NCBI RefSeq assembly: GCF_002283555.1
Contig: NZ_MVOI01000003.1
Span: forward strand, 1,352,798 to 1,416,797
Source of the DNA: Rubrivirga sp. SAORIC476
GTDB lineage: Bacteria > Bacteroidota > Rhodothermia > Rhodothermales > Rubricoccaceae
DNA: 64,000 nucleotides
Direction of reading: 5' to 3'
Shown: positions 1-64,000 of the stretch, piece by piece
Layout of the letters: the number at the start of each line of letters is the position of its first letter
Position numbering within the stretch: the stretch's first letter is position 1
Program-made: the position numbers and the translations under genes
The notes under the pieces: generated by a model
Seen by the model: the letters and a program-made list of their open reading frames with translations, nothing else
The model's database searches: none
Told to the model about the DNA's origin: nothing

Positions 1-1877
1 ACCTCGTGGAGTACCGCGGCGAACTGTACTTCACCGTCACCGGCGCGGACGGCAACCGCGAGGTGTGGGTCTCGAACGGGACTGCCGAGGGCACCGCGCC
101 GCTCCTCGTCGGCCCCCGACCGTCCGCACCCAACCTGTTCGTCCGAACCCACGGGCGGCTGTACTTCTCGGGCCTCGTGGGCTCGCGGCAAAACACCTAC
201 GTCACCGACGGCCACGACATCCGCTTGCTACTTGAGGACGTCGTGCCGCAGCGACGGCTGGAGTCGACGACCACGCCCGCGCTCCTCCTGCGCGGGACGC
301 TGGACGATGCCCCCGCGATCCTGGGCAACTGCCGCCGCGACGGCTCGGGCGGACCGATCTGTGCCGCGGGCCCCTTCGCCACCACGTCGGGCGCCATTCA
401 GCTTACCGAGGACGCCACCCAGCTGTTCTTCCGCGCCAGCAGCGACGGCGACCTCTACAAGTCGTTCGGCAACGAGACCTCGACGGAGTCCATCCTGGGC
501 GGCCAGTTGGGCGAGGACCTCGAGCAGCCGTCCGCGCCGATGGCCACGTCGGACCGCGTCTTCTTCAGCTGCCGGTGGACGCAGGGCGGCATCGACCGCG
601 GCCGGGAGATGTGCACGAGCCAGGGCTTGGCCGGCCAGGCGAGCCTCGCGGCCGACATCCGCCCGGGCCAGCCGTCCTCCAGCCCCGTGCTCCTCGGCGT
701 CTATGGCGACCGCGTCTACTTCCGCGCGCGGACCGACGACAGCCCCACGCGCGACGTGGTGTTCCGCACGACGGACGCGGGCACCGTCGAGCGCCTGAGC
801 GACCCCGGCGGGGTCGAGCCGGACTTCGGCTTCAACGTCCGATTCTTTGAGCTTCGGGGCGAGGTCTACTACAGCGGGTTCACGTCCGCGGGCGGCGCCC
901 GCGTCTGGCGCGACGGCGAGGTGGTGGCCTCGCTCCCGGACCTCCGCAACGGACACTCGGACGGGGAGACGGCCTACTTCGTCGGGCGGGAAGCCAGCAG
1001 CGACCCCTTCCAGATCTACACCTTCGACGGCACCACCCTCCAGGCCGTCGCCGACGTGCCGCCCGAGGGGTTCACCTTCAGCCACCCGACGCCCTACAAC
1101 GGGGGCCTGGTCTACTCCAACGGCGACAACCTCTACAGCTACGACGTGCGGCCGCGCGCCGCGCGCCGGACCGTGGCTGATGCACCAGCCGGAGGCGTCG
1201 TGTTCGAGGTGTTCGCGGGCGAGACGGCTCAGCCGGCTAGGTTCGTCCCGACGGCGGGCGTGGCGGCGGGCCAGCTCCGCGTCTCCCGTCTGTCGGCGGC
1301 TCGGGAGTCGATCCCTGCCCCCAACCCGTCGCTCCTCCCGCTGGACGGGTACTACCACCTCGGCGTCGACCCTGGGCTGGAGGGCCTGCGCGGGGACCTG
1401 ACGCTCGCGTACACCGCAGCGGACCTCGCCGAGGCGGGCGCGGACGCCGCCGGGCTGGGCGTCTGGCAGTGGAGCGTCGACGGTCAGGACTGGGTCGCCC
1501 GGCCGGTCACGGCCCGCGCCGACGGCACGGTCACCGTCTCCGACGTCACGCCAGTCGACTTCTTCGTGCTCGGCTCCGACCAGCCGGTCTCCGCTACCGA
1601 CCGCCCTCGGGCCGACGGCTCCGTGCTGCACGCGCCCGCGCCCAACCCCACATCCGGGCGCAGCGTCGTCCGCTACGACCTCGCCGTCGCGGGGCCGGTT
1701 CGCCTGACGGTCCACGACCTGTTGGGACGCGAGGTGGCCGTCGTCGCCGAGGGTCACCACGCCGCGGGGGCGCACCGGGCCTCGCTGGAGGCGTCCGCGC
1801 TGGCACCGGGCCTCTACCTGCTCCGCCTCGACGCGCCAGACGGCGCACACACGACGCGCCTGACGCTGGCTCGCTGA
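1..1877 (+). CDS. ELWxxDGT-repeat secreted protein with T9SS sorting domain (5' partial)
   Basis: The frame is open from the window edge and no signal peptide is visible, so the true start lies upstream. About 620 residues are present. The first 400 contain repeated blocks of the form LYF-x(n)-(E)VW-x-(S/T)-NGT-x-GT, resembling ELWxxDGT repeats, which pack as beta-propeller-like blades; further degenerate copies begin with FFRAS, VFFSC, VYFRA and VYYSG. The last 80 residues (from about 540) form a T9SS type A C-terminal domain: a PAPNPTSG motif, VRLTVHDLLGREV, then APGLYLLRL and a basic end. By family knowledge such proteins cross the outer membrane through the type IX system and are surface-attached or released. 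The gene is convergent with the hydrolase that follows. Its ligand or substrate cannot be told. Confidence 0.8.
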   Translation, partial: LVEYRGELYFTVTGADGNREVWVSNGTAEGTAPLLVGPRPSAPNLFVRTHGRLYFSGLVGSRQNTYVTDGHDIRLLLEDVVPQRRLESTTTPALLLRGTLDDAPAILGNCRRDGSGGPICAAGPFATTSGAIQLTEDATQLFFRASSDGDLYKSFGNETSTESILGGQLGEDLEQPSAPMATSDRVFFSCRWTQGGIDRGREMCTSQGLAGQASLAADIRPGQPSSSPVLLGVYGDRVYFRARTDDSPTRDVVFRTTDAGTVERLSDPGGVEPDFGFNVRFFELRGEVYYSGFTSAGGARVWRDGEVVASLPDLRNGHSDGETAYFVGREASSDPFQIYTFDGTTLQAVADVPPEGFTFSHPTPYNGGLVYSNGDNLYSYDVRPRAARRTVADAPAGGVVFEVFAGETAQPARFVPTAGVAAGQLRVSRLSAARESIPAPNPSLLPLDGYYHLGVDPGLEGLRGDLTLAYTAADLAEAGADAAGLGVWQWSVDGQDWVARPVTARADGTVTVSDVTPVDFFVLGSDQPVSATDRPRADGSVLHAPAPNPTSGRSVVRYDLAVAGPVRLTVHDLLGREVAVVAEGHHAAGAHRASLEASALAPGLYLLRLDAPDGAHTTRLTLAR

Positions 1878-1884
1878 CCCCGCA

Positions 1885-1899
1885 CGGCCCCCGAGGCCG
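1885..1899. terminator. Small hairpin between convergent genes
   Basis: CGGCC and GGCCG pair around a five-base loop in the 24-base gap between two convergent stops. There is no T-run, so this is a possible bidirectional stem terminator only. Confidence 0.3.
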
Positions 1900-1901
1900 G
1901 T

Positions 1902-2768
1902 CTACCCGGTCCGGACGAGGGCGAGGAACGACGCGTAGACGCCCTGGAAGTCGGGGTCGAAGGGCACCCGGTTGTGGCCCGCATCCGCGAACACCGCCAG
2001 CCGCTTGCGACCCGGTGGCAGAGGGGACGCCGCGTACAGGTCCTCGCTCATCCACGCCGGGATGCGGGCGTCGAGCGCGCCCGCCAGGATCAGCAGCGGC
2101 TCGGTGATCTCGCGGACCGGGCCGAGGCTGCCCTCATCGGCCAGCGCGGGGTCCACCGACAGGCGCACGAACGGCCGGAGGATGGGGTAGAAGTCGTAGC
2201 GCGAGCGGACGTACGCCGCGGTCGTCGTGGCCGAGTTCTCCAGCACGACCCCACCCGCCTCGCGGTGCGCGCCGACGTGACTGGCGAGGAAGCTCCCCAG
2301 CGAGTGACCGTGGACGACGACGCGCTCGGCTCCGACCTCGGCCGCGACGGCGTCGAACACGGCCAGCGCATCGGCCTTGAGCGCGTCCACCGACGCGGTG
2401 CCTTCGCTGCGCCCGTGACCCCGGTGGTCGACCAGCACCACGTCGGCACCGGTGCGGAGGAGCGGGATCAGTTTCTTCATCCCGAGGGCCGACATCCGAA
2501 ACCCGTTGCCGCCGAAGTAGAGGATCGTCAGCCGGTCGGCGCCCGACGGCGCGTGGCGGACGCGGAGGCCGTAGAGCGTCGTCCCGTCGGGCGTGCGGAC
2601 GGGGAGCGCCTCGACGGTCGCGCCCGGCACCTCACGAGCGACCGCAGCCGGGTCGATGGCGAGGCCGCCCGCCTCGGCGTCGCGGCGGGGGTGCAGCACG
2701 TGGTCCGGCCCGACGACGTACGTCACGCAGCCGGTGAGCCAGACGGAGAGCAGCAGCAGCACGCGCAT
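1902..2768 (-). CDS. Alpha/beta hydrolase lipoprotein
   Basis: A 288-residue protein with a short lipoprotein signal (MRVLLLLSVWLTGC, lipid-modified Cys at 14), so probably anchored in the periplasm or outer membrane. It has the alpha/beta hydrolase order: an oxyanion-type loop YFGGNGF, the nucleophile elbow GHSLGS, an acidic residue in GALDARIP and a C-terminal His in DAGHNRVP. It resembles the YfhR/BEM46-like serine hydrolase group; the substrate is unknown. The ATG lies four bases after a TAGGCTGG box, which would give a nearly leaderless mRNA. It is convergent with the upstream cargo gene and divergent from the antiporter. Confidence 0.82.
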   Translation of the reverse strand: MRVLLLLSVWLTGCVTYVVGPDHVLHPRRDAEAGGLAIDPAAVAREVPGATVEALPVRTPDGTTLYGLRVRHAPSGADRLTILYFGGNGFRMSALGMKKLIPLLRTGADVVLVDHRGHGRSEGTASVDALKADALAVFDAVAAEVGAERVVVHGHSLGSFLASHVGAHREAGGVVLENSATTTAAYVRSRYDFYPILRPFVRLSVDPALADEGSLGPVREITEPLLILAGALDARIPAWMSEDLYAASPLPPGRKRLAVFADAGHNRVPFDPDFQGVYASFLALVRTG

Positions 2769-2772
2769 GGCG

Positions 2773-2780
2773 CCAGCCTA
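2773..2780 (-). promoter_or_regulatory. Putative -7 promoter element TAGGCTGG
   Basis: Read on the minus strand, TAGGCTGG is followed by four bases and then the ATG of the lipoprotein hydrolase. It fits a relaxed Bacteroidota -7 element (TAnnTTTG) and predicts a start site at or within the ATG. No -33 element was identified. Confidence 0.4.
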
Positions 2781-2879
2781 CAGACGCGGCACCGTGGGTG
2801 CCTGGGGCAGATGCACTAGGTGCCGGCCCGCCTCGGCCCCGCGGCCGAGACGCTCGGGCCGGAACGGCCTCCCTCACGG

Positions 2880-2888
2880 TAGGTTGAC
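2880..2888 (+). promoter_or_regulatory. Putative -7 promoter element TAGGTTGAC
   Basis: TAGGTTG lies 22 bases before the GTG start of the antiporter gene, in the spacer between divergent genes. It matches the recurrent TAnnTTnG pattern seen before many genes in this window. Confidence 0.45.
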
Positions 2889-2909
2889 GCCCGCCCTTCC
2901 CCTTGCTCC

Positions 2910-5435
2910 GTGGACTTCCTGCCCGTCCCGACCCTCCCGGTCACCGACCCCGTTCTCATCGTGGCCATCACGATGGGCATCCTGCTGGTCGGCCCGCTGC
3001 TGTTCGAGCGGTTCCGGATCCCTGGCCTCGTCGGGCTGATCGCGCTCGGCGCTGTCGCCGGGCCGAGCGTGACGGGCCTGCTGGAGCGCGACGCCACGTT
3101 CGTGCTGCTGGGCACGCTGGGGCTGCTCTACCTCATGTTCATGGCGGGCGTAACGCTAGACCTCGCCGAGTTCGCCCGCCAGCGGACGCGGGCGCTGGCC
3201 TTCGGGGCGCTCTCGTTCGCCCTGCCGATGAGCCTGGCGCTGCTGCTCGCCCCCGGCATCCTGGGCTACTCGATCCCCGCGGCGGCGTTGCTGGGCAGCA
3301 TCGTCGGGAGCCACACGCTGCTGGCGCTGCCGCTGGCCGGGCGGCTGGGCGTGTCGAAAAACCGTGCGCTCGTGATCGCGACCGGCGCGACGCTGGTCAC
3401 CGACCTGCTGTCGCTCGTCGTGCTGGCCGTCGTGCAGGGCATCACGAGCGGCGAGGCCGACGCCGAGTTCTGGCTGCTGTTCTTCGCCAAGGACATCGTC
3501 TGGGCGCTGGCCGTGCTGTGGCTTCTGCCGAAAGCCGCGCGGGCCTTCTTCCGCCGCGTCCGCCGCGAGGACGACGCCGCGTTCGCGTTCCTGCTCGCGA
3601 TGGTGTTCCTGGCCGCGTGGACGGCGTCGCTGGCCGGGCTGGCCCCCATCATCGGCGCGTTCCTGGCGGGCATCGCGCTCAACCGGCTGATCCCGAAGAT
3701 GAGCCCGCTCATGACGCGGCTCCGGTTCGTCGGAGACGCGGTCTTCATCCCCTTCTTCCTCGTCTCGGTAGGCCTGCTGGTGGACGTGTCGGTGCTCGGC
3801 TCGCCGGTCGTGTGGGGGCTGGCGCTCGGGTTCACGACGCTGGTCCTCGTGGGCAAGGGCGGCGCGGCGTTCCTCGGCATCCCCCTGTTCGGCTTCACGC
3901 GCAACGAGGCCGGGACCGTCGCCGGGCTGACGTTCCCGCAGGCCGCCGCGACGCTGGCGGTGACGCTGATCGGGTTCGACATCGGCCTGTTCAGCCAGAC
4001 GGTCGTCAATGCGGTCGTGCTGGTGATCGTGCTGACGTGCCTGATCGGGCCGAGCCTCGTGCAGGCGTTCGGGCGGAAGGTGGCGCTCGCGGAGTCCGAC
4101 CGGCCGTACGAGCCCGCCTCGGCGCCCGAGCGGATCATCGTGCCGCTGTCGAACCCGGAGACGGCCGAGGACCTGATGGAGCTGGCGCTGCTGCTGCGGA
4201 GCCCGGCGAGCGAGGAGCCCGTGTTTCCCATCGCGGTGGCGCGCGGCGGCCCGGACGAGGCGGCCCACGTGGCCGACGCCGAGCGGCTCATGGAGCGCGC
4301 CGTGCTCCACGCCACCGCTGCGAGCGTGCCCGTCTCCCCGACCGTCCGCATCGACGACAACCCGGTCCGGGGGATCGTGCGGGCGGCGCGCGAGCTGCGG
4401 GCCTCCGAGATCGTGGCGGGGTGGAACGGGCAGCGGACGCCCGGCGCGCTCGTGTTCGGGCACATCATCGACGGAGTGCTGGCGGAGAGCCGGGCGATGG
4501 CGATCGTGGCGCGGCTGGCAGCGCCGCTCGCCGCCGCCGAGCGGCTCGTGGTGCTGGTGCCGCCGCAGATGTACCGCGAGATCGGCTTCGCACGGGCCGT
4601 GCGCGTGCTCAAGGTGCTCGCCGCGCAGAAGGGCCTGCGCCTCCACCTGCTCGTGCCCGAGGCCGAGGCCGCCGAGGTCGAGGGCCGCTTCGCGGCGGCC
4701 CGCCCCGAGGCCCCGCTGGTCGTCACGTCCGTGGACGCCTGGTCCGTCCGCGCGCTCGACGACCTCGCTCAGACGGGTGACGTGCTCGTGCTGATCGGCG
4801 TCCGGCGCGGCACCGTCGCGTGGCGGCCCGCGCTTCAACGCCTGCCCCGCGTGCTCGCGCGCCGCTTCCCAGACCTCGACCTGCTCTCGATCACCCTCTC
4901 GGAGGCCGAGGTGGTCCCGATCCTGGCCGACGCGGTGGACGGGGACGGCCACAACGACCTCGACATCCCGGACACGCACGTCACGCTGGACCTCGTCCCG
5001 GACGCCCCCGAGCCGCTCCTCCGGCGCATCCTCCTGGGCGGCTTCCCGGACGCCCCCCGCACCGCCGCCGCCCTCGCCGCCCACCTCGCCGACGACGACT
5101 CGGACGACGCCCCGGAGATCATGCCCGGGGTCGTGTTCTACCACGCCCATGTGACGGAGGTGGACACGCCCCAGACGTTCATCGGCGTCTGTCCGAAGGG
5201 CGCGCGGATCCCGCATGCCGGGCAGCCCGCGCGCGTCCTGCTCGTCCTGCTGGCGCCGGTGGACATGGAGCCCGACGCCTACCTCCGCCAGCTCGCCGTG
5301 ACCGCCCAGCTCGTCCGCTCCGACGAGACGGTCGAAGCCCTCGTCGAGGCGGACACGCCCGAGGCCGCCGCCGCCATCCTGCTCGGCACCCTCCGCGACG
5401 ACCTCGACCCGGGCGCCGAGGACGCCGACGGCTGA
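2910..5435 (+). CDS. CPA2-type cation/proton antiporter fused to USP and PTS-EIIA-like domains
   Basis: An 841-residue membrane protein starting at GTG. Residues 1 to about 395 hold roughly a dozen membrane segments of the Na+/H+ exchanger (CPA2/KefB-like) family, with family-like stretches GSIVGSHTLLALPLAGRLG and GLAPIIGAFLAGIALN. Residues about 405-535 look like a universal stress protein domain and 545-690 like a second, weaker one. Residues about 690-830 resemble a PTS EIIA type-2 domain: a His in VVFYHAH, FIGVCPKGARIPHAG, a hydrophobic LLVLLAPVDMEP strand and a helical end. The transport domain should exchange a monovalent cation for protons at the inner membrane and the cytoplasmic tail should regulate it. 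The transport and USP assignments are firm; the EIIA call rests on the pattern and spacing only. Confidence 0.85.
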   Translation: MDFLPVPTLPVTDPVLIVAITMGILLVGPLLFERFRIPGLVGLIALGAVAGPSVTGLLERDATFVLLGTLGLLYLMFMAGVTLDLAEFARQRTRALAFGALSFALPMSLALLLAPGILGYSIPAAALLGSIVGSHTLLALPLAGRLGVSKNRALVIATGATLVTDLLSLVVLAVVQGITSGEADAEFWLLFFAKDIVWALAVLWLLPKAARAFFRRVRREDDAAFAFLLAMVFLAAWTASLAGLAPIIGAFLAGIALNRLIPKMSPLMTRLRFVGDAVFIPFFLVSVGLLVDVSVLGSPVVWGLALGFTTLVLVGKGGAAFLGIPLFGFTRNEAGTVAGLTFPQAAATLAVTLIGFDIGLFSQTVVNAVVLVIVLTCLIGPSLVQAFGRKVALAESDRPYEPASAPERIIVPLSNPETAEDLMELALLLRSPASEEPVFPIAVARGGPDEAAHVADAERLMERAVLHATAASVPVSPTVRIDDNPVRGIVRAARELRASEIVAGWNGQRTPGALVFGHIIDGVLAESRAMAIVARLAAPLAAAERLVVLVPPQMYREIGFARAVRVLKVLAAQKGLRLHLLVPEAEAAEVEGRFAAARPEAPLVVTSVDAWSVRALDDLAQTGDVLVLIGVRRGTVAWRPALQRLPRVLARRFPDLDLLSITLSEAEVVPILADAVDGDGHNDLDIPDTHVTLDLVPDAPEPLLRRILLGGFPDAPRTAAALAAHLADDDSDDAPEIMPGVVFYHAHVTEVDTPQTFIGVCPKGARIPHAGQPARVLLVLLAPVDMEPDAYLRQLAVTAQLVRSDETVEALVEADTPEAAAAILLGTLRDDLDPGAEDADG

Positions 5436-5660
5436 CGGGGACGCCCAGGGAAGGCGGCGCTCCCGACCGGCGCACCGTCACCACCAAAAATACTTGTCAC
5501 AACAGGGAACGGGTCACACGCCTCCTTGTGGAAGCTCCGGCGCACGGCTCGGCAAGACTCCGTGGAGCCGGTCAAGTCGGCGCCCAGATCTCCGATACCT
5601 GCGTAACTCTGCTCCATCTCGACGCGTCCTTCCGACGCGCCCTGCCTGCCCCTCCGACCG
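5436..5660. other. Non-coding spacer with an AT-rich island
   Basis: A 225-base spacer between the antiporter and a tiny membrane gene. It contains an AT-rich patch at about 5481-5505, rare in this GC-rich DNA. On the minus strand, 5492 to 5485 reads TATTTTTG, an exact match to TAnnTTTG pointing back into the antiporter 3' end. A short hairpin (GCGTC / GACGC) lies near 5621-5635. No RNA family was recognised. Confidence 0.4.
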
Positions 5661-5807
5661 ATGCCCCCGCCGTCCGAAGCCCCCTACGAGATCGTCCCCG
5701 CCGGCCCGCAGCTGCGGTCGGTCGCGTGGCCGCAGGTGCTGTTCGTGGTCTTGGCGACGGTGATCGGGCTGCTGCCCCTCGGGCTGGCACTGCTGCTGGC
5801 GGTGTAG
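5661..5807 (+). CDS. Small single-pass membrane protein (48 aa)
   Basis: A short ATG-started frame of 48 residues. It has a Pro-rich N-terminus (MPPPSEAPYE) of about 24 residues, then one long hydrophobic segment from VLFVVLATVIGLLP to the end, giving a tail-anchored type of protein. The reading frame is open only over this length and the stop lies 52 bases before the VOC gene, on the same strand. The residue pattern (polar head, one clean membrane helix) argues for a real product. Nothing identifies a function. Confidence 0.55.
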   Translation: MPPPSEAPYEIVPAGPQLRSVAWPQVLFVVLATVIGLLPLGLALLLAV

Positions 5808-5859
5808 CGAAACCGCGTCGGGCGCATCCGGTCCGAGGAGTCCTCTTCTCGCCGACCTC

Positions 5860-6366
5860 ATGCCCGCCCGCCTCGGCCACCTCCGCCTCGACGTCGCCGA
5901 CCTGGATGCCCAGGTCCAGTTCTACACCGCGGCGCTGGGCCTCACCGTCCGCGAGCGCGCGACGGACGACACGAGCCACTACGCCTTCCTGACGGACGCC
6001 CAGCCGATCCCGGGCGGCGTCGATGTCGACGGAGAGCCGGTCGGGATGCACCACCGGCTCGTGTTGCGCCAGGCCCGCGACGGGTCGGCCCCCGACCGCT
6101 CCGGCCCGCTGGACCACTTCGCCTTCGAGGTCGACGACGAGGCCGAGCTGCTCGCGTTCGTGGAGCGGCTCCGTGAGATGGGCACCGAGGTGGACCTGCA
6201 GGACGCGCAGATCGCGTGGCAGGGCTACTTCCGCGACCCCGAGGGCAACCGGTTGGAGGTTTACTGCGACCGCCGCACCCGTCTCGACGGCGACCCACTC
6301 TGGCAGGGACGGCAGCACGACCTGGACGAGGCCCGGCTCCGCGAAACGGCGGGACCTCCTCGATAA
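5860..6366 (+). CDS. VOC-family protein (glyoxalase / extradiol dioxygenase fold)
   Basis: A 168-residue single-domain protein of the vicinal oxygen chelate superfamily. It opens with the first beta-alpha-beta unit (GHLRLDVADLDAQVQFYTAALG, given here as its key residues His7, Phe21 and Tyr22). The second unit starts at LDHFAFEV and ends in FRDPEGNRLEVYCD. The metal ligands expected for the family are present: His7, the His of LDHFAF and the Glu of LEVYCD. The C-terminal half is most like catechol 2,3-dioxygenase relatives. The substrate cannot be told. Start chosen at the ATG closest to the domain. It is convergent with the glycosyltransferase. Confidence 0.8.
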   Translation: MPARLGHLRLDVADLDAQVQFYTAALGLTVRERATDDTSHYAFLTDAQPIPGGVDVDGEPVGMHHRLVLRQARDGSAPDRSGPLDHFAFEVDDEAELLAFVERLREMGTEVDLQDAQIAWQGYFRDPEGNRLEVYCDRRTRLDGDPLWQGRQHDLDEARLRETAGPPR

Positions 6367-6387
6367 CGGCAGGGGCGCATTGCGGCC

Positions 6388-7116
6388 CTACTGCGGCTCC
6401 TTCGGCTCCTCACCCTCCTTCCAGTAGCCCCAGCTGGACTCGCGGACGCGGTCGTCGCCGACGCCGGTGAACAGCATCAGGGGGCGGATCCAGCCGTGGA
6501 GGGTCTTCTTGAGGCGGCCCTGCTCCAGACGGCGGTGGTCCCGCTCGTAGACCTTGAGCCCGCCCGCGAACGGCACCTTCCAGCCCGCCTTGCGGACCGT
6601 CCACAGCGCGTAGATGTCCTCGTTGGCCGTCAGCGCGAAGTCGAAGCCGCCCGCGTCCAGGAGCGCCTTGCGGCGGAAGAGCATGTTCGAACCCGAGCCC
6701 GCCGGGACGGTGAGCCACGACATCACGCGGATGCCGAGCGAGAAGAGCTTGTAGTAGGTCTTGTAGTCGTCGTCGGCCGAGAGCTTCGCCCCCTGCACCG
6801 CGCCCACGGTCGGCCCGAGGTCGAGGGCCTGCCAGGCATCCCAGTAGCCGTCGCCGAACGACATGTCGGCGTCGGTGAAGAGGACCCACTCGGTCGTGGC
6901 GCGCTCCAGGCCGTGCTGGCGGGCCTCGGGGATGGTGCTCTGCTCCTCGATGACCACCGCGTCCGGCCGGGCCGCGCGGATGCGGTCCCGCGTGTCGTCG
7001 GTGCTGGCGTCCACCACGACGAGCGCGACGCGCGGGTCGATGGTGTCCAGGAACGGGCCGATGTTGGCCGCCTCGTTCTTGGTGGGGACGACGACGGTGA
7101 GGTCGGAGAGCTTCAC
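6388..7116 (-). CDS. GT2-family glycosyltransferase
   Basis: A 242-residue GT-A fold glycosyltransferase. It begins with LTVVVPTKNEAANI, has VVVDASTDDT, the metal-binding DAD motif in LFTDADMSF, and the downstream acidic pair in LTANEDIYALW. The GTG start directly before KLSDL is chosen because the family fold begins there; longer upstream frames run antisense through the neighbouring peptidase. It likely transfers a nucleotide-activated sugar to a lipid or glycan at the cytoplasmic face. There is no polysaccharide cluster next to it. It lies 32 bases downstream of the M49-like gene on the same strand. Confidence 0.83.
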   Translation of the reverse strand: MKLSDLTVVVPTKNEAANIGPFLDTIDPRVALVVVDASTDDTRDRIRAARPDAVVIEEQSTIPEARQHGLERATTEWVLFTDADMSFGDGYWDAWQALDLGPTVGAVQGAKLSADDDYKTYYKLFSLGIRVMSWLTVPAGSGSNMLFRRKALLDAGGFDFALTANEDIYALWTVRKAGWKVPFAGGLKVYERDHRRLEQGRLKKTLHGWIRPLMLFTGVGDDRVRESSWGYWKEGEEPKEPQ

Positions 7117-7148
7117 GGGGGACGTGGGACGAGGGGCGAGAGGGCGGC

Positions 7149-8864
7149 CTAGCGGGTCGCAGGGGGGAGCGGCGCGGCGGGCTCCAGGCCCAGGACCGCC
7201 TCGCCCTGCTCGTAGACGATGTCGACGGGGATGCCCGCCTCGGCGACGCGGTCGAGCGAGGCGGCCAGTTCCGGCGAGGTGCGGCCGTACTGGCGGACGA
7301 ACGCGTCCACGGCGTCGTAGTCGCCGTCGCCCTGGAGCGTCAGGATCTGGCGGGCGAGGGCCTCGACGGCCGGGCCCATCTGCTCCGGCACGACGCGCCA
7401 GACCGGACCGTCGGGCGTCGACTCGGAGACGATGGCGCCGCGCTCCTGGAAGTAGTTGAAGCGGACCAGGTTGGCCCGCCCGTGCGCCGACGACGCGCCG
7501 AAGCGAATCGACCGGAAGACGGACGCCATGAACGTCACGTAGTGCTCCTCCAGCGTCGCCTCGGCCCACTCGCCGCGGTCGATGAGCTGCTGGACCATGT
7601 AGAGGCCCAGGACGTCCGCCTTGCCCTCCTCCAGCGCGCTCGCCCGGTCCTGCAGCGCCTCGCGGACGGTGCCGCTGCCGGAGATCGTGTTCTTGATGCC
7701 CAGCCCGTGCGCCACCTCGTGGAACATGGTGTTGCCGAAGAAGGCGTCGAACGTCACCAGCGCCTGCTGATCCTCGGGGAGGAGCGTCTCCGCGATGGGC
7801 ACCAGGATGCGGTCGAACTTGGCCTGCATCGCGTTCTTGAGCTGGAGCCGCCGCGAGCCCTTCGCCAGCTGCACCGCCTCGTCGTTGGGCAGGTTGATGG
7901 CGATGGTCTTGGAGCCCACGTTGGCGTCGCCAGACACGAACACCACGTCGTAAGCCCCGAGGTCGGCGTCGGAGCCCGGCGTCTCGGCCTTGTAGACGCT
8001 GTCGACCGGCAGGCCGCGCTGGAGTTCAGGGAGGAGCGACGCGTAGGCGCGGAGGCGCTCGCTCCACGCCTGGTCCTTGACCAGCACGTAGGCCTCGTGC
8101 GACGCCTTGAAGCCCATCAGCTGGTCCTCGTACGTCTCGATGGGCCCGATCACGATGTCGAGCGGGTTGTCGCGCATGTCCATCCACGCCAGGTCGCTCG
8201 CCTGGTAGTCGTCGGTGAGGAGCGCGTCGGCGCGGAGGCGGAGGTAGGTCGCCAGGCCGGGGTCCTGCGCGAGGTCGGCGGCGGCGCGGAGGTGGGCCGC
8301 GGCGCGGCCGTGCGCGTCGGCGAACGCCTCGTGGTACGGGATGCCGACGAGCTGATTGCCCTCGCGGCGGACGAGCGTGTAGAGGCTCGTCAGGTTGTTC
8401 TCCGGGTAGAGGTCCGCCGCAGCGAGGAGGTCGTCCTTGGTGAGGTCGGCTGGGTAGAAGTTGGCCCCGAGCGGCTTCTCGCTGACGCCCGGCAGGAACG
8501 GCGTGTTGCCGTCGATGCGGTCCCAGGGCCCCTTGTTGATGGTGACGTAGCGCCGGGCCGGCTCGCTCAGGCCCGCGAGCAGCGAGTCGCGGTCGCCGTA
8601 GGCCTGCATCCAGTACACGTCGTCCATCGCGCGGGCCGCGGCGATCAGGTGCGGCAGCATGGCGCGCGTCGAGTCGCTCAGGCCCGACAGGTCGGCCTCC
8701 AGGCGGACGGTCGTGTACTGGCCAAGCAGCGCCAGCAGCGTCGAGTCCTCGGGCGAGACGGCGTCCAGGCCGTCGGTGGTGGCGGTCGGCGAAACACCGT
8801 CTGTCTCCTCGGCGAACTGGCAGGCGCCGAGCGCGAGGAGCGCGAGGACGAGGAGCGGTTTCAT
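7149..8864 (-). CDS. M49-like zinc metallopeptidase lipoprotein
   Basis: A 571-residue protein with a lipoprotein signal (MKPLLVLALLALGAC, Cys15). The zinc site is HEVAHG, with a downstream acidic motif EEGKADVLG about 45 residues later. This is the arrangement of bacterial dipeptidyl-peptidase III-related (M49) proteins, though here as HExxH rather than the HExxxH of classical DPP III. It likely cleaves peptides in the periplasm or at the cell surface. The ATG directly before KPLL is preferred over an ATG 27 bases upstream because it starts a clean signal peptide. It is divergent from clpX, with a candidate promoter at 8888-8895. Confidence 0.78.
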   Translation of the reverse strand: MKPLLVLALLALGACQFAEETDGVSPTATTDGLDAVSPEDSTLLALLGQYTTVRLEADLSGLSDSTRAMLPHLIAAARAMDDVYWMQAYGDRDSLLAGLSEPARRYVTINKGPWDRIDGNTPFLPGVSEKPLGANFYPADLTKDDLLAAADLYPENNLTSLYTLVRREGNQLVGIPYHEAFADAHGRAAAHLRAAADLAQDPGLATYLRLRADALLTDDYQASDLAWMDMRDNPLDIVIGPIETYEDQLMGFKASHEAYVLVKDQAWSERLRAYASLLPELQRGLPVDSVYKAETPGSDADLGAYDVVFVSGDANVGSKTIAINLPNDEAVQLAKGSRRLQLKNAMQAKFDRILVPIAETLLPEDQQALVTFDAFFGNTMFHEVAHGLGIKNTISGSGTVREALQDRASALEEGKADVLGLYMVQQLIDRGEWAEATLEEHYVTFMASVFRSIRFGASSAHGRANLVRFNYFQERGAIVSESTPDGPVWRVVPEQMGPAVEALARQILTLQGDGDYDAVDAFVRQYGRTSPELAASLDRVAEAGIPVDIVYEQGEAVLGLEPAAPLPPATR

Positions 8865-8887
8865 GGGCGGTCGAGGAGCGCGGTCGG

Positions 8888-8895
8888 CCAAGATA
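8888..8895 (-). promoter_or_regulatory. Putative -7 promoter element TATCTTGG
   Basis: On the minus strand TATCTTGG lies 23 bases before the ATG of the M49-like lipoprotein. It fits the recurrent TAnnTTnG pattern. Confidence 0.45.
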
Positions 8896-8921
8896 GCGGC
8901 CTGGCGTCTGGGGTCCGTTCA

Positions 8922-8941
8922 CCGCCTCGGCACCGAGGCGG
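8922..8941. repeat. 20-base palindrome, CCGCCTCGG family copy 1
   Basis: CCGCCTCGGCACCGAGGCGG is a perfect inverted repeat apart from its two central bases. It lies between the divergent peptidase and clpX genes, so it is not simply a terminator. Four further near-identical copies lie in other spacers. Confidence 0.7.
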
Positions 8942-9053
8942 CGGGCGCGGACGGAGCGCGGGATCGACCGTGCTAACCTCTCCGGCAGCGTTGCCGATAC
9001 CCCGCCTCGGCAGCCCTGCGGGCGGAGACGCCCGGCGGGGATCCGACCGGCCC

Positions 9054-9062
9054 TAGATTGCC
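9054..9062 (+). promoter_or_regulatory. Putative -7 promoter element TAGATTGCC before clpX
   Basis: TAGATTG lies 24 bases before the clpX ATG. A possible TTG start codon at 9058 falls inside this box, which is why the ATG at 9085 is preferred. Confidence 0.5.
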
Positions 9063-9084
9063 GTCCCCCGCACCCGCACGCGCC

Positions 9085-10359
9085 ATGCCCACCGGCGGCG
9101 ACGACGTCATCCGCTGCTCCTTCTGCAGCCGCACCGCCCACGAGGTCACCTCCATGGTGGCCGGGCCCGAGGTGTACATCTGCGACCGCTGCATCCACGA
9201 CGCCTCCGGCATCGTGCGCGGCGACCTCCAGGCCTACGTGCCGCCCGCGCCCGGCGGCGGCGCCCGGCGCGCGGCGGGTCGCTCGCGCCGCATGACGCCC
9301 CGCCAGATCAAGGACGCCCTCGACGAGCACGTCATCGGGCAGGACGGGGCCAAGCGCGCCCTCTCCGTCGCGGTCTACAACCACTACAAGCGGATCGAGG
9401 CCGAGGAGTACCTCCACGCCTTCGACGACGTGGAGCTCGAGAAGTCCAACATCCTGCTCCTCGGGCCGTCCGGCACCGGCAAGACGCTGCTCGCCCGCAC
9501 GCTGGCCCGCATCCTCGACGTGCCCTTCTCGATCGCCGACGCCACCGCGCTCACCGAGGCGGGCTACGTCGGCGAGGACGTGGAGTCGATCTTGAGCCAC
9601 CTGCTGCAGGCGGCCGACTACGACGTCGAGCGCGCCGAGCGCGGCATCATCTACGTCGACGAGGTCGACAAGCTCTCGCGGAAGGGCGACAACGCCTCCA
9701 TCACGCGCGACGTGTCGGGCGAGGGCGTCCAGCAGGCACTCCTGAAGATGCTGGAGGGCACCGTCGCGGGCGTCCCGCCGAAGGGCGGCCGCAAGCACCC
9801 CGAGCAGTCGCTCGTCCAGTTCGACACCCGGAACGTGCTGTTCATCTGCGGCGGCGCCTTCGACGGCCTCGCGCCCCAGATCGCACGCCGCCTCTCGCGC
9901 GGCCAGATCGGCTTCCACGACGGCGACGCGACCTCGATGGACCCGAAGGACCCGACCGTCTTCCGCCACGCCGAGCCCGACGATCTCCTCCGCTACGGCC
10001 TCATCCCGGAGCTCATCGGCCGCCTGCCGGTCCTGACGGCCCTCGACGCCCTCACCCCGGCCGACCTCCGGCGCATCCTCACCGATCCCAAGAACGCGCT
10101 CGTCCGCCAGTACCAGAAGCTGTTCGCGATGGACGGCGTGGACCTGGTTCTGGAGGACGACGCCCTGAACGCGGTCGTGGAGAAGGCGGTGAGGCTCAAC
10201 ACGGGCGCGCGCGGGTTGCGGTCGGTGCTCGAAGGCGTCCTCCTGGACCTCATGTTCGAGGCGCCCGACGCGCACGCGGGCACCGTCTGCCGCATCACGG
10301 CCGCCTCGATCACCGACGGAGCGCCGCCGGTCTACGAGGAGCGGAAGGCGACAGCGTGA
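9085..10359 (+). CDS. clpX: ATP-dependent Clp protease ATP-binding subunit ClpX
   Basis: A 424-residue AAA+ unfoldase. The N-terminal C4 zinc-binding domain is complete (CSFC near residue 11 and CDRC near residue 38). The ATPase has Walker A GPSGTGKT and Walker [10 protein letters not shown]. An IGF tripeptide sits in RGQIGFHDG, the position of the loop that docks on ClpP, and a sensor region contains PELIGRLPV. The length is normal for the family. It unfolds substrates in the cytoplasm and feeds them to ClpP. No clpP lies in the window, so the pair is split here. The stop overlaps the next gene by four bases, so the two are probably cotranscribed. Confidence 0.97.
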
Positions 10360-10715
10360 GCCCGCGCGCCACCGTCGAGGCCTGGGTCGAGGCCTTCAAC
10401 GCCGCCGACGTGGACCGCCTCGCAGCCCTCTACGCGCCCGACGCCGTGAACCACCAGGTGGTGGAGGCCCCCATCGAGGGGCGCGAGGCGATCCGGGCGA
10501 TGTTCGCACGCGAGTTCGCGCTGGCCGAGATGGTGTGCCTCGTCGAGGCGATCTACGAGGACGGAGACTGCGCCATCCTGGAGTGGCGCGACCCGCTGGG
10601 GCTGCGCGGCTGCGGCTTCTTCCACGTGCGCGACGGGCGGATTGTATTCCAGCGCGGCTACTGGGACCGGCTCTCGTTCGTGCGCCAGCACGGCCTGCCC
10701 TTGCCGACAGAGTAG
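10356..10715 (+). CDS. SnoaL/NTF2-like protein
   Basis: A 119-residue protein starting at a GTG that overlaps the clpX stop (GTGA). It has the cone-shaped NTF2-like pattern: an N-terminal helix pair ([20 protein letters not shown]), [19 protein letters not shown], and late strands DCAILEWRD and [19 protein letters not shown]. Such proteins are small enzymes or ligand binders of many kinds, and no catalytic set identifies which. Translational coupling to clpX suggests coexpression rather than a shared function. A hairpin follows three bases after the stop. Confidence 0.75.
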
Positions 10716-10717
10716 AC

Positions 10718-10733
10718 TCTGCGACACCGCAGA
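10718..10733 (+). terminator. Hairpin after the clpX-SnoaL pair
   Basis: TCTGCG pairs perfectly with CGCAGA around an ACAC loop, three bases after the stop codon. There is no T-run, so termination here would be weak or factor-assisted. Confidence 0.4.
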
Positions 10734-10744
10734 ACCGCCGGTCA

Positions 10745-10776
10745 CGCGGGACGGCCTCTGGACCTACCGTCCCGCG
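10745..10776 (+). promoter_or_regulatory. Strong hairpin in the 5' spacer of the BrkB-like gene
   Basis: CGCGGGACGG pairs perfectly with CCGTCCCGCG around a 12-base loop, 21 bases before the ATG of the next gene. It could be a second terminator stem, a leader structure affecting translation, or an operator-like inverted repeat. No RNA family was recognised. Confidence 0.45.
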
Positions 10777-10797
10777 GCAGTCGTACTCTATGCACAC

Positions 10798-11931
10798 ATG
10801 CTGCGCACTGCTGCCCATCACGCCAAGAAGGCCCTCACCATCCCCCGCTACTACGGGAAGGGGCTGCTGAAGGTGCTGACCGAAGAGCCCGCGTTCGTGT
10901 GGGCGCAGGCGATCGCCTTCAAGACGCTCGTCACCCTGCTTCCGCTGCTGCTGCTCGCGACCGGCATCTTCGGCCTCGTGATCCGCCAGGAGGACCCCTT
11001 CACGACCGTCTCGGCCTTCCTGCGCAACTTCCTGCCGTCGGGGCAGAGCGACGGGCTGGTGGAGCTGGTGATGCAGTTGCAGAAAGCGTCCGGCGCGATC
11101 ACCACGTTCGGTGCCGTGTTCTTCCTGGTCACGGTGATCACGATGTTCTCGACGTTGCGCTACGTCGTCGGCGCGGCGATGGGCGAGAGCCGCCACCAGA
11201 TGCGGGGCATCGTCCGCGGCTACCTGTTCGACCTCCGGATGGCGGCACAGGTGGGGACGCTGTTCCTGATGTCGTTCGCGATCACAGCCGGCGCGCGCGT
11301 GCTGAGCGCCCGGAGCGGGGCCCTCGCCGCCCAGGTCGGGCTGGACCCCGGCCTCGTCGGGACGGCAGCCAGCGGCCTGCTGCAGCTGGTCACCTTCCTG
11401 GTGCCCTACGTGCTCACGGTGGGGATGCTGGCGCAGCTCTACTTCTTCGTGCCCCGCCCGCGGACGCCCGTGCGGAGCGCCCTCGCAGGCGCCGCCGTCG
11501 CCGCGGTCCTGTTCGAGATCGCCAAGAACGGCTTCGCCATCTACGCCACCCACGTCGCCGACTTCGACCGATACGCCCAGGAGGGCGAGGGCCTCGGCGG
11601 CCTCGGCGGCGTGTTCGGCCTGATTCTGGCGTTCGTGTTCTGGGTCTACGTCTCAGGCCTGATCCTCGTGATCGGCGCGGCGGTGGCGGCGTTGCACGAG
11701 CGGCGGACGCGCCCGCGCAAGTCGCGCCTGCGCAAGCTTTGGGCGAGCAAGGCGGGCATCTTCCGGCGCCACCGCGAGCGCGTCGAGGCGGAGGCCATCG
11801 AGGCGCACACCGAAGCGGCCGTGGAACCCGCTGACGCGCCCGACGTGTCGGCGCTGCCGCCCGGCGGCGACGGGGCCGCCCTCACGCCCCACCCCGCCGA
11901 GGACGACATCCCAGGGCCTCCCTCCTCGTGA
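10798..11931 (+). CDS. YihY/virulence factor BrkB family membrane protein
   Basis: A 377-residue inner-membrane protein. It shows the YihY pattern: an N-terminal amphipathic part, AQAIAFKTLVTLLPLLLLATG as the first segment, and about six membrane helices in all. Conserved-looking stretches include LVPYVLTVGMLAQLYFFVPR and FWVYVSGLILVIGA. About 70 charged residues follow in the cytoplasm (RRTRPRKSR onwards). The family role is not settled; it is not an established ribonuclease despite old RNase BN labels. The ATG before LRTAAHH is chosen because upstream codons overlap the leader hairpin. The stop lies 53 bases before the TamA-like gene. Confidence 0.85.
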   Translation: MLRTAAHHAKKALTIPRYYGKGLLKVLTEEPAFVWAQAIAFKTLVTLLPLLLLATGIFGLVIRQEDPFTTVSAFLRNFLPSGQSDGLVELVMQLQKASGAITTFGAVFFLVTVITMFSTLRYVVGAAMGESRHQMRGIVRGYLFDLRMAAQVGTLFLMSFAITAGARVLSARSGALAAQVGLDPGLVGTAASGLLQLVTFLVPYVLTVGMLAQLYFFVPRPRTPVRSALAGAAVAAVLFEIAKNGFAIYATHVADFDRYAQEGEGLGGLGGVFGLILAFVFWVYVSGLILVIGAAVAALHERRTRPRKSRLRKLWASKAGIFRRHRERVEAEAIEAHTEAAVEPADAPDVSALPPGGDGAALTPHPAEDDIPGPPSS

Positions 11932-11949
11932 GCTTCGCACGGTGGTCGG

Positions 11950-11958
11950 TAGCTTGCC
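11950..11958 (+). promoter_or_regulatory. Putative -7 promoter element TAGCTTGCC
   Basis: TAGCTTGCC lies 26 bases before the GTG start of the TamA-like gene. An identical nonamer precedes the MATE gene on the other strand. Confidence 0.5.
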
Positions 11959-11984
11959 CGCTTCCCCCGACCGGACGCCCCCGC

Positions 11985-14285
11985 GTGATCGCCCGCCCCC
12001 TCGCCGTCGCCCTCCTCCTGTGCGTGCTCGCTCCCGCCCGCGCGCAGGCTCCGCTGACCCTCGTCGACGACGAGACGACGGTCGCCACGATGGGCTTCGA
12101 CTTCGTGGACGGCCAGACGCTGCTGATCGAGAACCTCGAACTGCAGATCGCGACCAAGGCGCCCGTGAAGCCGATCCTGTGGATCTTCCGGCGCGGCGAC
12201 GAGGGCCCGTACCCGTTTCTGCCCATCGAGCTGGCCAAGGACGTCGTCCGCCTGACGCGGTACTACGAGGACAGCGGCTTCCCGCGCGCCCAGGTGGACT
12301 ACGAGGTGGAGCTGGACACGACCGACAATGCGGTCGACGTCACGTTCGTGATCGAGGAGGGGCCGCCGCGGCTGATCGGCGAGGTGACGTTCGCCGGGCC
12401 CGGCCAGAGCAGCGTCCAGGACGCCCTCCCGCCCGACATCCGAGAGGCCTGGGGCGACTTCAAGCGGCGGACGGCGCTCCGTGAGGGCGCCCGCCTCGAC
12501 GCGTTCGCGCTGGTGCAGCTCCAGAGCCAGACCCTCTCGTGGCTCCGCAACCGCGGCTACGCCTGGGCCGACGCCGGCGCCGAGCAATTCCCCGACTCGA
12601 CCGGCCTCCGCGCCGACGTGCGCGTGAAGGTGAACCTCGGCCCGCAGGCGCGCATCGGCGCGGTCACCGTCGAGGGCGACTCGTCGATGTCGGCAAACGT
12701 GATCACGCGCGAGCTCCCGTTCGCCACGGGCGACTCATTCGACGCGAGCGCCCTCGCCGAGGGCCAGCGCGAGGTGTTCGGCCTCGGCCTCTTCCAGCTC
12801 GCCCTGGTCGACGTGGCGCCCGAGGCGGTCCGCGGGGACACGACCGTGCCCGTCTCGGTGCGGGTCCGGCGCGGGCCGAGCCGCGTCCTCTCGGCGTTTA
12901 CGGGCTACTTCTCCGACGGCGGCATCACGCTGCGTACGGCCGCGACGCACCGCAACGCGTTCGGCGGCGCCCGCCAGTTGGGCGTCAACGTGGAGTGGCG
13001 CACGGGCATCGCGTCCGGCATCGGCGGCACGGGCGCGACCTCGGTCTCGGGGGGGCCGATCCGCGACTTCCGGGCGGCGGTCCCGTTCCGGCAACCGTAC
13101 GTCTTCGACCGGCGCCTCTCGTACACGCTCCAGCCGTCGTACCGCGTCCGCGACGACGAGATCGAGTCGAGCGTCCAGGCCGAGGTCGCCAACACGCTGC
13201 TGCTGACGCTGGCGCCGCTGCGCACGGCGGCGCTTTCCCTGACGGGCCGCTCGCGCGACCTTTCGCGCGGCCTCGGCATCCGGATCCTCGATGCCGGGCG
13301 CATCGACTCGCCGCTCACTCCCTTCCTGCCGGACACGCTCCGCGCCACCACCGGCGTTCTCGGCCTCGACGTGGCCTGGGGCACCCTCGACGACCCCCTC
13401 CAGCCGACGCGCGGCTACGTCGTCCGGCCCTCCCTGTCGGTCGCCGCGGGCGACATCGCGTACGGCCGAGCCCGCGTCGCGGCGTCCGTCACGCGGCCCA
13501 TCGGGGCCCGCACGACCCTCGTCTCGCGCGTCACCCTGGGCACCCTGCTCTCCACCGGTGGCGCCGACCCGGACTCGGTCGGCGACTACGTGCTCTTCCG
13601 CGACCAGTTGTTCTACGCGGGCGGCACGTCGGACGTGCGGGGCTGGTCGTCCGCGCAACTCGGGCCGAAGACGTTCTCCGTCACCCCCCCGGCCCTTACG
13701 GCTGGCGTCATCCCGGACCCGACGCTGCTCACGAGCTCGCGCGACGTCAACTACGTGGGCGTGGGGGGGCGCTACAAGGCGTCCGCGTCGGTTCAGCTCA
13801 CGCTGCCGCTCGACGCGCTCGGCCCGCAGTGGGGCGCACAGGTGTTCGCGGACGCGGGCGGCGTCTGGTCGCCGAGCACGGTGCCGGCGGGCGCCCTGTT
13901 GCGCGCTGGCGGCACCCCTGCCGACTCGTCCCTCGCCGACCAGCTCGACAAGGAGGGCGGCCTGCGCGTCGGCGTGGGCGCGGGGCTGTCGTACCTCACG
14001 CCGGTCGGCTTCGTGGCGGTGGGCCTGGGCGTCAAGGTGAACCCGTCCTACCTCGACCTCCGCCAACCCGCCCGCGTCTACTGCGGCGCCTCGATCTACG
14101 CCGACGAGCCGAGCTGCGTCAGCCCGCTCGGCCAGGACGAGACGCCCGGCTACGTGGACGCCCGCGCGGCCGGGGTCGCCTTCGACCCGACCGTGATCCC
14201 GGTACGGTCGGTCGTGGGGGTCGGCTTCCTGGACGCCTTCCTCCGGCGCACGCAGCTCTACATCACCATCGGCCAGACGTTCTGA
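11985..14285 (+). CDS. tamA: Omp85-family outer-membrane protein, TamA-like
   Basis: A 766-residue protein. The GTG start is chosen because it begins a signal peptide (IARPLAVALLLCVLAPARAQA). The N-terminal 300 residues carry POTRA-like repeats (for example RLTRYYEDSGFPRAQVDYEVE and GDSFDASALAEGQREVFGLGLFQLALVDV, key elements Gly and Tyr of the turn). The C-terminal 450 residues form the 16-stranded barrel, with the family's lid-loop motif in VRGWSS and a C-terminal aromatic residue (QTF). With TamB encoded directly downstream it should form the translocation and assembly module linking inner and outer membrane. The position next to tamB separates it from the general BamA. The symbol is by context. 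Confidence 0.85.
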   Translation: MIARPLAVALLLCVLAPARAQAPLTLVDDETTVATMGFDFVDGQTLLIENLELQIATKAPVKPILWIFRRGDEGPYPFLPIELAKDVVRLTRYYEDSGFPRAQVDYEVELDTTDNAVDVTFVIEEGPPRLIGEVTFAGPGQSSVQDALPPDIREAWGDFKRRTALREGARLDAFALVQLQSQTLSWLRNRGYAWADAGAEQFPDSTGLRADVRVKVNLGPQARIGAVTVEGDSSMSANVITRELPFATGDSFDASALAEGQREVFGLGLFQLALVDVAPEAVRGDTTVPVSVRVRRGPSRVLSAFTGYFSDGGITLRTAATHRNAFGGARQLGVNVEWRTGIASGIGGTGATSVSGGPIRDFRAAVPFRQPYVFDRRLSYTLQPSYRVRDDEIESSVQAEVANTLLLTLAPLRTAALSLTGRSRDLSRGLGIRILDAGRIDSPLTPFLPDTLRATTGVLGLDVAWGTLDDPLQPTRGYVVRPSLSVAAGDIAYGRARVAASVTRPIGARTTLVSRVTLGTLLSTGGADPDSVGDYVLFRDQLFYAGGTSDVRGWSSAQLGPKTFSVTPPALTAGVIPDPTLLTSSRDVNYVGVGGRYKASASVQLTLPLDALGPQWGAQVFADAGGVWSPSTVPAGALLRAGGTPADSSLADQLDKEGGLRVGVGAGLSYLTPVGFVAVGLGVKVNPSYLDLRQPARVYCGASIYADEPSCVSPLGQDETPGYVDARAAGVAFDPTVIPVRSVVGVGFLDAFLRRTQLYITIGQTF

Positions 14286-14286
14286 T

Positions 14287-14305
14287 CTGGGGGACGCCCC
14301 CAGAC
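14287..14305 (+). terminator. Perfect 8-bp hairpin between tamA and tamB
   Basis: TCTGGGGG pairs perfectly with CCCCCAGA around an ACG loop, one base after the tamA stop. A pyrimidine-rich CTCTTCTCT stretch follows a few bases later. It may attenuate tamB relative to tamA or protect the upstream message. Confidence 0.5.
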
Positions 14306-14360
14306 ACGCTCTTCTCTGTCCGCCTCAGACCTTCCGCCTCGCTCCGGCGTTCACGCCTCC

Positions 14361-17300
14361 GTGCCTACCGATCCCACCCGCACCGACGCCGCCTCCTCGG
14401 GCGACGGCGCCGCCCCCCAGGCGAGCGTCCCTCACGGTGTGGACGGTCCGGACGCGCCCCTCTCCGGTGACGGCGGCCCCGCAGAGACGCCCGGCGCGGC
14501 ACCGAGGCGGCGCGGGCCGGTCCGCCGGGCCGGGCGGGTGCTCGGGTTCGTGGGCCTGGGGCTGGTCCTCGTCGTCGCGGGCGCGCTGATCTTCCTGCAG
14601 ACGGGTGCCGGGCGGTCGCTGGCCCGGGGGCTGGTCGTGCAGCAGATCGCGAATGTGTTCGCTGACGATGTCGAGGTCTCCGCGGAGACCCTCGCGGGCT
14701 CATTTCTGAGCGGCGCCCGGCTGACGGGCCTGGAGGTCCGCCGCGATGGCGAGGTGGTGGTGGCCGTCGACACGGTGCTCGTGGACTACAACCTGACCAC
14801 GCTCCTCCGGCGGACGTTCTCGGCGAGCGACCTCATGGTGAGCGGCGCCCGCGTGGTGGCCCGGCAGCGTGCCGACAGCACGTTCAACATGGCCGGTCTG
14901 CTCAAGCCCGCCGACCCGGACAAGGGCCCGAGCGACTTCGGCGTCCGCCTCGACCGCGTCATCGTGCGCCGCAGCCAGGCCGACGTGATCTGGTACCGCG
15001 CCGAAGGCATCGAGGACTCGGTCCACTCGGTCCGCGACCTGAACGCCATCGTGACGGGCTTCCGGCAGCGGGGCGACAGCCTCTCCGGCTCCATCGAGGC
15101 GCTCTCCCTGCGGGCGCTGGCGCCCCTCGACCGGGGCGAGGCCGTGTTGACCGCCGCAGGCGACTTCTCGAAGCGCGACCTCTCGCTGACCTCGCTCGCG
15201 GTCCGCAGCACCGCCGGGACCGATCTCCGGGGCCGCGCGCGGCTCCAGTTCACCGGCGACGGCGCGCTACCCGTGTTCGACGCCAACGTCGAGGCGACGC
15301 CGCTGGCGCTGGAGGACGCGCGAGCGTTCGCGGGTGTCCAGCTCTACGGCGACCCCCGCCTCCGCCTCCGCGCCGACTCGGACGGCGGCCTGCTCACGGC
15401 CACCCTCTCGGGCGCTCTCGACGACGCCACGATCGCGCTCAACGGCGAGGTGTCGCGCGAAACCGACGGGCCGGTCCGCTACCGCGCCGAGGGCACGCTC
15501 CAGCGCTTCGACCCGTCCGTGCTGACGGGCAACCCGGCGCTCGCGGCCGAGGTCACGGGCGACGTGCAGGTCAACCTCCAGGGCACGACGCTCGAAACCC
15601 TCAGCGGCCCGTTCAACGTGGCGCTGCGCGAGACGCGCGTCGGCCAACGGCAGATCGACCGGTTGGCGCTCGACGGGTCGTTCGCGGCCGGGCGCGTCAC
15701 GTTCACGCTCGACGGCTCGCTGCCCGGCGCGACGCTCACCGCCGAGGGCCGCGCCCGCCCCTTCGACGACCTCCCGACGGTCCAGGTCGCCGGCACGGCC
15801 CAGGACGTCGACCTCGGCGTCCTCCTGCCCGGCTCCGGCCGGACCGACGCCTTCGCAGGCGAGTTCGCCGTCGTCGGCCGCGGCAACTCGGTGGACACCT
15901 TCAGCGGGACGGTTGCGCTGGACCTCACCCGCGCCGACATCGGCCTGCCCGACCGGCGCCTGCGGTTCTCCGACGCCCGCGTCGATGCGGACGTGGACCG
16001 CGGCCTGATCGAGTTCGACGCCGACGTGGCACTGGCAGGCGACCAGGGCCGGATCGTCGCCCTCGGCGCGCTGGAGCTGGGCGACCCGCTCAACTACGCC
16101 ATCACCGATGGTGAGGCGTACGGCCTCAACCTGGAGGCCCTGACGGGCAACCCGAGCCAAAACAGCGACCTCACCGGCTCGTTCACGCTCGATGGCTCGG
16201 GCATCGACCTGACGCAGGCGCCCATCGACCTGACAGCCCAGCTCCGGGGCTCGCGCTACGGCGAGTTCGACCTCGCCGCGGCCGACCTCGACGTGGAGCT
16301 TCGCCAGGGCGTCGCCACGCTGGAGGCCGCGCTCGACTTCGGGCCCGGCGGGCAGGCCACCGCCGTCGGCACCGCCCGGCCGTTCGCGCAGCCGCTGAGC
16401 TACGACCTTCGCGGCACCATGACCCGCCTCGACCTCGCCGAGGTGCAGGGCATCCCGGAGCGCTACAGCGACCTCACGGGTACCTACGTCGCCCGCGGCG
16501 CGGGCCTCGACCCGGCCACGCTCACGCTCGACGCCCAGGTCGCCATCACCGAACCGTCGTCCTACGGCGAGCGGCTGATCGACAGCGCCGACCTCGCCGT
16601 CACCCTCGACAACGGCTTCCTGACCGTCAACGGGCCGCTGCGGACGCCGGAGGGAGCCTTCACGCTCGCCCTCACGGGCCGCCCCTTCGACGAGACTCAG
16701 AGCTTCGCCTTCGACGGCACCTGCTTCTCGGACCTCGACGTGTCGGACTTCTCGGAGACGGCGCCCCGCACCGACCTCAACGGCTGCTTCTCCGGCCGCC
16801 TCGCGGGCCTCGCCGACCTGCCCACGGCCGACGCCGACGGGGTGATCACGCTCCGCCCGTCACGCATCAACGACGCCGAGATCGACGACGGCACGCTGCG
16901 GTTCACGCTCACGGACGGCTCGCTCGACGGCGCCCTCGATCTCGCCTTCCCGCCGACCGAGGCGGGCACCGGCGGCCGGGTCGTGGCCGACGTGACGGCG
17001 CAGCTCTTCACCGACCTGCCGACCTACTCGGTCCGCGGCCGTACCGAGGCGCTCGACGTGGTCGCGCTCCTCGACCTGCCGCCCGATCAGCAGATCCGTC
17101 TCTCGCTCGATTTCGACGTGGCCGGGCGGGGCACGGCCCCGGAGACGATGACGCTCTCGGGCGCGATCCGTGGGGCCTCCTCCACCCTCGGGCCCGTCAC
17201 CGTGGACACGCTCGCCACCCGGTTCGCCCTCGCCGACGGCATCGTCCGCGTGGACACGCTGCGGCTGGCGAGCGACCTCGCCGACGCGTCCGGCGGCGGC

Positions 17301-19688
17301 ACGCTCGCCCTGTTCGCGCCCGACGCCGCGTCCGACTTCCGCCTCGACGCCAGCGTCCGCAGCCTCGCGCCGCTGGCCGCCTCGACCAACCGCGTGCTGG
17401 GCCTGGAGCGCGGCACGCTGACGCTCCACGCGACGGCTGAGGCCGGCGGCCCGCTCCGCCTGACGGGCTCGGCCGAGGCCCGGCAGTTGGTCGTGGGACC
17501 GGTCGAGGATCCGGATGAGCCTGCGAAGGGCGAGATCGCCGTGACCGGCCTCAATGCCCTCATCGACGCCTCCTGGGACCGCACCCTGGCCGACTCGCTC
17601 GGCCTGGGCGCGCTCAGCGGCGGCGTTCGCGCGTCCTTCGACGTGCTCTCCGGACCGACCTACCGCGTCGAGCAGGGGACGGCGATTCTCAGCGCCGACG
17701 CGGGCGACTTCGTGATCGACGCCTCCGTGCGCGTGGACGACCGCCGCGACCTCGACGTGTATGCACGCATCGACCCCACCACGCGCGGCGTGGTGCTGGA
17801 GACCGGCCGCTTCCAGATCGACGACCAGACGTGGCGCCTTCTCCAGCCGAGCGAGATCGCCATCGAGGACGGCCTCTACGACGTGCGCGGGTTGCTGCTG
17901 GCGTCCGACAACGGCCTCGGCCAGATCGCCGCCGACGGCCAGGTGGACCTCCAGGGCGAGCAGAACTTCGTCATCACGGCCGAGGGCGTGCCCATCGACG
18001 GGCTCACCGACTTCGTCAACCTCGACGCGCTCGGCGGCGACCTCTCGGCCACGCTCGACCTGACCGGTCCCGCCAACGCGCCCCGTATCGACGGCCGGAT
18101 CGGGCTGGCGGACCTGACCTCGCGCGGCGAGCCGGTGGGGGCCCTCCAGGCCACCGTGAACTACGCCGACGGCCGCCTCGGGCTGAACGCCGTCCTCACC
18201 CACATTGAGGGCGAGACACTCACGGTCGACGGCACCATCCCGCTCCAGTTCTCGCTGGTCGACGGGCCGACGGACGAGGGCGTCGCCGGCGACGAGCAGG
18301 TGGCGCTCCGCGCCCGCGCGCAGGCCTTCCCCATCGACTGGGCCCGCCCGTTCCTCGACGACCGCGCCTACAACGCCCTCGGCGGCACGCTCCGCCTCGA
18401 CCTGACGATCTCAGGCACCCAGGCCGCGCCTGAACTCGCGGGCAGTGCAGAGCTGCAAGATGGCCGCCTCGGCGTCGTCGCGACCGGCGTCACCTACGAG
18501 CCCGTGCAGGCCGACGTGACGTTCAGCAACGACCAGATCGAGCTGGAGAGCGTCCGCATTCTCAACGAGGAGGGCGAGACCGCGCTCGACGTGACCGGCA
18601 CCATCCGCCTGCGCGAGCTGTCGGTGGGCGAGCTCGACCTCACCATCACGCCGCGCGACTTCCTGGCGATGGACACGCGGACGTACGACGCGCTCGTGCT
18701 CGACCGGGGCACGACGCCGATGCGGCTGACCGGCACGCTCGACCGCCCCGTGCTGCGCGGCTCGGTGGTCCTCGCCCAGGGCGACATCTACCTCACCGAC
18801 GAGTTGGTGCCCCCAGAGCTGGCGACCGTCGAGCTGACGCCCGCGCAGATCCGCGAGGTCGAGTCCCGCTTTGGGCGCGTCGTGACGGCCCGCGACACCG
18901 CCACGAGCCGCTTCGTGGACGCCCTCGACTACGCCCTCTCCGTGGACATCCAGCAGAACGTGTGGCTCCGGTCGAAGGCCGGGCTCCCGTTCGACATCGA
19001 GTTCCGCGGGCAGGTCGACGCGCGCAAGCCGTCGTTCGCAGAGTCCAGCCGCCTGTTCGGCACCATCGACCTCGTCCGCGGCAGCGTCGAGACGCTCAAC
19101 CGGCAGTTCGAGCTGCAGCGCGGGTCGATCCAGTTCAACGGCGATCCGCTCGCGGCCCGGGTCGACCTCTCGGCCAACCTCGACATCCGATTGCCGGGCT
19201 CCATCGCGGGCCAGTCCTCGGTCACGATCACGCTCTCGGCGAACGGGCAGTTGGACGACAACCCCGCCATCCGGCTCAGCTCGAACCCGACCATGGAGGC
19301 GGCCGACATCGTGTCGCTGATCGCCACGGGCCGCCTCGCCGACGAGTTCGTGGGCACCGGCGCGCTCGCGGGCGCGGGCACCAACCTCGCCCTCGGCACC
19401 GTCTCCGGCTTCGCCGAGGGCCTCGCCAGCGAGACGCTCGGTCTGGAACTGGCCCAGATCGACTACGAGGGCGGCGACCTCGTCATCAAGTTCGGCGACT
19501 ACCTCTCCAGCAAGCTATTCTGGACGCTCGGCGCCATCGTCCCGCTCGGTCAGAACTCGCAGGGCGAGGACCGGCTGCCCATCCTGGTGTCGCTCGACTA
19601 CGAGCTGCTCAAGTGGCTCTCGGCCCAGACCGAATACAGCGGCCAGCGCGGCGTCGGCGCCGGGCTCAACTACGAGGTGGCATGGTGA
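14361..19688 (+). CDS. tamB: Translocation and assembly module protein TamB
   Basis: A 1775-residue protein from a GTG start. About 50 polar residues precede one membrane anchor (VLGFVGLGLVLVVAGALIF). Then comes a very long run of beta-strand repeats of the AsmA/TamB type, built of alternating D-x-hydrophobic strands that form the periplasm-spanning groove. The last 300 residues are the DUF490/TamB domain, ending in LASETLGLELAQIDY, FGDYLSSKLFWTLGAI and YEVAW. It is thought to carry lipids or guide outer-membrane protein assembly together with TamA. It is longer than the E. coli protein (about 1260 residues), as is common in this phylum. It lies 75 bases after tamA on the same strand. Confidence 0.9.
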   Translation: MPTDPTRTDAASSGDGAAPQASVPHGVDGPDAPLSGDGGPAETPGAAPRRRGPVRRAGRVLGFVGLGLVLVVAGALIFLQTGAGRSLARGLVVQQIANVFADDVEVSAETLAGSFLSGARLTGLEVRRDGEVVVAVDTVLVDYNLTTLLRRTFSASDLMVSGARVVARQRADSTFNMAGLLKPADPDKGPSDFGVRLDRVIVRRSQADVIWYRAEGIEDSVHSVRDLNAIVTGFRQRGDSLSGSIEALSLRALAPLDRGEAVLTAAGDFSKRDLSLTSLAVRSTAGTDLRGRARLQFTGDGALPVFDANVEATPLALEDARAFAGVQLYGDPRLRLRADSDGGLLTATLSGALDDATIALNGEVSRETDGPVRYRAEGTLQRFDPSVLTGNPALAAEVTGDVQVNLQGTTLETLSGPFNVALRETRVGQRQIDRLALDGSFAAGRVTFTLDGSLPGATLTAEGRARPFDDLPTVQVAGTAQDVDLGVLLPGSGRTDAFAGEFAVVGRGNSVDTFSGTVALDLTRADIGLPDRRLRFSDARVDADVDRGLIEFDADVALAGDQGRIVALGALELGDPLNYAITDGEAYGLNLEALTGNPSQNSDLTGSFTLDGSGIDLTQAPIDLTAQLRGSRYGEFDLAAADLDVELRQGVATLEAALDFGPGGQATAVGTARPFAQPLSYDLRGTMTRLDLAEVQGIPERYSDLTGTYVARGAGLDPATLTLDAQVAITEPSSYGERLIDSADLAVTLDNGFLTVNGPLRTPEGAFTLALTGRPFDETQSFAFDGTCFSDLDVSDFSETAPRTDLNGCFSGRLAGLADLPTADADGVITLRPSRINDAEIDDGTLRFTLTDGSLDGALDLAFPPTEAGTGGRVVADVTAQLFTDLPTYSVRGRTEALDVVALLDLPPDQQIRLSLDFDVAGRGTAPETMTLSGAIRGASSTLGPVTVDTLATRFALADGIVRVDTLRLASDLADASGGGTLALFAPDAASDFRLDASVRSLAPLAASTNRVLGLERGTLTLHATAEAGGPLRLTGSAEARQLVVGPVEDPDEPAKGEIAVTGLNALIDASWDRTLADSLGLGALSGGVRASFDVLSGPTYRVEQGTAILSADAGDFVIDASVRVDDRRDLDVYARIDPTTRGVVLETGRFQIDDQTWRLLQPSEIAIEDGLYDVRGLLLASDNGLGQIAADGQVDLQGEQNFVITAEGVPIDGLTDFVNLDALGGDLSATLDLTGPANAPRIDGRIGLADLTSRGEPVGALQATVNYADGRLGLNAVLTHIEGETLTVDGTIPLQFSLVDGPTDEGVAGDEQVALRARAQAFPIDWARPFLDDRAYNALGGTLRLDLTISGTQAAPELAGSAELQDGRLGVVATGVTYEPVQADVTFSNDQIELESVRILNEEGETALDVTGTIRLRELSVGELDLTITPRDFLAMDTRTYDALVLDRGTTPMRLTGTLDRPVLRGSVVLAQGDIYLTDELVPPELATVELTPAQIREVESRFGRVVTARDTATSRFVDALDYALSVDIQQNVWLRSKAGLPFDIEFRGQVDARKPSFAESSRLFGTIDLVRGSVETLNRQFELQRGSIQFNGDPLAARVDLSANLDIRLPGSIAGQSSVTITLSANGQLDDNPAIRLSSNPTMEAADIVSLIATGRLADEFVGTGALAGAGTNLALGTVSGFAEGLASETLGLELAQIDYEGGDLVIKFGDYLSSKLFWTLGAIVPLGQNSQGEDRLPILVSLDYELLKWLSAQTEYSGQRGVGAGLNYEVAW

Positions 19689-19792
19689 GCGAGCGGATGC
19701 CCGCGCGCAGCGGCGACCGAGGGCTCGGACGCGCTCCCGCGCCGACGCGCCCGCGGGATGTCGCTCCCTCGCCCACCCCTACACTTGGACAC

Positions 19793-19800
19793 TAGCTTCG
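19793..19800 (+). promoter_or_regulatory. Putative -7 promoter element TAGCTTCG before mlaE
   Basis: TAGCTTCG is followed by four bases and the mlaE ATG, predicting a leaderless or nearly leaderless message. A second box, TACACTTGG at 19780-19788, would give a leader of about 13 bases. Confidence 0.45.
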
Positions 19801-19804
19801 ACGC

Positions 19805-20716
19805 ATGGAGCCTCTCCCCACCGACTCGCTGACGCAACGCCTCCGGGCGGGGCGCCGCGCGCGCCAGAACGAGAAGATCCTTCAGGAGAAGGACATCGAG
19901 CGCAAGACCGAGGAGCGGCAAGAGGCCGCGCGCACCCAGTCGGTTCCGGGCGAGGCCTTCTTCGCCGAGGTGGGCGGGCTGTTCGGCTTCATCGGTCGGT
20001 TCCTCTCACGGGTCTGGCGGCGGCCGTTCGAGGTCAAGGAGCTGATCAACCAGATGGACGAGGTGGGGGTCAAGAGCCTCACTCTGACCGGCGTCGTCGG
20101 CTTCTCGATTGGGATCGTGCTGGCGATGCAGAGCCGCGGGACGCTGGCGCGCTTCGGCGCGGAGAGCTTCCTGCCGTCGATGCTGGCGCTGAGCGTGATC
20201 AAGGAGATCGGGCCGGTGCTGACGAGCCTCGTGCTGGCCGGCCGGCTCGGCGCGGGCATGGGCGCCGAACTCGGGTCGATGAAGGTGACCGAGCAGATCG
20301 ACGCGCTGGAGGTGGCCGCGCTGAAGCCGTTCCACTACCTCGTCATCACGCGCGTCCTCGCCTGCGTGATCATGTTTCCCATCATGACGATGATCTCGGA
20401 CATCCTCGCGCTCACGGGCGGCTACCTGGAGGCTTGGCTCTCCGACGGCATGGACATCCGCGTGTTCATCGCGACCGCCTTCGACACGCTCCGCTTCGTG
20501 GACGTGGGCGTGGACACGATGAAGACGTCCGTGTTCGGGTTCATCGTTGGCATTGTGAGTTGCTACCTGGGCTACAACGTCCGCGGCGGGACGCGCGAGG
20601 TCGGCCGGGCAGCCATGCAGGCGGTCGTCATCTCCAGCCTCCTCATCCTCCTCGCCGACGTGGTCGTGGTTCGGCTCTCGATCATGATCTTCGGCGACAT
20701 CTCCGGCTCCGCCTAG
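19805..20716 (+). CDS. mlaE: Phospholipid ABC transporter permease MlaE
   Basis: A 303-residue inner-membrane permease of the MlaE family. It has an unusual charged N-terminal extension of about 60 residues (Arg/Glu-rich, coiled-coil-like) before the domain. The core has five or six membrane helices with the family pattern SLTLTGVVGFSIGIVLAMQS, VIKEIGPVLTSLVLAGRLGAGMGAELGSMKVTEQIDAL (the conserved Glu and Asp near the coupling helix) and VSCYLGYNVRGG. With MlaF and MlaD downstream it forms the core of a phospholipid transporter for outer-membrane lipid asymmetry. No mlaA, B or C gene is present here. A 115-base spacer separates it from tamB. Confidence 0.93.
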   Translation: MEPLPTDSLTQRLRAGRRARQNEKILQEKDIERKTEERQEAARTQSVPGEAFFAEVGGLFGFIGRFLSRVWRRPFEVKELINQMDEVGVKSLTLTGVVGFSIGIVLAMQSRGTLARFGAESFLPSMLALSVIKEIGPVLTSLVLAGRLGAGMGAELGSMKVTEQIDALEVAALKPFHYLVITRVLACVIMFPIMTMISDILALTGGYLEAWLSDGMDIRVFIATAFDTLRFVDVGVDTMKTSVFGFIVGIVSCYLGYNVRGGTREVGRAAMQAVVISSLLILLADVVVVRLSIMIFGDISGSA

Positions 20717-20780
20717 CGGCACGAGGCACCGGGGACGAGATCCGCCCTCCCGGTATCCTGCATCTCGCACCTCCTCACTC

Positions 20781-21728
20781 ATGTCCCGCATCTCCGACCG
20801 TGCCGACCGCCGCCGAGGCGACGCGACCTCCGGGCCGCGCCCACTCGCCGACGAGGGCCTGCCCGGCCCGGCAGACGCGCCGACGGGAGCCCCGATGTCC
20901 GGCGTTCCGGGCGACGCCGAGCCGCACCTCGTCGACCCCGAGGCGGGCCCCGTCACGGGCACGTCGCCGCCGCCGCCCGACAACGTGGTCGTGGAGCTAC
21001 GCGACCTGTACAAAGGCTTCGGGCCGAAGAAAATCCTGAAGGGCGTCAACCTGGCCATTGAGCGCGGCACGAGCGGCGTCGTGCTGGGCGGCTCGGGCAC
21101 CGGCAAGAGCGTGCTCACGAAGCACGTCGTGGGGCTGCTCCAGCCGGACAAGGGCGAGGTCTGGGTGCTCGGCGAGCGCCTCGACCTGATGACGCCCGAG
21201 CAACTCGACCGCAAGCGGACCCGCCTCGGCTACCTCTTCCAGGGTGGCGCGCTGTTCGACTCGATGACGGTCTACGAGAACATGCGCTTCTTCCTCGACC
21301 GCCTCACGACGCTCACGAGGGACGAGAAGGACGACCTGATCCAGGAGAGCCTGGAGGACGTCAACCTGCCGCAGACGTCGAAGCAGTACCCGGCCGAGCT
21401 GTCGGGCGGCCAGAAGAAGCGCATCGGACTCGCACGGACGCTCATCCTCCGGCCGGACATCATCCTCTACGACGAACCCACGACGGGCCTCGACCCCGTC
21501 TCCGTCCGCGTGGTCTCCGAGCTGATCGTGAAGCTGCGCGACACGCGCGGCATCTCCTCGATCGCCATCACGCACGACCTGCTGGCGGCCGAGATCATCA
21601 CCGACAAGGCCTTCTTCCTGCTGGACGGGCAGATCGCGGCGTCTGGCACCCTCGACGAGGTCCGCCACTCCGACATTCCCGCGCTCAAGGAGTTCTTCCA
21701 GGGCACCGACGCCTACGGGCACGCCTAG
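20781..21728 (+). CDS. mlaF: Phospholipid ABC transporter ATP-binding protein MlaF
   Basis: A 315-residue ABC ATPase. Walker A is GGSGTGKS, the signature is LSGGQKKR, Walker B is IILYDEPTTGLD and the switch His lies in IAITHD. The MlaF-type Q-loop region is YLFQGGALFDSMTV. The first 70 residues are a Pro/Gly/Asp-rich extension that is absent from E. coli MlaF. An internal ATG at about residue 39 is a possible alternative start that would remove part of it. It powers MlaE at the inner membrane. Part of an mlaE-F-D run with 64- and 135-base spacers. Confidence 0.93.
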   Translation: MSRISDRADRRRGDATSGPRPLADEGLPGPADAPTGAPMSGVPGDAEPHLVDPEAGPVTGTSPPPPDNVVVELRDLYKGFGPKKILKGVNLAIERGTSGVVLGGSGTGKSVLTKHVVGLLQPDKGEVWVLGERLDLMTPEQLDRKRTRLGYLFQGGALFDSMTVYENMRFFLDRLTTLTRDEKDDLIQESLEDVNLPQTSKQYPAELSGGQKKRIGLARTLILRPDIILYDEPTTGLDPVSVRVVSELIVKLRDTRGISSIAITHDLLAAEIITDKAFFLLDGQIAASGTLDEVRHSDIPALKEFFQGTDAYGHA

Positions 21729-21757
21729 CCGGGCTTGCGGATGGAGACCCAGCCCGG
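21729..21757 (+). terminator. Hairpin after mlaF
   Basis: CCGGGCT directly after the mlaF stop pairs with AGCCCGG 15 bases on. There is no T-run. It may separate mlaD expression from mlaEF. Confidence 0.35.
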
Positions 21758-21851
21758 TCCCTTCCTCCCCGGCTCACAGCGCACACGTCCTCTTTCGCTT
21801 CCCATTCTCGCTCGGGCACCGGGGCCGCCGACCCGGCGTACCCTCGTTCCT

Positions 21852-21859
21852 TAGCTTTC
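21852..21859 (+). promoter_or_regulatory. Putative -7 promoter element TAGCTTTC before mlaD
   Basis: TAGCTTTC is followed by four bases and the mlaD ATG. This is the clearest candidate for a leaderless start and suggests mlaD has its own promoter. Confidence 0.5.
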
Positions 21860-21863
21860 GCAC

Positions 21864-22982
21864 ATGACCCGTCAAGCCCGCCTCGGCCTCGTCGTCCTGA
21901 TCGGCCTGCTCTCGGCCGTCGGGATCATGTTCGTGATCGGCAGCCAGAACAGCCTCTTCGCCGACACCTTCTCGGTCCGGGCGACCTTCAACCAGGTCGC
22001 CGGGCTCCAGAACGGGGCCAGCGTCTTCTACAACGGCATCTCGGTGGGCCGCGTGGAGTCGGTCCGCCTGCCGAGCGCGCCCGGCGAGCCGATCACCGTC
22101 ACGATGGCGATCAACGAGGACGCCCGGCCGCTCATCCGCGAGGACAGCCGCGCGCTGATCCAGACCGACGGGCTGGTGGGCAACGTGATCGTGTCGCTCA
22201 CCGACGGCTCGCCAGGGCGACCCGAAGTGGCCGACAACGGCCAGATCACGGGTGTCGACCCGTTTGCGCTGAGTGAGGTCTCGGACCGCCTGTTCACGTC
22301 CATCTCGCGCTTCGACTCGGTGACGGTCCAGCTTGCGGGCATCATGGGCGACGTGCGGACCGGCGAGGGCACGCTCGGCCAGTTCCTCTACGACGACCGC
22401 CTCTACGAGTCCACCGTCGCCACGGCCAACACCTTCCAGGCGACGGTCGCCGAGTCGCAGAACACGCTCCGCAGCCTCACCGCCCGCGCCGACGAGCTGG
22501 TGTCGGTGGCCGAGAACGCGTCTCGCGGCGTCGACGAGATCCTGACGCGCGTTTACACGGGCAACGGCACCGTGGCGCGCTTCCTCAACGAGGACGAGAT
22601 CTACACCACGTTCCTCTCGACGGCGGCCCAGCTCCAGGAGGGCGCGGCGCAGCTCCAGACCGTCTCGACCGACATCCGGGCCATCACGGACCGCCTCAAC
22701 CAGGCTGCCGGGTGGGGCGCCGTGGGCGCGTTCCGGTTCTCGGAAAACATGGAGGCGCTGAAGCACAACTTCCTCTTCCGGGGCTACTTCGAGGACCGCG
22801 GCTACTACGAGATGGCGCCGTTCGAAGTCCGGGAGGCGGCCATCGCGGAGATCCTCGAGGACCTCCAGGCGCGTGAGCGGCGCCTCGCCGAGCAGGAGCG
22901 TCAGATCCAGGAGGCGCTGGCTGAGATCGAGCGGCTCCGCGGCCAGATCCCTGCCGGGACCACCCCAGGCGGCGGACAGTAG
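21864..22982 (+). CDS. mlaD: MCE-family lipid-binding protein MlaD
   Basis: A 372-residue protein. One N-terminal membrane anchor (LGLVVLIGLLSAVGIMFVIG) is followed by a single MCE domain at about residues 35-115, with the typical FNQVAGLQNGASVFYNGISVGRVE and LVGNVIVSLTDGSPG. The rest is long alpha-helical coiled coil, ending in a Gln/Glu/Arg-rich helix (ERRLAEQERQIQEALAEIE) and a Gly-rich tail. By homology MCE rings form the lipid tunnel above MlaE in the periplasm. The C-terminal helices are much longer than in E. coli MlaD (183 residues) and nearer to the tube-forming MCE proteins. The stop is followed by a spacer holding a palindrome. Confidence 0.9.
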   Translation: MTRQARLGLVVLIGLLSAVGIMFVIGSQNSLFADTFSVRATFNQVAGLQNGASVFYNGISVGRVESVRLPSAPGEPITVTMAINEDARPLIREDSRALIQTDGLVGNVIVSLTDGSPGRPEVADNGQITGVDPFALSEVSDRLFTSISRFDSVTVQLAGIMGDVRTGEGTLGQFLYDDRLYESTVATANTFQATVAESQNTLRSLTARADELVSVAENASRGVDEILTRVYTGNGTVARFLNEDEIYTTFLSTAAQLQEGAAQLQTVSTDIRAITDRLNQAAGWGAVGAFRFSENMEALKHNFLFRGYFEDRGYYEMAPFEVREAAIAEILEDLQARERRLAEQERQIQEALAEIERLRGQIPAGTTPGGGQ

Positions 22983-23010
22983 CGACGGAGGCCCGTCGAC
23001 CGCCCCGTAG

Positions 23011-23030
23011 CGACACGATGAATCGTGTCG
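23011..23030. repeat. 20-base palindrome CGACACGAT-GA-ATCGTGTCG
   Basis: Nine-base perfect arms around a GA centre, in the spacer after mlaD, flanked by GTAG on the left and GGCCCG on the right. The flanking CCGTAGC is shared with the palindrome at 48798-48819. It looks like a REP-type intergenic palindrome. Confidence 0.55.
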
Positions 23031-23130
23031 GCCCGTAACCGCAGGGCCGGCCCACCTCGGCGCCCGGGGAGAGCGTGGGTTCCGTCATTTCGAGCGCCCG
23101 CTGCGAGCCCCGCCCCGATCCGGGTGGGCG

Positions 23131-23138
23131 TAGTTTCC
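23131..23138 (+). promoter_or_regulatory. Putative -7 promoter element TAGTTTCC
   Basis: TAGTTTCC lies 20 bases before the ATG of the 147-residue unknown gene that precedes ybeY. Confidence 0.4.
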
Positions 23139-23158
23139 AGCCCCCGCCTTCCCGACCG

Positions 23159-23602
23159 ATGCCGCAGCTCCTCCCCGACGCCGACCTCGACCGCGCGGCT
23201 GCCGTGCTGGGCGTCGCGCCCGAGCGCGACGGCGCGCTGACCCGCCTCGCCCTCTCCGACCCCGCCAGCGGGCGCCGTCTCGCCGTCGAGGTGACACGGA
23301 CGGACACCGGCGCCATCGTCAAGGTCTACGGTACCGAGGCGCACCTGGAGCTGCACGACTGCGCCGGCCTGGTGACGTCCGACGAGCTGGGCGAGGTCAT
23401 CTTCTTCGCACGTGGGGGCGGACGCGTGGCCGGGCTGGTGATCGAGCGCGAGGCGGCGTGCTCGCTCTACGCCAACGTCGCCGAGCGGCTGCTCTCGGCC
23501 GACTTCCTGACGGTCGCGCCCGAGGTGGCGCAGGCGGCTGTGGTGCTGTCGCTCAGCGAGCCGCTCTTCGAGGGCGACTGGTCGCCGGAGAACGAGGCGT
23601 GA
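23159..23602 (+). CDS. Hypothetical protein coupled to ybeY
   Basis: A 147-residue protein of unknown family. It has mixed alpha/beta character with repeated strand-like stretches (RLAVEVTRTDTGAIVKVYG, LELHDCAG, EVIFFARGGGRVAGLVIE) and no signal peptide or membrane segment. Two Cys residues occur near the middle. The stop overlaps the ybeY start by four bases (GTGA), so the two are translationally coupled. That makes a link to RNA maturation or housekeeping plausible but unproven. The ATG is chosen 20 bases after a TAGTTTCC box. Confidence 0.7.
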   Translation: MPQLLPDADLDRAAAVLGVAPERDGALTRLALSDPASGRRLAVEVTRTDTGAIVKVYGTEAHLELHDCAGLVTSDELGEVIFFARGGGRVAGLVIEREAACSLYANVAERLLSADFLTVAPEVAQAAVVLSLSEPLFEGDWSPENEA

Positions 23603-24063
23603 CGCCCGAGTCGGCGGACCTCGGTCCCGACGAGGACACCGTCGAGGTCCACCAGGCCCACGACACGCGCCGACTGGACGAGGACGCGGTCCGCGCCGTC
23701 GTGGCGGCGGTGTGTGCCGGGGAGGGCGCCGAGGCGGAGTCGGTGGGCATCATCCTGGGCGACCACGCGCTGGTCCACGAACTCAACCGCGAGTGGCTCG
23801 GTCACGACTACGAGACGGACGTCGTGTCGTTCACGCTCGATGAGGATGCCCAGGCGCGCGGTGTGCTGGACGGCGAGGTCTACGTCGACCTCGACACGGC
23901 CGCCGAGCGGGCCCCCGAGTTCGGCGTGACGCCGGAGCACGAGGCGCTTCGGTACGTCGCACACGGCGTGCTCCACCTCTGCGGCCACGACGACGCGACC
24001 GACGGTCAGCGGGCCGCCATGCGGGCGCTGGAGGACCGCTACCTCGCCGAGGCGGGCGTGTAA
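23599..24063 (+). CDS. ybeY: Endoribonuclease YbeY
   Basis: A 154-residue protein starting at a GTG that overlaps the previous stop. The signature zinc motif is complete, HGVLHLCGHDD (His-x3-His-x5-His). The preceding family block LNREWLGHDYETDVVSF is present, and the strand GEVYVDLDTA follows. YbeY acts in 16S rRNA 3'-end maturation and ribosome quality control in the cytoplasm. The length is normal. Start chosen from the GTGA overlap, because the upstream part of the open frame is antisense-like and lies within the previous gene. Confidence 0.93.
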   Translation: MTPESADLGPDEDTVEVHQAHDTRRLDEDAVRAVVAAVCAGEGAEAESVGIILGDHALVHELNREWLGHDYETDVVSFTLDEDAQARGVLDGEVYVDLDTAAERAPEFGVTPEHEALRYVAHGVLHLCGHDDATDGQRAAMRALEDRYLAEAGV

Positions 24064-24163
24064 GCGGTACACCTCGGCCCGACGTATCCGGCGGAATCCT
24101 GCGTCGGCGGTATGGCCGTTCGTGGGCTCCACTGTACCATGGTCGTGTTCTCTCCCCGCTGCC

Positions 24164-24478
24164 ATGTCCGTTCGAGGCTCCATCCCGAAAGGGTCCACCG
24201 TCACCGTCCAGTTTCGCGCGCCCGCGGGCAACAAGGGCACTGCTGTCGCGGGGTCCGTCTGGTTGGGCTCCGGCGACCGCCAGACCCAGGACTCGTTCCT
24301 GATTCCGGGCGGCCACGAGACCCACCGCCACACCGAGCCGGGGGCGAATGCGCTGCGACTGCACCTCGACGTTCCGTCTGAGGGCGGCATCATCGAAGTC
24401 GAGGTGACCGCGAACGGGGCCCGGATCGACTCTGGGGCGACGGGCACGGACGGGTTCTGGACCTACATCGTCCAGTGA
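24164..24478 (+). CDS. Hypothetical small beta-rich protein
   Basis: A 104-residue protein without a signal peptide. It begins MSVRGSIPKG and runs through alternating strands: STVTVQFRAP, GTAVAGSVWLG, NALRLHLDVP and GGIIEVEVTANG, ending in GFWTYIVQ. This looks like a single beta-sandwich. A His-rich turn (GGHETHRHTEPG) sits in the middle. I do not recognise the family. The stop codon overlaps the start of the next gene (TGATG), so the pair is cotranslated. The upstream 100-base spacer shows no clear TAnnTTnG box. Confidence 0.65.
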   Translation: MSVRGSIPKGSTVTVQFRAPAGNKGTAVAGSVWLGSGDRQTQDSFLIPGGHETHRHTEPGANALRLHLDVPSEGGIIEVEVTANGARIDSGATGTDGFWTYIVQ

Positions 24479-25755
24479 TGATCCGTGCCGTCGTCCTCGC
24501 GGCCCTCGCCTCGACCGCCCCGCTGGTCCAGGCACAGTCGACTGACGCGGACTGCGCCGCTACCTACGCCGGATTCGTCGAGGCCGGTGCGCTGCCTGGA
24601 ACGCCGCCCACCATCACGTCCTGCGTGGCGCTGGCCTACGTCGTCGCCGACTCCCTCGACAACGTCGGCCTGATGATGGCGCGGGCGATCCAGCCTCGGG
24701 ATGTCCAGCCCGCCCGGGGGGCGTCCGGTGGCGGCAGCGGCTCGATCGGCCAGACGGACGCGCTGGCGGGCCTGGGCATCGAGCCGCTCGTCGGCGGCAG
24801 CCTCTCCGCGGTCGGCACGGAGGACGGCGCCGGGGCGCTGGCCACGCTCACGATCAACCCGCTGGTCCTCACCGGTCCGCTCGACAACGTGGACCGCCTC
24901 GCAGCGCAAACGCGCCAGTTCGACCTGAGCCTCGTGATCCCCGTCGACGACGCGGATCGTAACGACGACGGGCGGGTGGACTACATCGGGCTGCGCGGGC
25001 GGTACAACGTGATCGGCGCCGCGGGCGCGAAGGTCGTTCTGGACGAGTTGCGGGAGGCGTACCGCGGCGCCCTCGACGGGCTCGCCGTCTCCACCGACAG
25101 CCTCGCTGCGCGCATCACCCGCGCGCTTTTGGCCTCCGACGATCCCACCGCGTGCGCCGAGCACCTCCTGGCGGCAGACGGCCAGGGGTGCTCGGCCGAG
25201 TTCACTCGAACCCCGGCCTACCTGTACGAGCGTCTCGACGCCGCCGCCGCAGACGTGCGCGAGGAGGTCGACCGTCAGTACCTCGGCCTCGATCTTCGGA
25301 TGGACTACGGCGACCCCACCCTCGGCACCACACCTGGAGCCGACGGGTTCGTGCTCGGCGCCCTCCTCGCCGGGGGCCAGTCGTTCGGCGAGGGCGGGTT
25401 CGCGCCCTCGCTTCGCGGGCACGTCGGCGCGATCTATACCGCCCGGGACACGATGGACACCCCGCGCCTCGCCATGGACGCGGCCCTGGGCCTCGCCTTC
25501 TCCCGCGTGTATGCCCTGCAGCGCATCGACGTGCAGGTGGGGCTGCAGGGGCAGGTCGGCGTCAGCGGTCCCGATACCGGTCTCGATACCGACCGCGACC
25601 GGTTGCTCCTGAGCAGTTCGGTGAACGTGCCGATCACAGGGACCCAGTCCGCATCGGTGCGTCTGGCGCTGCCGCTGGTCGGCGGTGGGGCCGTGCCCCT
25701 GCTCAGCATCGGCGGCAACTGGCACCTCCCGCTTCCCGGCCGACCAGGGATCTGA
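24478..25755 (+). CDS. Hypothetical exported protein, possible barrel-ended
   Basis: A 425-residue protein with a signal peptide (MIRAVVLAALASTAPLVQAQ). Six Cys residues are in the mature part: DCAATY, TSCVAL, TACAEH and GCSAEF among them, suggesting disulfides. A Ser/Gly linker (ASGGGSGSIG) lies near residue 85. The last 170 residues show alternating short strands (GLDLRMDYGDP, FAPSLRGHVGAIYTA, AMDAALGLAFS, RIDVQVGLQGQVG, SASVRLALPLVG, LSIGGNWHLPLPG), as in an outer-membrane beta-barrel. Translation is coupled to the small beta protein upstream by a TGATG overlap. It is convergent with metF. No family is recognised. Confidence 0.65.
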   Translation: MIRAVVLAALASTAPLVQAQSTDADCAATYAGFVEAGALPGTPPTITSCVALAYVVADSLDNVGLMMARAIQPRDVQPARGASGGGSGSIGQTDALAGLGIEPLVGGSLSAVGTEDGAGALATLTINPLVLTGPLDNVDRLAAQTRQFDLSLVIPVDDADRNDDGRVDYIGLRGRYNVIGAAGAKVVLDELREAYRGALDGLAVSTDSLAARITRALLASDDPTACAEHLLAADGQGCSAEFTRTPAYLYERLDAAAADVREEVDRQYLGLDLRMDYGDPTLGTTPGADGFVLGALLAGGQSFGEGGFAPSLRGHVGAIYTARDTMDTPRLAMDAALGLAFSRVYALQRIDVQVGLQGQVGVSGPDTGLDTDRDRLLLSSSVNVPITGTQSASVRLALPLVGGGAVPLLSIGGNWHLPLPGRPGI

Positions 25756-25761
25756 CCCCGT

Positions 25762-25782
25762 CCGCCTCGGTGCCGAGGTCGG
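25762..25782. repeat. CCGCCTCGG-family palindrome, copy with one-base insertion
   Basis: CCGCCTCGGTGCCGAGG followed by TCGG: the 20-base palindrome with one extra T in the right arm. It fills the gap between two convergent stops and ends at the metF stop, so it could act as a bidirectional terminator stem. Confidence 0.65.
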
Positions 25783-26742
25783 CTATCCGACCAGCTTGCG
25801 GAGCGGCTCGGCGACGCGGACGACGTGCTTCGCTGTCGACATGATGTAGAAGTGGATGCCGGGCACGCCCGCTTCCAGGAGTCCCTCGGCCTGCTTGCGC
25901 GTCCACTCGATGCCGATCTCGGGCACGTGCTCGTCCTTGGCCTCCTCCACCTCGGCGGCCAGCGCCTCGGGGATCTCCGTGTAAAAGGCCCGCGGGAGCG
26001 ACTGCAGTTGGCGCTTCGAGGTCAGGATCTTGAGGCCCGGCACAATTGGCACGTCGATGCCGACCTCGCGGCAGCGCGCCGCCCAGTCGAGGTAGTGCCG
26101 GTTGTCGAAGAACATCTGCGAGACCACGTAGTCGGCCCCGGCGTCCACCTTGCGCTTCAGGTTGAGGACGTCCCACGTCAGGTTGGGCGCGTCGACGTGC
26201 TTCTCCGGGTAGCCCCCCACACCGACGCAGAAGTCGGTGGGCGCCGCGTCCAGCAGGTCGGCGAGGTAGCGGCCGTCGTTCATCGCCTGGATCTGGCCGA
26301 CGAGGTCGCAGGCGTACTCGTTGCGCGTGCGGTCCGGCCGCTCCAGCTTGGCCACCCCCGTGTCGTCGCCGCGGACGGCGAGCAGGTTGTGGATGCCGAG
26401 GTAGTTGAGCTCGATGAGCGCGTCCTCGGTCTCCTCCTGCGTGAACCCGCGGCAGAGGATGTGCGGGACGGCGTCGATGCCGAACCGGTACTGGATCGCC
26501 GCGCAGAGCCCCAACGTGCCGGGTCGCTTTCGTTTGACCCGCTTGCGGAGCGTCCCGTCCGGCTGCTCGTCGTAGATCGCTTCCGCCGAGTGGCTCGTGA
26601 CGTCGATGAACGGCGGATCGTAGGGCGCGAGCGCCTCGACGACCCCGAGCACGTCGGCGACGGAGCTGCCTCGCTTCGGAGGGATGATCTCGTACGAGAA
26701 CAGCGGCTCGTCGGCAGCGGCGTAGTGGTCGGTGACGCGCAT
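25783..26742 (-). CDS. metF: 5,10-methylenetetrahydrofolate reductase
   Basis: A 319-residue TIM-barrel flavoenzyme. The family landmarks are visible: FSYEIIPPKRG near residue 20 (substrate and FAD region), VTSH-x-A-E, LGIHNLLAVRGDD for the core FAD-binding strand, GGYPEKH, YVVSQMFFDN and PGLKILTS. It reduces methylenetetrahydrofolate to methyltetrahydrofolate for methionine synthesis, in the cytoplasm with FAD. The length is typical of the bacterial enzyme. It stands alone between a convergent unknown gene and the respiratory cluster. A 28-base array of 7-base repeats sits seven bases before its start codon. Confidence 0.94.
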   Translation of the reverse strand: MRVTDHYAAADEPLFSYEIIPPKRGSSVADVLGVVEALAPYDPPFIDVTSHSAEAIYDEQPDGTLRKRVKRKRPGTLGLCAAIQYRFGIDAVPHILCRGFTQEETEDALIELNYLGIHNLLAVRGDDTGVAKLERPDRTRNEYACDLVGQIQAMNDGRYLADLLDAAPTDFCVGVGGYPEKHVDAPNLTWDVLNLKRKVDAGADYVVSQMFFDNRHYLDWAARCREVGIDVPIVPGLKILTSKRQLQSLPRAFYTEIPEALAAEVEEAKDEHVPEIGIEWTRKQAEGLLEAGVPGIHFYIMSTAKHVVRVAEPLRKLVG

Positions 26743-26748
26743 CGAAGG

Positions 26749-26776
26749 GGAGTCAGGAGTCAGAAATCAGGAATCG
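26749..26776. repeat. Heptad-period element A (four 7-base units)
   Basis: Four consecutive 7-base units: GGAGTCA, GGAGTCA, GAAATCA and GGAATCG. They lie between the metF start and the stop of the next minus-strand gene. Only one arm is present, unlike the other heptad elements. Confidence 0.6.
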
Positions 26777-26828
26777 ACGCGGCGGCCCCACTCTTGCCTG
26801 GACAAGCTGGCCCTCGAATGGCGTCTGC

Positions 26829-27143
26829 CTAGTTGCGCCGCAGCCACAGGTCCGCAAAGAGCGGGTTCGTCTCCGGTCGGTCCACGGGCCTCGGCTCCGA
26901 AGCGTCGCCCGGCAGGACCGGGAACGAGCCGACGGCCTGCCGGGCCCGCTGGTCGTCCATGATGTCCCGGAGGCGGACCGGCACGGACTCGCCGCGGGCA
27001 GCCAGACGACGACGACGCGAGACGGCGTCCATCGGGAGCGCCTCGTCCGGGAACAGGATCCGGAACGCCGTCACCCCTGCCCAGACGGCGAGGAGAAGGA
27101 TCGTCGGGATCGTGACCGCGAAGAAGGCGACTTCGATCGGCAT
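26829..27143 (-). CDS. Small membrane protein at the end of the caa3 oxidase cluster
   Basis: A 104-residue protein with a single N-terminal membrane helix (EVAFFAVTIPTILLLAVWAGVTAF), then a basic stretch SRRRRLAARGE and a polar tail ending FADLWLRRN. It begins four bases after the ctaF stop, so it is the last gene of the oxidase operon. Short single-helix proteins at this place can be accessory or assembly subunits of cytochrome oxidases, but I recognise no family. It is probably coexpressed with the oxidase. Confidence 0.7.
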   Translation of the reverse strand: MPIEVAFFAVTIPTILLLAVWAGVTAFRILFPDEALPMDAVSRRRRLAARGESVPVRLRDIMDDQRARQAVGSFPVLPGDASEPRPVDRPETNPLFADLWLRRN

Positions 27144-27147
27144 CGGG

Positions 27148-27705
27148 CTACGGCTCGGTCGGGGCGGGTGCAGGCGTCGCTTCGGCGGGCGTGCCGAACA
27201 GGTCGGGGTCGGCGGGGAGCACCAGCGGCTCCGCGTCGAACTCGTCCGCGATCTCCTCGGCGGTCGTCTGCGCCTCCAGCGCCTCGGCTTCGAGGATGTC
27301 CACCGGGACCGCCGAGAGCTCCTCGAACGTGTCGCGGAAGGCGAAGTCGAGCACCGTGAACGCGAAGAAGACGATCAGGAAGGACGTGCTGCCGAGGAAG
27401 ACCAGCGTGTTGGTACCCGTCTTCTCGTCCTTCAGGCCCATGAATCGGGAGGCGACCCAGTAGACTTTCGTACCCGCGATGGCGAGCGCCAGCGGCACGC
27501 TCAGCCAGCCGACGGGCAGCGCCGGGTACTCGAACTCCAGCCCGAAGACGTTGGCGTAGCCGCGCTCCCAGAGCGCGAGCACGACCGTCAGGATGGTCAG
27601 CCCGACGAGGACGCCGAACGTCTTCTTGAGTGTCCCGGCGTCGAACACATGGTGGTGGTGATCGCCGTGGCCGCCATGTCCCTCAGAATGTGTGTGGTCT
27701 GCCAT
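27148..27705 (-). CDS. ctaF: Cytochrome c oxidase subunit IV (caa3 type)
   Basis: A 185-residue protein of the prokaryotic subunit IV (CyoD/CtaF-like) group. It starts with a His-rich tail (HTHSEGHGGHGDHHHH), followed by three membrane helices: FGVLVGLTILTVVLALWE, LSVPLALAIAGTKVYWVA and LGSTSFLIVFFAFTVLDF. After these comes an unusually long acidic tail of about 60 residues (EALEAQTTAEEIADEF, then Pro/Ala-rich). Family members are usually near 100 residues, so both ends are extended. It supports the assembly or stability of the oxidase. The place in the operon is certain; the exact role of the His-rich part is unknown. Confidence 0.85.
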   Translation of the reverse strand: MADHTHSEGHGGHGDHHHHVFDAGTLKKTFGVLVGLTILTVVLALWERGYANVFGLEFEYPALPVGWLSVPLALAIAGTKVYWVASRFMGLKDEKTGTNTLVFLGSTSFLIVFFAFTVLDFAFRDTFEELSAVPVDILEAEALEAQTTAEEIADEFDAEPLVLPADPDLFGTPAEATPAPAPTEP

Positions 27706-27721
27706 AGTCGGTAGTCGCAGC

Positions 27722-27738
27722 GCGTGACCGAGTCACGC
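27722..27738 (-). promoter_or_regulatory. Intercistronic hairpin between ctaE and ctaF
   Basis: GCGTGAC pairs perfectly with GTCACGC around a three-base loop, in the 41-base spacer between the ctaE stop and the ctaF start. It may be a processing or stability element. Confidence 0.4.
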
Positions 27739-27746
27739 CCGCCGCA

Positions 27747-28808
27747 CTAGATGAGGTACATGAGGGGGAAGACAAAAATCCAGATGATGTCCACGATGTG
27801 CCAGTACAGGCCCACGTTCTCGACCGGTGTGTACCACACCGACGAGTAGCGTCCCTTCATCGAGAAGACCGTCAGGAAGCCGATCGCGATGATCCCGATC
27901 AGGATGTGGATGGCGTGGATGCCCGTCATCACGTAGTAGATCGAGAAGAAGATGCCCGCGCGGCGTTGGAAGAAGATCTCCTCTTTGGCCTCGGCGCGGC
28001 TCAGCGGCTCCGCCTCGGTGGAGGCTCCGGCACGCGCGGCCACGCTGGCCGTCGCTGCGGCCACCGATTCACCGGTGCTCCCCGCCAGACCCGGCGCGGC
28101 GTCGCGCGCGGCCTCCAGTTCAGCAGGGGTCGCGTTCACGACCGCGCCCGCCGCCTCGGCGGCCTCCACCTCTGCTCCCGACACCTCCTCGTGCGCCGCT
28201 GCTCCCTCCTCGCCTTCGTGATGCGGCGCAGGCGGGCTGTAGATGGGCGTCAGCGGGGTCGCGCCGTTGAGGTCCGAGACCGACGCGGTGCCCTCGTGCA
28301 GGACGAAGCCCTGACCCGGGTAGATGCCCTCGTGGAATTTGTGGCTGTACTCGAAGTACTTGACCACGAGGAAGGCCGAGGCCAGCACCATGGTCGCGAT
28401 CAGGTTGTTGACCAGCACCTTGCGGTTGTCCATCTGCGCCCCGCGGATCGCCCATGCCATCGTCAGCGAGGACAGCAGGAGCACCAGCGTGTTGGTCGCA
28501 CCGAGCACCGTGTCCAGCTGGAGGCTCGCCGCCTCGTAGACCTCGGGGTAGAGGACGCGGAAGATGCCGTACGCCACGAACATCCCGCCGAAGAGCAGGA
28601 TCTCGGTCGCCAGGAACAGCCACATCCCGAGCTTCGAGGCCTCGAACTGCTGCTCCGAGGAGACGAAGAAGTGCTGGAGGTTCGACGGGTGCAGCTGGCC
28701 ATCGTGGCCGACCAGCATCGGCGCCTCGTGCGCGTGGCCGTCGCCGCCGTGGTCGTGCCCGGCGTGCGGGTCGTCGACCGTCAGCGTGGTGGGGGTGGGT
28801 GTCGCCAT
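27747..28808 (-). CDS. ctaE: Cytochrome c oxidase subunit III with a large loop insertion
   Basis: A 353-residue protein. A His-rich N-terminus (DPHAGHDHGGDGHAHE) leads into membrane helices typical of subunit III: LGMWLFLATEILLFGGMFVAYGI, NTLVLLLSSLTMAWAI and, at the end, FSIYYVMTGIHAIHILIGIIAIG and GLYWHIVDIIWIFVFPLMYLI. Between the third and fourth helices lies an insertion of about 100 residues rich in Ala, Glu and Gly (for example AEVEAAEAAGAVVNATPAE). Ordinary subunit III proteins have no such loop. The frame is continuous and both flanks match the family, so this is an insertion and not a frameshift. The ATG before ATPTPT is chosen over an upstream start within a repeat element. Confidence 0.9.
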   Translation of the reverse strand: MATPTPTTLTVDDPHAGHDHGGDGHAHEAPMLVGHDGQLHPSNLQHFFVSSEQQFEASKLGMWLFLATEILLFGGMFVAYGIFRVLYPEVYEAASLQLDTVLGATNTLVLLLSSLTMAWAIRGAQMDNRKVLVNNLIATMVLASAFLVVKYFEYSHKFHEGIYPGQGFVLHEGTASVSDLNGATPLTPIYSPPAPHHEGEEGAAAHEEVSGAEVEAAEAAGAVVNATPAELEAARDAAPGLAGSTGESVAAATASVAARAGASTEAEPLSRAEAKEEIFFQRRAGIFFSIYYVMTGIHAIHILIGIIAIGFLTVFSMKGRYSSVWYTPVENVGLYWHIVDIIWIFVFPLMYLI

Positions 28809-28815
28809 GAGTGCA

Positions 28816-28871
28816 GTGTTGCGTGTTGCGTGTCGCGTGGATGCGCTCTGAGCACGCACCACGCAACACGG
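28816..28871. repeat. Heptad-period hairpin element B (eight 7-base units)
   Basis: Eight consecutive 7-base units fill the spacer between ctaE and ctaD. The left ones are GTGTTGC, GTGTTGC and GTGTCGC and the right ones ACCACGC and AACACGG. GTGTTGCGTG (28816-28825) and CACGCAACAC (28860-28869) are exact reverse complements, so the RNA can fold. Confidence 0.75.
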
Positions 28872-28877
28872 ACCGAC

Positions 28878-30704
<1,827 letters not shown>

Positions 30705-30751
30705 GGGGGGAGCGTGCTGAAAGAGAGGCGGGGCCTCAGGGGCTTCGCGGA

Positions 30752-31819
30752 TTACTGGGTGGCGGTCGAGTCGGAGGCCGCGCCGTCACCGGACGGCACC
30801 GTCGTGTCCGCCTCGGTGGCGGCCCCGCTCAACTCACGGATGTAGGCGGCCACGCCCGCGACCTGCGTCTCGTCGAGCTGGCCGTCGTAGGCCGGCATGT
30901 TGCCGTTCTCGTAGCCGGGCACGATGTAGGCCTGAGGGGCATAGATGGCCTGCGTGATGTAGGCGTCGTCCACGACCCCCTGTTCACTGCCGGGGCGCGG
31001 CTGGCCCCAGATGCCCTGCCACGACGGACCGACACCCGCCGAGCCGTCGATGGAGTGACACGTCTGGCAGTTGTACTGGGTGTAGACCTTCTCACCGAGG
31101 TCGACGGGCGCCATCGGTCCTGCACCGGGCGGGCCGGTGCGGAGGATGTCGTAGTACGCGCCACGCGAGACCACATGGATGCGGGCGCCCATGGCGGAGT
31201 GCGCCGTGCCGCAGTACTCGGTACACAGGACCTGATACGTGCCCTCGCGAGGCGCCTCGAACCAAACGTAGGAGTAGCGGTTGGGGATCACGTCGTGCTT
31301 GATCCGGAACTCGGGCACGAAGAAGCTGTGCAGCACGTCCTGGCTCGTCATCTCCAGGCGGACCGGCGTGCCGACGGGGACCCAGATCTCATTCGGGATC
31401 GGCGCGGCGCCGTTCTGATACGCGAACGACCACGCCCATTTCTGCGCCTTCACGTTGATCGTGATGGCGTCGGTCGGCGGGATCGACGTGCTGACGTAGG
31501 CGCGGAAGCCCCAGAAGAAGACCACGAGCACCAGGAGCGTCGGGACCACGATCCAGCTCAGCTCCAGCCACTTGCTCTCGTGGACGTCCACGGGGCGGTC
31601 GGCGTGGCTCTTACGGCGGTACTTCCAGACGAAGTACACCATCGCCGCCGTCACCAGCAGCGTCAGGATGATGCTGGCGTACAGGATGAAGTAAAAGATC
31701 GCGTCGATCTCGTGGGCCGTTGTGGACTCCTGGGGGGGCAGCCAGAGCGAGCCGCCCTCCGTCCAGAAGGACTGGCGGGTCAGCGGCGAGGCGGCGGAGT
31801 CGGCAGCAGTCTGCATCAT
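30752..31819 (-). CDS. ctaC: caa3-type oxidase subunit II with fused cytochrome c domain
   Basis: A 355-residue protein. Two N-terminal membrane helices ([25 protein letters not shown] and [20 protein letters not shown]) are followed by the CuA cupredoxin domain, with ligand motif [14 protein letters not shown]-terminal class I cytochrome c domain follows, with haem site CQTCH and an axial Met in NMPAYDG. This composition defines the caa3 family. Electrons would pass from the ActA/ActE haems through this haem to CuA. The start is the ATG of MMQ, close to the SCO gene stop. Confidence 0.96.
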
Positions 31820-31855
31820 CTCGGAAAGGTCGTCGCACGAAGCGACAACGGTGGG

Positions 31856-32746
31856 TCAGGGGGTGGGCGCGGGGCGGGCGTCGGCCCAGGCATCCGGGCT
31901 CTTGGCCTCGCGGCGCCAGAAGTACACGAGCAGGCCGCCGAACACGAGCAGCAGCAACCCGCCGCCGATCTTGGTCACCGTGAGAACAGCCAGAGAGTAC
32001 GATTGGGCATCCTCGTCGTACTCGTAACACGTGATGAGGAAGCGGTCGAGCGCGTTGCCGACGGTGCCCTCGCTGGCCTCCAGGAGACCGAGCTTGACCG
32101 TCTTCGGGTCGAAGTCGATGCCGTAGAGGTAGCGCGTCACCGTGCCGGTCGGGCTGAGGAGCACGTTGGCCGCGTTGTGGGCGTACTCGCCCGTTCGAGC
32201 GTCCCAGGCGTAGCGGAAGCCGACGGCGTCGGCGAGGGCCTGGACGCTCGCCTCGTGCTCCTCGCCGACGGTCCAGAAGTGGAATGCATCCAGGTCACCG
32301 AAGGCCGCGAGGTTGACGAAGCGGGCCTTGGCGCTGTCGGCGCGGGCGGGCGTGTCGCGCGGATCGATGGAGACGGCCAGCACCTCGTAGTCCTCCCCGA
32401 GCGTCAGGTCGGTCTCGGCGACCGCGTTGGCCGTGGCATCGAGCACGAGGCTGCACAGCATCGGGCAGTTGTGGTAGACGAACGCCACCATCAGTGGGCG
32501 CTCGCCGTCGAGGAGCGTCGCCAGCGACACCTCCTGCCCCTCCTCGTCGAGGAACGTCAGGTCGGTGGGCACCTGATCGCCGAGGAACTCCGTGATGCCG
32601 ACGGCGCCCGTGAGGCGGTTCGGCAGCGCGCCCTGACCGTCCTGGCCGTCGAGCGGCTGGAAATCGCCCGGGAGCGTGACCTGTGCCTGTGCCCCGACCG
32701 CGAGCGCGGCCCCGAACAGAAGGGTCAGAAGGGCACGGGTGATCAT
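31856..32746 (-). CDS. SCO1/SenC-family copper chaperone
   Basis: A 296-residue thioredoxin-fold protein with a signal peptide (ITRALLTLLFGAALAVGAQAQ) and, unusually, a C-terminal membrane helix (LTVTKIGGGLLLLVFGGLLVYFW). The copper site is CPMLC in YHNCPMLCS; the third ligand is probably the His of EYAHNAANV. SCO proteins deliver copper to the CuA centre of oxidase subunit II. The gene sits directly before ctaC and one base after the stop of the membrane protein upstream, so it is in the same operon. Confidence 0.92.
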   Translation of the reverse strand: MITRALLTLLFGAALAVGAQAQVTLPGDFQPLDGQDGQGALPNRLTGAVGITEFLGDQVPTDLTFLDEEGQEVSLATLLDGERPLMVAFVYHNCPMLCSLVLDATANAVAETDLTLGEDYEVLAVSIDPRDTPARADSAKARFVNLAAFGDLDAFHFWTVGEEHEASVQALADAVGFRYAWDARTGEYAHNAANVLLSPTGTVTRYLYGIDFDPKTVKLGLLEASEGTVGNALDRFLITCYEYDEDAQSYSLAVLTVTKIGGGLLLLVFGGLLVYFWRREAKSPDAWADARPAPTP

Positions 32747-33442
32747 TTACTCGATGGTGTCGGAGGCAGCGTCAGGAGCGATGGCCTCGATGGTGTCGAC
32801 GTTCTCGTCCACACCCACCTCCTCGTCGCCGTCACCGGCGGGGAGAACACGCCGGGCGATCTCGCCCTGCTGGGGCGTGTCCTGGACGGCCGAGCCCATG
32901 CCGCGCGTGACGCCGCGTTCGTTCCACTCCGCGCGCGACGTCGACTGACCGACGGAGTCGGCGGCACCGTAGCGAGCCGCGACGAGGCCCATGGCACGGG
33001 AGATCGGGAGGCCGTACGTGGAGTCGGTGCGGGAGTAGTTGCCGATCTTGGCGACCGCCTCGGTGCGCAGGATCTCCTGGTCCGTGGCCCGCGCCTCGCC
33101 CGCCTCGCGGTCACCCACCTGGGTGCGGTAGGGGATGTAGAAGAGAAAGATCAGAACCACAGCCAGCGCGGCGACGCCCACCAGGACCGCGGCCACGAGC
33201 CCGAGCAGCTGGCCCGAGGCGATGCCCTCGTCCTCGACGCCCATCTGGGCGAGGAGCGCTTCCGCCTCGGCGTCGGAGTCGCCGGTGACATCGGAAGCCT
33301 CGGCCTTGACGTCCTCGGCGCCGGCCGCCATGAGACCCGCGAGCGGGCCGTTGGGCTCGGTCTCAGCCGGGCGCGCCGTCTCGTCGACGGTCTGCCCGGG
33401 GTGCTCGTCGGAAGCTGGAGTCTTGGGAGCCTGGTCTGCCAT
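32747..33442 (-). CDS. Single-pass membrane protein between actF and SCO
   Basis: A 231-residue protein of unknown family. About 80 acidic, Ala/Glu/Asp-rich residues come first (no signal peptide), then one membrane helix (LLGLVAAVLVGVAALAVVLIFLFYIPY), then about 110 polar residues that would face the periplasm and end in an Asp/Glu/Ala tail. Gene order places it between complex III and the oxidase, where extra act subunits or assembly factors occur in related clusters. Sequence does not allow an ActG or ActH call. It has its own TAGCTTTC box upstream at 33495-33488. Confidence 0.75.
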   Translation of the reverse strand: MADQAPKTPASDEHPGQTVDETARPAETEPNGPLAGLMAAGAEDVKAEASDVTGDSDAEAEALLAQMGVEDEGIASGQLLGLVAAVLVGVAALAVVLIFLFYIPYRTQVGDREAGEARATDQEILRTEAVAKIGNYSRTDSTYGLPISRAMGLVAARYGAADSVGQSTSRAEWNERGVTRGMGSAVQDTPQQGEIARRVLPAGDGDEEVGVDENVDTIEAIAPDAASDTIE

Positions 33443-33487
33443 GGCGAGAAGAACGAGCCCGCAGCCCGCTTGTTTTCAGTTCTGATT

Positions 33488-33495
33488 GAAAGCTA
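33488..33495 (-). promoter_or_regulatory. Putative internal promoter TAGCTTTC for the SCO/oxidase half
   Basis: On the minus strand TAGCTTTC lies 45 bases before the start of the 231-residue membrane protein and downstream of the actF stop hairpin. It would let the oxidase genes be expressed apart from actA-F. Confidence 0.45.
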
Positions 33496-33528
33496 CGTGG
33501 AGGCCGCGGCGTGCGCGCCGGGCCTCCC

Positions 33529-33553
33529 CTGATCCGTCGTCCGACGGGATCAG
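33529..33553 (-). terminator. Hairpin over the actF stop
   Basis: CTGATCCGTC and GACGGGATCAG pair with one bulge and overlap the actF stop codon (33550-33552). A second stem (AGGCC / GGCCT, 33501-33525) follows. Without a T-run this may be a partial terminator or processing site at the act/cox boundary. Confidence 0.4.
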
Positions 33554-34914
33554 ACGTTCTCGAAGCGCAGCGAGTCCCGGAAGGTCGGGTCGCTGTACGG
33601 GGTGATCGCGTGGCGCCCGAGGCGGACGAAGGCCACCCCGATGTACAAGCCGAAGAGACCGAGCCAGATGCCCATCTCGACGAACGGCAGGTGGGGCTCG
33701 ACGACGTGCAGCGCCATGCCGGAGGTCGCCTCGTGGGCGGCCTCGGCGGGCATCGCCTGGAGGCTGGCCAGCAGGTCCCCGCCGCCGGTCGCGAGGGCTG
33801 CGTGCGCCGCCTCGCCGGTGGCGTGCATCGACGGCATCGCGATCCACCAGAGGTCCACCCAGTGCATCACGAGCAGCCAGACGGCCATCGTCGCGAGCGC
33901 GGGCGCGATCCGCTTGGTGGCGCGCGGCAGCAGAATCAGGAACGGGAGGACGAAGTGGAACAGCAGCAGCGACCACGCCACCGTCTCCCAGCCGCCCTCG
34001 AAGCGCTTGTGGAACCAGACGATCTCCTCAGGCAGGTTCGCGTACCAGTACAGCATGTACTGACTGAAAGCGATGTACGTCCAGAACACGACAAAGGCGA
34101 ACATGAACTTGCCCATGTCCTGCGTGTGCTCGACCGTGATCTCGTCCGCCATGCCCGCCTTCTTGAGCAGCAACGCGATGAACGTGATCAGGCAGAGCGC
34201 GCCGAGCCAGCCGCCCGCGAAGAAGTAGATCCCGAACATGGTCGAGAACCAGTGGGGGTCGGTCGACATCAGGAAGTCGTAGCCGGCGAAGGCCGTCGCG
34301 ACGGCTGCGAGCGGGATGCCGAGCGCGCTCCACCAACGCAGCTTGTCGGTGTTCTCGATCGACGGCGTCCGGTCGTTGCGGACCGACAGCGAGAACATCT
34401 TCGTGCCGAGCAGCGAGAAGATGCCGAAGTAGAGGACGTACCGGATGATGAAGAACGGCGTGTTCAGGTACGCCTGCTTGCCCGCGATGATGGCGTCGTA
34501 CTCGGGCGAGGCCGGGTCGAACAGCTCGGCGTGCGTCCAGTGGAACAGGTCGTGCATGCCCAACAGGACCGGGATGCCTGCCAGCGCCAGCAGCGGGAAC
34601 GAGGCCGCGAGGACCTCCGCGATCCGGCGGATGGTGGTGCTCCAGCGCGCCCGCGTGATGTGCTGGATCATCACGAAGAACAGCGCGCCGATGCTCACCG
34701 ACAGGCAGAACACCCAGGCGATGAGGTAGGAGAACAGCACGCGCTGCGCACCGCCGCCCGCCAGCCCGACGACGACGCTCGCCGCCAGCAGGAACAGGCC
34801 GACGCCCACCGGCACCGTCCACCAGCGCTGGCCGCCAGTGAACCGGTAGCGCGCCGGGACGCGGTCGCCCTCGGCGTCGACGGGGTCGAGAAGGAAGGAA
34901 AGAGGGTTCGCCAT
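33550..34914 (-). CDS. actF: Alternative complex III quinol-oxidising subunit ActF
   Basis: A 454-residue membrane protein with about ten helices, of the shorter NrfD-like type (ActC/ActF, polysulphide-reductase family). Visible blocks include a helix WWTVPVGVGLFLLAASVVVGLAG, HWTHAELFDP, STDPHWFSTMFGIYFFAGGWLGAL and FSQYMLYWYANLPEE, which match ActF-type proteins. It helps anchor the complex and carries a possible quinone or proton path in the inner membrane. It is the last of the six act genes in order. The spacer to actE holds a heptad element and a 32-base direct repeat. Confidence 0.92.
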   Translation of the reverse strand: MANPLSFLLDPVDAEGDRVPARYRFTGGQRWWTVPVGVGLFLLAASVVVGLAGGGAQRVLFSYLIAWVFCLSVSIGALFFVMIQHITRARWSTTIRRIAEVLAASFPLLALAGIPVLLGMHDLFHWTHAELFDPASPEYDAIIAGKQAYLNTPFFIIRYVLYFGIFSLLGTKMFSLSVRNDRTPSIENTDKLRWWSALGIPLAAVATAFAGYDFLMSTDPHWFSTMFGIYFFAGGWLGALCLITFIALLLKKAGMADEITVEHTQDMGKFMFAFVVFWTYIAFSQYMLYWYANLPEEIVWFHKRFEGGWETVAWSLLLFHFVLPFLILLPRATKRIAPALATMAVWLLVMHWVDLWWIAMPSMHATGEAAHAALATGGGDLLASLQAMPAEAAHEATSGMALHVVEPHLPFVEMGIWLGLFGLYIGVAFVRLGRHAITPYSDPTFRDSLRFENV

Positions 34915-34920
34915 GGGTTC

Positions 34921-34952
34921 GTGTTGGCTGCGCCGTCGCTGCCGCGGTGCGT
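34921..34952. repeat. Direct repeat copy 1, before actF
   Basis: GTGTTGGCTGCGCCGTCGCT plus a 12-base continuation, ending GGTGCGT. It differs from copy 2 at 35658-35688 only by one extra C. Both copies lie just before the start codon of an act gene (actF and actE). Confidence 0.75.
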
Positions 34953-34996
34953 ATTACGTGTTGCGTATTGGAGTCGTCAGATACGCAATACGGAAC
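34948..34996. repeat. Heptad-period hairpin element C (seven 7-base units)
   Basis: Seven consecutive 7-base units, with TGCGTAT and TACGTGT on the left and ACGCAAT and ACGGAAC on the right. TTGCGTAT (34961-34968) and ATACGCAA (34981-34988) are exact reverse complements, so it can fold. It fills the actF-actE spacer. Confidence 0.7.
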
Positions 34997-35000
34997 AGGG

Positions 35001-35651
35001 TCAGTTCTGCCGGACGTTGTCGTTCGCGTTCCGGAGCCGGTCGCGCTCCGCCTGGGGCACGTCCGCCGAGGATGCGTTCTGAGAGCGCTGGAGGGCGCGG
35101 ATGTACGCCACGACCGCCCAGCGGTCGTCCGGCGCGATCTCGTGTCCGTAGCTCGGCATCGTGTTGACGCCGTTCTGGATCACGTCGTAGATGTAGCCGT
35201 CCGGGCGGGCGCGGAGGGCGTCGGTGTGGTAGCTCGGCACGGCGAAGCCGTAGCCCTGGCCGCCGTTGCCGACAGCGACGATGCCGCGGCCGTCTCCCGC
35301 GTAGCCGTGGCACACGGTGCAGTAGATGTTGTAGCGCTCCTGCCCGCGCTCCAGCAGGTCGGCCGTGACCGGGACGGGGATGTCCGCCACGTAGGCACCG
35401 TCGGCGGTGCGGCCGTACTCGAAGGGCGCGTTGTCGGTCGTCTTGAGCTGGCCGCGCGCGACGGTGCCCGCGACGGGCGTCCGCATGGCGGCGCCGTCCT
35501 CGAAGAGCGGGTTGGCCTCCTGCGCCTCGAACCGCTGGACGTAGTCCATGTTGAGGTTCGGGTGGATCGGCGGCTTTTCGCTCTTCATGCCTCGGCAGCC
35601 GCCGAGGGCGACCGCGAGGGTGAGGGCGAGGAGGGAGAGGCGGTGAGTCAT
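35001..35651 (-). CDS. actE: Alternative complex III monohaem cytochrome c ActE
   Basis: A 216-residue lipoprotein: signal LSLLALTLAVALGGC, with lipid-modified Cys at about 18. One cytochrome c domain has haem site CTVCH followed by GYAGDG, and an axial Met in NTMPSYGHEI. A further N-terminal region of 75 residues links it to the complex. It carries electrons within alternative complex III towards the oxidase at the periplasmic side. The ATG before THRLSL is chosen because it begins the signal peptide. Confidence 0.92.
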   Translation of the reverse strand: MTHRLSLLALTLAVALGGCRGMKSEKPPIHPNLNMDYVQRFEAQEANPLFEDGAAMRTPVAGTVARGQLKTTDNAPFEYGRTADGAYVADIPVPVTADLLERGQERYNIYCTVCHGYAGDGRGIVAVGNGGQGYGFAVPSYHTDALRARPDGYIYDVIQNGVNTMPSYGHEIAPDDRWAVVAYIRALQRSQNASSADVPQAERDRLRNANDNVRQN

Positions 35652-35657
35652 TGGGCT

Positions 35658-35688
35658 GTGTTGGCTGCGCCGTCGCTGCGCGGTGCGT
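35658..35688. repeat. Direct repeat copy 2, before actE
   Basis: A 31-base near-copy of 34921-34952, lacking one C. It lies seven bases before the actE start codon. Confidence 0.75.
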
Positions 35689-35725
35689 GTTCTGTGTTGG
35701 CGTCCTCGGACACGCAACACGCAAC
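35684..35725. repeat. Heptad-period hairpin element D (six 7-base units)
   Basis: Six 7-base units in the actE-actD spacer: TGCGTGT, TCTGTGT, TGGCGTC, CTCGGAC, ACGCAAC and ACGCAAC. GTGTTG and CAACAC arms can pair. Same layout as elements B and C. Confidence 0.65.
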
Positions 35726-35729
35726 ACCT

Positions 35730-36416
35730 CTAGATGTCGCCGGTGGTGTGCTGGGGGACGGCGGGCGCCGGAAGCGCCGCCGGAGCGGCCTCGGGCCCGG
35801 TCACCTGAGTGACGCCCTCGTGGTCGACGAACTCGACCGCCATCGCGCCGAGGTCGAAGAGGTCGCTCGCCGTCGTCTCGCGCGAGAACGTGCCGTCGCG
35901 GCCCGAGACGTGGACGAAGAACGCGTCGTCGGTAGCCCGGCCGAAACGCTCCGAGTTGAAGAGCGGGTTGTAGGGCTTCGGCAGCCCGTTCAGCGCCAGC
36001 ATCCCGCCGACGGCCGTCAGCGCCGAGAACAGGATCGTGAGCTCGAAGATGACCGGCACCGAGCTCTCCCAGGCGAACAGCGGCTTGTTCGAGATGTTGA
36101 TCGCGTAGGACTGCAGTTCCGTCCACAGAAAGCCCAGCCGAGGACTTGCGCTCGTGTACCACTGCAGGAAGGCGCCCAGCAGGCCGCCGAGGATGGCGCC
36201 GCCGAACACCATGAAGCCGAGCTTTGAGACGCCGAGCCCCATGGCTCGGTCCATCCCGTGGATCGGGAACGGCGTGAACGTGTCCAGCTCGGAGTAGCCC
36301 TTCTCGCGGAGCCCCTCGACGGCGTGGACGAGGGCACCCGGGTCGGAGAACTCGGCCAGGAGACCGACGTGCTGGTTGGCCCGATCGTCGAGCGACTGGC
36401 GGATTTTGCTCAGCAT
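35730..36416 (-). CDS. actD: Alternative complex III subunit ActD (DUF3341)
   Basis: A 228-residue membrane protein with two central helices (LGFMVFGGAILGGLLGAFLQWY and SSVPVIFELTILFSALTAVGGMLA). The N-terminal half has LLAEFSDPGALVHAVEGLREKGYSELDTFTPFPIHGMD, which is the DUF3341 hallmark (Glu, Asp and the FPIHG turn). The protein packs against ActC and ActF. The ATG three bases after the actC stop side is chosen, with a four-base gap to actC. The C-terminal 40 residues are Ala/Pro-rich. Confidence 0.92.
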   Translation of the reverse strand: MLSKIRQSLDDRANQHVGLLAEFSDPGALVHAVEGLREKGYSELDTFTPFPIHGMDRAMGLGVSKLGFMVFGGAILGGLLGAFLQWYTSASPRLGFLWTELQSYAINISNKPLFAWESSVPVIFELTILFSALTAVGGMLALNGLPKPYNPLFNSERFGRATDDAFFVHVSGRDGTFSRETTASDLFDLGAMAVEFVDHEGVTQVTGPEAAPAALPAPAVPQHTTGDI

Positions 36417-36420
36417 CGGA

Positions 36421-38004
36421 TTAGGCGGCAGAGGGAGCGGGACCGTCCGGATCGTCCGGGATCCCGTCGTGGTCGGAGTCGGAGGGCGCCGGGCTGGCGG
36501 TCTGCGCGAACGCGTCCTGCTGGTAGGCGGGCAGCGCGTGCGCATCGCTGTGGCCGTCCCCCGAGTGGTGGTAGAAGTGCGGGTCGGCCTGCGGCATGAC
36601 GCCCTTCACCTCCGCGATGGCCACCATCGGCACGAACCGCAGGAAGAGGAGGAAGAGCGTGAAGAAGAGCCCGAACGAGCCGACGAAGAGGAGCACGTCC
36701 CAGAGCGTCGGGCTGTAGTAGTCCCAGCTCGACGGCAGGAAGTCGCGGTGGAGCGACGTGACCGTGATCACGAAGCGCTCGAACCACATGCCGATGTTGG
36801 TCGTGATCGAGATCGCGAACGAGAGCCCGATCCAGCGGCGGAAGGACTTCTTCCAGAAGAGCTGGGGGAAGATGAGGTTGCAGCTCATCATGATCCAGTA
36901 GGCCCACCAGTAGGGCCCGGCCGCGCGGTTGCCGAAGGCGTACTGCTCGTAGGCGACGCCTGAGTACCACGCCATAAAGAACTCCGTGATGTACGCGAAC
37001 CCGACCACCGTCCCCGTCACGAGGATGATGATGTTCATCTTCTCGATGTGGTCGAGCGTGATGAGGTTCTCCAGGTCGTACACCTTGCGGGCCACGATCA
37101 GGAGCGTCTGCACCATCGCGAAGCCGGAGAAGATGGCGCCGGCCACGAAGTAGGGCGGGAAGATGGTCGTGTGCCAGCCCGGGATCAGGGAGACCGCGAA
37201 GTCGAAGGAGACGACCGAGTGCACCGAGAGGACCAGCGGCGTGGCGAGGCCGGCGAGGATCAGGTAGGCCCGCTCGTAGTGGCGCCAGTGGCGGTTCGAG
37301 CCGGTCCAGCCGAGGGCGAAGAAGCCCAGGATCTTGGCCCGCAGCGTCCGCCCGGCGCGGGCGGCACGGTCACGGATCGTCGCCAGGTCCGGAATCAGGC
37401 CGACGTACCAGAACAGCAGCGAGACCGTCCCGTAGATCGACACCGCGAACACGTCCCAGAGCAGCGGGCTCTTGAAGTTGGGCCACATCGCCATCTGGTT
37501 CGGCAGCGGCAGCGTGTAGAAGATCACCCACACACGCCCGACGTGGAACGTCGGGAAGAGCAATGCACAGGCGACGGCGAACAGCGTCATCGCCTCGGCC
37601 GCCCGGTTGATCGACGTGCGCCATTTCTGCCGAAACAGGAAGAGGACGGCCGAGATGAGCGTCCCGGCGTGGCCGATGCCAACCCAGAACACGAAGTTGA
37701 CGATGGCCCAGCCCCAGAAGACCGGGTTCGTCAGGCCCCAGACACCCGGCCCGTTCCACACGAGGTAGGCGACCGAGAGCCCGAGGATGCCGAGCCCGGT
37801 CAGCGCCGCGCCGAAGGCGAGGAACCACCAGCCCGGCGTCTTCTTCTCGGTGTGGTACGAGACCAGCTCCGTGACGTCGTGGAACGACAGGTTGCCGCGC
37901 ACGAGCGGCGCGTCCTCGAGCGTCAGCGGGGCGCCGTCCGGGTAGGTCGGCGCGCCGTCGCCGCTGGGGCGGTCGTACGCAGTTTTGGAGGTGACGGTGG
38001 CCAT
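36421..38004 (-). CDS. actC: Alternative complex III quinol-binding subunit ActC
   Basis: A 527-residue NrfD/PsrC-type membrane protein with ten helices, beginning after about 65 polar residues ([23 protein letters not shown]). Typical blocks are [42 protein letters not shown] (the conserved His and Glu), [23 protein letters not shown] and [19 protein letters not shown]. It forms the quinol site at the inner membrane and takes electrons to the ActB iron-sulphur clusters. It ends six bases from actB and four from actD, so translation is tightly packed. Confidence 0.95.
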
Positions 38005-38010
38005 GTGGGC

Positions 38011-41000
38011 TTAGGCTTCAGCTTCGGTGTGCTCGTCGGCGCCGTGATGGGCGTCGAGCGAGTCGAACCGGGTGTCGATGCCCGCGAGGGCGGGGCTCGG
38101 GTTCCGCAGGCGGGCGAGGTACGTCAGGCGCGGCTTCACGGCCAGCTCTTCGAGGACGGCGTAGTTGCGCGGGCTCGTCTTGCTGCGCGAGACGGCGCTG
38201 GTGGCGTCCCGGAGGTCGCCGAACACGATCGCGTCGGCCGGGCAGGCCTGCTGGCAGGCCGTGACCACCTCGCCGTCGGTCAGCGGCCGGTCCTCGATGT
38301 GGGCCACCTGCTGCGTCTGGCGGACGCGCTGCACGCAGAACGTGCACTTCTCCATCACGCCGCGGTAGCGGACCGTCACGTACGGGTTGGACTGCATCTG
38401 GACCTCCAGCGGGAGCGTCTTGGTCCAGTTGTAGAAGTTGTACCGGCGAACCTTGTACGGGCAGTTGTTGGCGCAGTACCGGGTGCCGATGCACCGGTTG
38501 TACGTCATCTCGTTGATGCCGTCCGGCGAGTGCGAGGTCGCGTTGACCGGGCAGACCTGCTCGCAGGGCGCGTTCTCGCAGTGGACGCACATCATCGGCT
38601 GCGTCACCATGCCCGGGTCGCTCTCGTCGGTGCCGACGTAGTAGCGGTCGAGGCGGAGCCAGTGCATCTCGCGACCGCGCGACACCTGCTCCTTGCCGAC
38701 GACGGGCACGTTGTTTTCGGCCTGGCACGCGGTCACGCAGGCGTTGCAGCCCGTGCACGCGTTCAGGTCCACCGTCATCCCCCACTGGTTGTCCGAGTAG
38801 AGCGCCTCGCCGATGCGGGGATCCTCGGAGGCCGCGTTCTGGTCGCCCCAGAGCGGGTCGAAGTTCTCCCAGGGCGTGTCCTCGACGTAGTGGCCCTCGA
38901 TCTTGGCGAAAGCGGGATCGGCGGTGTACTCCTCGACCGTCGCCATGCGGACGATCGCTCGGCCCTCCATGGAGCCGTGGTCCTGCGTGCTCGCGAGCAG
39001 GTACTCGCCCGCGGTGCGCTCAACGGCGGCCGTCACTGGCGCACCAGTCAGGCTGCGGAGCCGCTCGACACGCGCCGACGGCGCGCCCTCGCTCAGCTCC
39101 ATGCCCACGAACGAGGCGATGGCGCCCGCCCGGTACACGTCGGTGTCGACCGAGCCCGGCCGGAGCCAGCGGTTGAGCCGACCGAAGACGTTCATGTCCT
39201 CGATCGCGCGGTCGGTCGCGATCTCACGGCCGTAGCCCAGGAACGCCGTGACCGAATTGTCGGGGTGGCCGGGCTGGACCCAGACGGGCAGTTCCACCGA
39301 CTCCCCGCCGACCGTCAGGGTGATCACCGACGCGTAGTTCTTGCCAGCGTCGAGAGCCGTGCCCTCGTAGCGGTCGGCCTGATCGAGCGCGTCCGGGTCG
39401 TACGTGAAACGGTCGGCATCGTCGACGCCGAGTGCGACGGCGGTCGCGGGCGACACCAGAGCCACCGGGTCCCAGGTCACCTTCGTGACGGGGTGCGGCG
39501 TCTCCTGCATCCAGGCGACGTTCGAGAACGCGCCGTCGTAGAGGGTCGGGTTGGTGCGGACGACCAACTCGATGGCGTCCGCCTCGGGCGCGTCGAGGCC
39601 GGAGAGGTCGGCGGAGCCGCCGCCGGAGCCGAGCGACGCGAAGGCGGTGCCCGCGACGAAGCCGTCGTGGAGGGCCGTCCGCCATGCGTTCTCGAACGGA
39701 CCCGAAAGCGAGCCGCGGGCCGACTGGCGGAGGAGGTCGTACCCGGCGTTGTTGCGGCCGGTCGTGAGCGTATTGAGGACCTCCAGGTCCGAGTGCGCGT
39801 CGGCGAAGAGGGGCGCGATGAGCGGCTGGACGATGCTCAGCGTGCCGTCGTAGGCGCGAACGTCGCCCCAGCTCTCCAGGTAGTGGGTGCGGGGGACGTG
39901 CCACGTCGCGCGCTGACCGGTCTCGTCGCGGTACAGGCCGACGTGGATCGAGGTCGGGACCTCGGCCAGCGCCGCCTCGAAGCCGAGGTCGGCGGGGAGC
40001 GTGTGGACCGGGTTGGTGCCCAGCATCAGGAGCGTGCCCACCTGCCCGGCCTGCATGTCGCGGACGAGGGCCTCCAGCTGCGGGCCGACCGGCTCGACGG
40101 GCCCGGCGCCCGTGGCGAGGTACTCGACCACACCACCGCCGAACTGACCGTTGAGGGCCGCCGCGAGGGCGTGGACCTCGGCGGGCTGATGGGCGCCTGC
40201 GACGAAGGCCGCGTTGCCCCCGGCCGCCTGCACGTCCGCCACGATGGCGTCCACGAACGGCTGCATGTCCTCCGCGAGCACGGGCGAGACGCCCGTCGAG
40301 ACGCCGAGACCGTTGGCGATGGCAGCGGCCACGAACGGGACCGCGCCCGCCTTGACGGCCTTGCGGTGATCCGCCATGCCGCCCGTCGTCGTCATGGTCG
40401 ACTCGATGGCGTAGAGGCGGCTCATCGAGCCCCGCTCGTCGACGCGGCGCGAGGCGGCGTACTGGCGGTTGTTCCAGACCGAGTTGGGGTCCTCGGCACC
40501 GATGAAGTCGGCGTCGAGGGAGACGATCACGTCCGCCTGGGCGAACCGGTAGAGCGGGCGGGCGGGCTGGCCGAGGGCCTGCTGCGTGCCGAGCGCCTGG
40601 TGGTCGTCGAGATGGGGGTGTAGCGTGATCCAGCGCGCGCCGGGCGTGGCGGCGAGGAAGCGGTCGCGGAGGGCGTCGGCCGTGGGCGACGCCGAGGGCT
40701 CTGCGAGCACGGCGACGGCGCCGGACTGGGCGCGGAGGCGCCCTGCTGCGGCCACGAACGCGCCCCAGTCGGCACGGGCGGGCTCGCCCTCCCCACGCAT
40801 CCAGACGTGGCGGCTGCGATCCGGATCGTAGAGCTGCAGGACGGACGCCTGCGCGAAGAGGTCGGTCGAGCCGCCCGAGATCGGGTGCTCGGGGTTGCCC
40901 TCGACCTTGGTCGGGCGCCCCTCGTGGCTCTGCACCAGGAGCGCGTGCCCGACGCCGCCGAGCGGCATCGCGGTCGCGAAGTAGGTCGGCACGCCCGGCA

Positions 41001-41292
41001 CCACGTCTTCGGGCTTGCGGGCGTACGGCAGGATGGTCTCGACCGGCCGGCGGCAGCCGGTCATGCCCGCGAGGGCCGCGCTGGCGCCCATCACCTTGAG
41101 GAACGAGCGGCGGCTGGTGCCCTCGTCGGCCTCGGTCACCGGGGCGTCCGGCAGGAACTCGTTCTGGGCGAGGGCCCCGAGGGCGCCGTCGCGGCCGGCG
41201 CGGCTGCGCCACGTGGGCGCCTGGCCGGCGGCGGCCTGCGCGTCTTCGTCAGCGGCCGTCTGGGCGGCGCTCAGGACGTCGAGCTCAATCAT
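38011..41292 (-). CDS. actB: Alternative complex III iron-sulphur subunit ActB
   Basis: A 1093-residue fusion of a molybdopterin-oxidoreductase-like part and a ferredoxin-type part. A twin-arginine-type signal lies at about residues 60-80 (TSRRSFLKVMGASAALAGMTGC). The first 750 residues follow the molybdopterin-protein fold without obvious Mo-binding residues, as is known for this family. The last 250 hold the cluster ligands: CTGCNACVTACQ, MCVHCENAPCEQVCP, CIGTRYCANNCP and CTFCVQRV with ACQQACP. These predict three [4Fe-4S] and one [3Fe-4S] clusters. Electrons pass from the ActC site through them to ActA and ActE. Confidence 0.96.
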   Translation of the reverse strand: MIELDVLSAAQTAADEDAQAAAGQAPTWRSRAGRDGALGALAQNEFLPDAPVTEADEGTSRRSFLKVMGASAALAGMTGCRRPVETILPYARKPEDVVPGVPTYFATAMPLGGVGHALLVQSHEGRPTKVEGNPEHPISGGSTDLFAQASVLQLYDPDRSRHVWMRGEGEPARADWGAFVAAAGRLRAQSGAVAVLAEPSASPTADALRDRFLAATPGARWITLHPHLDDHQALGTQQALGQPARPLYRFAQADVIVSLDADFIGAEDPNSVWNNRQYAASRRVDERGSMSRLYAIESTMTTTGGMADHRKAVKAGAVPFVAAAIANGLGVSTGVSPVLAEDMQPFVDAIVADVQAAGGNAAFVAGAHQPAEVHALAAALNGQFGGGVVEYLATGAGPVEPVGPQLEALVRDMQAGQVGTLLMLGTNPVHTLPADLGFEAALAEVPTSIHVGLYRDETGQRATWHVPRTHYLESWGDVRAYDGTLSIVQPLIAPLFADAHSDLEVLNTLTTGRNNAGYDLLRQSARGSLSGPFENAWRTALHDGFVAGTAFASLGSGGGSADLSGLDAPEADAIELVVRTNPTLYDGAFSNVAWMQETPHPVTKVTWDPVALVSPATAVALGVDDADRFTYDPDALDQADRYEGTALDAGKNYASVITLTVGGESVELPVWVQPGHPDNSVTAFLGYGREIATDRAIEDMNVFGRLNRWLRPGSVDTDVYRAGAIASFVGMELSEGAPSARVERLRSLTGAPVTAAVERTAGEYLLASTQDHGSMEGRAIVRMATVEEYTADPAFAKIEGHYVEDTPWENFDPLWGDQNAASEDPRIGEALYSDNQWGMTVDLNACTGCNACVTACQAENNVPVVGKEQVSRGREMHWLRLDRYYVGTDESDPGMVTQPMMCVHCENAPCEQVCPVNATSHSPDGINEMTYNRCIGTRYCANNCPYKVRRYNFYNWTKTLPLEVQMQSNPYVTVRYRGVMEKCTFCVQRVRQTQQVAHIEDRPLTDGEVVTACQQACPADAIVFGDLRDATSAVSRSKTSPRNYAVLEELAVKPRLTYLARLRNPSPALAGIDTRFDSLDAHHGADEHTEAEA

Positions 41293-41297
41293 AGTGT

Positions 41298-41378
41298 GTT
41301 GAACGTGGAAGGTTCAAACGTGGAAGGTTGAGGGGGCGGAGGACAGACGTTCCACCTTCAACCTCGCACGCTCAACGC
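41298..41378. repeat. Heptad-period hairpin element E (about eleven units)
   Basis: 7-base units with one slip to eight: GTTGAAC, GTGGAAG, GTTCAAAC, GTGGAAG and GTTGAGG on the left; CGTTCCA, CCTTCAA, CCTCGCA and CGCTCAA on the right. The right arm is a close reverse complement of the left. It fills the actB-actA spacer. Confidence 0.7.
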
Positions 41379-41379
41379 T

Positions 41380-42033
41380 CTAGTAGTGGCAGGCCGAGCA
41401 GTTCTGAGGGGGCTTGATGCCCTCCTGCTCGATGCGCTCGCGGTTGGCAGCGATGTCAGCCTCGGTCATCTCGTCGAGATAGCCCATCTGGGTCACGAGC
41501 GACGGGTCGCGGAGGTGCTCCTCCGGGTTGCGGTGGCACTCCAGGCACCAGCCCATCGAGAGGGGCTCGACCTGCGAGACGACCACCATCTGGTCCACGC
41601 GCCCGTGGCAGCTCTCACAGCCGACGCCCACATTGACGTGAGCCGCGTGGCTGAACTGCGCGTAATCCGGGATGTGGTGGATCTTGACCCACTCCACCGG
41701 CACGCCCGTCGCCCAGCTCTCGCGCACCGGCAGCAGCTGCGCCGACTCGGTGGCGACCACGCCGTGGCAGTTCATGCACGTCTGCGTGCTCGGCACGTTG
41801 GCGTGCGGGCTCTGCTCGACGTGGTTGTGGCAGTACCGGCAGTCCATCCCGAGCTGGCCCGCATGGAAGGCGTGGCTGTACGGGACGGGCTGCTCGGGCA
41901 TGTACCCGACCTCGTAGAACCTCGGCGAGAGGTAGTACCAGCCGCCCACGACGACGACGAGGCCGCCGAGGAGCACGACGAGAAGCGAAACGGCCGGGAG
42001 GGCGTTGGCGTTGCGCGGGAAAAGCTGAGGCAT
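41380..42033 (-). CDS. actA: Alternative complex III pentahaem cytochrome c ActA
   Basis: A 217-residue protein with an N-terminal membrane anchor (AVSLLVVLLGGLVVVVGGWYYL) and five CxxCH haem sites: CRYCH, CMNCH, CESCH, CLECH and CSACH. This exact count is the mark of ActA. It gathers electrons from ActB at the periplasmic face. The ATG before PQLFPR is chosen; longer open sequence upstream overlaps promoter-like DNA and the MATE gene end. It is the first gene of the minus-strand cluster, with two TAnnTTnG boxes upstream. Confidence 0.96.
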   Translation of the reverse strand: MPQLFPRNANALPAVSLLVVLLGGLVVVVGGWYYLSPRFYEVGYMPEQPVPYSHAFHAGQLGMDCRYCHNHVEQSPHANVPSTQTCMNCHGVVATESAQLLPVRESWATGVPVEWVKIHHIPDYAQFSHAAHVNVGVGCESCHGRVDQMVVVSQVEPLSMGWCLECHRNPEEHLRDPSLVTQMGYLDEMTEADIAANRERIEQEGIKPPQNCSACHY

Positions 42034-42077
42034 GACCGCTGGGTGAGGGAGCCCGTCGAGCGATAGAGGGGCGCTCG

Positions 42078-42085
42078 CGAAGGTA
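42078..42085 (-). promoter_or_regulatory. Putative -7 promoter TACCTTCG before actA
   Basis: On the minus strand TACCTTCG lies about 45 bases before the actA ATG. One of two candidates for the promoter of the respiratory cluster. Confidence 0.45.
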
Positions 42086-42109
42086 GATCGGCCCCTGAGA
42101 GGGACCCGG

Positions 42110-42117
42110 CGAAGATA
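42110..42117 (-). promoter_or_regulatory. Putative -7 promoter TATCTTCG before actA
   Basis: On the minus strand TATCTTCG lies about 77 bases before the actA ATG, 32 bases upstream of the other box. Confidence 0.45.
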
Positions 42118-42238
42118 GATAGAATGGCCGTCCCGGAGCGCGAGAACCGCCTGCCGGAGCGTTGCGGATCGGTCGCTGGAGGGCCGGGGCCGGCACCACC
42201 TTCGTCTGCCCACAGGATACCCACGCTCGCCGTCCGTT

Positions 42239-43600
42239 TCAGGCCGCACTGAAAGAGGCCGCGCGCGTCCGGCGTGAGAATCGGAGCGAGAGGCCGACCG
42301 CCGCCGTCGCCAGGCCGAGCGTCAGTCCCCACCAGAGGCCGGGGGCGCCGCCCCCCCACGCCAGCCCTAGCACGCCGCCGACCGTGATGCCGACGCCCCA
42401 GTATGCCCCCGCCGCGATCAGCATCGGCACGCGGGTGTCCTTGAGGCCCCGCAGCGCACCCGCCACCGACGCCTGCACGCCGTCGAACAACTGAAAGACG
42501 GCCGCGATGCCGAGCAGCGTCGCCGCGAGGGCGGCCACCTCGGGCTGAGGGTCGGCCCCGGCGTAGAGCCAGACCACGGCCTCGGGGGCGAGCCAGAAGA
42601 AGAGCGCCGAGCCCGCCATGAAGACGGCGCCGAGGCCCGTCGCCGTCCACCCCGCCCGGGCGGCGCCCGCGAGGTCCCCCGCGCCTGCCGCCTGCCCGAC
42701 GCGAATGCCGCCGGCCATCCCGATCCCGAGTGGCACCATGAACGTGACGCTGGCCGCGTTGAGCGCGATCTGGTGTGCCGCCAACGCCACCTCGTGGTCG
42801 GGCAGCCGCCCGACGAGCAGGGTCGCCGCAGTGAAGATGCCCGCCTCCAGCCCGAACCCCACGCCGATGGGCCACCCGAGGCGGAACAGCGCGCCGAGGG
42901 CCTCGGGATCCGGCCGCCGCAGCCCGGCGAACACGCGAAAGCGCGCCAGCGGCCCCGTGCGGACGTACAGCGCCAGGGCGATGAACATGAGCGTCATCGT
43001 CCCGGCCGAGCTCCACCCCGTGCCGACGACGCCCAGCGCGGGCAGGCCCCACGCACCGAACATGAGCCCGTAGTTGAGCACCACGTTGGCGCCGACGCCC
43101 AGGAGCGTCACCGCGAGCACGGGCCGGGGCCGGGCGTCGCCCTCACAGAGCCCGCGGAGCGCCGTGAACAGCAGGTTCGGCACGAAGCCCCAGCGGATCG
43201 CGCCGAGGTAGGCGGCCGCCAGTGCCGCCGTCTCGGGCGCCTGCCCGGTCGCCAGGAGCACCGGCTCGGCGAACCCCAGCCCGACCGTGCAGGGGATGCC
43301 CAGGATCAGCGCGAGCCACAGGCCCTGCCGTGCCCCCCGCCCCGCGGCGTCCTCGTCCCCTGCGCCCACCGCCTGCGCGACGGTCGGCTGGACCGCGATG
43401 AGCACGCCGACGCAGATCAGCGCCAGGGTGAAGAAGGTCGTGGACCCCAGCACGATGGCGGCCAGCGCCTCGGTTCCCAACCGGCCCACCATCATCACGT
43501 CCACGAAGCTCATCGACATCTGCGAGAGCTGGACGAGGACGAGCGGGACGGCGAGCGTGAGCGTGGCGCGGACCTCGCCACTCACCGGCAGGCGAGGCAT
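42239..43600 (-). CDS. MATE-family multidrug efflux transporter
   Basis: A 453-residue inner-membrane protein with 12 predicted helices in two related halves. Family landmarks are visible: TLAVPLVLVQLSQMSMSFVDVMMVGRLGTEALAA at the start, the long helix AIVLGSTTFFTLALICVGVL and, in the second half, LAAHQIALNAASVTFMVPLG. NorM-like members exchange Na+ or H+ for cationic drugs. The specific substrate is unknown. It is encoded alone, 205 bases upstream of actA on the same strand, and is divergent from the fused glycosyltransferase. Confidence 0.92.
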   Translation of the reverse strand: MPRLPVSGEVRATLTLAVPLVLVQLSQMSMSFVDVMMVGRLGTEALAAIVLGSTTFFTLALICVGVLIAVQPTVAQAVGAGDEDAAGRGARQGLWLALILGIPCTVGLGFAEPVLLATGQAPETAALAAAYLGAIRWGFVPNLLFTALRGLCEGDARPRPVLAVTLLGVGANVVLNYGLMFGAWGLPALGVVGTGWSSAGTMTLMFIALALYVRTGPLARFRVFAGLRRPDPEALGALFRLGWPIGVGFGLEAGIFTAATLLVGRLPDHEVALAAHQIALNAASVTFMVPLGIGMAGGIRVGQAAGAGDLAGAARAGWTATGLGAVFMAGSALFFWLAPEAVVWLYAGADPQPEVAALAATLLGIAAVFQLFDGVQASVAGALRGLKDTRVPMLIAAGAYWGVGITVGGVLGLAWGGGAPGLWWGLTLGLATAAVGLSLRFSRRTRAASFSAA

Positions 43601-43618
43601 GGACTCCGTGGGGGGAGC

Positions 43619-43627
43619 GGCAAGCTA
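43619..43627 (-). promoter_or_regulatory. Putative -7 promoter element TAGCTTGCC before the MATE gene
   Basis: On the minus strand TAGCTTGCC lies 18 bases before the MATE ATG. It is the same nonamer as the one before the TamA-like gene. Confidence 0.5.
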
Positions 43628-43767
43628 CCCTCCCGCCCCGCCCGCCTTGGGGGGCCATTGGCCTCTGCCGCTCCGACACGGCGACCGATCGGGGCGGCCC
43701 CACGCCCGCCTGAGCCGGGAGATGCCCGGTTAACGTCTTTGTGACAGACGCCCCGCCTCGGACCGCA

Positions 43768-43775
43768 TACTTTGC
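43768..43775 (+). promoter_or_regulatory. Putative -7 promoter element TACTTTGC
   Basis: TACTTTGC lies five bases before the ATG of the GT2 fusion gene, again predicting a very short or absent leader. Confidence 0.4.
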
Positions 43776-43780
43776 ACCTG

Positions 43781-45856
43781 ATGCACGCCGCCCCGCCCCG
43801 CCTCCAGACCGCGACGGACACCGTCGACGTGTCCGTCGTCATCGTGACGTACAACGTGCGGGAGTTCCTGGAGCAGGCGCTCCGGTCGGTCGAGCAGGCG
43901 AGCGCGGGGCTGACCGTCGAGACGTTCGTCGTCGACAACGACTCAGCCGACGGCTCGGCGCAGATGGTGCGCGAGCGCTTCCCGGACGTGCGGCTGATCG
44001 CCAACGAGGAAAACGTGGGCTTCGCGACGGCCAACAACCAGGCCATCCGCGAGGCGGCGGGGCGCCACGTGCTGGTCCTCAACCCGGACACGATCCTCCA
44101 GGAGGACACGCTCCGCACGATGGTCGCCTTCATGGACGACCACCCCGAGGCGGGCGCCGTCGGCTGCCGCATCCTCAACCCGGACGGCACCTTCGCGCCC
44201 GAGAGCCGCCGCGCCTTCCCGACGCCCGCGGTCGCCTTCTACCGCATCGCGGGCCTGAGCAAGCTCTTCCCGCAGAGCCCGACGTTCGGCCGCTACAACC
44301 TGACGTACCTCCCGCTCGACGAGGTCTGCGAGGTCGACGCGCTCTCGGGCTCGTGCATGATGGTGCGGCGGGACGCCGTCCTGGGTTCGGAGTCCGATGC
44401 GTCGGCGCCGGGAACGTCGGCGGGCCTCTTCGACGAAGCCTTCTTCATGTATGGGGAGGACCTCGACTGGTGCTACCGGATCCAGCAGGCGGGCTGGCGG
44501 ATCTACTACACGCCGGACACCCAGATCGTCCACTACAAGGGAGAGAGCACCAAGAAGGGCGACCTCCGCTACGTGATGCTCTTCTACGGGGCCATGCTCC
44601 GATTCGTGGAGAAGCACGTGACGCACCGCGAGGGGGCAGGCGTGGCGGACCGGATCGCGTCGGCCCTGCTGGCCGTGGGGCTCCGGCTCGGAATCGTCAG
44701 CCGGGCGGCGCTGGCGGCGCTGGGGCGGGTCGGCCGGGCGGTCTCGGGGCCCGTGGTGGATGGCGCGCTGGCGTGGGCGGCGCTCGCTGCGACGGCCGCG
44801 GCATGGAGCCGCGCCGACGGCTTCACGTTCGAGGCGAGCTACTACGCGTTCGTGCTGCCCGCCTACGCCGCCGTGCTGGTGTCGGCCGTCGGCCTGACAG
44901 GGGGCTACCGTCGGACGGGGCAGTCGCTCCGGCCGGTGCTGGCCGGCGCCGCGCTGGCCGGCCTCGCCGTGGCCGCCCTCGCCTTCTTCGTGCCGACGCT
45001 CGCCTTCAGCCGCGCGGTCGTCGGCCTCGGGCTGGGCGTGGCGGCGGGCCTGCTGCTCGCCCGGCGACTCCGTGGGCGGGCCGCGCGGAGCGCCCCCCGG
45101 CGCGCGCTGCTGGTCGGCGCGGGTGGCGAAGCAGAACGGCTCCAGCGCCTCCTCGACGACCACGCCCGCGGCAGCACGGTCGTCGGCTACGTGGCCGAGA
45201 CCGAGGCGGACGGCACGCTCCCGTGGCTCGGGCGCCCGCGCCAGCTCCGCGACCTCGCCCGCCTTCACGGGGCCAACGACATCGTCTTCGCCTCGGACAG
45301 CCTCACCAACACGGCCATCCTCGATGGCATGCGGGCGCTCCGCGACCTCCCGGTCCAGCTCAAGATCCTCGCCTCGGGCCACGACCGAATCATCGGCAAG
45401 GCGTCCGTGGAGGACTACGCGGCGCCGCTGCAGGCCGCCGAGCGGACCGTCGCGCCCCTCCGCCCGGCGTGGACGCGCCGCGTGGTCGAGGTGCCCGTCG
45501 CGGTGGCGTTCGTGCTGCTCGGCCCCGGCCTTCGGCTGCTGGCGCGGCTCCGCCCCAGCGCGCACCTCACCCGCCTCGGCACGCTGGCAGACCAGATGCC
45601 CGCCGTGCTCGCCGGCCGCCTCGCGCTCGTCGGCTACGACACCGACGGCGCACATCCGCCTCCGGCGTGGGGCCTGCTGCCCGGTGCCGTCTCGGTGCTC
45701 GACACGCGCGGCCCGCGACCCCGCACCATCGCCGAGGCGCATCGGGCGTACTGGTTCTACGCGCGGCATCAGTCCGCATGGCTGGACCTCGACATCCTGC
45801 TCCGCGCCCTCTGGGCCGAGCCGGCCGACGGGCCGACGACCTCGGCCGGAGGCTGA
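43781..45856 (+). CDS. GT2 glycosyltransferase fused to a degenerate sugar-phosphate-transferase-like half
   Basis: A 691-residue protein. Residues 15-285 are a WbbL-type GT2 rhamnosyltransferase-like domain: SVVIVTYNVREFL, VVDNDSADGS, VLNPDTIL (the DxD-like site), GSCMMVRR and FFMYGEDLDWCYR. Residues about 310-450 are four or five membrane helices. Then comes a Rossmann-like strand RALLVGAGGEAERL and a domain like the CoA-binding part of WbaP-type polyprenyl-phosphate sugar transferases. The end keeps the outer parts of the sugar-transferase domain (LTRLGTLADQMPAVLAGRLALVGYD and the terminal WLDLDILLRALW) but lacks the catalytic core. So the C-terminal half is probably non-catalytic. It likely adds a sugar to a lipid-linked glycan at the membrane. 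Confidence 0.8.
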   Translation: MHAAPPRLQTATDTVDVSVVIVTYNVREFLEQALRSVEQASAGLTVETFVVDNDSADGSAQMVRERFPDVRLIANEENVGFATANNQAIREAAGRHVLVLNPDTILQEDTLRTMVAFMDDHPEAGAVGCRILNPDGTFAPESRRAFPTPAVAFYRIAGLSKLFPQSPTFGRYNLTYLPLDEVCEVDALSGSCMMVRRDAVLGSESDASAPGTSAGLFDEAFFMYGEDLDWCYRIQQAGWRIYYTPDTQIVHYKGESTKKGDLRYVMLFYGAMLRFVEKHVTHREGAGVADRIASALLAVGLRLGIVSRAALAALGRVGRAVSGPVVDGALAWAALAATAAAWSRADGFTFEASYYAFVLPAYAAVLVSAVGLTGGYRRTGQSLRPVLAGAALAGLAVAALAFFVPTLAFSRAVVGLGLGVAAGLLLARRLRGRAARSAPRRALLVGAGGEAERLQRLLDDHARGSTVVGYVAETEADGTLPWLGRPRQLRDLARLHGANDIVFASDSLTNTAILDGMRALRDLPVQLKILASGHDRIIGKASVEDYAAPLQAAERTVAPLRPAWTRRVVEVPVAVAFVLLGPGLRLLARLRPSAHLTRLGTLADQMPAVLAGRLALVGYDTDGAHPPPAWGLLPGAVSVLDTRGPRPRTIAEAHRAYWFYARHQSAWLDLDILLRALWAEPADGPTTSAGG

Positions 45857-45926
45857 CACAGCCCCCGGCCCGGCACCCACCGGAGACTCTGTGACGCGGG
45901 GTCGCCGCCTCGACCGAGCGGAGCGC

Positions 45927-45934
45927 TACCTTTG
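45927..45934 (+). promoter_or_regulatory. Putative -7 promoter element TACCTTTG before accA
   Basis: An exact TAnnTTTG match that is followed by three bases and the accA ATG. It would give a leaderless message. Confidence 0.55.
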
Positions 45935-45937
45935 GGC

Positions 45938-46918
45938 ATGGCTCATCTCCTCGACTTCGAGAAGCCCCTCGCCGACCTCGAGGCCAAGCTCTCCGAGCTG
46001 CGCGCCTTCGAGGCCGAGGACGGCTCCGTCGACCTCTCCGCCCAGGTCGCCGCGCTCGAAACCCGCGTCGACACCCTCCGGCAGTCGATCTACCGCGGCC
46101 TCACGCGGTGGCAGCGCGTGCAACTCGCGCGCCACCCCGAGCGGCCCTACACGCTCGACTACATCGGCGCCCTCACGTCGGGGTTCACCGAACTCCACGG
46201 CGACCGCCTCTTCGCCGACGACCGCGCGCTCGTCGGCGGCCCGTCAACGTTCCGCGGCTCGCGCTACGGCTCCGTCGACCGCGCCGTGATGGTGCTCGGT
46301 CACCAGAAGGGACGCGACACCAAGCAGCGCAAGGAGCGCCGCTTCGGGATGCCCAACCCCGAGGGCTACCGCAAGGCCCAGCGGCTGATGGAGATGGCGG
46401 CCAAGTTCGGCAAGCCCATCATCACGTTCCTCGACACGCCCGGCGCGTACCCCGGCCTGGAGGCCGAGGAGCGCGGCCAGGCCGAGGCCATTGCCCGCAA
46501 CCTGCTCGTCATGGCTCGGCTGCCGGTGCCCATCATCATCGTCGTGATCGGCGAGGGGGCGTCGGGCGGCGCGCTCGGCATCGGCGTCGGCGATCGCGTG
46601 CTGATGCTGGAGAACGCGTGGTACTCGGTCATCTCGCCGGAGTCCTGCTCGTCCATCCTGTGGCGCTCCTGGGACCACAAGGAGGACGCGGCGCGGGCGC
46701 TCAAGTTGACCGCGCCCGACCTCATCCAGCACGCCGTCATCGACGAGATCGTGTCCGAGCCCGTCGGCGGCGCCCACCGCGATCCGGCGGCGACGTTCGA
46801 CGCGACCGGCCGCGCCATCGCGACCCACCTCGACCACCTGCTCGGCCTCGACACCGACGCGCTCCTCGACGGACGCCTCGCCAAGTTCGACGCGATGGGC
46901 TCGTTCGAGGAACGCTAG
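45938..46918 (+). CDS. accA: Acetyl-CoA carboxylase carboxyltransferase subunit alpha
   Basis: A 326-residue protein of normal length. It shows [14 protein letters not shown] at the start, the block [20 protein letters not shown], then [70 protein letters not shown] and [13 protein letters not shown]. These are the oxyanion and biotin-site blocks of the crotonase-fold alpha subunit. With AccD it carboxylates acetyl-CoA to malonyl-CoA for fatty-acid synthesis. The beta subunit is not in this window. Start at the ATG three bases after an exact -7 box. Confidence 0.97.
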
Positions 46919-46924
46919 CGCCGT

Positions 46925-46944
46925 CCGCCTCGGCCCCGAGGCGG
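46925..46944. repeat. 20-base palindrome, CCGCCTCGG family copy 3
   Basis: CCGCCTCGGCCCCGAGGCGG, a perfect inverted repeat apart from its two centre bases. It starts six bases after the accA stop and lies between two same-strand genes. Confidence 0.7.
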
Positions 46945-46973
46945 CGTGCGTCGCGCCTCACCGCTGCCCGCCC

Positions 46974-47375
46974 ATGCTGAGCTACGTCCACCGCCACCGC
47001 GTCCGGTACCGCGAGTGCGACCCGATGGGGGTCGTCTACCATGCCCACGTGGTCGACTGGTTCGAGGCGGCACGGACGGAGGCGCTCCGCGAGGCCGGGC
47101 TGCCGTACCGCGAGTTGGAAGAGAGCGGCGTCATCATGCCGGTCGTGGACCTGTCCGTGAAGTACCACGCGAGCGTGTTCTACGACGACCTCGTCGAGGT
47201 GGAGGCGTCGTTTCCGAGCGTCGGCGTGCGGCTGCCGATCGACTACGCGGTGCGCCGGGTCGGTGAGGAGAAGGTGCTCATCTCGGGTCGCGTGACGCTC
47301 TGCTTCGTCGATCGGGAGCGGGGGCGGCCAGTGGCGCCGCCGGACCGCGTGCGGGCTGTCTTCGAACGGGAATGA
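46974..47375 (+). CDS. YbgC-like acyl-CoA thioesterase (4HBT, hotdog fold)
   Basis: A 133-residue hotdog-fold protein. The catalytic-type block is RYRECDPMGVVYHAHVVDWFEAART, in which Asp near residue 18 and the following His match the 4-hydroxybenzoyl-CoA thioesterase site. The later strand VKYHASVFYDDLVEVEASF is also typical. It likely hydrolyses short acyl-CoA or acyl-ACP in the cytoplasm. Its stop overlaps the DUF3052 start by four bases (ATGA), so the two are coupled. It follows accA, which agrees with a lipid role. Confidence 0.88.
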   Translation: MLSYVHRHRVRYRECDPMGVVYHAHVVDWFEAARTEALREAGLPYRELEESGVIMPVVDLSVKYHASVFYDDLVEVEASFPSVGVRLPIDYAVRRVGEEKVLISGRVTLCFVDRERGRPVAPPDRVRAVFERE

Positions 47376-47764
47376 GCAAGGCGCTCTGGCGGAAACTCGG
47401 CTACCGTCGCGGGATGGTCGCGTGCCTCGACGAGGCGCCCGAGCACTACCGCGCGCTGCTCCGCGGCCTGCCCCAGGATGTCCGCCTCGACGGGACGCTG
47501 GACGACCGCCCGAAGCTGATCCACCACTTCACGACCGAGGCGGAGGGCCTGCGCGCCCGGCTGGCCGTGTTCAAGGACGTGATCCCGAAGACCGGCGCCA
47601 TCTGGATCTCGTGGCCGAAGAAGGCCTCCGGTGTGCCGACCGACATGTCCGGCGACGCCGTCCGCGCCGCCGCCCTGCCGCTCGGGCTGGTGGACGTCAA
47701 GGTCTGCCGCATCGACCAGACCTGGACGGCGTTGAAGCTGGTGATCCGGAAGGAGGACCGCTAG
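47372..47764 (+). CDS. DUF3052 family protein
   Basis: A 130-residue protein that closely follows the DUF3052 pattern: an N-terminal KLGYRRGM motif, an internal helix, then the conserved strand-turn WISWPKKASGVPTDMSGD, ALPLGLVDVKVCRIDQTWTALKLVIR. The family function is not known. Neighbours are a thioesterase (start overlap of four bases) and an exported MBL hydrolase. No signal peptide. Confidence 0.85.
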   Translation: MSKALWRKLGYRRGMVACLDEAPEHYRALLRGLPQDVRLDGTLDDRPKLIHHFTTEAEGLRARLAVFKDVIPKTGAIWISWPKKASGVPTDMSGDAVRAAALPLGLVDVKVCRIDQTWTALKLVIRKEDR

Positions 47765-47851
47765 CGGGCTCCTTTGGGAGATCCTGATGCGCGCGTCGCG
47801 GGGAACCGAACGCGCCGCCCCTGCGAAGTCGAGGAAACCGCCCCCGTCGCC

Positions 47852-48778
47852 GTGTCCCTCTCCCGCCGTCAGTTCGTCGCCCGGAGCGCCGCCGCCACCG
47901 CCGCGCTGCCCTTCCTCACCCCCCTCGCCTCGGCGAGCCCGCTAGCCACCCCGCCGAGGTGGGCCGCCCCGGCTTCCGGGCGGGCGGAGTTCACCGACAT
48001 CCGCCGCGGCGTGGGCGCGTTCACGGACCGTGGCGGGACCATCGGGTACCTGAAGAGCGACGCCGCGCTGGTGGCCGTCGACACCCAGTTCCCGGAGTCG
48101 GCGCAGATCTTCCTCGACGGGCTCCGCGAGGGCAGTGACCGACGGCTGGACGTGCTCGTCAACACGCACCACCACGGCGACCACACGGCGGGCAACGCGG
48201 TGCTGGCGCCCGTCGCCGACCTGCACGTGGCCCACGAGGCCGTGCCCGGCCTGCAGCGCGCCCGCGCCGTCGGCAGCGACGGCTACGCTACCCAGCGCTA
48301 CGCCGACGAGACGTTTCGCGAGTCGTGGCGGGCCGACCTCGGCGACGAGGTCCTCGCGCTCCACTACTTCGGCCCCGCGCATACCTGCGGCGACGCCGTG
48401 GTCCACTTCGAGCGCGCCGACGTGGTCCACATGGGCGACCTCGTGTTCAACCGCCGCCAGCCGTTCATCGACCGGGCCGGTGGCGCCTCGGTCGAGGCCT
48501 GGGGCACGCTCCTCGAAACCGTCCACAGCCGGTTCTCCGACGAAACCGCGTTCGTGTTCGGCCACGCGGGCGACGGCTTCCCGGTCATCGGCACGCGTGC
48601 CGACCTGCTGACGATGCGCGACTTCCTCGCCGCCGCTCGCCGCGCCATCGTGCCCCGCGCGGCCGATGGCGCCACCGCGGTCGACATCGAGGGGCTTCTC
48701 ATTCCGGGCTTCGAGGACTGGGGCGAGACGCCCGCGCGCGTCGCCGAGCCCATCATCGCCGAGTTCGCCGGCGGCTGA
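47852..48778 (+). CDS. Exported metallo-beta-lactamase-fold hydrolase with Tat signal
   Basis: A 308-residue protein from a GTG start, chosen because it begins a twin-arginine signal (LSRRQFVARSAAATAALPFLTPLASA). The metal-binding HxHxDH motif is in NTHHHGDHTAGN at about residue 105, with later ligands in GPAHTCGD, MGDLVFNRR and FGHAGD. This is the SoxH/quinoprotein-relay-like MBL group. The two metal ions and substrate are unknown; a lactamase role is not implied. It would be folded in the cytoplasm and exported. A perfect 22-base palindrome follows 20 bases after its stop. Confidence 0.85.
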   Translation: MSLSRRQFVARSAAATAALPFLTPLASASPLATPPRWAAPASGRAEFTDIRRGVGAFTDRGGTIGYLKSDAALVAVDTQFPESAQIFLDGLREGSDRRLDVLVNTHHHGDHTAGNAVLAPVADLHVAHEAVPGLQRARAVGSDGYATQRYADETFRESWRADLGDEVLALHYFGPAHTCGDAVVHFERADVVHMGDLVFNRRQPFIDRAGGASVEAWGTLLETVHSRFSDETAFVFGHAGDGFPVIGTRADLLTMRDFLAAARRAIVPRAADGATAVDIEGLLIPGFEDWGETPARVAEPIIAEFAGG

Positions 48779-48797
48779 GGCCCCCGGCCGCACCGTC

Positions 48798-48819
48798 GCG
48801 CCGTAGCATGCTACGGCGC
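48798..48819. repeat. Perfect 22-base palindrome before nadC
   Basis: Eleven-base arms, GCGCCGTAGCA and its exact reverse complement, with no spacer, centred on the GCATGC hexamer. It lies between the MBL gene and nadC, 31 bases before the nadC ATG. It could be an operator for a dimeric regulator, a hairpin terminator, or a REP-like copy; the flank CCGTAGC also occurs before the 23011 palindrome. Confidence 0.6.
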
Positions 48820-48849
48820 TCCCCCGATGCCGCCTCGTCTCCTCCCCGC

Positions 48850-49752
48850 ATGCTGCCTCTCCCCGACGCCGTCGCCGCCGACCTCTCCGACCTGATCACC
48901 CGCGCCCTCGCCGAGGACCTCGGCACCGGCGACGTGACCACCGAGGCGACCATCCCCGAGGGCACCCGCGCGACGGCGCGCTTCCTGCTCAAGGAGGACG
49001 GCGTCGTGGCCGGGCTGGCCGTCGCCGAGCGCGTGTTCGAGGCGGTCGACCCCGCGCTTCAGGTGACGTGGACGGCGGCCGACGGCGACCGGCTCACGGC
49101 CGGGACCGTGTTTGGGACCGTCGTCGGGCGAGCCCGGTCGATCCTGGTGGCCGAGCGGCTGGCGCTCAACCTGATGCAGCGCATGGGCGGCGTGGCGACG
49201 GCCGCAGCGCGAATGGCGGAGAAAGCCGCTCCGGCGACCGTGCTCGACACCCGCAAGACGGTGCCCGGCCTGCGGATGCTCGACAAGTGGGCCGTCGCGC
49301 TGGGCGGCGCCCAGAACCACCGCGTCGGGCTCTACGACATGGTGCTGGTGAAGGACAACCACATCGCCGCGGCGGGCGGCATCCGGCAGGCCATCGAGGC
49401 GGTCGGGCGCCACACCGAGGCGGCCGGCCTCGACGTGCCCGTGGAGGTGGAGGCGCGCACGCTCGACGAGGTCGACGCCGTGCTCGCGGCCGTCCGCGAC
49501 GGCGCCCGGGTGGACCGCGTGCTGCTCGACAACATGGCTCGACGCACGCCCGACGGCCTGGACGTGTCGGTGCTGGAGGAGGCCGTGCGCCGCGTCGGCA
49601 ACGCGATCCAGACCGAGGCGTCCGGCAACGTCACGCTCGACACCGTCGGGCGGATCGGCGCGACCGGCGTGGACTTCATCTCGTCCGGCGCGCTGACGCA
49701 CTCCGTGACGGCGCTCGACGTGTCGCTGAAGATCGGCCTGGAGCCGTGCTGA
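48850..49752 (+). CDS. nadC: Nicotinate-nucleotide pyrophosphorylase (carboxylating)
   Basis: A 300-residue quinolinate phosphoribosyltransferase. Family landmarks are visible: the start ALAEDLGTGDVTTEATIP, LKEDGVVAGLAVAERVF, the core DTRKTVPGLRMLDKWAVALGGAQNHR, LVKDNHIAAAGG and VDFISSGALTHSV near the end. It makes nicotinate mononucleotide from quinolinate in de novo NAD synthesis. nadA and nadB are not nearby. The ATG at LPLPDA is chosen; another ATG lies 45 bases upstream in frame. A stem overlaps the stop codon. Confidence 0.96.
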   Translation: MLPLPDAVAADLSDLITRALAEDLGTGDVTTEATIPEGTRATARFLLKEDGVVAGLAVAERVFEAVDPALQVTWTAADGDRLTAGTVFGTVVGRARSILVAERLALNLMQRMGGVATAAARMAEKAAPATVLDTRKTVPGLRMLDKWAVALGGAQNHRVGLYDMVLVKDNHIAAAGGIRQAIEAVGRHTEAAGLDVPVEVEARTLDEVDAVLAAVRDGARVDRVLLDNMARRTPDGLDVSVLEEAVRRVGNAIQTEASGNVTLDTVGRIGATGVDFISSGALTHSVTALDVSLKIGLEPC

Positions 49753-49758
49753 CGGCTC
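49741..49758 (+). terminator. Hairpin over the nadC stop
   Basis: GAGCCGT pairs perfectly with ACGGCTC around a four-base loop, and includes the nadC stop codon. No T-run follows. Confidence 0.4.
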
Positions 49759-49784
49759 CGGCACGTGAGGCCGTAGACTGCATC

Positions 49785-51965
49785 ATGCGCGTGTCTCTGC
49801 TCGGCCTCCTTCTCGCCGTCGCCCTCGGGGCGTCCGCCCAGGGCATCCCTGGGGAGGCAGCGACCCGGGCGAGCGACGTACCGGACCTCGCGTGGACTTG
49901 GAGCCCCGAGCCGCGCTGGCTGGACGGCGTCGCCGACGCCAACCAGCGGTGGTTCTTCGGCGGGCTCGGCTTCGGGGAGCCGTTCGTCCACACGACCGTC
50001 GCCGACCGCGACATCCCGCCAGTCGTGGTCGTGTTCGACCGCTCGCTGGAGACGCTCGCGCGCGTCTTCGACTACCGGGCCGGGCTGGCGGACCGCGGCA
50101 CCGGCCGCTTCTTCGGCGCGGCCTACGACGTGTCCGACCCGGACGCGCCGCGCCGCCTCAACGTCGGCTTCCTGGAGGACCGCAACGCGGGGCGACCCAA
50201 CGGACGCTGGGAGCCCGACGTCTCGCCCACCGGCGGGCACGAGTACTTGCTGATCTTCGCCAGCGACTACGACGGCACCGGCGAGACGTACGCGGGCCAG
50301 ACGGGCTACCGCCTCGACACCTACTACGGGCTCGCGGCGCGCGTCCGTGACGGGCATGCGCTTTACGAGGCCCCGGCCGAGATGCGGCTGACGCCTGCGC
50401 CCCTCCGCGACGTGGTGGTGGCGGCCATCGCCAACGGCGTCGCCGAAGTCGACTGGACAGCGGCGGCCTACACGGGCGCCACCGAGGTCCGCGTCGTCGC
50501 CGACGGCGCCGTGATCGGGACCGCGGCGCCCGCGGCAGGCACGCTCCGGCTCACGGGCCTCGACCCGACCCGCGAGGTCAACCTAGCCGTCCAGCTCTGG
50601 ACGCCCGACGGCCAGATCGGCGAGCGGACGGTGTCGGTCCGCGCGAAGACCTCCTCGGGCGTGGCGGGCGCCTCGCACCTCGACCCTGGCCGCGCCGGGC
50701 CCGGCTCCTACGGCGACACGTGGGGCTACACTGCGCCCGACGGCACCGAGTATGCCCTGCTGGCGGTCCGCGAGGCCGGGCTCTCGGTTATCGACATCAC
50801 CGGGGCGCCGGCCGCGCCACCCGTCGAGGTCGGCTTCCTGGCCGCGCCGCCCGGCACGCTGGACGCCAAGGACGTGAAGGTGTACGGGCACCACGCGTAC
50901 GTCGTCAACGAGAGCGGGCCGATCCAGATCGTCGACCTGTCAGACCCGGCGGTGCCGGCGCAGGTGGGGCTCCTGGATGTCCAGCCCGGCGTGAGCGGCG
51001 GCGGGGCGCACAACGTGCTCGTGGCCGAGGGCCACCTCTGGGTCACCGGAGGGCGCACGACGGGAAACGCGGGTGTCCGCGTCTACTCCCTCGCCGACCC
51101 CGCCCGGCCCGTCCTCACCGACACCTTCGAGCCGACGCACCAGGCGGTCGCGTATTACCACGACTTCGAGGTCCGTGACGGCATCGGCTACGGCGCGGCG
51201 ATCTACGCCAGCGGTGGCGTGGACGTGCTCGACGTGTCGGATCCGTCCGACCTCCGCCTGCTCGCCACGTTCACGTACCCCGGCGCGGGCGCCCACAACA
51301 CCTGCACCACGGAAGACGGCGCGACAGTCTATGTGAGCGACGAGATCGGGTCGAGCGGCAACTGGATCCGCATCTTCGACGTGGCTGACCTCGGCAACCC
51401 GGAGTTGGTGGGCGCGGTGATCGTGGACCCGGAGGCGGTGGTCCACAACTGCTACGTCCGCGGCGACCGGCTCTACGTGGCCCATTACACCGAGGGCCTC
51501 CGTGTGTTCGACATCTCGGACCCGCACGCGCCCGTCGAGACGGCCTACCTGGACACGTACCTCGACACGGGCTACGGCTTCCGGGGCGCGTGGACGGCGT
51601 ACCCGTACTTCGCCTCGGGCAAGGTGATCGTGTCCGATCTCCAGTCTGGCCTCTGGGTGGTCACGCTGACCGACGACCCGGTCGATGCCGAGCCGCTGCC
51701 CGCACCGGTGGTCGGCCTGCGCGCGTGGCCCAACCCGACCGCGGGCGCGGCGACGCTGGCCTACACCCTCGACGCCCCGGCCGAGGCCGAGGTGGTCGTG
51801 GCAGACCTGCTCGGCCGCGAGGTCGCCCGCCTCGGAGGGAGCGAGGAGGCGGGGACGCACCGCCTCCGCGTCGAGACGCGCGCGCTGCCCGCCGGCGTCT
51901 ACGTCGCCCGGCTCATCGTCGATGGGCGCCTCCACGCCTCGACCGTGCTGACCGTCGCACGGTGA
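49785..51965 (+). CDS. LVIVD-repeat (choice-of-anchor B) secreted protein with T9SS sorting domain
   Basis: A 726-residue protein with a signal peptide (RVSLLGLLLAVALGASAQ). Residues about 50-220 form an unassigned N-terminal region, then a fibronectin-like strand pattern. Residues about 300-640 hold beta-propeller-like LVIVD repeats (AGLSVIDITGA, GPIQIVDLSDPA, GVRVYSLADPA, GGVDVLDVSDPS, EGLRVFDISDPH), as in the choice-of-anchor B family. The C-terminus is a T9SS type A domain: AWPNPTAGA, AEVVVADLLGREVARL, LPAGVYVARLIVDG. It should be exported through the outer membrane. Several His and Asp residues sit at the repeat tops (YGHHAYV, YYHDFEV), as in some metal-binding members. The role is unknown. 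Confidence 0.82.
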   Translation: MRVSLLGLLLAVALGASAQGIPGEAATRASDVPDLAWTWSPEPRWLDGVADANQRWFFGGLGFGEPFVHTTVADRDIPPVVVVFDRSLETLARVFDYRAGLADRGTGRFFGAAYDVSDPDAPRRLNVGFLEDRNAGRPNGRWEPDVSPTGGHEYLLIFASDYDGTGETYAGQTGYRLDTYYGLAARVRDGHALYEAPAEMRLTPAPLRDVVVAAIANGVAEVDWTAAAYTGATEVRVVADGAVIGTAAPAAGTLRLTGLDPTREVNLAVQLWTPDGQIGERTVSVRAKTSSGVAGASHLDPGRAGPGSYGDTWGYTAPDGTEYALLAVREAGLSVIDITGAPAAPPVEVGFLAAPPGTLDAKDVKVYGHHAYVVNESGPIQIVDLSDPAVPAQVGLLDVQPGVSGGGAHNVLVAEGHLWVTGGRTTGNAGVRVYSLADPARPVLTDTFEPTHQAVAYYHDFEVRDGIGYGAAIYASGGVDVLDVSDPSDLRLLATFTYPGAGAHNTCTTEDGATVYVSDEIGSSGNWIRIFDVADLGNPELVGAVIVDPEAVVHNCYVRGDRLYVAHYTEGLRVFDISDPHAPVETAYLDTYLDTGYGFRGAWTAYPYFASGKVIVSDLQSGLWVVTLTDDPVDAEPLPAPVVGLRAWPNPTAGAATLAYTLDAPAEAEVVVADLLGREVARLGGSEEAGTHRLRVETRALPAGVYVARLIVDGRLHASTVLTVAR

Positions 51966-51971
51966 CGAGAG

Positions 51972-51986
51972 CGGGCAGGACGCCCG
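51972..51986. terminator. Hairpin between convergent cargo and rlpA genes
   Basis: CGGGC and GCCCG pair around a five-base loop, in the 25-base gap between two convergent stops. No T-run. Confidence 0.3.
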
Positions 51987-51990
51987 GCCC

Positions 51991-52440
51991 TTACACGTGG
52001 CGGACCTTGCGCCGCGGCGGCGCCTGGCGGCTCGGCAACGTCGCCGGATTCACGATCTCGTAGCGCACGCGGTGGGTGCCGCGCTGACGCATCCGCAGGC
52101 GGTCCGCCGCGCCGCCCGAGAGGTCCAGCTGGCGGCCCCGGATGAACGGCCCGCGGTCGTTGACGCGCACCAGCACGCGGCGGCCGTTGTGGACGGAGGT
52201 CACCCGGAGGAGCGTCCCGAACGGGAGCGAGCGGTGGGCCACGGTCAGCGCGCTGTGGTTGTAGCGCTCGCCGTTGGCGGTCCGGTTGCCGTGCAGGGAG
52301 GCAGCGTAGTAGCTCGCCACGCCCGACTGGGCGGCCCGGCGGCTCTCGGCGCGGCGGCCGCCCGGAGCGATGGGGCCCGACTGGGCAAGGGCGGGGAGCG
52401 AGAGGGCCGCGAGGGCCAGAATCAAAAGCGGTCGCGTCAC
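51991..52440 (-). CDS. rlpA: RlpA-like double-psi beta-barrel protein
   Basis: A 149-residue protein with a signal peptide (LLILALAALSLPALAQ) from a GTG start. The double-psi barrel shows VASYYAASLHGNRTANGE, YNHSALTVAHRSLPFGTLLRV and VRVNDRGPFIRGRQLDLS. The Asp of VNDRGP is the family catalytic residue. RlpA-type proteins are lytic transglycosylases for peptidoglycan lacking stem peptides, or structural septal proteins. No SPOR domain is present, so septal targeting may be absent. It has no lipobox, unlike E. coli RlpA. Confidence 0.88.
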   Translation of the reverse strand: MTRPLLILALAALSLPALAQSGPIAPGGRRAESRRAAQSGVASYYAASLHGNRTANGERYNHSALTVAHRSLPFGTLLRVTSVHNGRRVLVRVNDRGPFIRGRQLDLSGGAADRLRMRQRGTHRVRYEIVNPATLPSRQAPPRRKVRHV

Positions 52441-52654
52441 ACAGAAGGTGGCGGGTGATACAGCGCGGACGGGCCCCAGAGGCGGGCGCCGTGAGGTCTG
52501 AGGGCCGAGGATAGGGCGCCCCCCCGCGTGCCTCGACGCACCAAGCCCTGTATCGCGGAGTCTTGGACGCCCCTTGACCAGGCCTCCGGCGGACCGCCAC
52601 CGGGCCTCCACAAAGGCAACCGACTGTCATGCACAGTGGACACGGGGCGCCTTC

Positions 52655-52663
52655 TATCTTCCC
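52655..52663 (+). promoter_or_regulatory. Putative -7 promoter element TATCTTCCC before plsY
   Basis: TATCTTCCC lies 21 bases before the GTG start of plsY, in the 244-base divergent spacer with rlpA, in which no other clear signal or gene was seen. Confidence 0.45.
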
Positions 52664-52684
52664 GTCCCCCTCTCCCCCGCGCCG

Positions 52685-53359
52685 GTGGCCTCGCTCGTCC
52701 TCATCGTCGTCCTCAGCTACCTCCTCGGGGCCATCCCCTTCAGCCTCGTCGTCGGGCGGATGATGGGTGTGGACCTTCGCCAGCACGGCAGCGGCAACGC
52801 CGGGGCGACGAACGCGCTCCGCGTGCTCGGCAAGGGCCCCGGCCTGCTCGTGTTCGCGCTCGACTTCGGCAAGGGCCTCGCGGCGGTCGCCCTGATCTCG
52901 CAACTGCGTGTGGGCGACGAGTCGCTGGTCGGGCTGCTCGGCTCGCGGCCCGAGCTCGCCCAGGCGTGGGCGGCGACGCTGGCGGGCACCGCGGCGATGG
53001 TGGGCCACGTCGTGACGCTGTGGGGCCGCCTCTTCTTCGGCTCGTGGAAGGGCGGCAAGGGCGTCGCGACGGGCGCTGGGATGCTGACCGGCCTCGCGCC
53101 GATCGCCGTCGGGCTGGCGCTCCTGGTGTTCATCGCCACGCTGGCGGCGACGCGCTACGTCTCGCTGGGCTCGATCCTGGCGGCGATCTCGCTGCCGCTG
53201 TCGCTGGTCGTGTTGCAGGTCGCCTTCGGCGCGTCCGCTCCGCCGCCGGTCTGGATCTTCGCGACCGTCGTCCCAGCCTTCATCGTGTGGACGCACCGCG
53301 CCAACGTCAAGCGCCTGATGAACGGCACCGAGACGCGGATCGGGGCGAAGGCGACCTGA
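52685..53359 (+). CDS. plsY: Acyl-phosphate:glycerol-3-phosphate acyltransferase
   Basis: A 224-residue inner-membrane protein with about five helices, beginning with LVLIVVLSYLLGAIPFSLVVGR. The three conserved motifs are present: GSGNAGATNALRVLGK (first), GSWKGGKGVATGAG (second) and a late NVKRLMNGTE. It transfers the acyl group of acyl-phosphate to glycerol-3-phosphate, the first step of phospholipid synthesis. The GTG start is chosen because upstream codons in the frame do not resemble the family and contain the promoter box. Confidence 0.95.
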   Translation: MASLVLIVVLSYLLGAIPFSLVVGRMMGVDLRQHGSGNAGATNALRVLGKGPGLLVFALDFGKGLAAVALISQLRVGDESLVGLLGSRPELAQAWAATLAGTAAMVGHVVTLWGRLFFGSWKGGKGVATGAGMLTGLAPIAVGLALLVFIATLAATRYVSLGSILAAISLPLSLVVLQVAFGASAPPPVWIFATVVPAFIVWTHRANVKRLMNGTETRIGAKAT

Positions 53360-53575
53360 CCCGCCTCGGCGCGGCGGCCAGAGACGGCACGCCGGCAGAG
53401 GCGCGCTCGTAGAGGACGGCGCCTGGCACCGGGAAGAACCCGCCCTCGCACCCGGTACATACCGCCTGGGGACGACGATGTGACTCCTCCGCGCCGAGTG
53501 GCGCCGCGTAGCCTGAGGCCCGTCACCTGCCCGGACCGCATCGCCCATCGCTACGCTCACCCTCCCCGCGTTCCG

Positions 53576-54316
53576 ATGCCCCTGCGTCTCGTCCTCCCCG
53601 TTCTGGCGATCCTCGCCGTCCCTGCCCTCGCCCAACCCACCGCCGGCCTCAGGCCCTACGTCGCCTTCAGTTCGGCCACGCCAGAGCAGACGCTCTTCCG
53701 CTACGACGCCTCCCCGCTGCTGACGGCGGGCGTCCGCCTCGGGGGCGGCGTGGCCGTCGAGGCAGGCGTGGCGTCCCGGCGCACAACCCAGTTGTTCGGC
53801 TCCTCGTCTCGGATGCCCGCAGAGCCTGGGGGCACCAAGGGGGAGATGACGAGCACGCGCCGTGCGCTCACGCTGGGCGCCAGCCTGCGCCAGTCGGCCG
53901 GGGCGGTCGAGGCCCGCACGCGGGGCACCGTGGCGCTGGGGCGCGCCTCCTTCGAGCGGCATACCGAGCGGGTCTACACCGAGGACGGCTACGTCGAGGT
54001 GGACCAGGTCGAGCGCTCGGCGGCGACGCTCGGGCATGCCGGGGCCAGCGTCGCGCTGGCCGTCCCCATCGAGCGCGAGGGCGGGCGGATGGCGCCCGGC
54101 GTCGGCCTCGCGGTCGCCGTGGACCGTCGGCTCGCGGGGTCGCCGGTGAGCGACGTGACCTCGTGGGGCGTCTTCCTCACCACCCCCACCACGGTCGCCA
54201 TCGGCTCGCTGGCCCTGACGCTCGACACGTCGGCCGGCGTCTACCGGACCGACTTCTTCCGCGCGGGGCAGCCGTGGACGTTCGCCCTCGACGCCGCCGT
54301 CCGCGTGGACTTCTAG
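53576..54316 (+). CDS. Predicted small outer-membrane beta-barrel protein
   Basis: A 246-residue protein with a signal peptide (LRLVLPVLAILAVPALAQ). The mature part shows alternating strands: GLRPYVAFSS, LTAGVRLGGGVAVEAGVASR, RRALTLGASLRQS, RTRGTVALGRASFE, ASVALAVPIE, GVGLAVAVDRRL and GSLALTLDTSAGVYRT. It ends AAVRVDF with an aromatic C-terminus. That is the usual pattern of an 8- to 10-stranded outer-membrane barrel. No family is recognised. A perfect stem begins at the last base of the gene. The 216-base spacer before it shows no clear promoter and nothing else. Confidence 0.7.
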   Translation: MPLRLVLPVLAILAVPALAQPTAGLRPYVAFSSATPEQTLFRYDASPLLTAGVRLGGGVAVEAGVASRRTTQLFGSSSRMPAEPGGTKGEMTSTRRALTLGASLRQSAGAVEARTRGTVALGRASFERHTERVYTEDGYVEVDQVERSAATLGHAGASVALAVPIEREGGRMAPGVGLAVAVDRRLAGSPVSDVTSWGVFLTTPTTVAIGSLALTLDTSAGVYRTDFFRAGQPWTFALDAAVRVDF

Positions 54317-54333
54317 GCGACGGCTCCGTCGCC
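54316..54333 (+). terminator. Perfect hairpin after the barrel gene
   Basis: GGCGACGG pairs with CCGTCGCC around a two-base centre, starting at the last base of the stop codon. No T-run. Confidence 0.45.
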
Positions 54334-54464
54334 AGGATCGTTCGTCTCTTCGATTGGACGAGAACAGGACCTCTCAGGACGTGATCTGCAATCCGGTATC
54401 GTCGTGCGCATACGAACCCAGAAAAGGTGCCGTTGAGGACCCTTCTCACGTTCTCCTTCTGCCC

Positions 54465-55163
54465 ATGCGGTTCGTCCTCTCCGCCCTCCTCCTCGTCCTC
54501 GCCCTCCCTGCCACTGCGCAGTCTCAGTTCTCCGAGGAGGAAGGCGCCTTCCTCACCTTCGAGGAGTTCACCCTCCAACGAGCCGGGAGCGACGGATGGA
54601 ACGGAGGCGGAGAGGTCGGGGTCGGCTGGCGGTTCGGCAACGGCGCGGATGTGGCGCTGACCGGCAGCTACAGCGCGCTCGGCCTGGGCAGCGACCAGCG
54701 TGATGGCAGTTCCTGGTCGCTCGGCCTCGCGAGCGGCTACACGTTGCGCCCAGCGCCGCGAACGGTCGCCCGCGTGCAGGGCCTGGTCGCCTACAGGAGC
54801 CAGGGCGCCACCTTCCAGGAAACGCAGCAGCAGCCGTTCGTCGACTACGACGGGGCAGCGGTCGGCCTCGACCTCTCCGCGACGGTCGGCTACGATGTGC
54901 CCGTGGCCGGGTCGTTCAGCGTCCGCCCGACGGTGGGCGTCTTCGGACAGGCCAACCAACTCCTGAGCATCGAGAGTTCGGGCGTCCAGGGGTCTCTCCG
55001 TGAGGCTGGAGACTGGCGCACCAACCTGGGGCTCCAGGTCGAGGCGCCGGTCACGTTCCGTCTGTTCGGCACCGACGCCGCGATCGTCCCCGCGTACCGC
55101 TCCTCGAGGGTCGGCAACTGGCCGGTCTCGGGAGGCACGCTCGGCTTCCGCATCAACTTCTGA
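54465..55163 (+). CDS. Predicted outer-membrane beta-barrel protein
   Basis: A 232-residue protein with a signal peptide (RFVLSALLLVLALPATAQ). The mature strands include GEVGVGWRFGNGADVALTGSYSALGLG, SLGLASGYTLRPA, VQGLVAYRSQG, VGLDLSATVGYDV, FSVRPTVGVFGQ, TNLGLQVEAPVTFRLFG and GGTLGFRINF, ending in Phe. Such alternation and the terminal aromatic indicate an outer-membrane barrel. It is like, but not clearly homologous to, the preceding barrel. The 148-base spacer before it contains a few TA-rich patches but no confident promoter. Confidence 0.7.
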   Translation: MRFVLSALLLVLALPATAQSQFSEEEGAFLTFEEFTLQRAGSDGWNGGGEVGVGWRFGNGADVALTGSYSALGLGSDQRDGSSWSLGLASGYTLRPAPRTVARVQGLVAYRSQGATFQETQQQPFVDYDGAAVGLDLSATVGYDVPVAGSFSVRPTVGVFGQANQLLSIESSGVQGSLREAGDWRTNLGLQVEAPVTFRLFGTDAAIVPAYRSSRVGNWPVSGGTLGFRINF

Positions 55164-55175
55164 CCACCTCCGCCT

Positions 55176-55195
55176 CCGCCTCGGCGCCGAGGCGG
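55176..55195. repeat. 20-base palindrome, CCGCCTCGG family copy 4
   Basis: CCGCCTCGGCGCCGAGGCGG is a fully perfect palindrome, between two convergent stops and ending two bases before the esterase stop codon. Confidence 0.7.
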
Positions 55196-55197
55196 CG

Positions 55198-55929
55198 TCA
55201 GCCCGCCGCCCGCTTCGCCATCGGCACGACCACCTCGGCGACGGTCGCGGCCAGCCTGCGCTGGCCCTCCGCCGTCGGGTGGACGCCGTCTCCCTGGTTG
55301 AGGCGCTCGACGCCCGCGACGCCCTCCAGCAGGAACGGGATGAAGGCCGCGTCGTGGGCCTCGGCGACGGCGGGGAAGACGGCGCGGAAGCGCGACACAT
55401 AGTCGCCTCCCATGTTGGGGAGGGCCTCCATGCCTGCGACCACGAGCCGCGCGTCGGGCGCGGCCTCCTCGACCGCGTCGAGGATCGCCGACAGGTTGTC
55501 CTGCGTCGCCGCCGGGTCGGTGCCGCGGAGGCCGTCGTTGGCGCCGAGAGCGAGCACGAACACGTCGGGCGGGGACTGTCGGAGGGTCCACGCGATGCGC
55601 CCCAGCCCACCCGCCGAGGTGTCGCCCGAGATGCCTGCGTTGACGACGCGCACCGGTACGCCGGCCTCCTCGAGCTCGGCGCCGACCAGCGCCGGGTACG
55701 CCAGCTTGGGGTCGCTCAGGCCGTAGCCCGCCGTCAGGCTGTCTCCGAAGAAGAGGATGGTGACCGCGGAGGAGTCCGCGTCGGCGAGGGGCACGTCGGG
55801 CGTGGTGGCGGACTCGGGCGTGGCCGTCGCGCTGGGCGGAGCCGCCTCGGTGGGATCGGGGCCGGGGTCGGGCTGGACCTCCTGGCAGCCGGCGAGGAGG
55901 AGAACGACGGAGAAGAGAACGGCGCGCAT
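55198..55929 (-). CDS. TesA-like SGNH esterase/lysophospholipase lipoprotein
   Basis: A 243-residue protein with a lipobox signal (AVLFSVVLLLAGC) and a 35-residue Pro/Ala/Thr-rich linker. The catalytic SGNH blocks are complete: FFGDSLTAGYGLS (Ser in GDSL), NAGISGDT (Gly), LGANDGLRG (Asn) and DGVHPTAEG (Asp and His). This is the arylesterase/TesA branch, cleaving acyl esters or thioesters. It should be lipid-anchored outside the inner membrane. It is divergent from a YbbA-like ABC ATPase, the same neighbour pair as tesA-ybbA in Escherichia coli. Confidence 0.88.
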   Translation of the reverse strand: MRAVLFSVVLLLAGCQEVQPDPGPDPTEAAPPSATATPESATTPDVPLADADSSAVTILFFGDSLTAGYGLSDPKLAYPALVGAELEEAGVPVRVVNAGISGDTSAGGLGRIAWTLRQSPPDVFVLALGANDGLRGTDPAATQDNLSAILDAVEEAAPDARLVVAGMEALPNMGGDYVSRFRAVFPAVAEAHDAAFIPFLLEGVAGVERLNQGDGVHPTAEGQRRLAATVAEVVVPMAKRAAG

Positions 55930-56043
55930 GGGCTCGAGCGGGAACGGGCGGCACACCGGAAACGCGAGCGGGCGGTTCCGGCGTGCCGCGGTCTCCGCGA
56001 ACCCTTCCGGGGCGTCCCGGTTCGAGCCCGCCCCCTTCCCCCC

Positions 56044-56748
56044 GTGCCTGTGGACGGCCCCGTTCTCTCCGCCCGCGACCTCTCCAAGACGTTCACCAAC
56101 GCCGGCCGCTCGCTGACCGTCCTCGACGGCGTCTCGTTCGACGTGCCCGCCGGCTCCACGTGCGCCATCGTCGGCCCGTCGGGCAGCGGCAAGACGACGC
56201 TGCTCGGCCTGTGCGCCGGGCTCGACCGGCCGACGCGCGGCACGGTCCGCCTCGCAGGCGTCGACCTCGGCCCGCTCGACGAGGACGAGCGGGCGGCCCT
56301 GCGCGCGGCGTCGGTCGGGTTTGTGTTCCAGAGCTTCCGCCTCCTGCCCACGCTGACGGCGGCCGAGAACGTCGCCATCCCCCTCGAACTGCGCGGAGAG
56401 AGCGGCGCGCGGGCGACGGCGCTGGAGTTGCTGGAGCGGGTCGGGCTGGCGGACCGATCGGGACACTACCCGGCCCAGCTCTCCGGTGGCGAGCAGCAGC
56501 GCGTCGCGCTGGCCCGTGCCTTCGCGGGCCGCCCCCGCCTCCTCTTCGCCGACGAGCCGACGGGCAATCTGGATGCCGAGACGGGCGCCCGCGTCGAGGC
56601 GCTCCTGTTCGACCTCAACCGCGAGGCGGGCACGGCGCTCGTGGTGGTGACGCACGACCCCGAACTGGCCGCGCGCTGCGAGCGGACGATCTCGTTCCGC
56701 GCCGGGCAGGTCGTGGAGGACACCGGGACGCCCGTCATCGCCGGTTAG
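56044..56748 (+). CDS. ABC transporter ATP-binding protein, YbbA/LolD type
   Basis: A 234-residue ATPase from a GTG start (a second GTG lies two codons on). It has Walker [11 protein letters not shown]-loop [14 protein letters not shown], signature [12 protein letters not shown], Walker [10 protein letters not shown] and the His switch in VVVTHD. This is the MacB/LolD/YbbA group that drives envelope lipid or lipoprotein systems. No permease follows; the next gene encodes a HIT protein 30 bases later. By neighbourhood (divergent TesA-like esterase) it is likeliest YbbA-like, with its YbbP-like partner elsewhere. Confidence 0.88.
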
Positions 56749-56754
56749 CTTGGC
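56746..56754 (+). promoter_or_regulatory. Putative -7 promoter element TAGCTTGGC before the HIT gene
   Basis: The TAG of TAGCTTGGC is also the stop codon of the upstream ABC gene. It lies 24 bases before the HIT-gene ATG. Confidence 0.4.
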
Positions 56755-56778
56755 GGCCGTCCCGCCGATACCTCTCCC

Positions 56779-57129
56779 ATGGCCGACGGCTCAGAGAAAA
56801 CGCTCTTCCAGAAGATCGCCGACGGCGACCTCCCCGCCGACCTCGTCTACGAGGACGACCGCGCGGTCGCCTTCCGCGACATCGCGCCCCAGGCGCCGAC
56901 GCACGTCCTCGTCGTCCCGCGCAAGCCGATCCCCCGCGCCGACGCCATCGAGGAGGCCGACGAGGCGCTCGTCGGGCACCTCTTCACGGTCGCCCGACGG
57001 GTCGCCGAGGCGGAGGGCCTGACGGATTACCGGCTGGTCGTCAACAACGGCGAGGGCGCGGGGCAGACGGTCTTCCACCTCCACGTCCACCTCCTCGGCG
57101 GGCGCGGCCTGCAGTGGCCTCCGGGATAG
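56779..57129 (+). CDS. HIT-family (HinT-like) nucleotide hydrolase
   Basis: A 116-residue histidine-triad protein. It has LFQKIADGDLPADLVYEDD at the start, HVLVVPRKPIPRAD, RLVVNNGEGAGQTVFHLHVHLLGGR and a final W. The triad His-x-His-x-His is complete (HLHVH). HinT-like enzymes hydrolyse purine nucleotide phosphoramidates such as AMP-lysine in the cytoplasm. The length is normal for the family. Confidence 0.93.
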   Translation: MADGSEKTLFQKIADGDLPADLVYEDDRAVAFRDIAPQAPTHVLVVPRKPIPRADAIEEADEALVGHLFTVARRVAEAEGLTDYRLVVNNGEGAGQTVFHLHVHLLGGRGLQWPPG

Positions 57130-57143
57130 GCATCTGGCCGCAG

Positions 57144-57206
57144 GACCGAGGAATCAGGTGGTTTCTCAACCCTGACTCCCGATTCCGGACCCCTCATTCC
57201 TCATCC
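57144..57206. repeat. Heptad-period hairpin element F (nine 7-base units)
   Basis: Nine 7-base units fill the spacer between the HIT and ABC genes, among them GAATCAG, CTGACTC, CCGATTC, CTCATTC and CTCATCC. GGAATCAGG (57150-57158) pairs imperfectly with CCTGACTCC (57171-57179). It ends one base before the next start codon. Confidence 0.6.
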
Positions 57207-57207
57207 C

Positions 57208-57972
57208 ATGATTCAAGTCCAGGACGTCCGCGTCGCCATCGACGGCGTCGAGATCCTCCACGGCGTCTCGTTCGAGATCGCGGCGGGGTCGGTGGCGGGG
57301 TACGTCGGCCCGAACGGAGCGGGCAAGACGACGACCATGCGCCTGCTCACCGGGGCCCTCCCGCCCGACGCGGGGCGCGTGACCGTCGGCGGGGTGGACG
57401 TGGTGGCGGATCCTGTGGAGGCGAAGCGGCGGTTCGGCTACGTCCCCGAGCATGGGCACGTCTACGAGAGCTTCACCCCGAACGAGTACCTGACGTTCAT
57501 CGGCCGGATGCACCGGCTGCCGGAGGACACCATCCGCACGCGCGCAGGAGCCCACCTCGCCTTCTGGGAACTCACCGACGCGGCAGACCGCTCGATGACG
57601 GGCTTCTCGAAGGGCATGAAGCAGAAGGTGCTCCTCTCGGCGGCGCTCCTCCACGACCCGCCGGTGCTGCTGCTCGACGAGCCGCTCGGCGGCCTCGACG
57701 CGCACGCGGTCCTCCAGACGCGCGCGCTCCTCCGCACGCTGGCCGCACGCGGGCGCACCATCTTCTACTCATCGCACCTGCTGGACGCGGTCGAGAAGGT
57801 GGCCGATCTCGTGGTCGTCATCCGCGACGGCACCATCCTGCAGACGGGCTCGCCGGAGGAGATCACGGCGTCCGGCGGCGGCGGCTCGCTGGAGGACGCC
57901 TTCGGCAAGCTGACGGCCGCGGCCGATGCCTACGACGAGTCCGAGAAACTGGTCGCCGCGGCGTTCGGGTAG
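57208..57972 (+). CDS. ABC-2-type transporter ATP-binding protein (orphan)
   Basis: A 254-residue ATPase with Walker A GPNGAGKTT, Q-loop region FGYVPEHGHVYESFT, signature GFSKGMKQKV (an SKGM form in place of LSGGQ, usual for ABC-2 exporters), Walker B VLLLDEPLGGLD and the switch in FYSSH. The last 45 residues are helical. No ABC-2 permease lies next to it in the window; the neighbours are a HIT protein and a TspO-like protein. It must pair with a distant permease or act alone. The substrate is unknown. Confidence 0.88.
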   Translation: MIQVQDVRVAIDGVEILHGVSFEIAAGSVAGYVGPNGAGKTTTMRLLTGALPPDAGRVTVGGVDVVADPVEAKRRFGYVPEHGHVYESFTPNEYLTFIGRMHRLPEDTIRTRAGAHLAFWELTDAADRSMTGFSKGMKQKVLLSAALLHDPPVLLLDEPLGGLDAHAVLQTRALLRTLAARGRTIFYSSHLLDAVEKVADLVVVIRDGTILQTGSPEEITASGGGGSLEDAFGKLTAAADAYDESEKLVAAAFG

Positions 57973-57973
57973 T

Positions 57974-57993
57974 CCGCCTCGGGGCCGAGGCGG
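57974..57993. repeat. 20-base palindrome, CCGCCTCGG family copy 5
   Basis: CCGCCTCGGGGCCGAGGCGG, two bases after the stop of the ABC gene. It merges into a tandem array that repeats its right arm. Confidence 0.7.
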
Positions 57994-58042
57994 GCGGGGC
58001 CGAGGCGGGCGGGGCCGAGGCGGGCGGAGCCGAGACGGGAGC
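57983..58042. repeat. 15-base tandem repeat, about four copies
   Basis: Three exact copies of GGCCGAGGCGGGCGG, then a fourth diverged copy beginning AGCCGAGACGGG. The unit contains the right arm of the CCGCCTCGG palindrome, so the array probably grew from the palindrome by replication slippage. It ends 34 bases before the TspO-like start. Confidence 0.8.
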
Positions 58043-58075
58043 GAGGCGTAGACCTCGCCTCCTCTCCTCTGTCTC

Positions 58076-58819
58076 ATGCGCGGACTCCCTCGCCAGATCG
58101 CCGTCGTCCTGGCCGTTCTGGTCAACCTGATCCTCAACGGCCTCGCTGGCGCGGGCCTCCTGTTCGGCGTCGAGACCGGCGCCGTCTCGAACGCCGCGCC
58201 GACGCCGATCACGCCGCCCGGCTGGGCGTTCTCGATCTGGTCGGTCATCTTCGCAGGCGTGCTGGTGACGGCCGTGTGGCAGGCGCTCCCCGCGCAACGG
58301 GACGCCCGGTACGACCGGTTCGCGCTGCCCTTCGTCGTCGCCAACCTGCTCAACGGGTTCTGGCAGATCCCGTGGCTGACGGGCCGTTTCGGGATCGCGG
58401 CCGTCGTCATCATCGGCATCCTGGTGGCGCTCGTCGTGACCTACCTGCGCCTGGACCGGATGGACCTGCGCGGCGCCGAGCGCTGGGCCCTCGGCGTGCC
58501 GACGGCCCTGTGGATGGCCTGGCTCTCCGTCGCGACGCCCCTCAACCTGACCATCCTGCTCATCGACCTCGGCTGGACCTCGGACGCGGTGCTGTGGCCC
58601 GTGCTCGTGATCGCGGCGGTCACGGCCGTCGGCGCATGGCTACTGACGCGGACGGCGGACCTGGCGGCGGCGCTCGTGCTGCTGTGGGCGTTCGCGGCCA
58701 TCGCCACGCAGTCGAGCGGCCTCCTGCTGGGTACGATGATCGCCGCTGGCGTCGTCGTGCTGGGCGCGCTGTTCGTCGGATCCCGCCGCCACTCGCTGTG
58801 GCCCACCGCCCATGCCTGA
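58076..58819 (+). CDS. TspO/MBR-like tryptophan-rich membrane protein
   Basis: A 247-residue membrane protein with about seven helices, against five in TspO. It has the family-like block ITPPGWAFSIWSVIFAGVLVTAVWQAL near residue 45, then NLLNGFWQIPWLTGRFG and a middle block RWALGVPTALWMAWLSVATPLNL. TspO-like proteins bind porphyrins or sterols and act in stress sensing. This one belongs to the longer, divergent group and specific binding residues cannot be checked. Its last eight bases overlap the Rof-like gene, so the two are probably coregulated. Confidence 0.75.
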   Translation: MRGLPRQIAVVLAVLVNLILNGLAGAGLLFGVETGAVSNAAPTPITPPGWAFSIWSVIFAGVLVTAVWQALPAQRDARYDRFALPFVVANLLNGFWQIPWLTGRFGIAAVVIIGILVALVVTYLRLDRMDLRGAERWALGVPTALWMAWLSVATPLNLTILLIDLGWTSDAVLWPVLVIAAVTAVGAWLLTRTADLAAALVLLWAFAAIATQSSGLLLGTMIAAGVVVLGALFVGSRRHSLWPTAHA

Positions 58820-59051
58820 CTACACCCCCATCGCCTGCGCCTTCCACGACCGCCTGGAAAGCTGGGCCGTCCGCCGGGCGACCGTCGAGGTCGTCTGGCG
58901 AGACGCCGAGGCGGAGCACGCCGCGACGACGCAGATCGCCGACGTGTACGCGCGCGGCGGCGCCGACTGGGTCCGCCTCGGGACCGGCGCCGAGGTGCGC
59001 GCCGACCAGTTGGTGTCGGTCGGCGGGGTGGCCGTGGCCCGCACCTGCTGA
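58812..59051 (+). CDS. Rof-like Rho-binding antiterminator
   Basis: A 79-residue protein. It starts YTPIACAFHDRLESWAVRRATVEVVWRD and continues HAATTQIADVYARGGADWVRLGTGAEVRADQLVSVGG, which follows the E. coli Rof (YaeO) pattern: an aromatic-Pro-Ile-Cys start, a short helix, then strands with a late Leu-x-Ser strand. Rof binds Rho and blocks RNA loading, inhibiting Rho-dependent termination. Rof is best known from Gammaproteobacteria, so its presence here is of note. The gene overlaps the TspO-like stop by eight bases. Confidence 0.75.
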   Translation: MPDYTPIACAFHDRLESWAVRRATVEVVWRDAEAEHAATTQIADVYARGGADWVRLGTGAEVRADQLVSVGGVAVARTC

Positions 59052-59157
59052 GGCCGCCACGTCAGACCCTGGCGCGTCCTGGCCCCCAGGCTTGCGATTG
59101 GGTCCCTGAACCTGTAGGCTACACAGTCCATCGATCCCGCCGCTCACACGGCTTCGA

Positions 59158-59670
59158 ATGCCCGTCGTCACCGCGATCGTCGCTCTGCTGGTCTCCGTCG
59201 CGAGCTTCGTGTTCGCGGTGCTGGTCTACGCGGACAACCGGCGGCTGGAGCGCGAGAAGCACCGCGCGGTGGCGCTCTCGGCAACCCACACGGCGTCGCT
59301 GCTGCTCCAGGAGGCCATGGACGTGGTCCGCCAGGCGGACGCGCTCTTCGAGTCCGCCGGGATCGTGCTCGACGAGGACGCCGCCCGACGCTACGCCGAC
59401 TACCGACAGTCGGTCGAGGACGACCACACCGCCGTCATGAAGGCCATGTCGGACGTGGCCTACGGCAACCTTGCCGTGATCGAGTTCCGCGCGCTGGCCG
59501 CCAACTCGACCCTCGTCGTCCTCCGGACGATTGACAACCGGAAGACGCTGCTGAGCATCCTGACCTCGCTCCGCGCCTCGGTCGTGGCCTCGACCAGCGA
59601 CGGCGGCAGCACGTCCACCCCGCCGGAGTGGAGCGCCCCGCGCGTGGGACGCGGGCGAACGAAACGGTAA
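59158..59670 (+). CDS. Hypothetical protein with N-terminal membrane helix
   Basis: A 170-residue protein. The first 24 residues are a clean membrane helix (TAIVALLVSVASFVFAVLVYA). The rest is helical and charged (NRRLEREKHRAVALSATHTASLLLQEAMDVVRQADALFE, with a coiled-coil feel), ending in a basic tail. It has no enzyme motif. The layout resembles small membrane-bound helical proteins with a cytoplasmic domain. No family was recognised. It is convergent with the DUF1801 gene. Confidence 0.65.
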   Translation: MPVVTAIVALLVSVASFVFAVLVYADNRRLEREKHRAVALSATHTASLLLQEAMDVVRQADALFESAGIVLDEDAARRYADYRQSVEDDHTAVMKAMSDVAYGNLAVIEFRALAANSTLVVLRTIDNRKTLLSILTSLRASVVASTSDGGSTSTPPEWSAPRVGRGRTKR

Positions 59671-59682
59671 CCGGCTCGGCCG

Positions 59683-59701
59683 GAGGGCTGGGCCGGCCCT
59701 C
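59683..59701. terminator. Hairpin between convergent genes
   Basis: GAGGGC pairs with GCCCTC around a seven-base GC-rich loop, in the 65-base gap between two convergent stops. A degenerate CCGCCTCGG palindrome follows at 59710-59729. Confidence 0.4.
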
Positions 59702-59735
59702 AGTCTCCCCGCCTCGGGGACGCGGAGGTCGACCG

Positions 59736-60155
59736 TCAGAGGGCTTGCGCGGCCGTCCCGGTGTACGATGCCGCGATCATCTCCCGCAGCACCTCCTCGT
59801 CGACGGCGTCCAGCCGGGTGACGTAGACGCAGCCCACGCCCGCGCGGTGGGGACCGAGCCGAGACAGCATCTCGGCGCGGGCGTCCGCGTCGCAGCCCAT
59901 CAGGTAGAGCGACGTATGGCGCTTCTGCGGCGAGAAGCCGACGCGCATCCAGTCGCCCTCGCGCCCCGACGCATACGTGTAGTGGTAGCGCCCGTAGCCG
60001 ACGATCTTCTCCCCCCACAGCTCCGGCACCTCGCCGGTGACCTCAGCCATGATCGTGGCGAGGCGGAGGGCGTCGTCGCGGCGGCGCGCCGGCTCGACGG
60101 CGGCGAGGAAGTCGGGGACGGACGCGTCGGTGGGCTGGGTCAGGTTCTCGGCCAT
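59736..60155 (-). CDS. DUF1801 domain protein
   Basis: A 139-residue protein with the DUF1801 pattern: VPDFLAAVEPARRRDDALRLATIMAEVTGEVPELWGEKIVGYGRYHY, then GDWMRVGFSPQKRHTSLYLM and RAGVGCVYVTRLDAVDEEVLREMIAASY. These folds are like iron-binding frataxin or YdeI-type proteins; the function is not known. Start at the ATG of AENLTQ. It is divergent from the reductase gene by 86 bases. Confidence 0.85.
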   Translation of the reverse strand: MAENLTQPTDASVPDFLAAVEPARRRDDALRLATIMAEVTGEVPELWGEKIVGYGRYHYTYASGREGDWMRVGFSPQKRHTSLYLMGCDADARAEMLSRLGPHRAGVGCVYVTRLDAVDEEVLREMIAASYTGTAAQAL

Positions 60156-60241
60156 GAGCACGGGGACGATGGGGACCAGAGGCTACGGCAGGGGCGCGAC
60201 ACGTCCGTGGCACCCCGCCGGACGGGCCGCGTTCACGGCCC

Positions 60242-61291
60242 ATGCCTTTTCTCCTCTACGGCGCCACCGGCTACACGGGCCGCCTGATCGCCGACCTCGC
60301 CGTCGCGCGCGGCCTCCGCCCCACCCTCGCGGGCCGCAGCGCCGACACGCTCGCCGCCGTGGCCCACTCCACCGGCCTCGACCATGTCGCCGTCGGCCTC
60401 GACGACCCGGCCGCGCTCGACCGCGCCCTCGCGGATCACCCTCTCGTGCTCCACGCCGCGGGTCCATTCTCTCGCACGTCCGCTCCGATGATCGAGGCCT
60501 GCCTTCGCACCCGCACCCACTACCTCGACGTGACCGGCGAGATCGCGGTGTTCGAGGCGCTCGCGGCGCGCGACGCCGAGGCGCAGGAGGCGGGCATCAC
60601 GGTCCTCCCCGGCACCGGCTTCGACGTGGTGCCGACGGACTGCCTCGCGCTCCACCTCAAGACCCGACTGCCGACGGCGACGACGCTGAAGCTGGCCATC
60701 CGCGCGCTGTCGTCGGCCTCACACGGGACGGCCCAGACGGCGGTCGAGAACCTCGGCGCGGGGGGCGCGATGCGGCGCGACGGACGCATCGTATCGGTCC
60801 CGGCGGCGCACGACACCGTCGAGGCCACGTTCGCAGACGGAAAGACGCGGCCGTGCGTCGCCATCCCCTGGGGCGACGTGAGCACGGCGTTTCACTCGAC
60901 CGGCATCCCGACCATCACGACGTACGCGGCCTTCCCGGCGTCGACCGTCCGCGTGATGAAGGCGAGCCGTGTCCTCGGCCCGGTGCTTCAGTCCTCCCCG
61001 GTGCAGTCTCTGCTGAGGGCGCTCGTGGCGAGGACGGTCACCGGTCCCACCGAGGCCGACCGCCAGCGCGGCGCCTCGCATGTCTGGGGCGAGGCCACCG
61101 ACGACGCCGGTCGCCAGGCCGTCGCCACCTGGGCCGGGCCGGAGGGCTACGCCTTCACAGCCGACGCGGCGCTCCGCTCGGCGCTCGCGGTCCTCGACGG
61201 CCGCACCGAGGCGGGATTCCAGACGCCGTCGTCGGCCTTCGGGGCCGACTTTGCCCTGGAGATGGACGGCACTCGCCGCGAGGACGGGTAG
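60242..61291 (+). CDS. Saccharopine-dehydrogenase-like / trans-acting enoyl reductase family protein
   Basis: A 349-residue protein with an N-terminal Rossmann motif (LLYGATGYTGRLIADLA) and the block LVLHAAGPFSRTSAPMIEACLRTRTHYLDVTGE, followed by PGTGFDVVPTDCLALHL. This is the saccharopine-dehydrogenase-like group that includes mycobacterial trans-acting enoyl reductases of lipid synthesis. It is a probable NAD(P)-dependent oxidoreductase. A role in lysine synthesis is unlikely, because the second half differs from true saccharopine dehydrogenases. The substrate is unknown. Confidence 0.85.
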   Translation: MPFLLYGATGYTGRLIADLAVARGLRPTLAGRSADTLAAVAHSTGLDHVAVGLDDPAALDRALADHPLVLHAAGPFSRTSAPMIEACLRTRTHYLDVTGEIAVFEALAARDAEAQEAGITVLPGTGFDVVPTDCLALHLKTRLPTATTLKLAIRALSSASHGTAQTAVENLGAGGAMRRDGRIVSVPAAHDTVEATFADGKTRPCVAIPWGDVSTAFHSTGIPTITTYAAFPASTVRVMKASRVLGPVLQSSPVQSLLRALVARTVTGPTEADRQRGASHVWGEATDDAGRQAVATWAGPEGYAFTADAALRSALAVLDGRTEAGFQTPSSAFGADFALEMDGTRREDG

Positions 61292-61347
61292 CACGGGCCC
61301 CTCCGGTGCGTTTCCCGAGGCGGGCCGAGCGGCGCCGCAGGGGGAGG

Positions 61348-61356
61348 TAGGTTCGG
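61348..61356 (+). promoter_or_regulatory. Putative -7 promoter element TAGGTTCGG
   Basis: TAGGTTCGG lies 12 bases before the GTG start of the secreted endonuclease-like gene. Confidence 0.45.
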
Positions 61357-61368
61357 GCGTCCCCCCTC

Positions 61369-63120
61369 GTGCCCGTGTCCTCCCTGTCTCTCCGTCGTCT
61401 CGCGCTGTGTCTCATCGCCGGGTTGGCCTGTCTTCCGGCGGCCTCCCAGGTGCTCGATGGCCCGGCCGCGCGCATCGTCCACGACGGCCGGTTCGAGGAC
61501 TGGGCCGCCATCGCGCCCGTCGCCACCGACCCGGACGATCAACCGGCGGGCGCGGTCGACCTGCAGGCCCTCGCAATCACGAACGACGAGCAGTTCCTGC
61601 GCCTCCGGATCGCGTTCGCCGACGTGGTGCAGCTCCAGGAGAACAACGACCTCGTCCTCCACATCGACACCGACGCGGACGCGACGACCGGCCAGCCGGT
61701 CTCCGGCATCGGGGCCGACCTCTCCTTCGCCTTCGGGTCGCGCTCGGGCACGGTGGTGGTAGACGGGAGCAGCATCGCGGTGCGGCACGCCCCGCTCCGC
61801 CTCTCCTGGGCGCCGACGTTCTCGGCGCCGGAGTTCGAGGTCGAGATCGCCCTCGACGCGGTGGTCGGCGGCGCGCCGGTCTTCCCCGGCGACCAGATTC
61901 TGGTGGCCCTGGCGACGAGCACCGGCGAGCGGCTTCCCCAGGCGGAGCCGGGCGCGGCGTACACCATCGACCGGGCGACCGCGCTCCCGGCCTACGATGG
62001 GCCCACGCTCGACCGATCCCCCGAGAGCGTCCGCCTGATGAGCTACAACGTGCTCCGCGACAACATCTTCGCGGGCGCCGCGCGGGAGGCGTTCTTCCGC
62101 CTCGTCCGCGCCATCGGGCCCGACGTGGTCGCGTTCCAGGAGATCTACGATCACTCGGGGGCCGAGGCCGCGGCCCTCGTCGCGGAGGCGCTGGGTGGCA
62201 CGTGGTACAGCGGCGACGCGGGGTCGGACAACCTCCTGGTCAGCCGCTGGCCCGTGACGCTGGAGCGCGACCTCGGCGGCAACAGCGCGTTCGTAGTCCA
62301 GACGCCGGCGGAGTGGAACCACGACCTGCTGCTCGTCAACGCCCACACGCCGTGCTGCAACAACGAGGACGGGCGCCTCGACGAGACGGACCGCTACATG
62401 CAGTTCGTCCGCCAAGTCAAGGAGGGGAGCATCCCCGGCATCGCCCCCGACACGCCGTTCGCCATTGTCGGCGACCTCAACATGGTGGGCACCGACCGCC
62501 CGCTGCGGACGATGCTGACCGGCGACCTCGTCGACAACGCGCGCTACGGTCCGGACTTCGCGCCCGACCTCGACGGCACCGACCTCACCGACGCGCTCCC
62601 GCTCCACCTCGGCGCGCCCGCGGCCTTCACGTGGTACGACGCGGGAAGCAGCTTCCCGGCCGGGCGGCTGGACTTCATCGTGTACACCGACAACGCGCTG
62701 GCGATGGGCAACGCGTTCGTCCTGTTCACCCCGCACCTGTCGGACGAGGCGCTGGAGGCGGCCGGGCTCCTGGCCACCGACACGGGAACGGCCTCCGACC
62801 ACCTCCCGGTCGTGGCGGACTTCGTCTCGATCCGCTACCAGGCGGCCACGCCGGAGGCCCCGCAGCAGGTCACGGTCCGCGTGGCCCCCAACCCGTTCTC
62901 TGCCCGGGCCGTCGTCTCGATCCACCAGCCGCGACCGGGCCCCGTGACCGTCGAGGTGTACGACGTGCTCGGACGCCGCGTCGCGGTCCCCTTCGACGGG
63001 CGCCTCGCAGCCGGTTCGCAGCAGGTGCCGCTCGACGCGTCCGCGCTGGCGCCCGGCGTCTACCTGTACCGCGTCACGACCGCCGACGGCGTCGCGGGCG
63101 GCACGCTGGTACGTCGGTAG
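61369..63120 (+). CDS. Secreted endonuclease/exonuclease/phosphatase-family protein with T9SS sorting domain
   Basis: A 583-residue protein. The signal peptide is RRLALCLIAGLACLPAASQ; the GTG start is uncertain, since a second GTG lies two codons on. Residues about 30-200 are a carbohydrate-binding-like beta domain. Residues about 220-490 are the EEP fold: LMSYNVLRDN, VVAFQEIYDH (catalytic Glu), VNAHTP, VGDLNMVG, and TASDHLPVVADF with the final Asp-His pair. The last 80 residues are a T9SS type A domain (VAPNPFSARA, VYDVLGRRVAV, APGVYLYRV). It likely hydrolyses phosphodiesters or phosphate esters outside the cell. The substrate (DNA, sphingolipid or inositol phosphate) is open. Confidence 0.85.
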   Translation: MPVSSLSLRRLALCLIAGLACLPAASQVLDGPAARIVHDGRFEDWAAIAPVATDPDDQPAGAVDLQALAITNDEQFLRLRIAFADVVQLQENNDLVLHIDTDADATTGQPVSGIGADLSFAFGSRSGTVVVDGSSIAVRHAPLRLSWAPTFSAPEFEVEIALDAVVGGAPVFPGDQILVALATSTGERLPQAEPGAAYTIDRATALPAYDGPTLDRSPESVRLMSYNVLRDNIFAGAAREAFFRLVRAIGPDVVAFQEIYDHSGAEAAALVAEALGGTWYSGDAGSDNLLVSRWPVTLERDLGGNSAFVVQTPAEWNHDLLLVNAHTPCCNNEDGRLDETDRYMQFVRQVKEGSIPGIAPDTPFAIVGDLNMVGTDRPLRTMLTGDLVDNARYGPDFAPDLDGTDLTDALPLHLGAPAAFTWYDAGSSFPAGRLDFIVYTDNALAMGNAFVLFTPHLSDEALEAAGLLATDTGTASDHLPVVADFVSIRYQAATPEAPQQVTVRVAPNPFSARAVVSIHQPRPGPVTVEVYDVLGRRVAVPFDGRLAAGSQQVPLDASALAPGVYLYRVTTADGVAGGTLVRR

Positions 63121-63147
63121 CTTCTGGGCTCACCAGACCCCGCGCGC

Positions 63148-63873
63148 ATGGGCCGCATGTTCGAGAAGCGCAAGCACACGATGTTTGCGCGGTATGACCG
63201 GATGGCGAAGCAGTTCACCCGCATCGGGAAGGACATCGTCATCGCGGTCAAGGCCGGAGGGCCGGACCCCGACCTCAACCCGCAGCTCCGGCGGGCGATG
63301 CAGAACGCCAAGGGCGTCAACATGCCCAAGGAGAAAGTCGAGGGCGCCATCAAGCGGGCCCTCGGCAAGGACACCGCCAGCTACGACGAGGTCCTGTACG
63401 AGGGCTATGGCCCCCACGGCGTCCCCCTGCTGGTCGACGCCGCGACCGACAACGTCAACCGGACGGTCGCCAATCTGCGGGCCATCCTCTCGCGTGGCGG
63501 CGGCAACCTCGGCACGACCGGCTCGGTCGCGTTCCAGTTCACCAAGATGGGCGCCTTCACGCTCGATCCAGCGTCCGTCGGCGACCGCGACGAGCTGGAG
63601 CTGGAGCTGATCGACGAGGGGCTCGAAGAGCTGGACGAGACGACCACCGAAGACGGCCGCGAGGCGCTCCTCGTCCGGTGCGCGTTCTCGGACTTCGGGA
63701 CGATGCAGAAGGCGCTCGAAGAGCGCGGCATCGAACCCATCGCCTCGGAGATCGACTACGTCCCCACGACCACCACCGAACTGCCGGACGAGGAGGCGGA
63801 CGCGGTCCTGGAGCTCGTCGCCAAGATCGAGGCCGACGAGGACGTCCAGCGGGTCTTCCACAACCTGGCGTAG
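63148..63873 (+). CDS. yebC: YebC/PmpR-family protein
   Basis: A 241-residue protein of normal length. It begins [43 protein letters not shown], the variant start typical of Bacteroidota YebC. It continues with [46 protein letters not shown] and [14 protein letters not shown]. YebC proteins bind DNA as regulators, and recent work also links the family to relief of ribosome stalling at proline runs. The stop is followed after three bases by the next gene. Confidence 0.95.
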
Positions 63874-63876
63874 GCG

Positions 63877-64000
63877 GTGCCCGAAGTCTGGCTTCGCGGC
63901 CCCGTCGACGGCGTCCCGGCGCTGCTCCAGCCGGTCGCCCACGCGCTGCTCCAGGCGCGCGAGGACGTGACCGCGCTCGTCGCCGGCCTCCCGGCGGCCC
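63877..64000 (+). CDS. DinB-family protein (3' partial)
   Basis: A GTG three bases after the yebC stop opens a frame that runs off the window. The 41 visible residues (PEVWLRGPVDGVPALLQPVAHALLQ, then AREDVTALVAG) match the N-terminal helix of DinB-like four-helix-bundle proteins from related bacteria, as far as I recall them. The His of VAHALLQ would be the first metal ligand. Only the start is present, so confidence is limited. Confidence 0.6.
   Translation, partial: MPEVWLRGPVDGVPALLQPVAHALLQAREDVTALVAGLPAA

Follow-up and report, generated by a model that had tools for sequence, protein, structure and literature searches.

We found that a 691-residue protein with an ATG start, encoded in a window of 64,000 nucleotides (the whole stretch of DNA analysed here) from Rubrivirga sp. 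SAORIC476, joins a family 2 glycosyltransferase (GT2) with an intact active site to a catalytically dead phosphoglycosyl transferase (PGT) of the WbaP type, which forms its C-terminal half (Table 1). We propose, with a probability of just under one half, that the GT2 extends the product of an intact PGT and that the dead half tethers the GT2 to the membrane, with possible docking of the GT2 to the PGT. Relatives of the gene often lie beside an intact PGT gene, which suggests that the dead half helps hold two glycan-building steps together.

Table 1. Features of the fusion gene and of the two genes downstream, in positions of the window.
Feature	Positions	Strand	Evidence
Whole gene, GT2 fused to a WbaP-like pseudo-phosphoglycosyl transferase (691 aa)	43781..45856	+	open frame; 49 aligned sequences; model
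GT2 catalytic domain, residues about 15-281	43823..44623	+	Pfam; fold match; invariant motifs
Membrane helix bundle, residues about 315-436	44723..45088	+	model; aligns with intact PGTs and WbaP
PF13727 (CoA_binding_3) Rossmann-like domain, residues about 438-531	45092..45373	+	Pfam; structural matches to 3nkl and Rex-type folds
Hairpin region, residues about 532-560	45374..45460	+	model; G539 in 47/49
Re-entrant membrane helix remnant, amphipathic or re-entrant, residues about 561-590	45461..45550	+	PGT-invariant R289 and P305 conserved
Junction, about 54 catalytic-core residues absent with most of the core's invariant residues	45551..45583	+	profile gap; alignment
C-terminal PGT remnant, short strand-helix tail, residues about 602-680, scaffold residues partly kept	45584..45820	+	profile; structure; alignment
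accA, downstream here and in many relatives	45938..46918	+	PF03255 E 3e-137; synteny
Thioesterase, next in the conserved order	46974..47375	+	PF13279 E 6e-15; synteny

A GT2 domain joined to a WbaP-like half

Pfam placed PF00535 (GT2) at residues 18-198 of the fusion protein (E 3e-26) and PF13727 at residues 376-529 (E 7e-10), and listed no Bac_transf domain (PF02397) for it up to E 10. Among 49 aligned relatives, PF13727 was matched in 29, and 13 gave a Bac_transf match at E 0.01, the best at E 1e-19. The AlphaFold2 model, computed from the alignment of 49 sequences, had a mean pLDDT of 89.3 and carried helices at residues 288-346, 352-372, 384-403 and 411-436 after the GT2 domain. Confidence was low at residues 541-560 of the hairpin region, which by its position is probably the counterpart of the hairpin that is domain-swapped in the WbaP dimer.

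The GT2 half carries D52, N101-P102-D103 and E226-D227, all invariant in 49 of 49 aligned relatives, and we take these motifs to be the DxD equivalent and the ED base. Structure comparison of the model returned GT2 folds in rows from Z 20.5 to 24.6, many of them tied. By its Pfam match, motifs and fold, the N-terminal half thus belongs to the family 2 GT-A class. It has the fold and the invariant catalytic motifs in common with solved GT2 glycosyltransferases (WrtF, RmlT, PcManGT and others), whereas the fused pseudo-PGT half is present in the fusion protein and not in WrtF, RmlT or PcManGT.

For the C-terminal half, a profile of the 49 relatives matched solved WbaP chains at E 2e-24 (profile positions 282-645 on chain residues 4-466) and PglC at E 1e-9 (540-646 on 6-182). 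In both matches the profile positions are fewer than the chain residues, indicating a PGT with its middle missing. When the same profile was compared with 22 intact PGTs by hhalign, the two aligned with a probability of 99.8 and an E-value of 8e-28, and the catalytic segment of the PGTs fell in a gap. These 22 PGTs come from the same taxonomic family and were chosen from 30 loci by the D-E motif and by length (430-660 aa), so that the invariance of Asp-Glu among them is by choice; the eight PGTs left out, for length or because of a narrow pattern, also hold the Asp-Glu pair, and the DE-x-P motif is present in these eight and in the operon PGT of locus L059.

Because GT2 matches fill a fold search with the whole protein and are uninformative on the C-terminal half, residues 283-691 were folded alone (mean pLDDT 89.8). 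WbaP (8t53) was the only Foldseek match at E 0.001 or better, with E 2e-6, a TM-score of 0.28 and an rmsd of 12.5. VIA-align also ranked 8t53 first (Z 12.4, 326 residues aligned, rmsd 11.8) and gave Z 9.0 over 116 residues for PglC 8g1n (rmsd 4.0), values to be read with the proviso that a Z below about 13 may reflect an arrangement widespread among helical bundles. Unrelated Rossmann proteins were matched as well, by the Rossmann part, at Z 8-11. The TM-score is low and the rmsd large, which suggests that the domains of the C-terminal half are arranged differently, or have moved, with respect to WbaP. For the homology with WbaP, the sequence profiles are the stronger evidence and the fold matches serve as support.

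Compared with WbaP (PDB 8t53, PMC10942596), the fusion has the membrane bundle, PF13727, hairpin region, re-entrant helix and C-terminal strand-helix elements in the same order, but it lacks the catalytic core with its Asp-Glu pair, has an N-terminal GT2 added and superposes poorly (rmsd about 12). The bundle, the PF13727 domain and a re-entrant helix with its proline (45 of 49) place the half in the WbaP-type fold, while the lack of the Asp-Glu pair and of any complete PF02397 found sets the fusion apart from active large monotopic PGTs. The accessible part of PMC10942596 also describes Bi-PGTs, in which a second functional domain is fused to a monotopic PGT, and the fusion is like them in joining such a domain to a monotopic PGT. 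Unlike the active PGT catalytic domain that defines a Bi-PGT, the PGT part of the fusion lacks the catalytic residues; being dead, it leaves the protein with one active site, not two.

The first-pass annotation of this DNA had described a GT2 joined to membrane helices, a CoA_binding_3 domain and the outer parts of a sugar transferase whose catalytic segment was missing. The two Pfam matches and the WbaP profile match agree with this make-up, and the missing segment amounts to about 54 core residues by the hhalign gap and the merged alignment. Neither a lack of relation to the sugar-transferase fold nor an intact core was found: 8t53 was matched by both profile and fold, and the Asp-Glu pair is gone.

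Loss of the catalytic residues and age of the family

Asp-Glu is the catalytic pair of monotopic PGTs. Of 38 columns invariant in the 22 intact PGTs, we followed the 36 that lie in the PGT part. Asp377 was kept in 2 of 49 fusions and Glu378 in none, the Rubrivirga fusion having neither, and a DE-x-P motif after residue 500 was absent from all 49. K340, R342, M344, R363, T365, G368 and R372 were each kept in 0-2 of 49, P395 in none and R396 in one. Some residues outside the gap were mostly lost too: T424 (11/49), G425 (8/49), Q428 and M390 (6/49 each), T464 (4/49) and R433 (0/49). Other invariant residues were kept in most fusions, namely K288 (37/49), R289 (44/49), D292 (41/49), P305 (45/49), G388 (37/49), V393 (38/49), G394 (45/49), G422 (38/49), Y448 and D457 (48/49 each). 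The invariance of the GT2 residues, the loss of the PGT Asp-Glu pair and the retention of several scaffold residues in 37-48 of 49 relatives together argue for an old pseudoenzyme.

We considered whether the Asp of the catalytic pair survives in the motif LADQMP (D-Q) of the Rubrivirga fusion. The merged alignment sets the PGT Glu against Leu and the Asp against Thr, in agreement with the hhalign gap, and this candidate was rejected. Seven of the 49 relatives (L049, L053, L054, L055, L063, L065 and L107) have 15-27 residues more than the Rubrivirga fusion in the core region, and possibly represent an intermediate state. An ancestral fusion of a GT2 with an intact PGT was also sought within the family, and no intact core was seen in eight long-span or odd loci. 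The longest span among the best rows of the phylum sample, 713 codons in genome G282, likewise held no core on reading.

All nine genomes of the taxonomic family carry the gene, which is full-length in seven, split into two contig pieces in one and cut by a contig end in one. At least a GT2-level match was found in 296 of 296 sampled Bacteroidota genomes, some of them at the GT2 level only, and 131 of the best 150 rows from these genomes span more than 1700 nt. With the full-length copies in the family, these phylum spans and the coreless reading in G282, a gene-model or assembly artefact that hides a core really present is ruled out for practical purposes.

By their record titles, the best 80 of 236 related loci come from Rhodothermales, Chlorobi-type bacteria, Neomarinimicrobiota, Ignavibacteria, Calditrichota, Saprospiraceae, Chitinophagaceae, Cryomorphaceae, Bacteroidales and others. 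G303, a genome with a locus titled Neomarinimicrobiota, belongs to a phylum in which matches at E 1e-100 or better occurred in 68 of 80 genomes. On plasmids no full-length match was found, as none of 246 matching records covers 80% of the fusion. In a tree, 24 fusion C-terminal halves lay on one side of a branch with 100/100 support and 21 PGT sequences on the other, one of the latter (L063) being itself without the Asp-Glu pair. One old origin is the simplest reading for the sampled fusions, which appear as one clade in the sample. That the dead half arose by duplication of the operon PGT was not supported, as the fusion halves form a separate group on a long branch and are not nested among the operon PGTs. 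One member of family f17, L122 (G019:C95:105000-107700, 611 aa), has a C-terminal half that is shorter and more degenerate than the rest, and three more f17 rows among the phylum matches listed have a span similar to it.

Another reading sees the C-terminal half as a functionless remnant in decay. Its column conservation is 0.34-0.40 against 0.62 for the GT2, its parts have dN/dS values of 0.29-0.87 against five more distant relatives, where the GT2 has 0.14-0.21, and shortened forms occur in Bacteroidales and in some Chitinophagaceae records. However, ten scaffold residues stand at 37-48 of 49 across phyla, internal stops were seen in 2 of the best 150 phylum rows and in 2 of 68 rows of the G303 phylum, and dN/dS against the nearest relative is 0.13 for the GT2, 0.33 for the membrane part, 0.13 for PF13727 and 0.21 for the PGT remnant. 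Given the scaffold conservation and dN/dS, we reject neutral decay of the C-terminal half as very improbable, less firmly than the gene-model error.

Gene neighbourhood

In the window, the fusion gene lies between a divergent MATE gene and the accA and thioesterase genes, the thioesterase reading as one of the YbgC kind. The first-pass annotation had called it a single gene with no glycan cluster around it, which is true of the window; the missing cluster is local, and many relatives have PGT and synthase-like neighbours. Near the fusion, recR was found in 23 of the best 80 loci; for a GH3-like gene the count was 17 and for accA 16, where recR and GH3 were named from sequence by eye and accA is backed by Pfam in the window.

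The synthase-like neighbour is a GT2 resembling polyprenol-P-mannose synthases, whose best solved relative is dolichol-P-mannose synthase (E 4e-37). It overlaps the fusion or ends at most 20 nt upstream of it in six loci, and lies 1.2 kb upstream in two more. The gene order PGT, synthase-like gene, fusion and accA was the most frequent among the loci read (L157, L158, L159, L161 and L059), with a DegT aminotransferase between the PGT and the synthase-like gene in two of these. In L156 and L160, one gene separates the fusion from the PGT, the synthase-like gene and accA. A full PF02397 was present in six operon PGTs and in the L059 operon PGT.

We then counted linkage in the best rows of the phylum searches, about 150 for each gene, using the genomes that occur in both of the lists compared (98 and 135); as genomes are unequally related, counts of families are given as well. 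Among the matches listed, the synthase-like gene shared the strand of the fusion and lay at most 100 nt from it in 39 of the 98 genomes; with distances up to 6 kb the number rose to 61 (14 of the 27 named families), and in the other 37 the gene was unlinked. For an intact WbaP-like PGT, the best match had the strand of the fusion and was no more than 6 kb away in 81 of the 135 genomes (18 of the 38 families), and was unlinked in 54, including Rubrivirga, again among the matches listed; this count uses the best match to one PGT, which is not necessarily the orthologue in every genome. Short forms of the fusion are included in the 98-genome count, and 13 short-form rows were dropped before the 135-genome count. 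From genome sizes, we estimate that a given gene would fall within 6 kb by chance in well under 1% of genomes. The search that had been suggested at first pass, for genomes that encode the fusion and, as another protein, an intact WbaP-like enzyme, was positive.

In the Rubrivirga genome itself, the fusion is on contig C3, while the PGT (L002), which groups with the operon PGTs, is on C2 near 27.6 kb and the synthase-like gene (59% identity) on C2 near 359 kb. Four intact Bac_transf proteins are present in this genome.

Proposed role, shortened relatives and operon variants

Based on gene order and family knowledge for the extension step, and on homology and the parts kept by short forms for the dead half, we propose the following scheme. 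An intact PGT would make the polyprenyl-PP-sugar, and the dead half would hold the GT2 at the same membrane face as this PGT. The PF13727 domain and hairpin of the dead half, the counterpart of the WbaP dimer interface, would dock the GT2 to the PGT, and the GT2 would then add a second sugar onto the lipid-linked product. In WbaP the dimer interface is formed mostly by the PF13727 domain with a swapped hairpin, according to the accessible part of PMC10942596.

The GT2 might instead act on a polyprenyl-P-sugar supplied by the synthase-like neighbour, and not on the PGT product. This gene is often the closest partner, as the counts within 100 nt show, and dolichol-P-mannose synthase is its best solved relative. 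However, the half fused to the GT2 resembles a PGT, the operon also contains an intact PGT, and most known GT2 extenders act on polyprenyl-PP-glycans, which makes this alternative improbable.

Whether the dead half docks or merely anchors the GT2 is informed by the shortened relatives. Of 21 such forms 19 were tested; L044 and L056, which are cut by contig ends, were left out, and L095 and L111 are also cut. Each was scored with profiles of three C-terminal parts against 950 shuffled decoys. PF13727 was matched above the best decoy (5.0 bits) in 13 of the 19, at 7.0-70.3 bits, several of these matches being weak (7-20 bits). The membrane profile exceeded its best decoy (4.5) in seven, two strongly and without PF13727 and five weakly, and the PGT remnant was detectable by this scoring in none of the 19. 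The tails of the 13 forms that keep PF13727 are 131-165 residues long, and four forms (L101, L105, L108 and L112) stop shortly past the hairpin motif. The GT2 stands alone in L102:1528-2310 and L113:5995-6774, both adjoining recR. As PF13727 is the commonest retained part and carries the dimer interface in WbaP, the part that pairs WbaP chains is the one kept most often. With the PGT remnant undetected in all 19 and the tails too short for a whole bundle, this speaks for docking no less than for anchoring.

A reading in which the dead half is a membrane anchor only, makes no contact with the PGT, and the neighbourhood reflects shared regulation or a shared pathway, is in our view rather unlikely. 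It agrees with the membrane bundle and re-entrant helix kept by full-length forms, with the seven short forms that keep a membrane-profile match, and with a PGT match that is unlinked in Rubrivirga and in the other families of its order among the matches listed for the 135 genomes. However, tails that hold PF13727 and cannot also hold the whole bundle speak against it, and it does not explain why PF13727 and some of the C-terminal remnant have been kept. The earlier suggestion that a sugar transferase had become a membrane platform for the glycosyltransferase holds in part. Homology, catalytic loss and several scaffold residues kept across 49 relatives give good support to a non-catalytic partner of the GT2, but "platform" alone is probably too narrow, because the family is old and widespread, PGT and synthase-like genes are often near, and PF13727 is kept in short forms.

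If a PGT pseudoenzyme acts as the dock, as we propose, this would show a coupling of the first two lipid-linked glycan steps in one membrane complex. The conserved trio of PGT, synthase-like enzyme and fusion also provides candidates for a phylum-wide glycan pathway. In the accessible parts of the sources, the O-glycan core enzymes of Bacteroidota are described as unknown (2022 paper, PMC8729774), the core machinery as unidentified (2025 review, PMC12871550), and the core enzymes as encoded elsewhere than the species-specific locus (2018 paper, PMC6120980); the residual core is given as a hexose with a deoxyhexose (PMC8729774, PMC12871550). The trio could be this missing phylum-wide machinery, with the fusion and an active PGT forming an asymmetric WbaP-like dimer, which we regard as a long shot. 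If true, one half of the dimer would be catalytic and the other a dock, and the first two core sugars would be added in one membrane complex. The fusion is widespread in Bacteroidota beside accA and recR, but it occurs in other phyla too and part of the 296 genomes match at the GT2 level only; the recurring trio is just as compatible with a common pathway for LPS or for exopolysaccharide. In the open-licence literature we found no such fusion, PGT pseudoenzyme, core-glycan candidate or mutant of the family, and this absence is therefore weak evidence.

Several variants were observed in the operons. Directly upstream of the fusion in L063, a WecA-like enzyme (PF00953) is fused to a WbaP half without the Asp-Glu pair (L063:3507-5951), as if the WbaP fold were wanted there even without activity. 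Frames of 827-828 aa occupy the PGT position in four other operons (L162:4620-7103, L163:4526-7009, L165:4716-7199 and L166:3221-5707), and by their length, N-terminal likeness to L063 and motif they resemble double PGTs of the WecA-WbaP kind in which the Asp-Glu pair is intact. A frame of 788 aa that starts like a GT2 and has the PGT motif intact (L168:1572-3938) adjoins the synthase-like gene; it resembles the Bi-PGT arrangement and is perhaps a two-active-site counterpart of the fusion, its GT2 being a putative family member only. Between the synthase-like gene and the fusion, L045 encodes a 420-aa protein, membrane-like by eye (L045:4751-6013), for which no match was found in Pfam or NCBIfam, and L046 has the same spacing. 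Elsewhere in L045, the start of a further frame (L045:11522-13942) resembles what we take to be the RuvC-I region of Cas9, as a look-alike.
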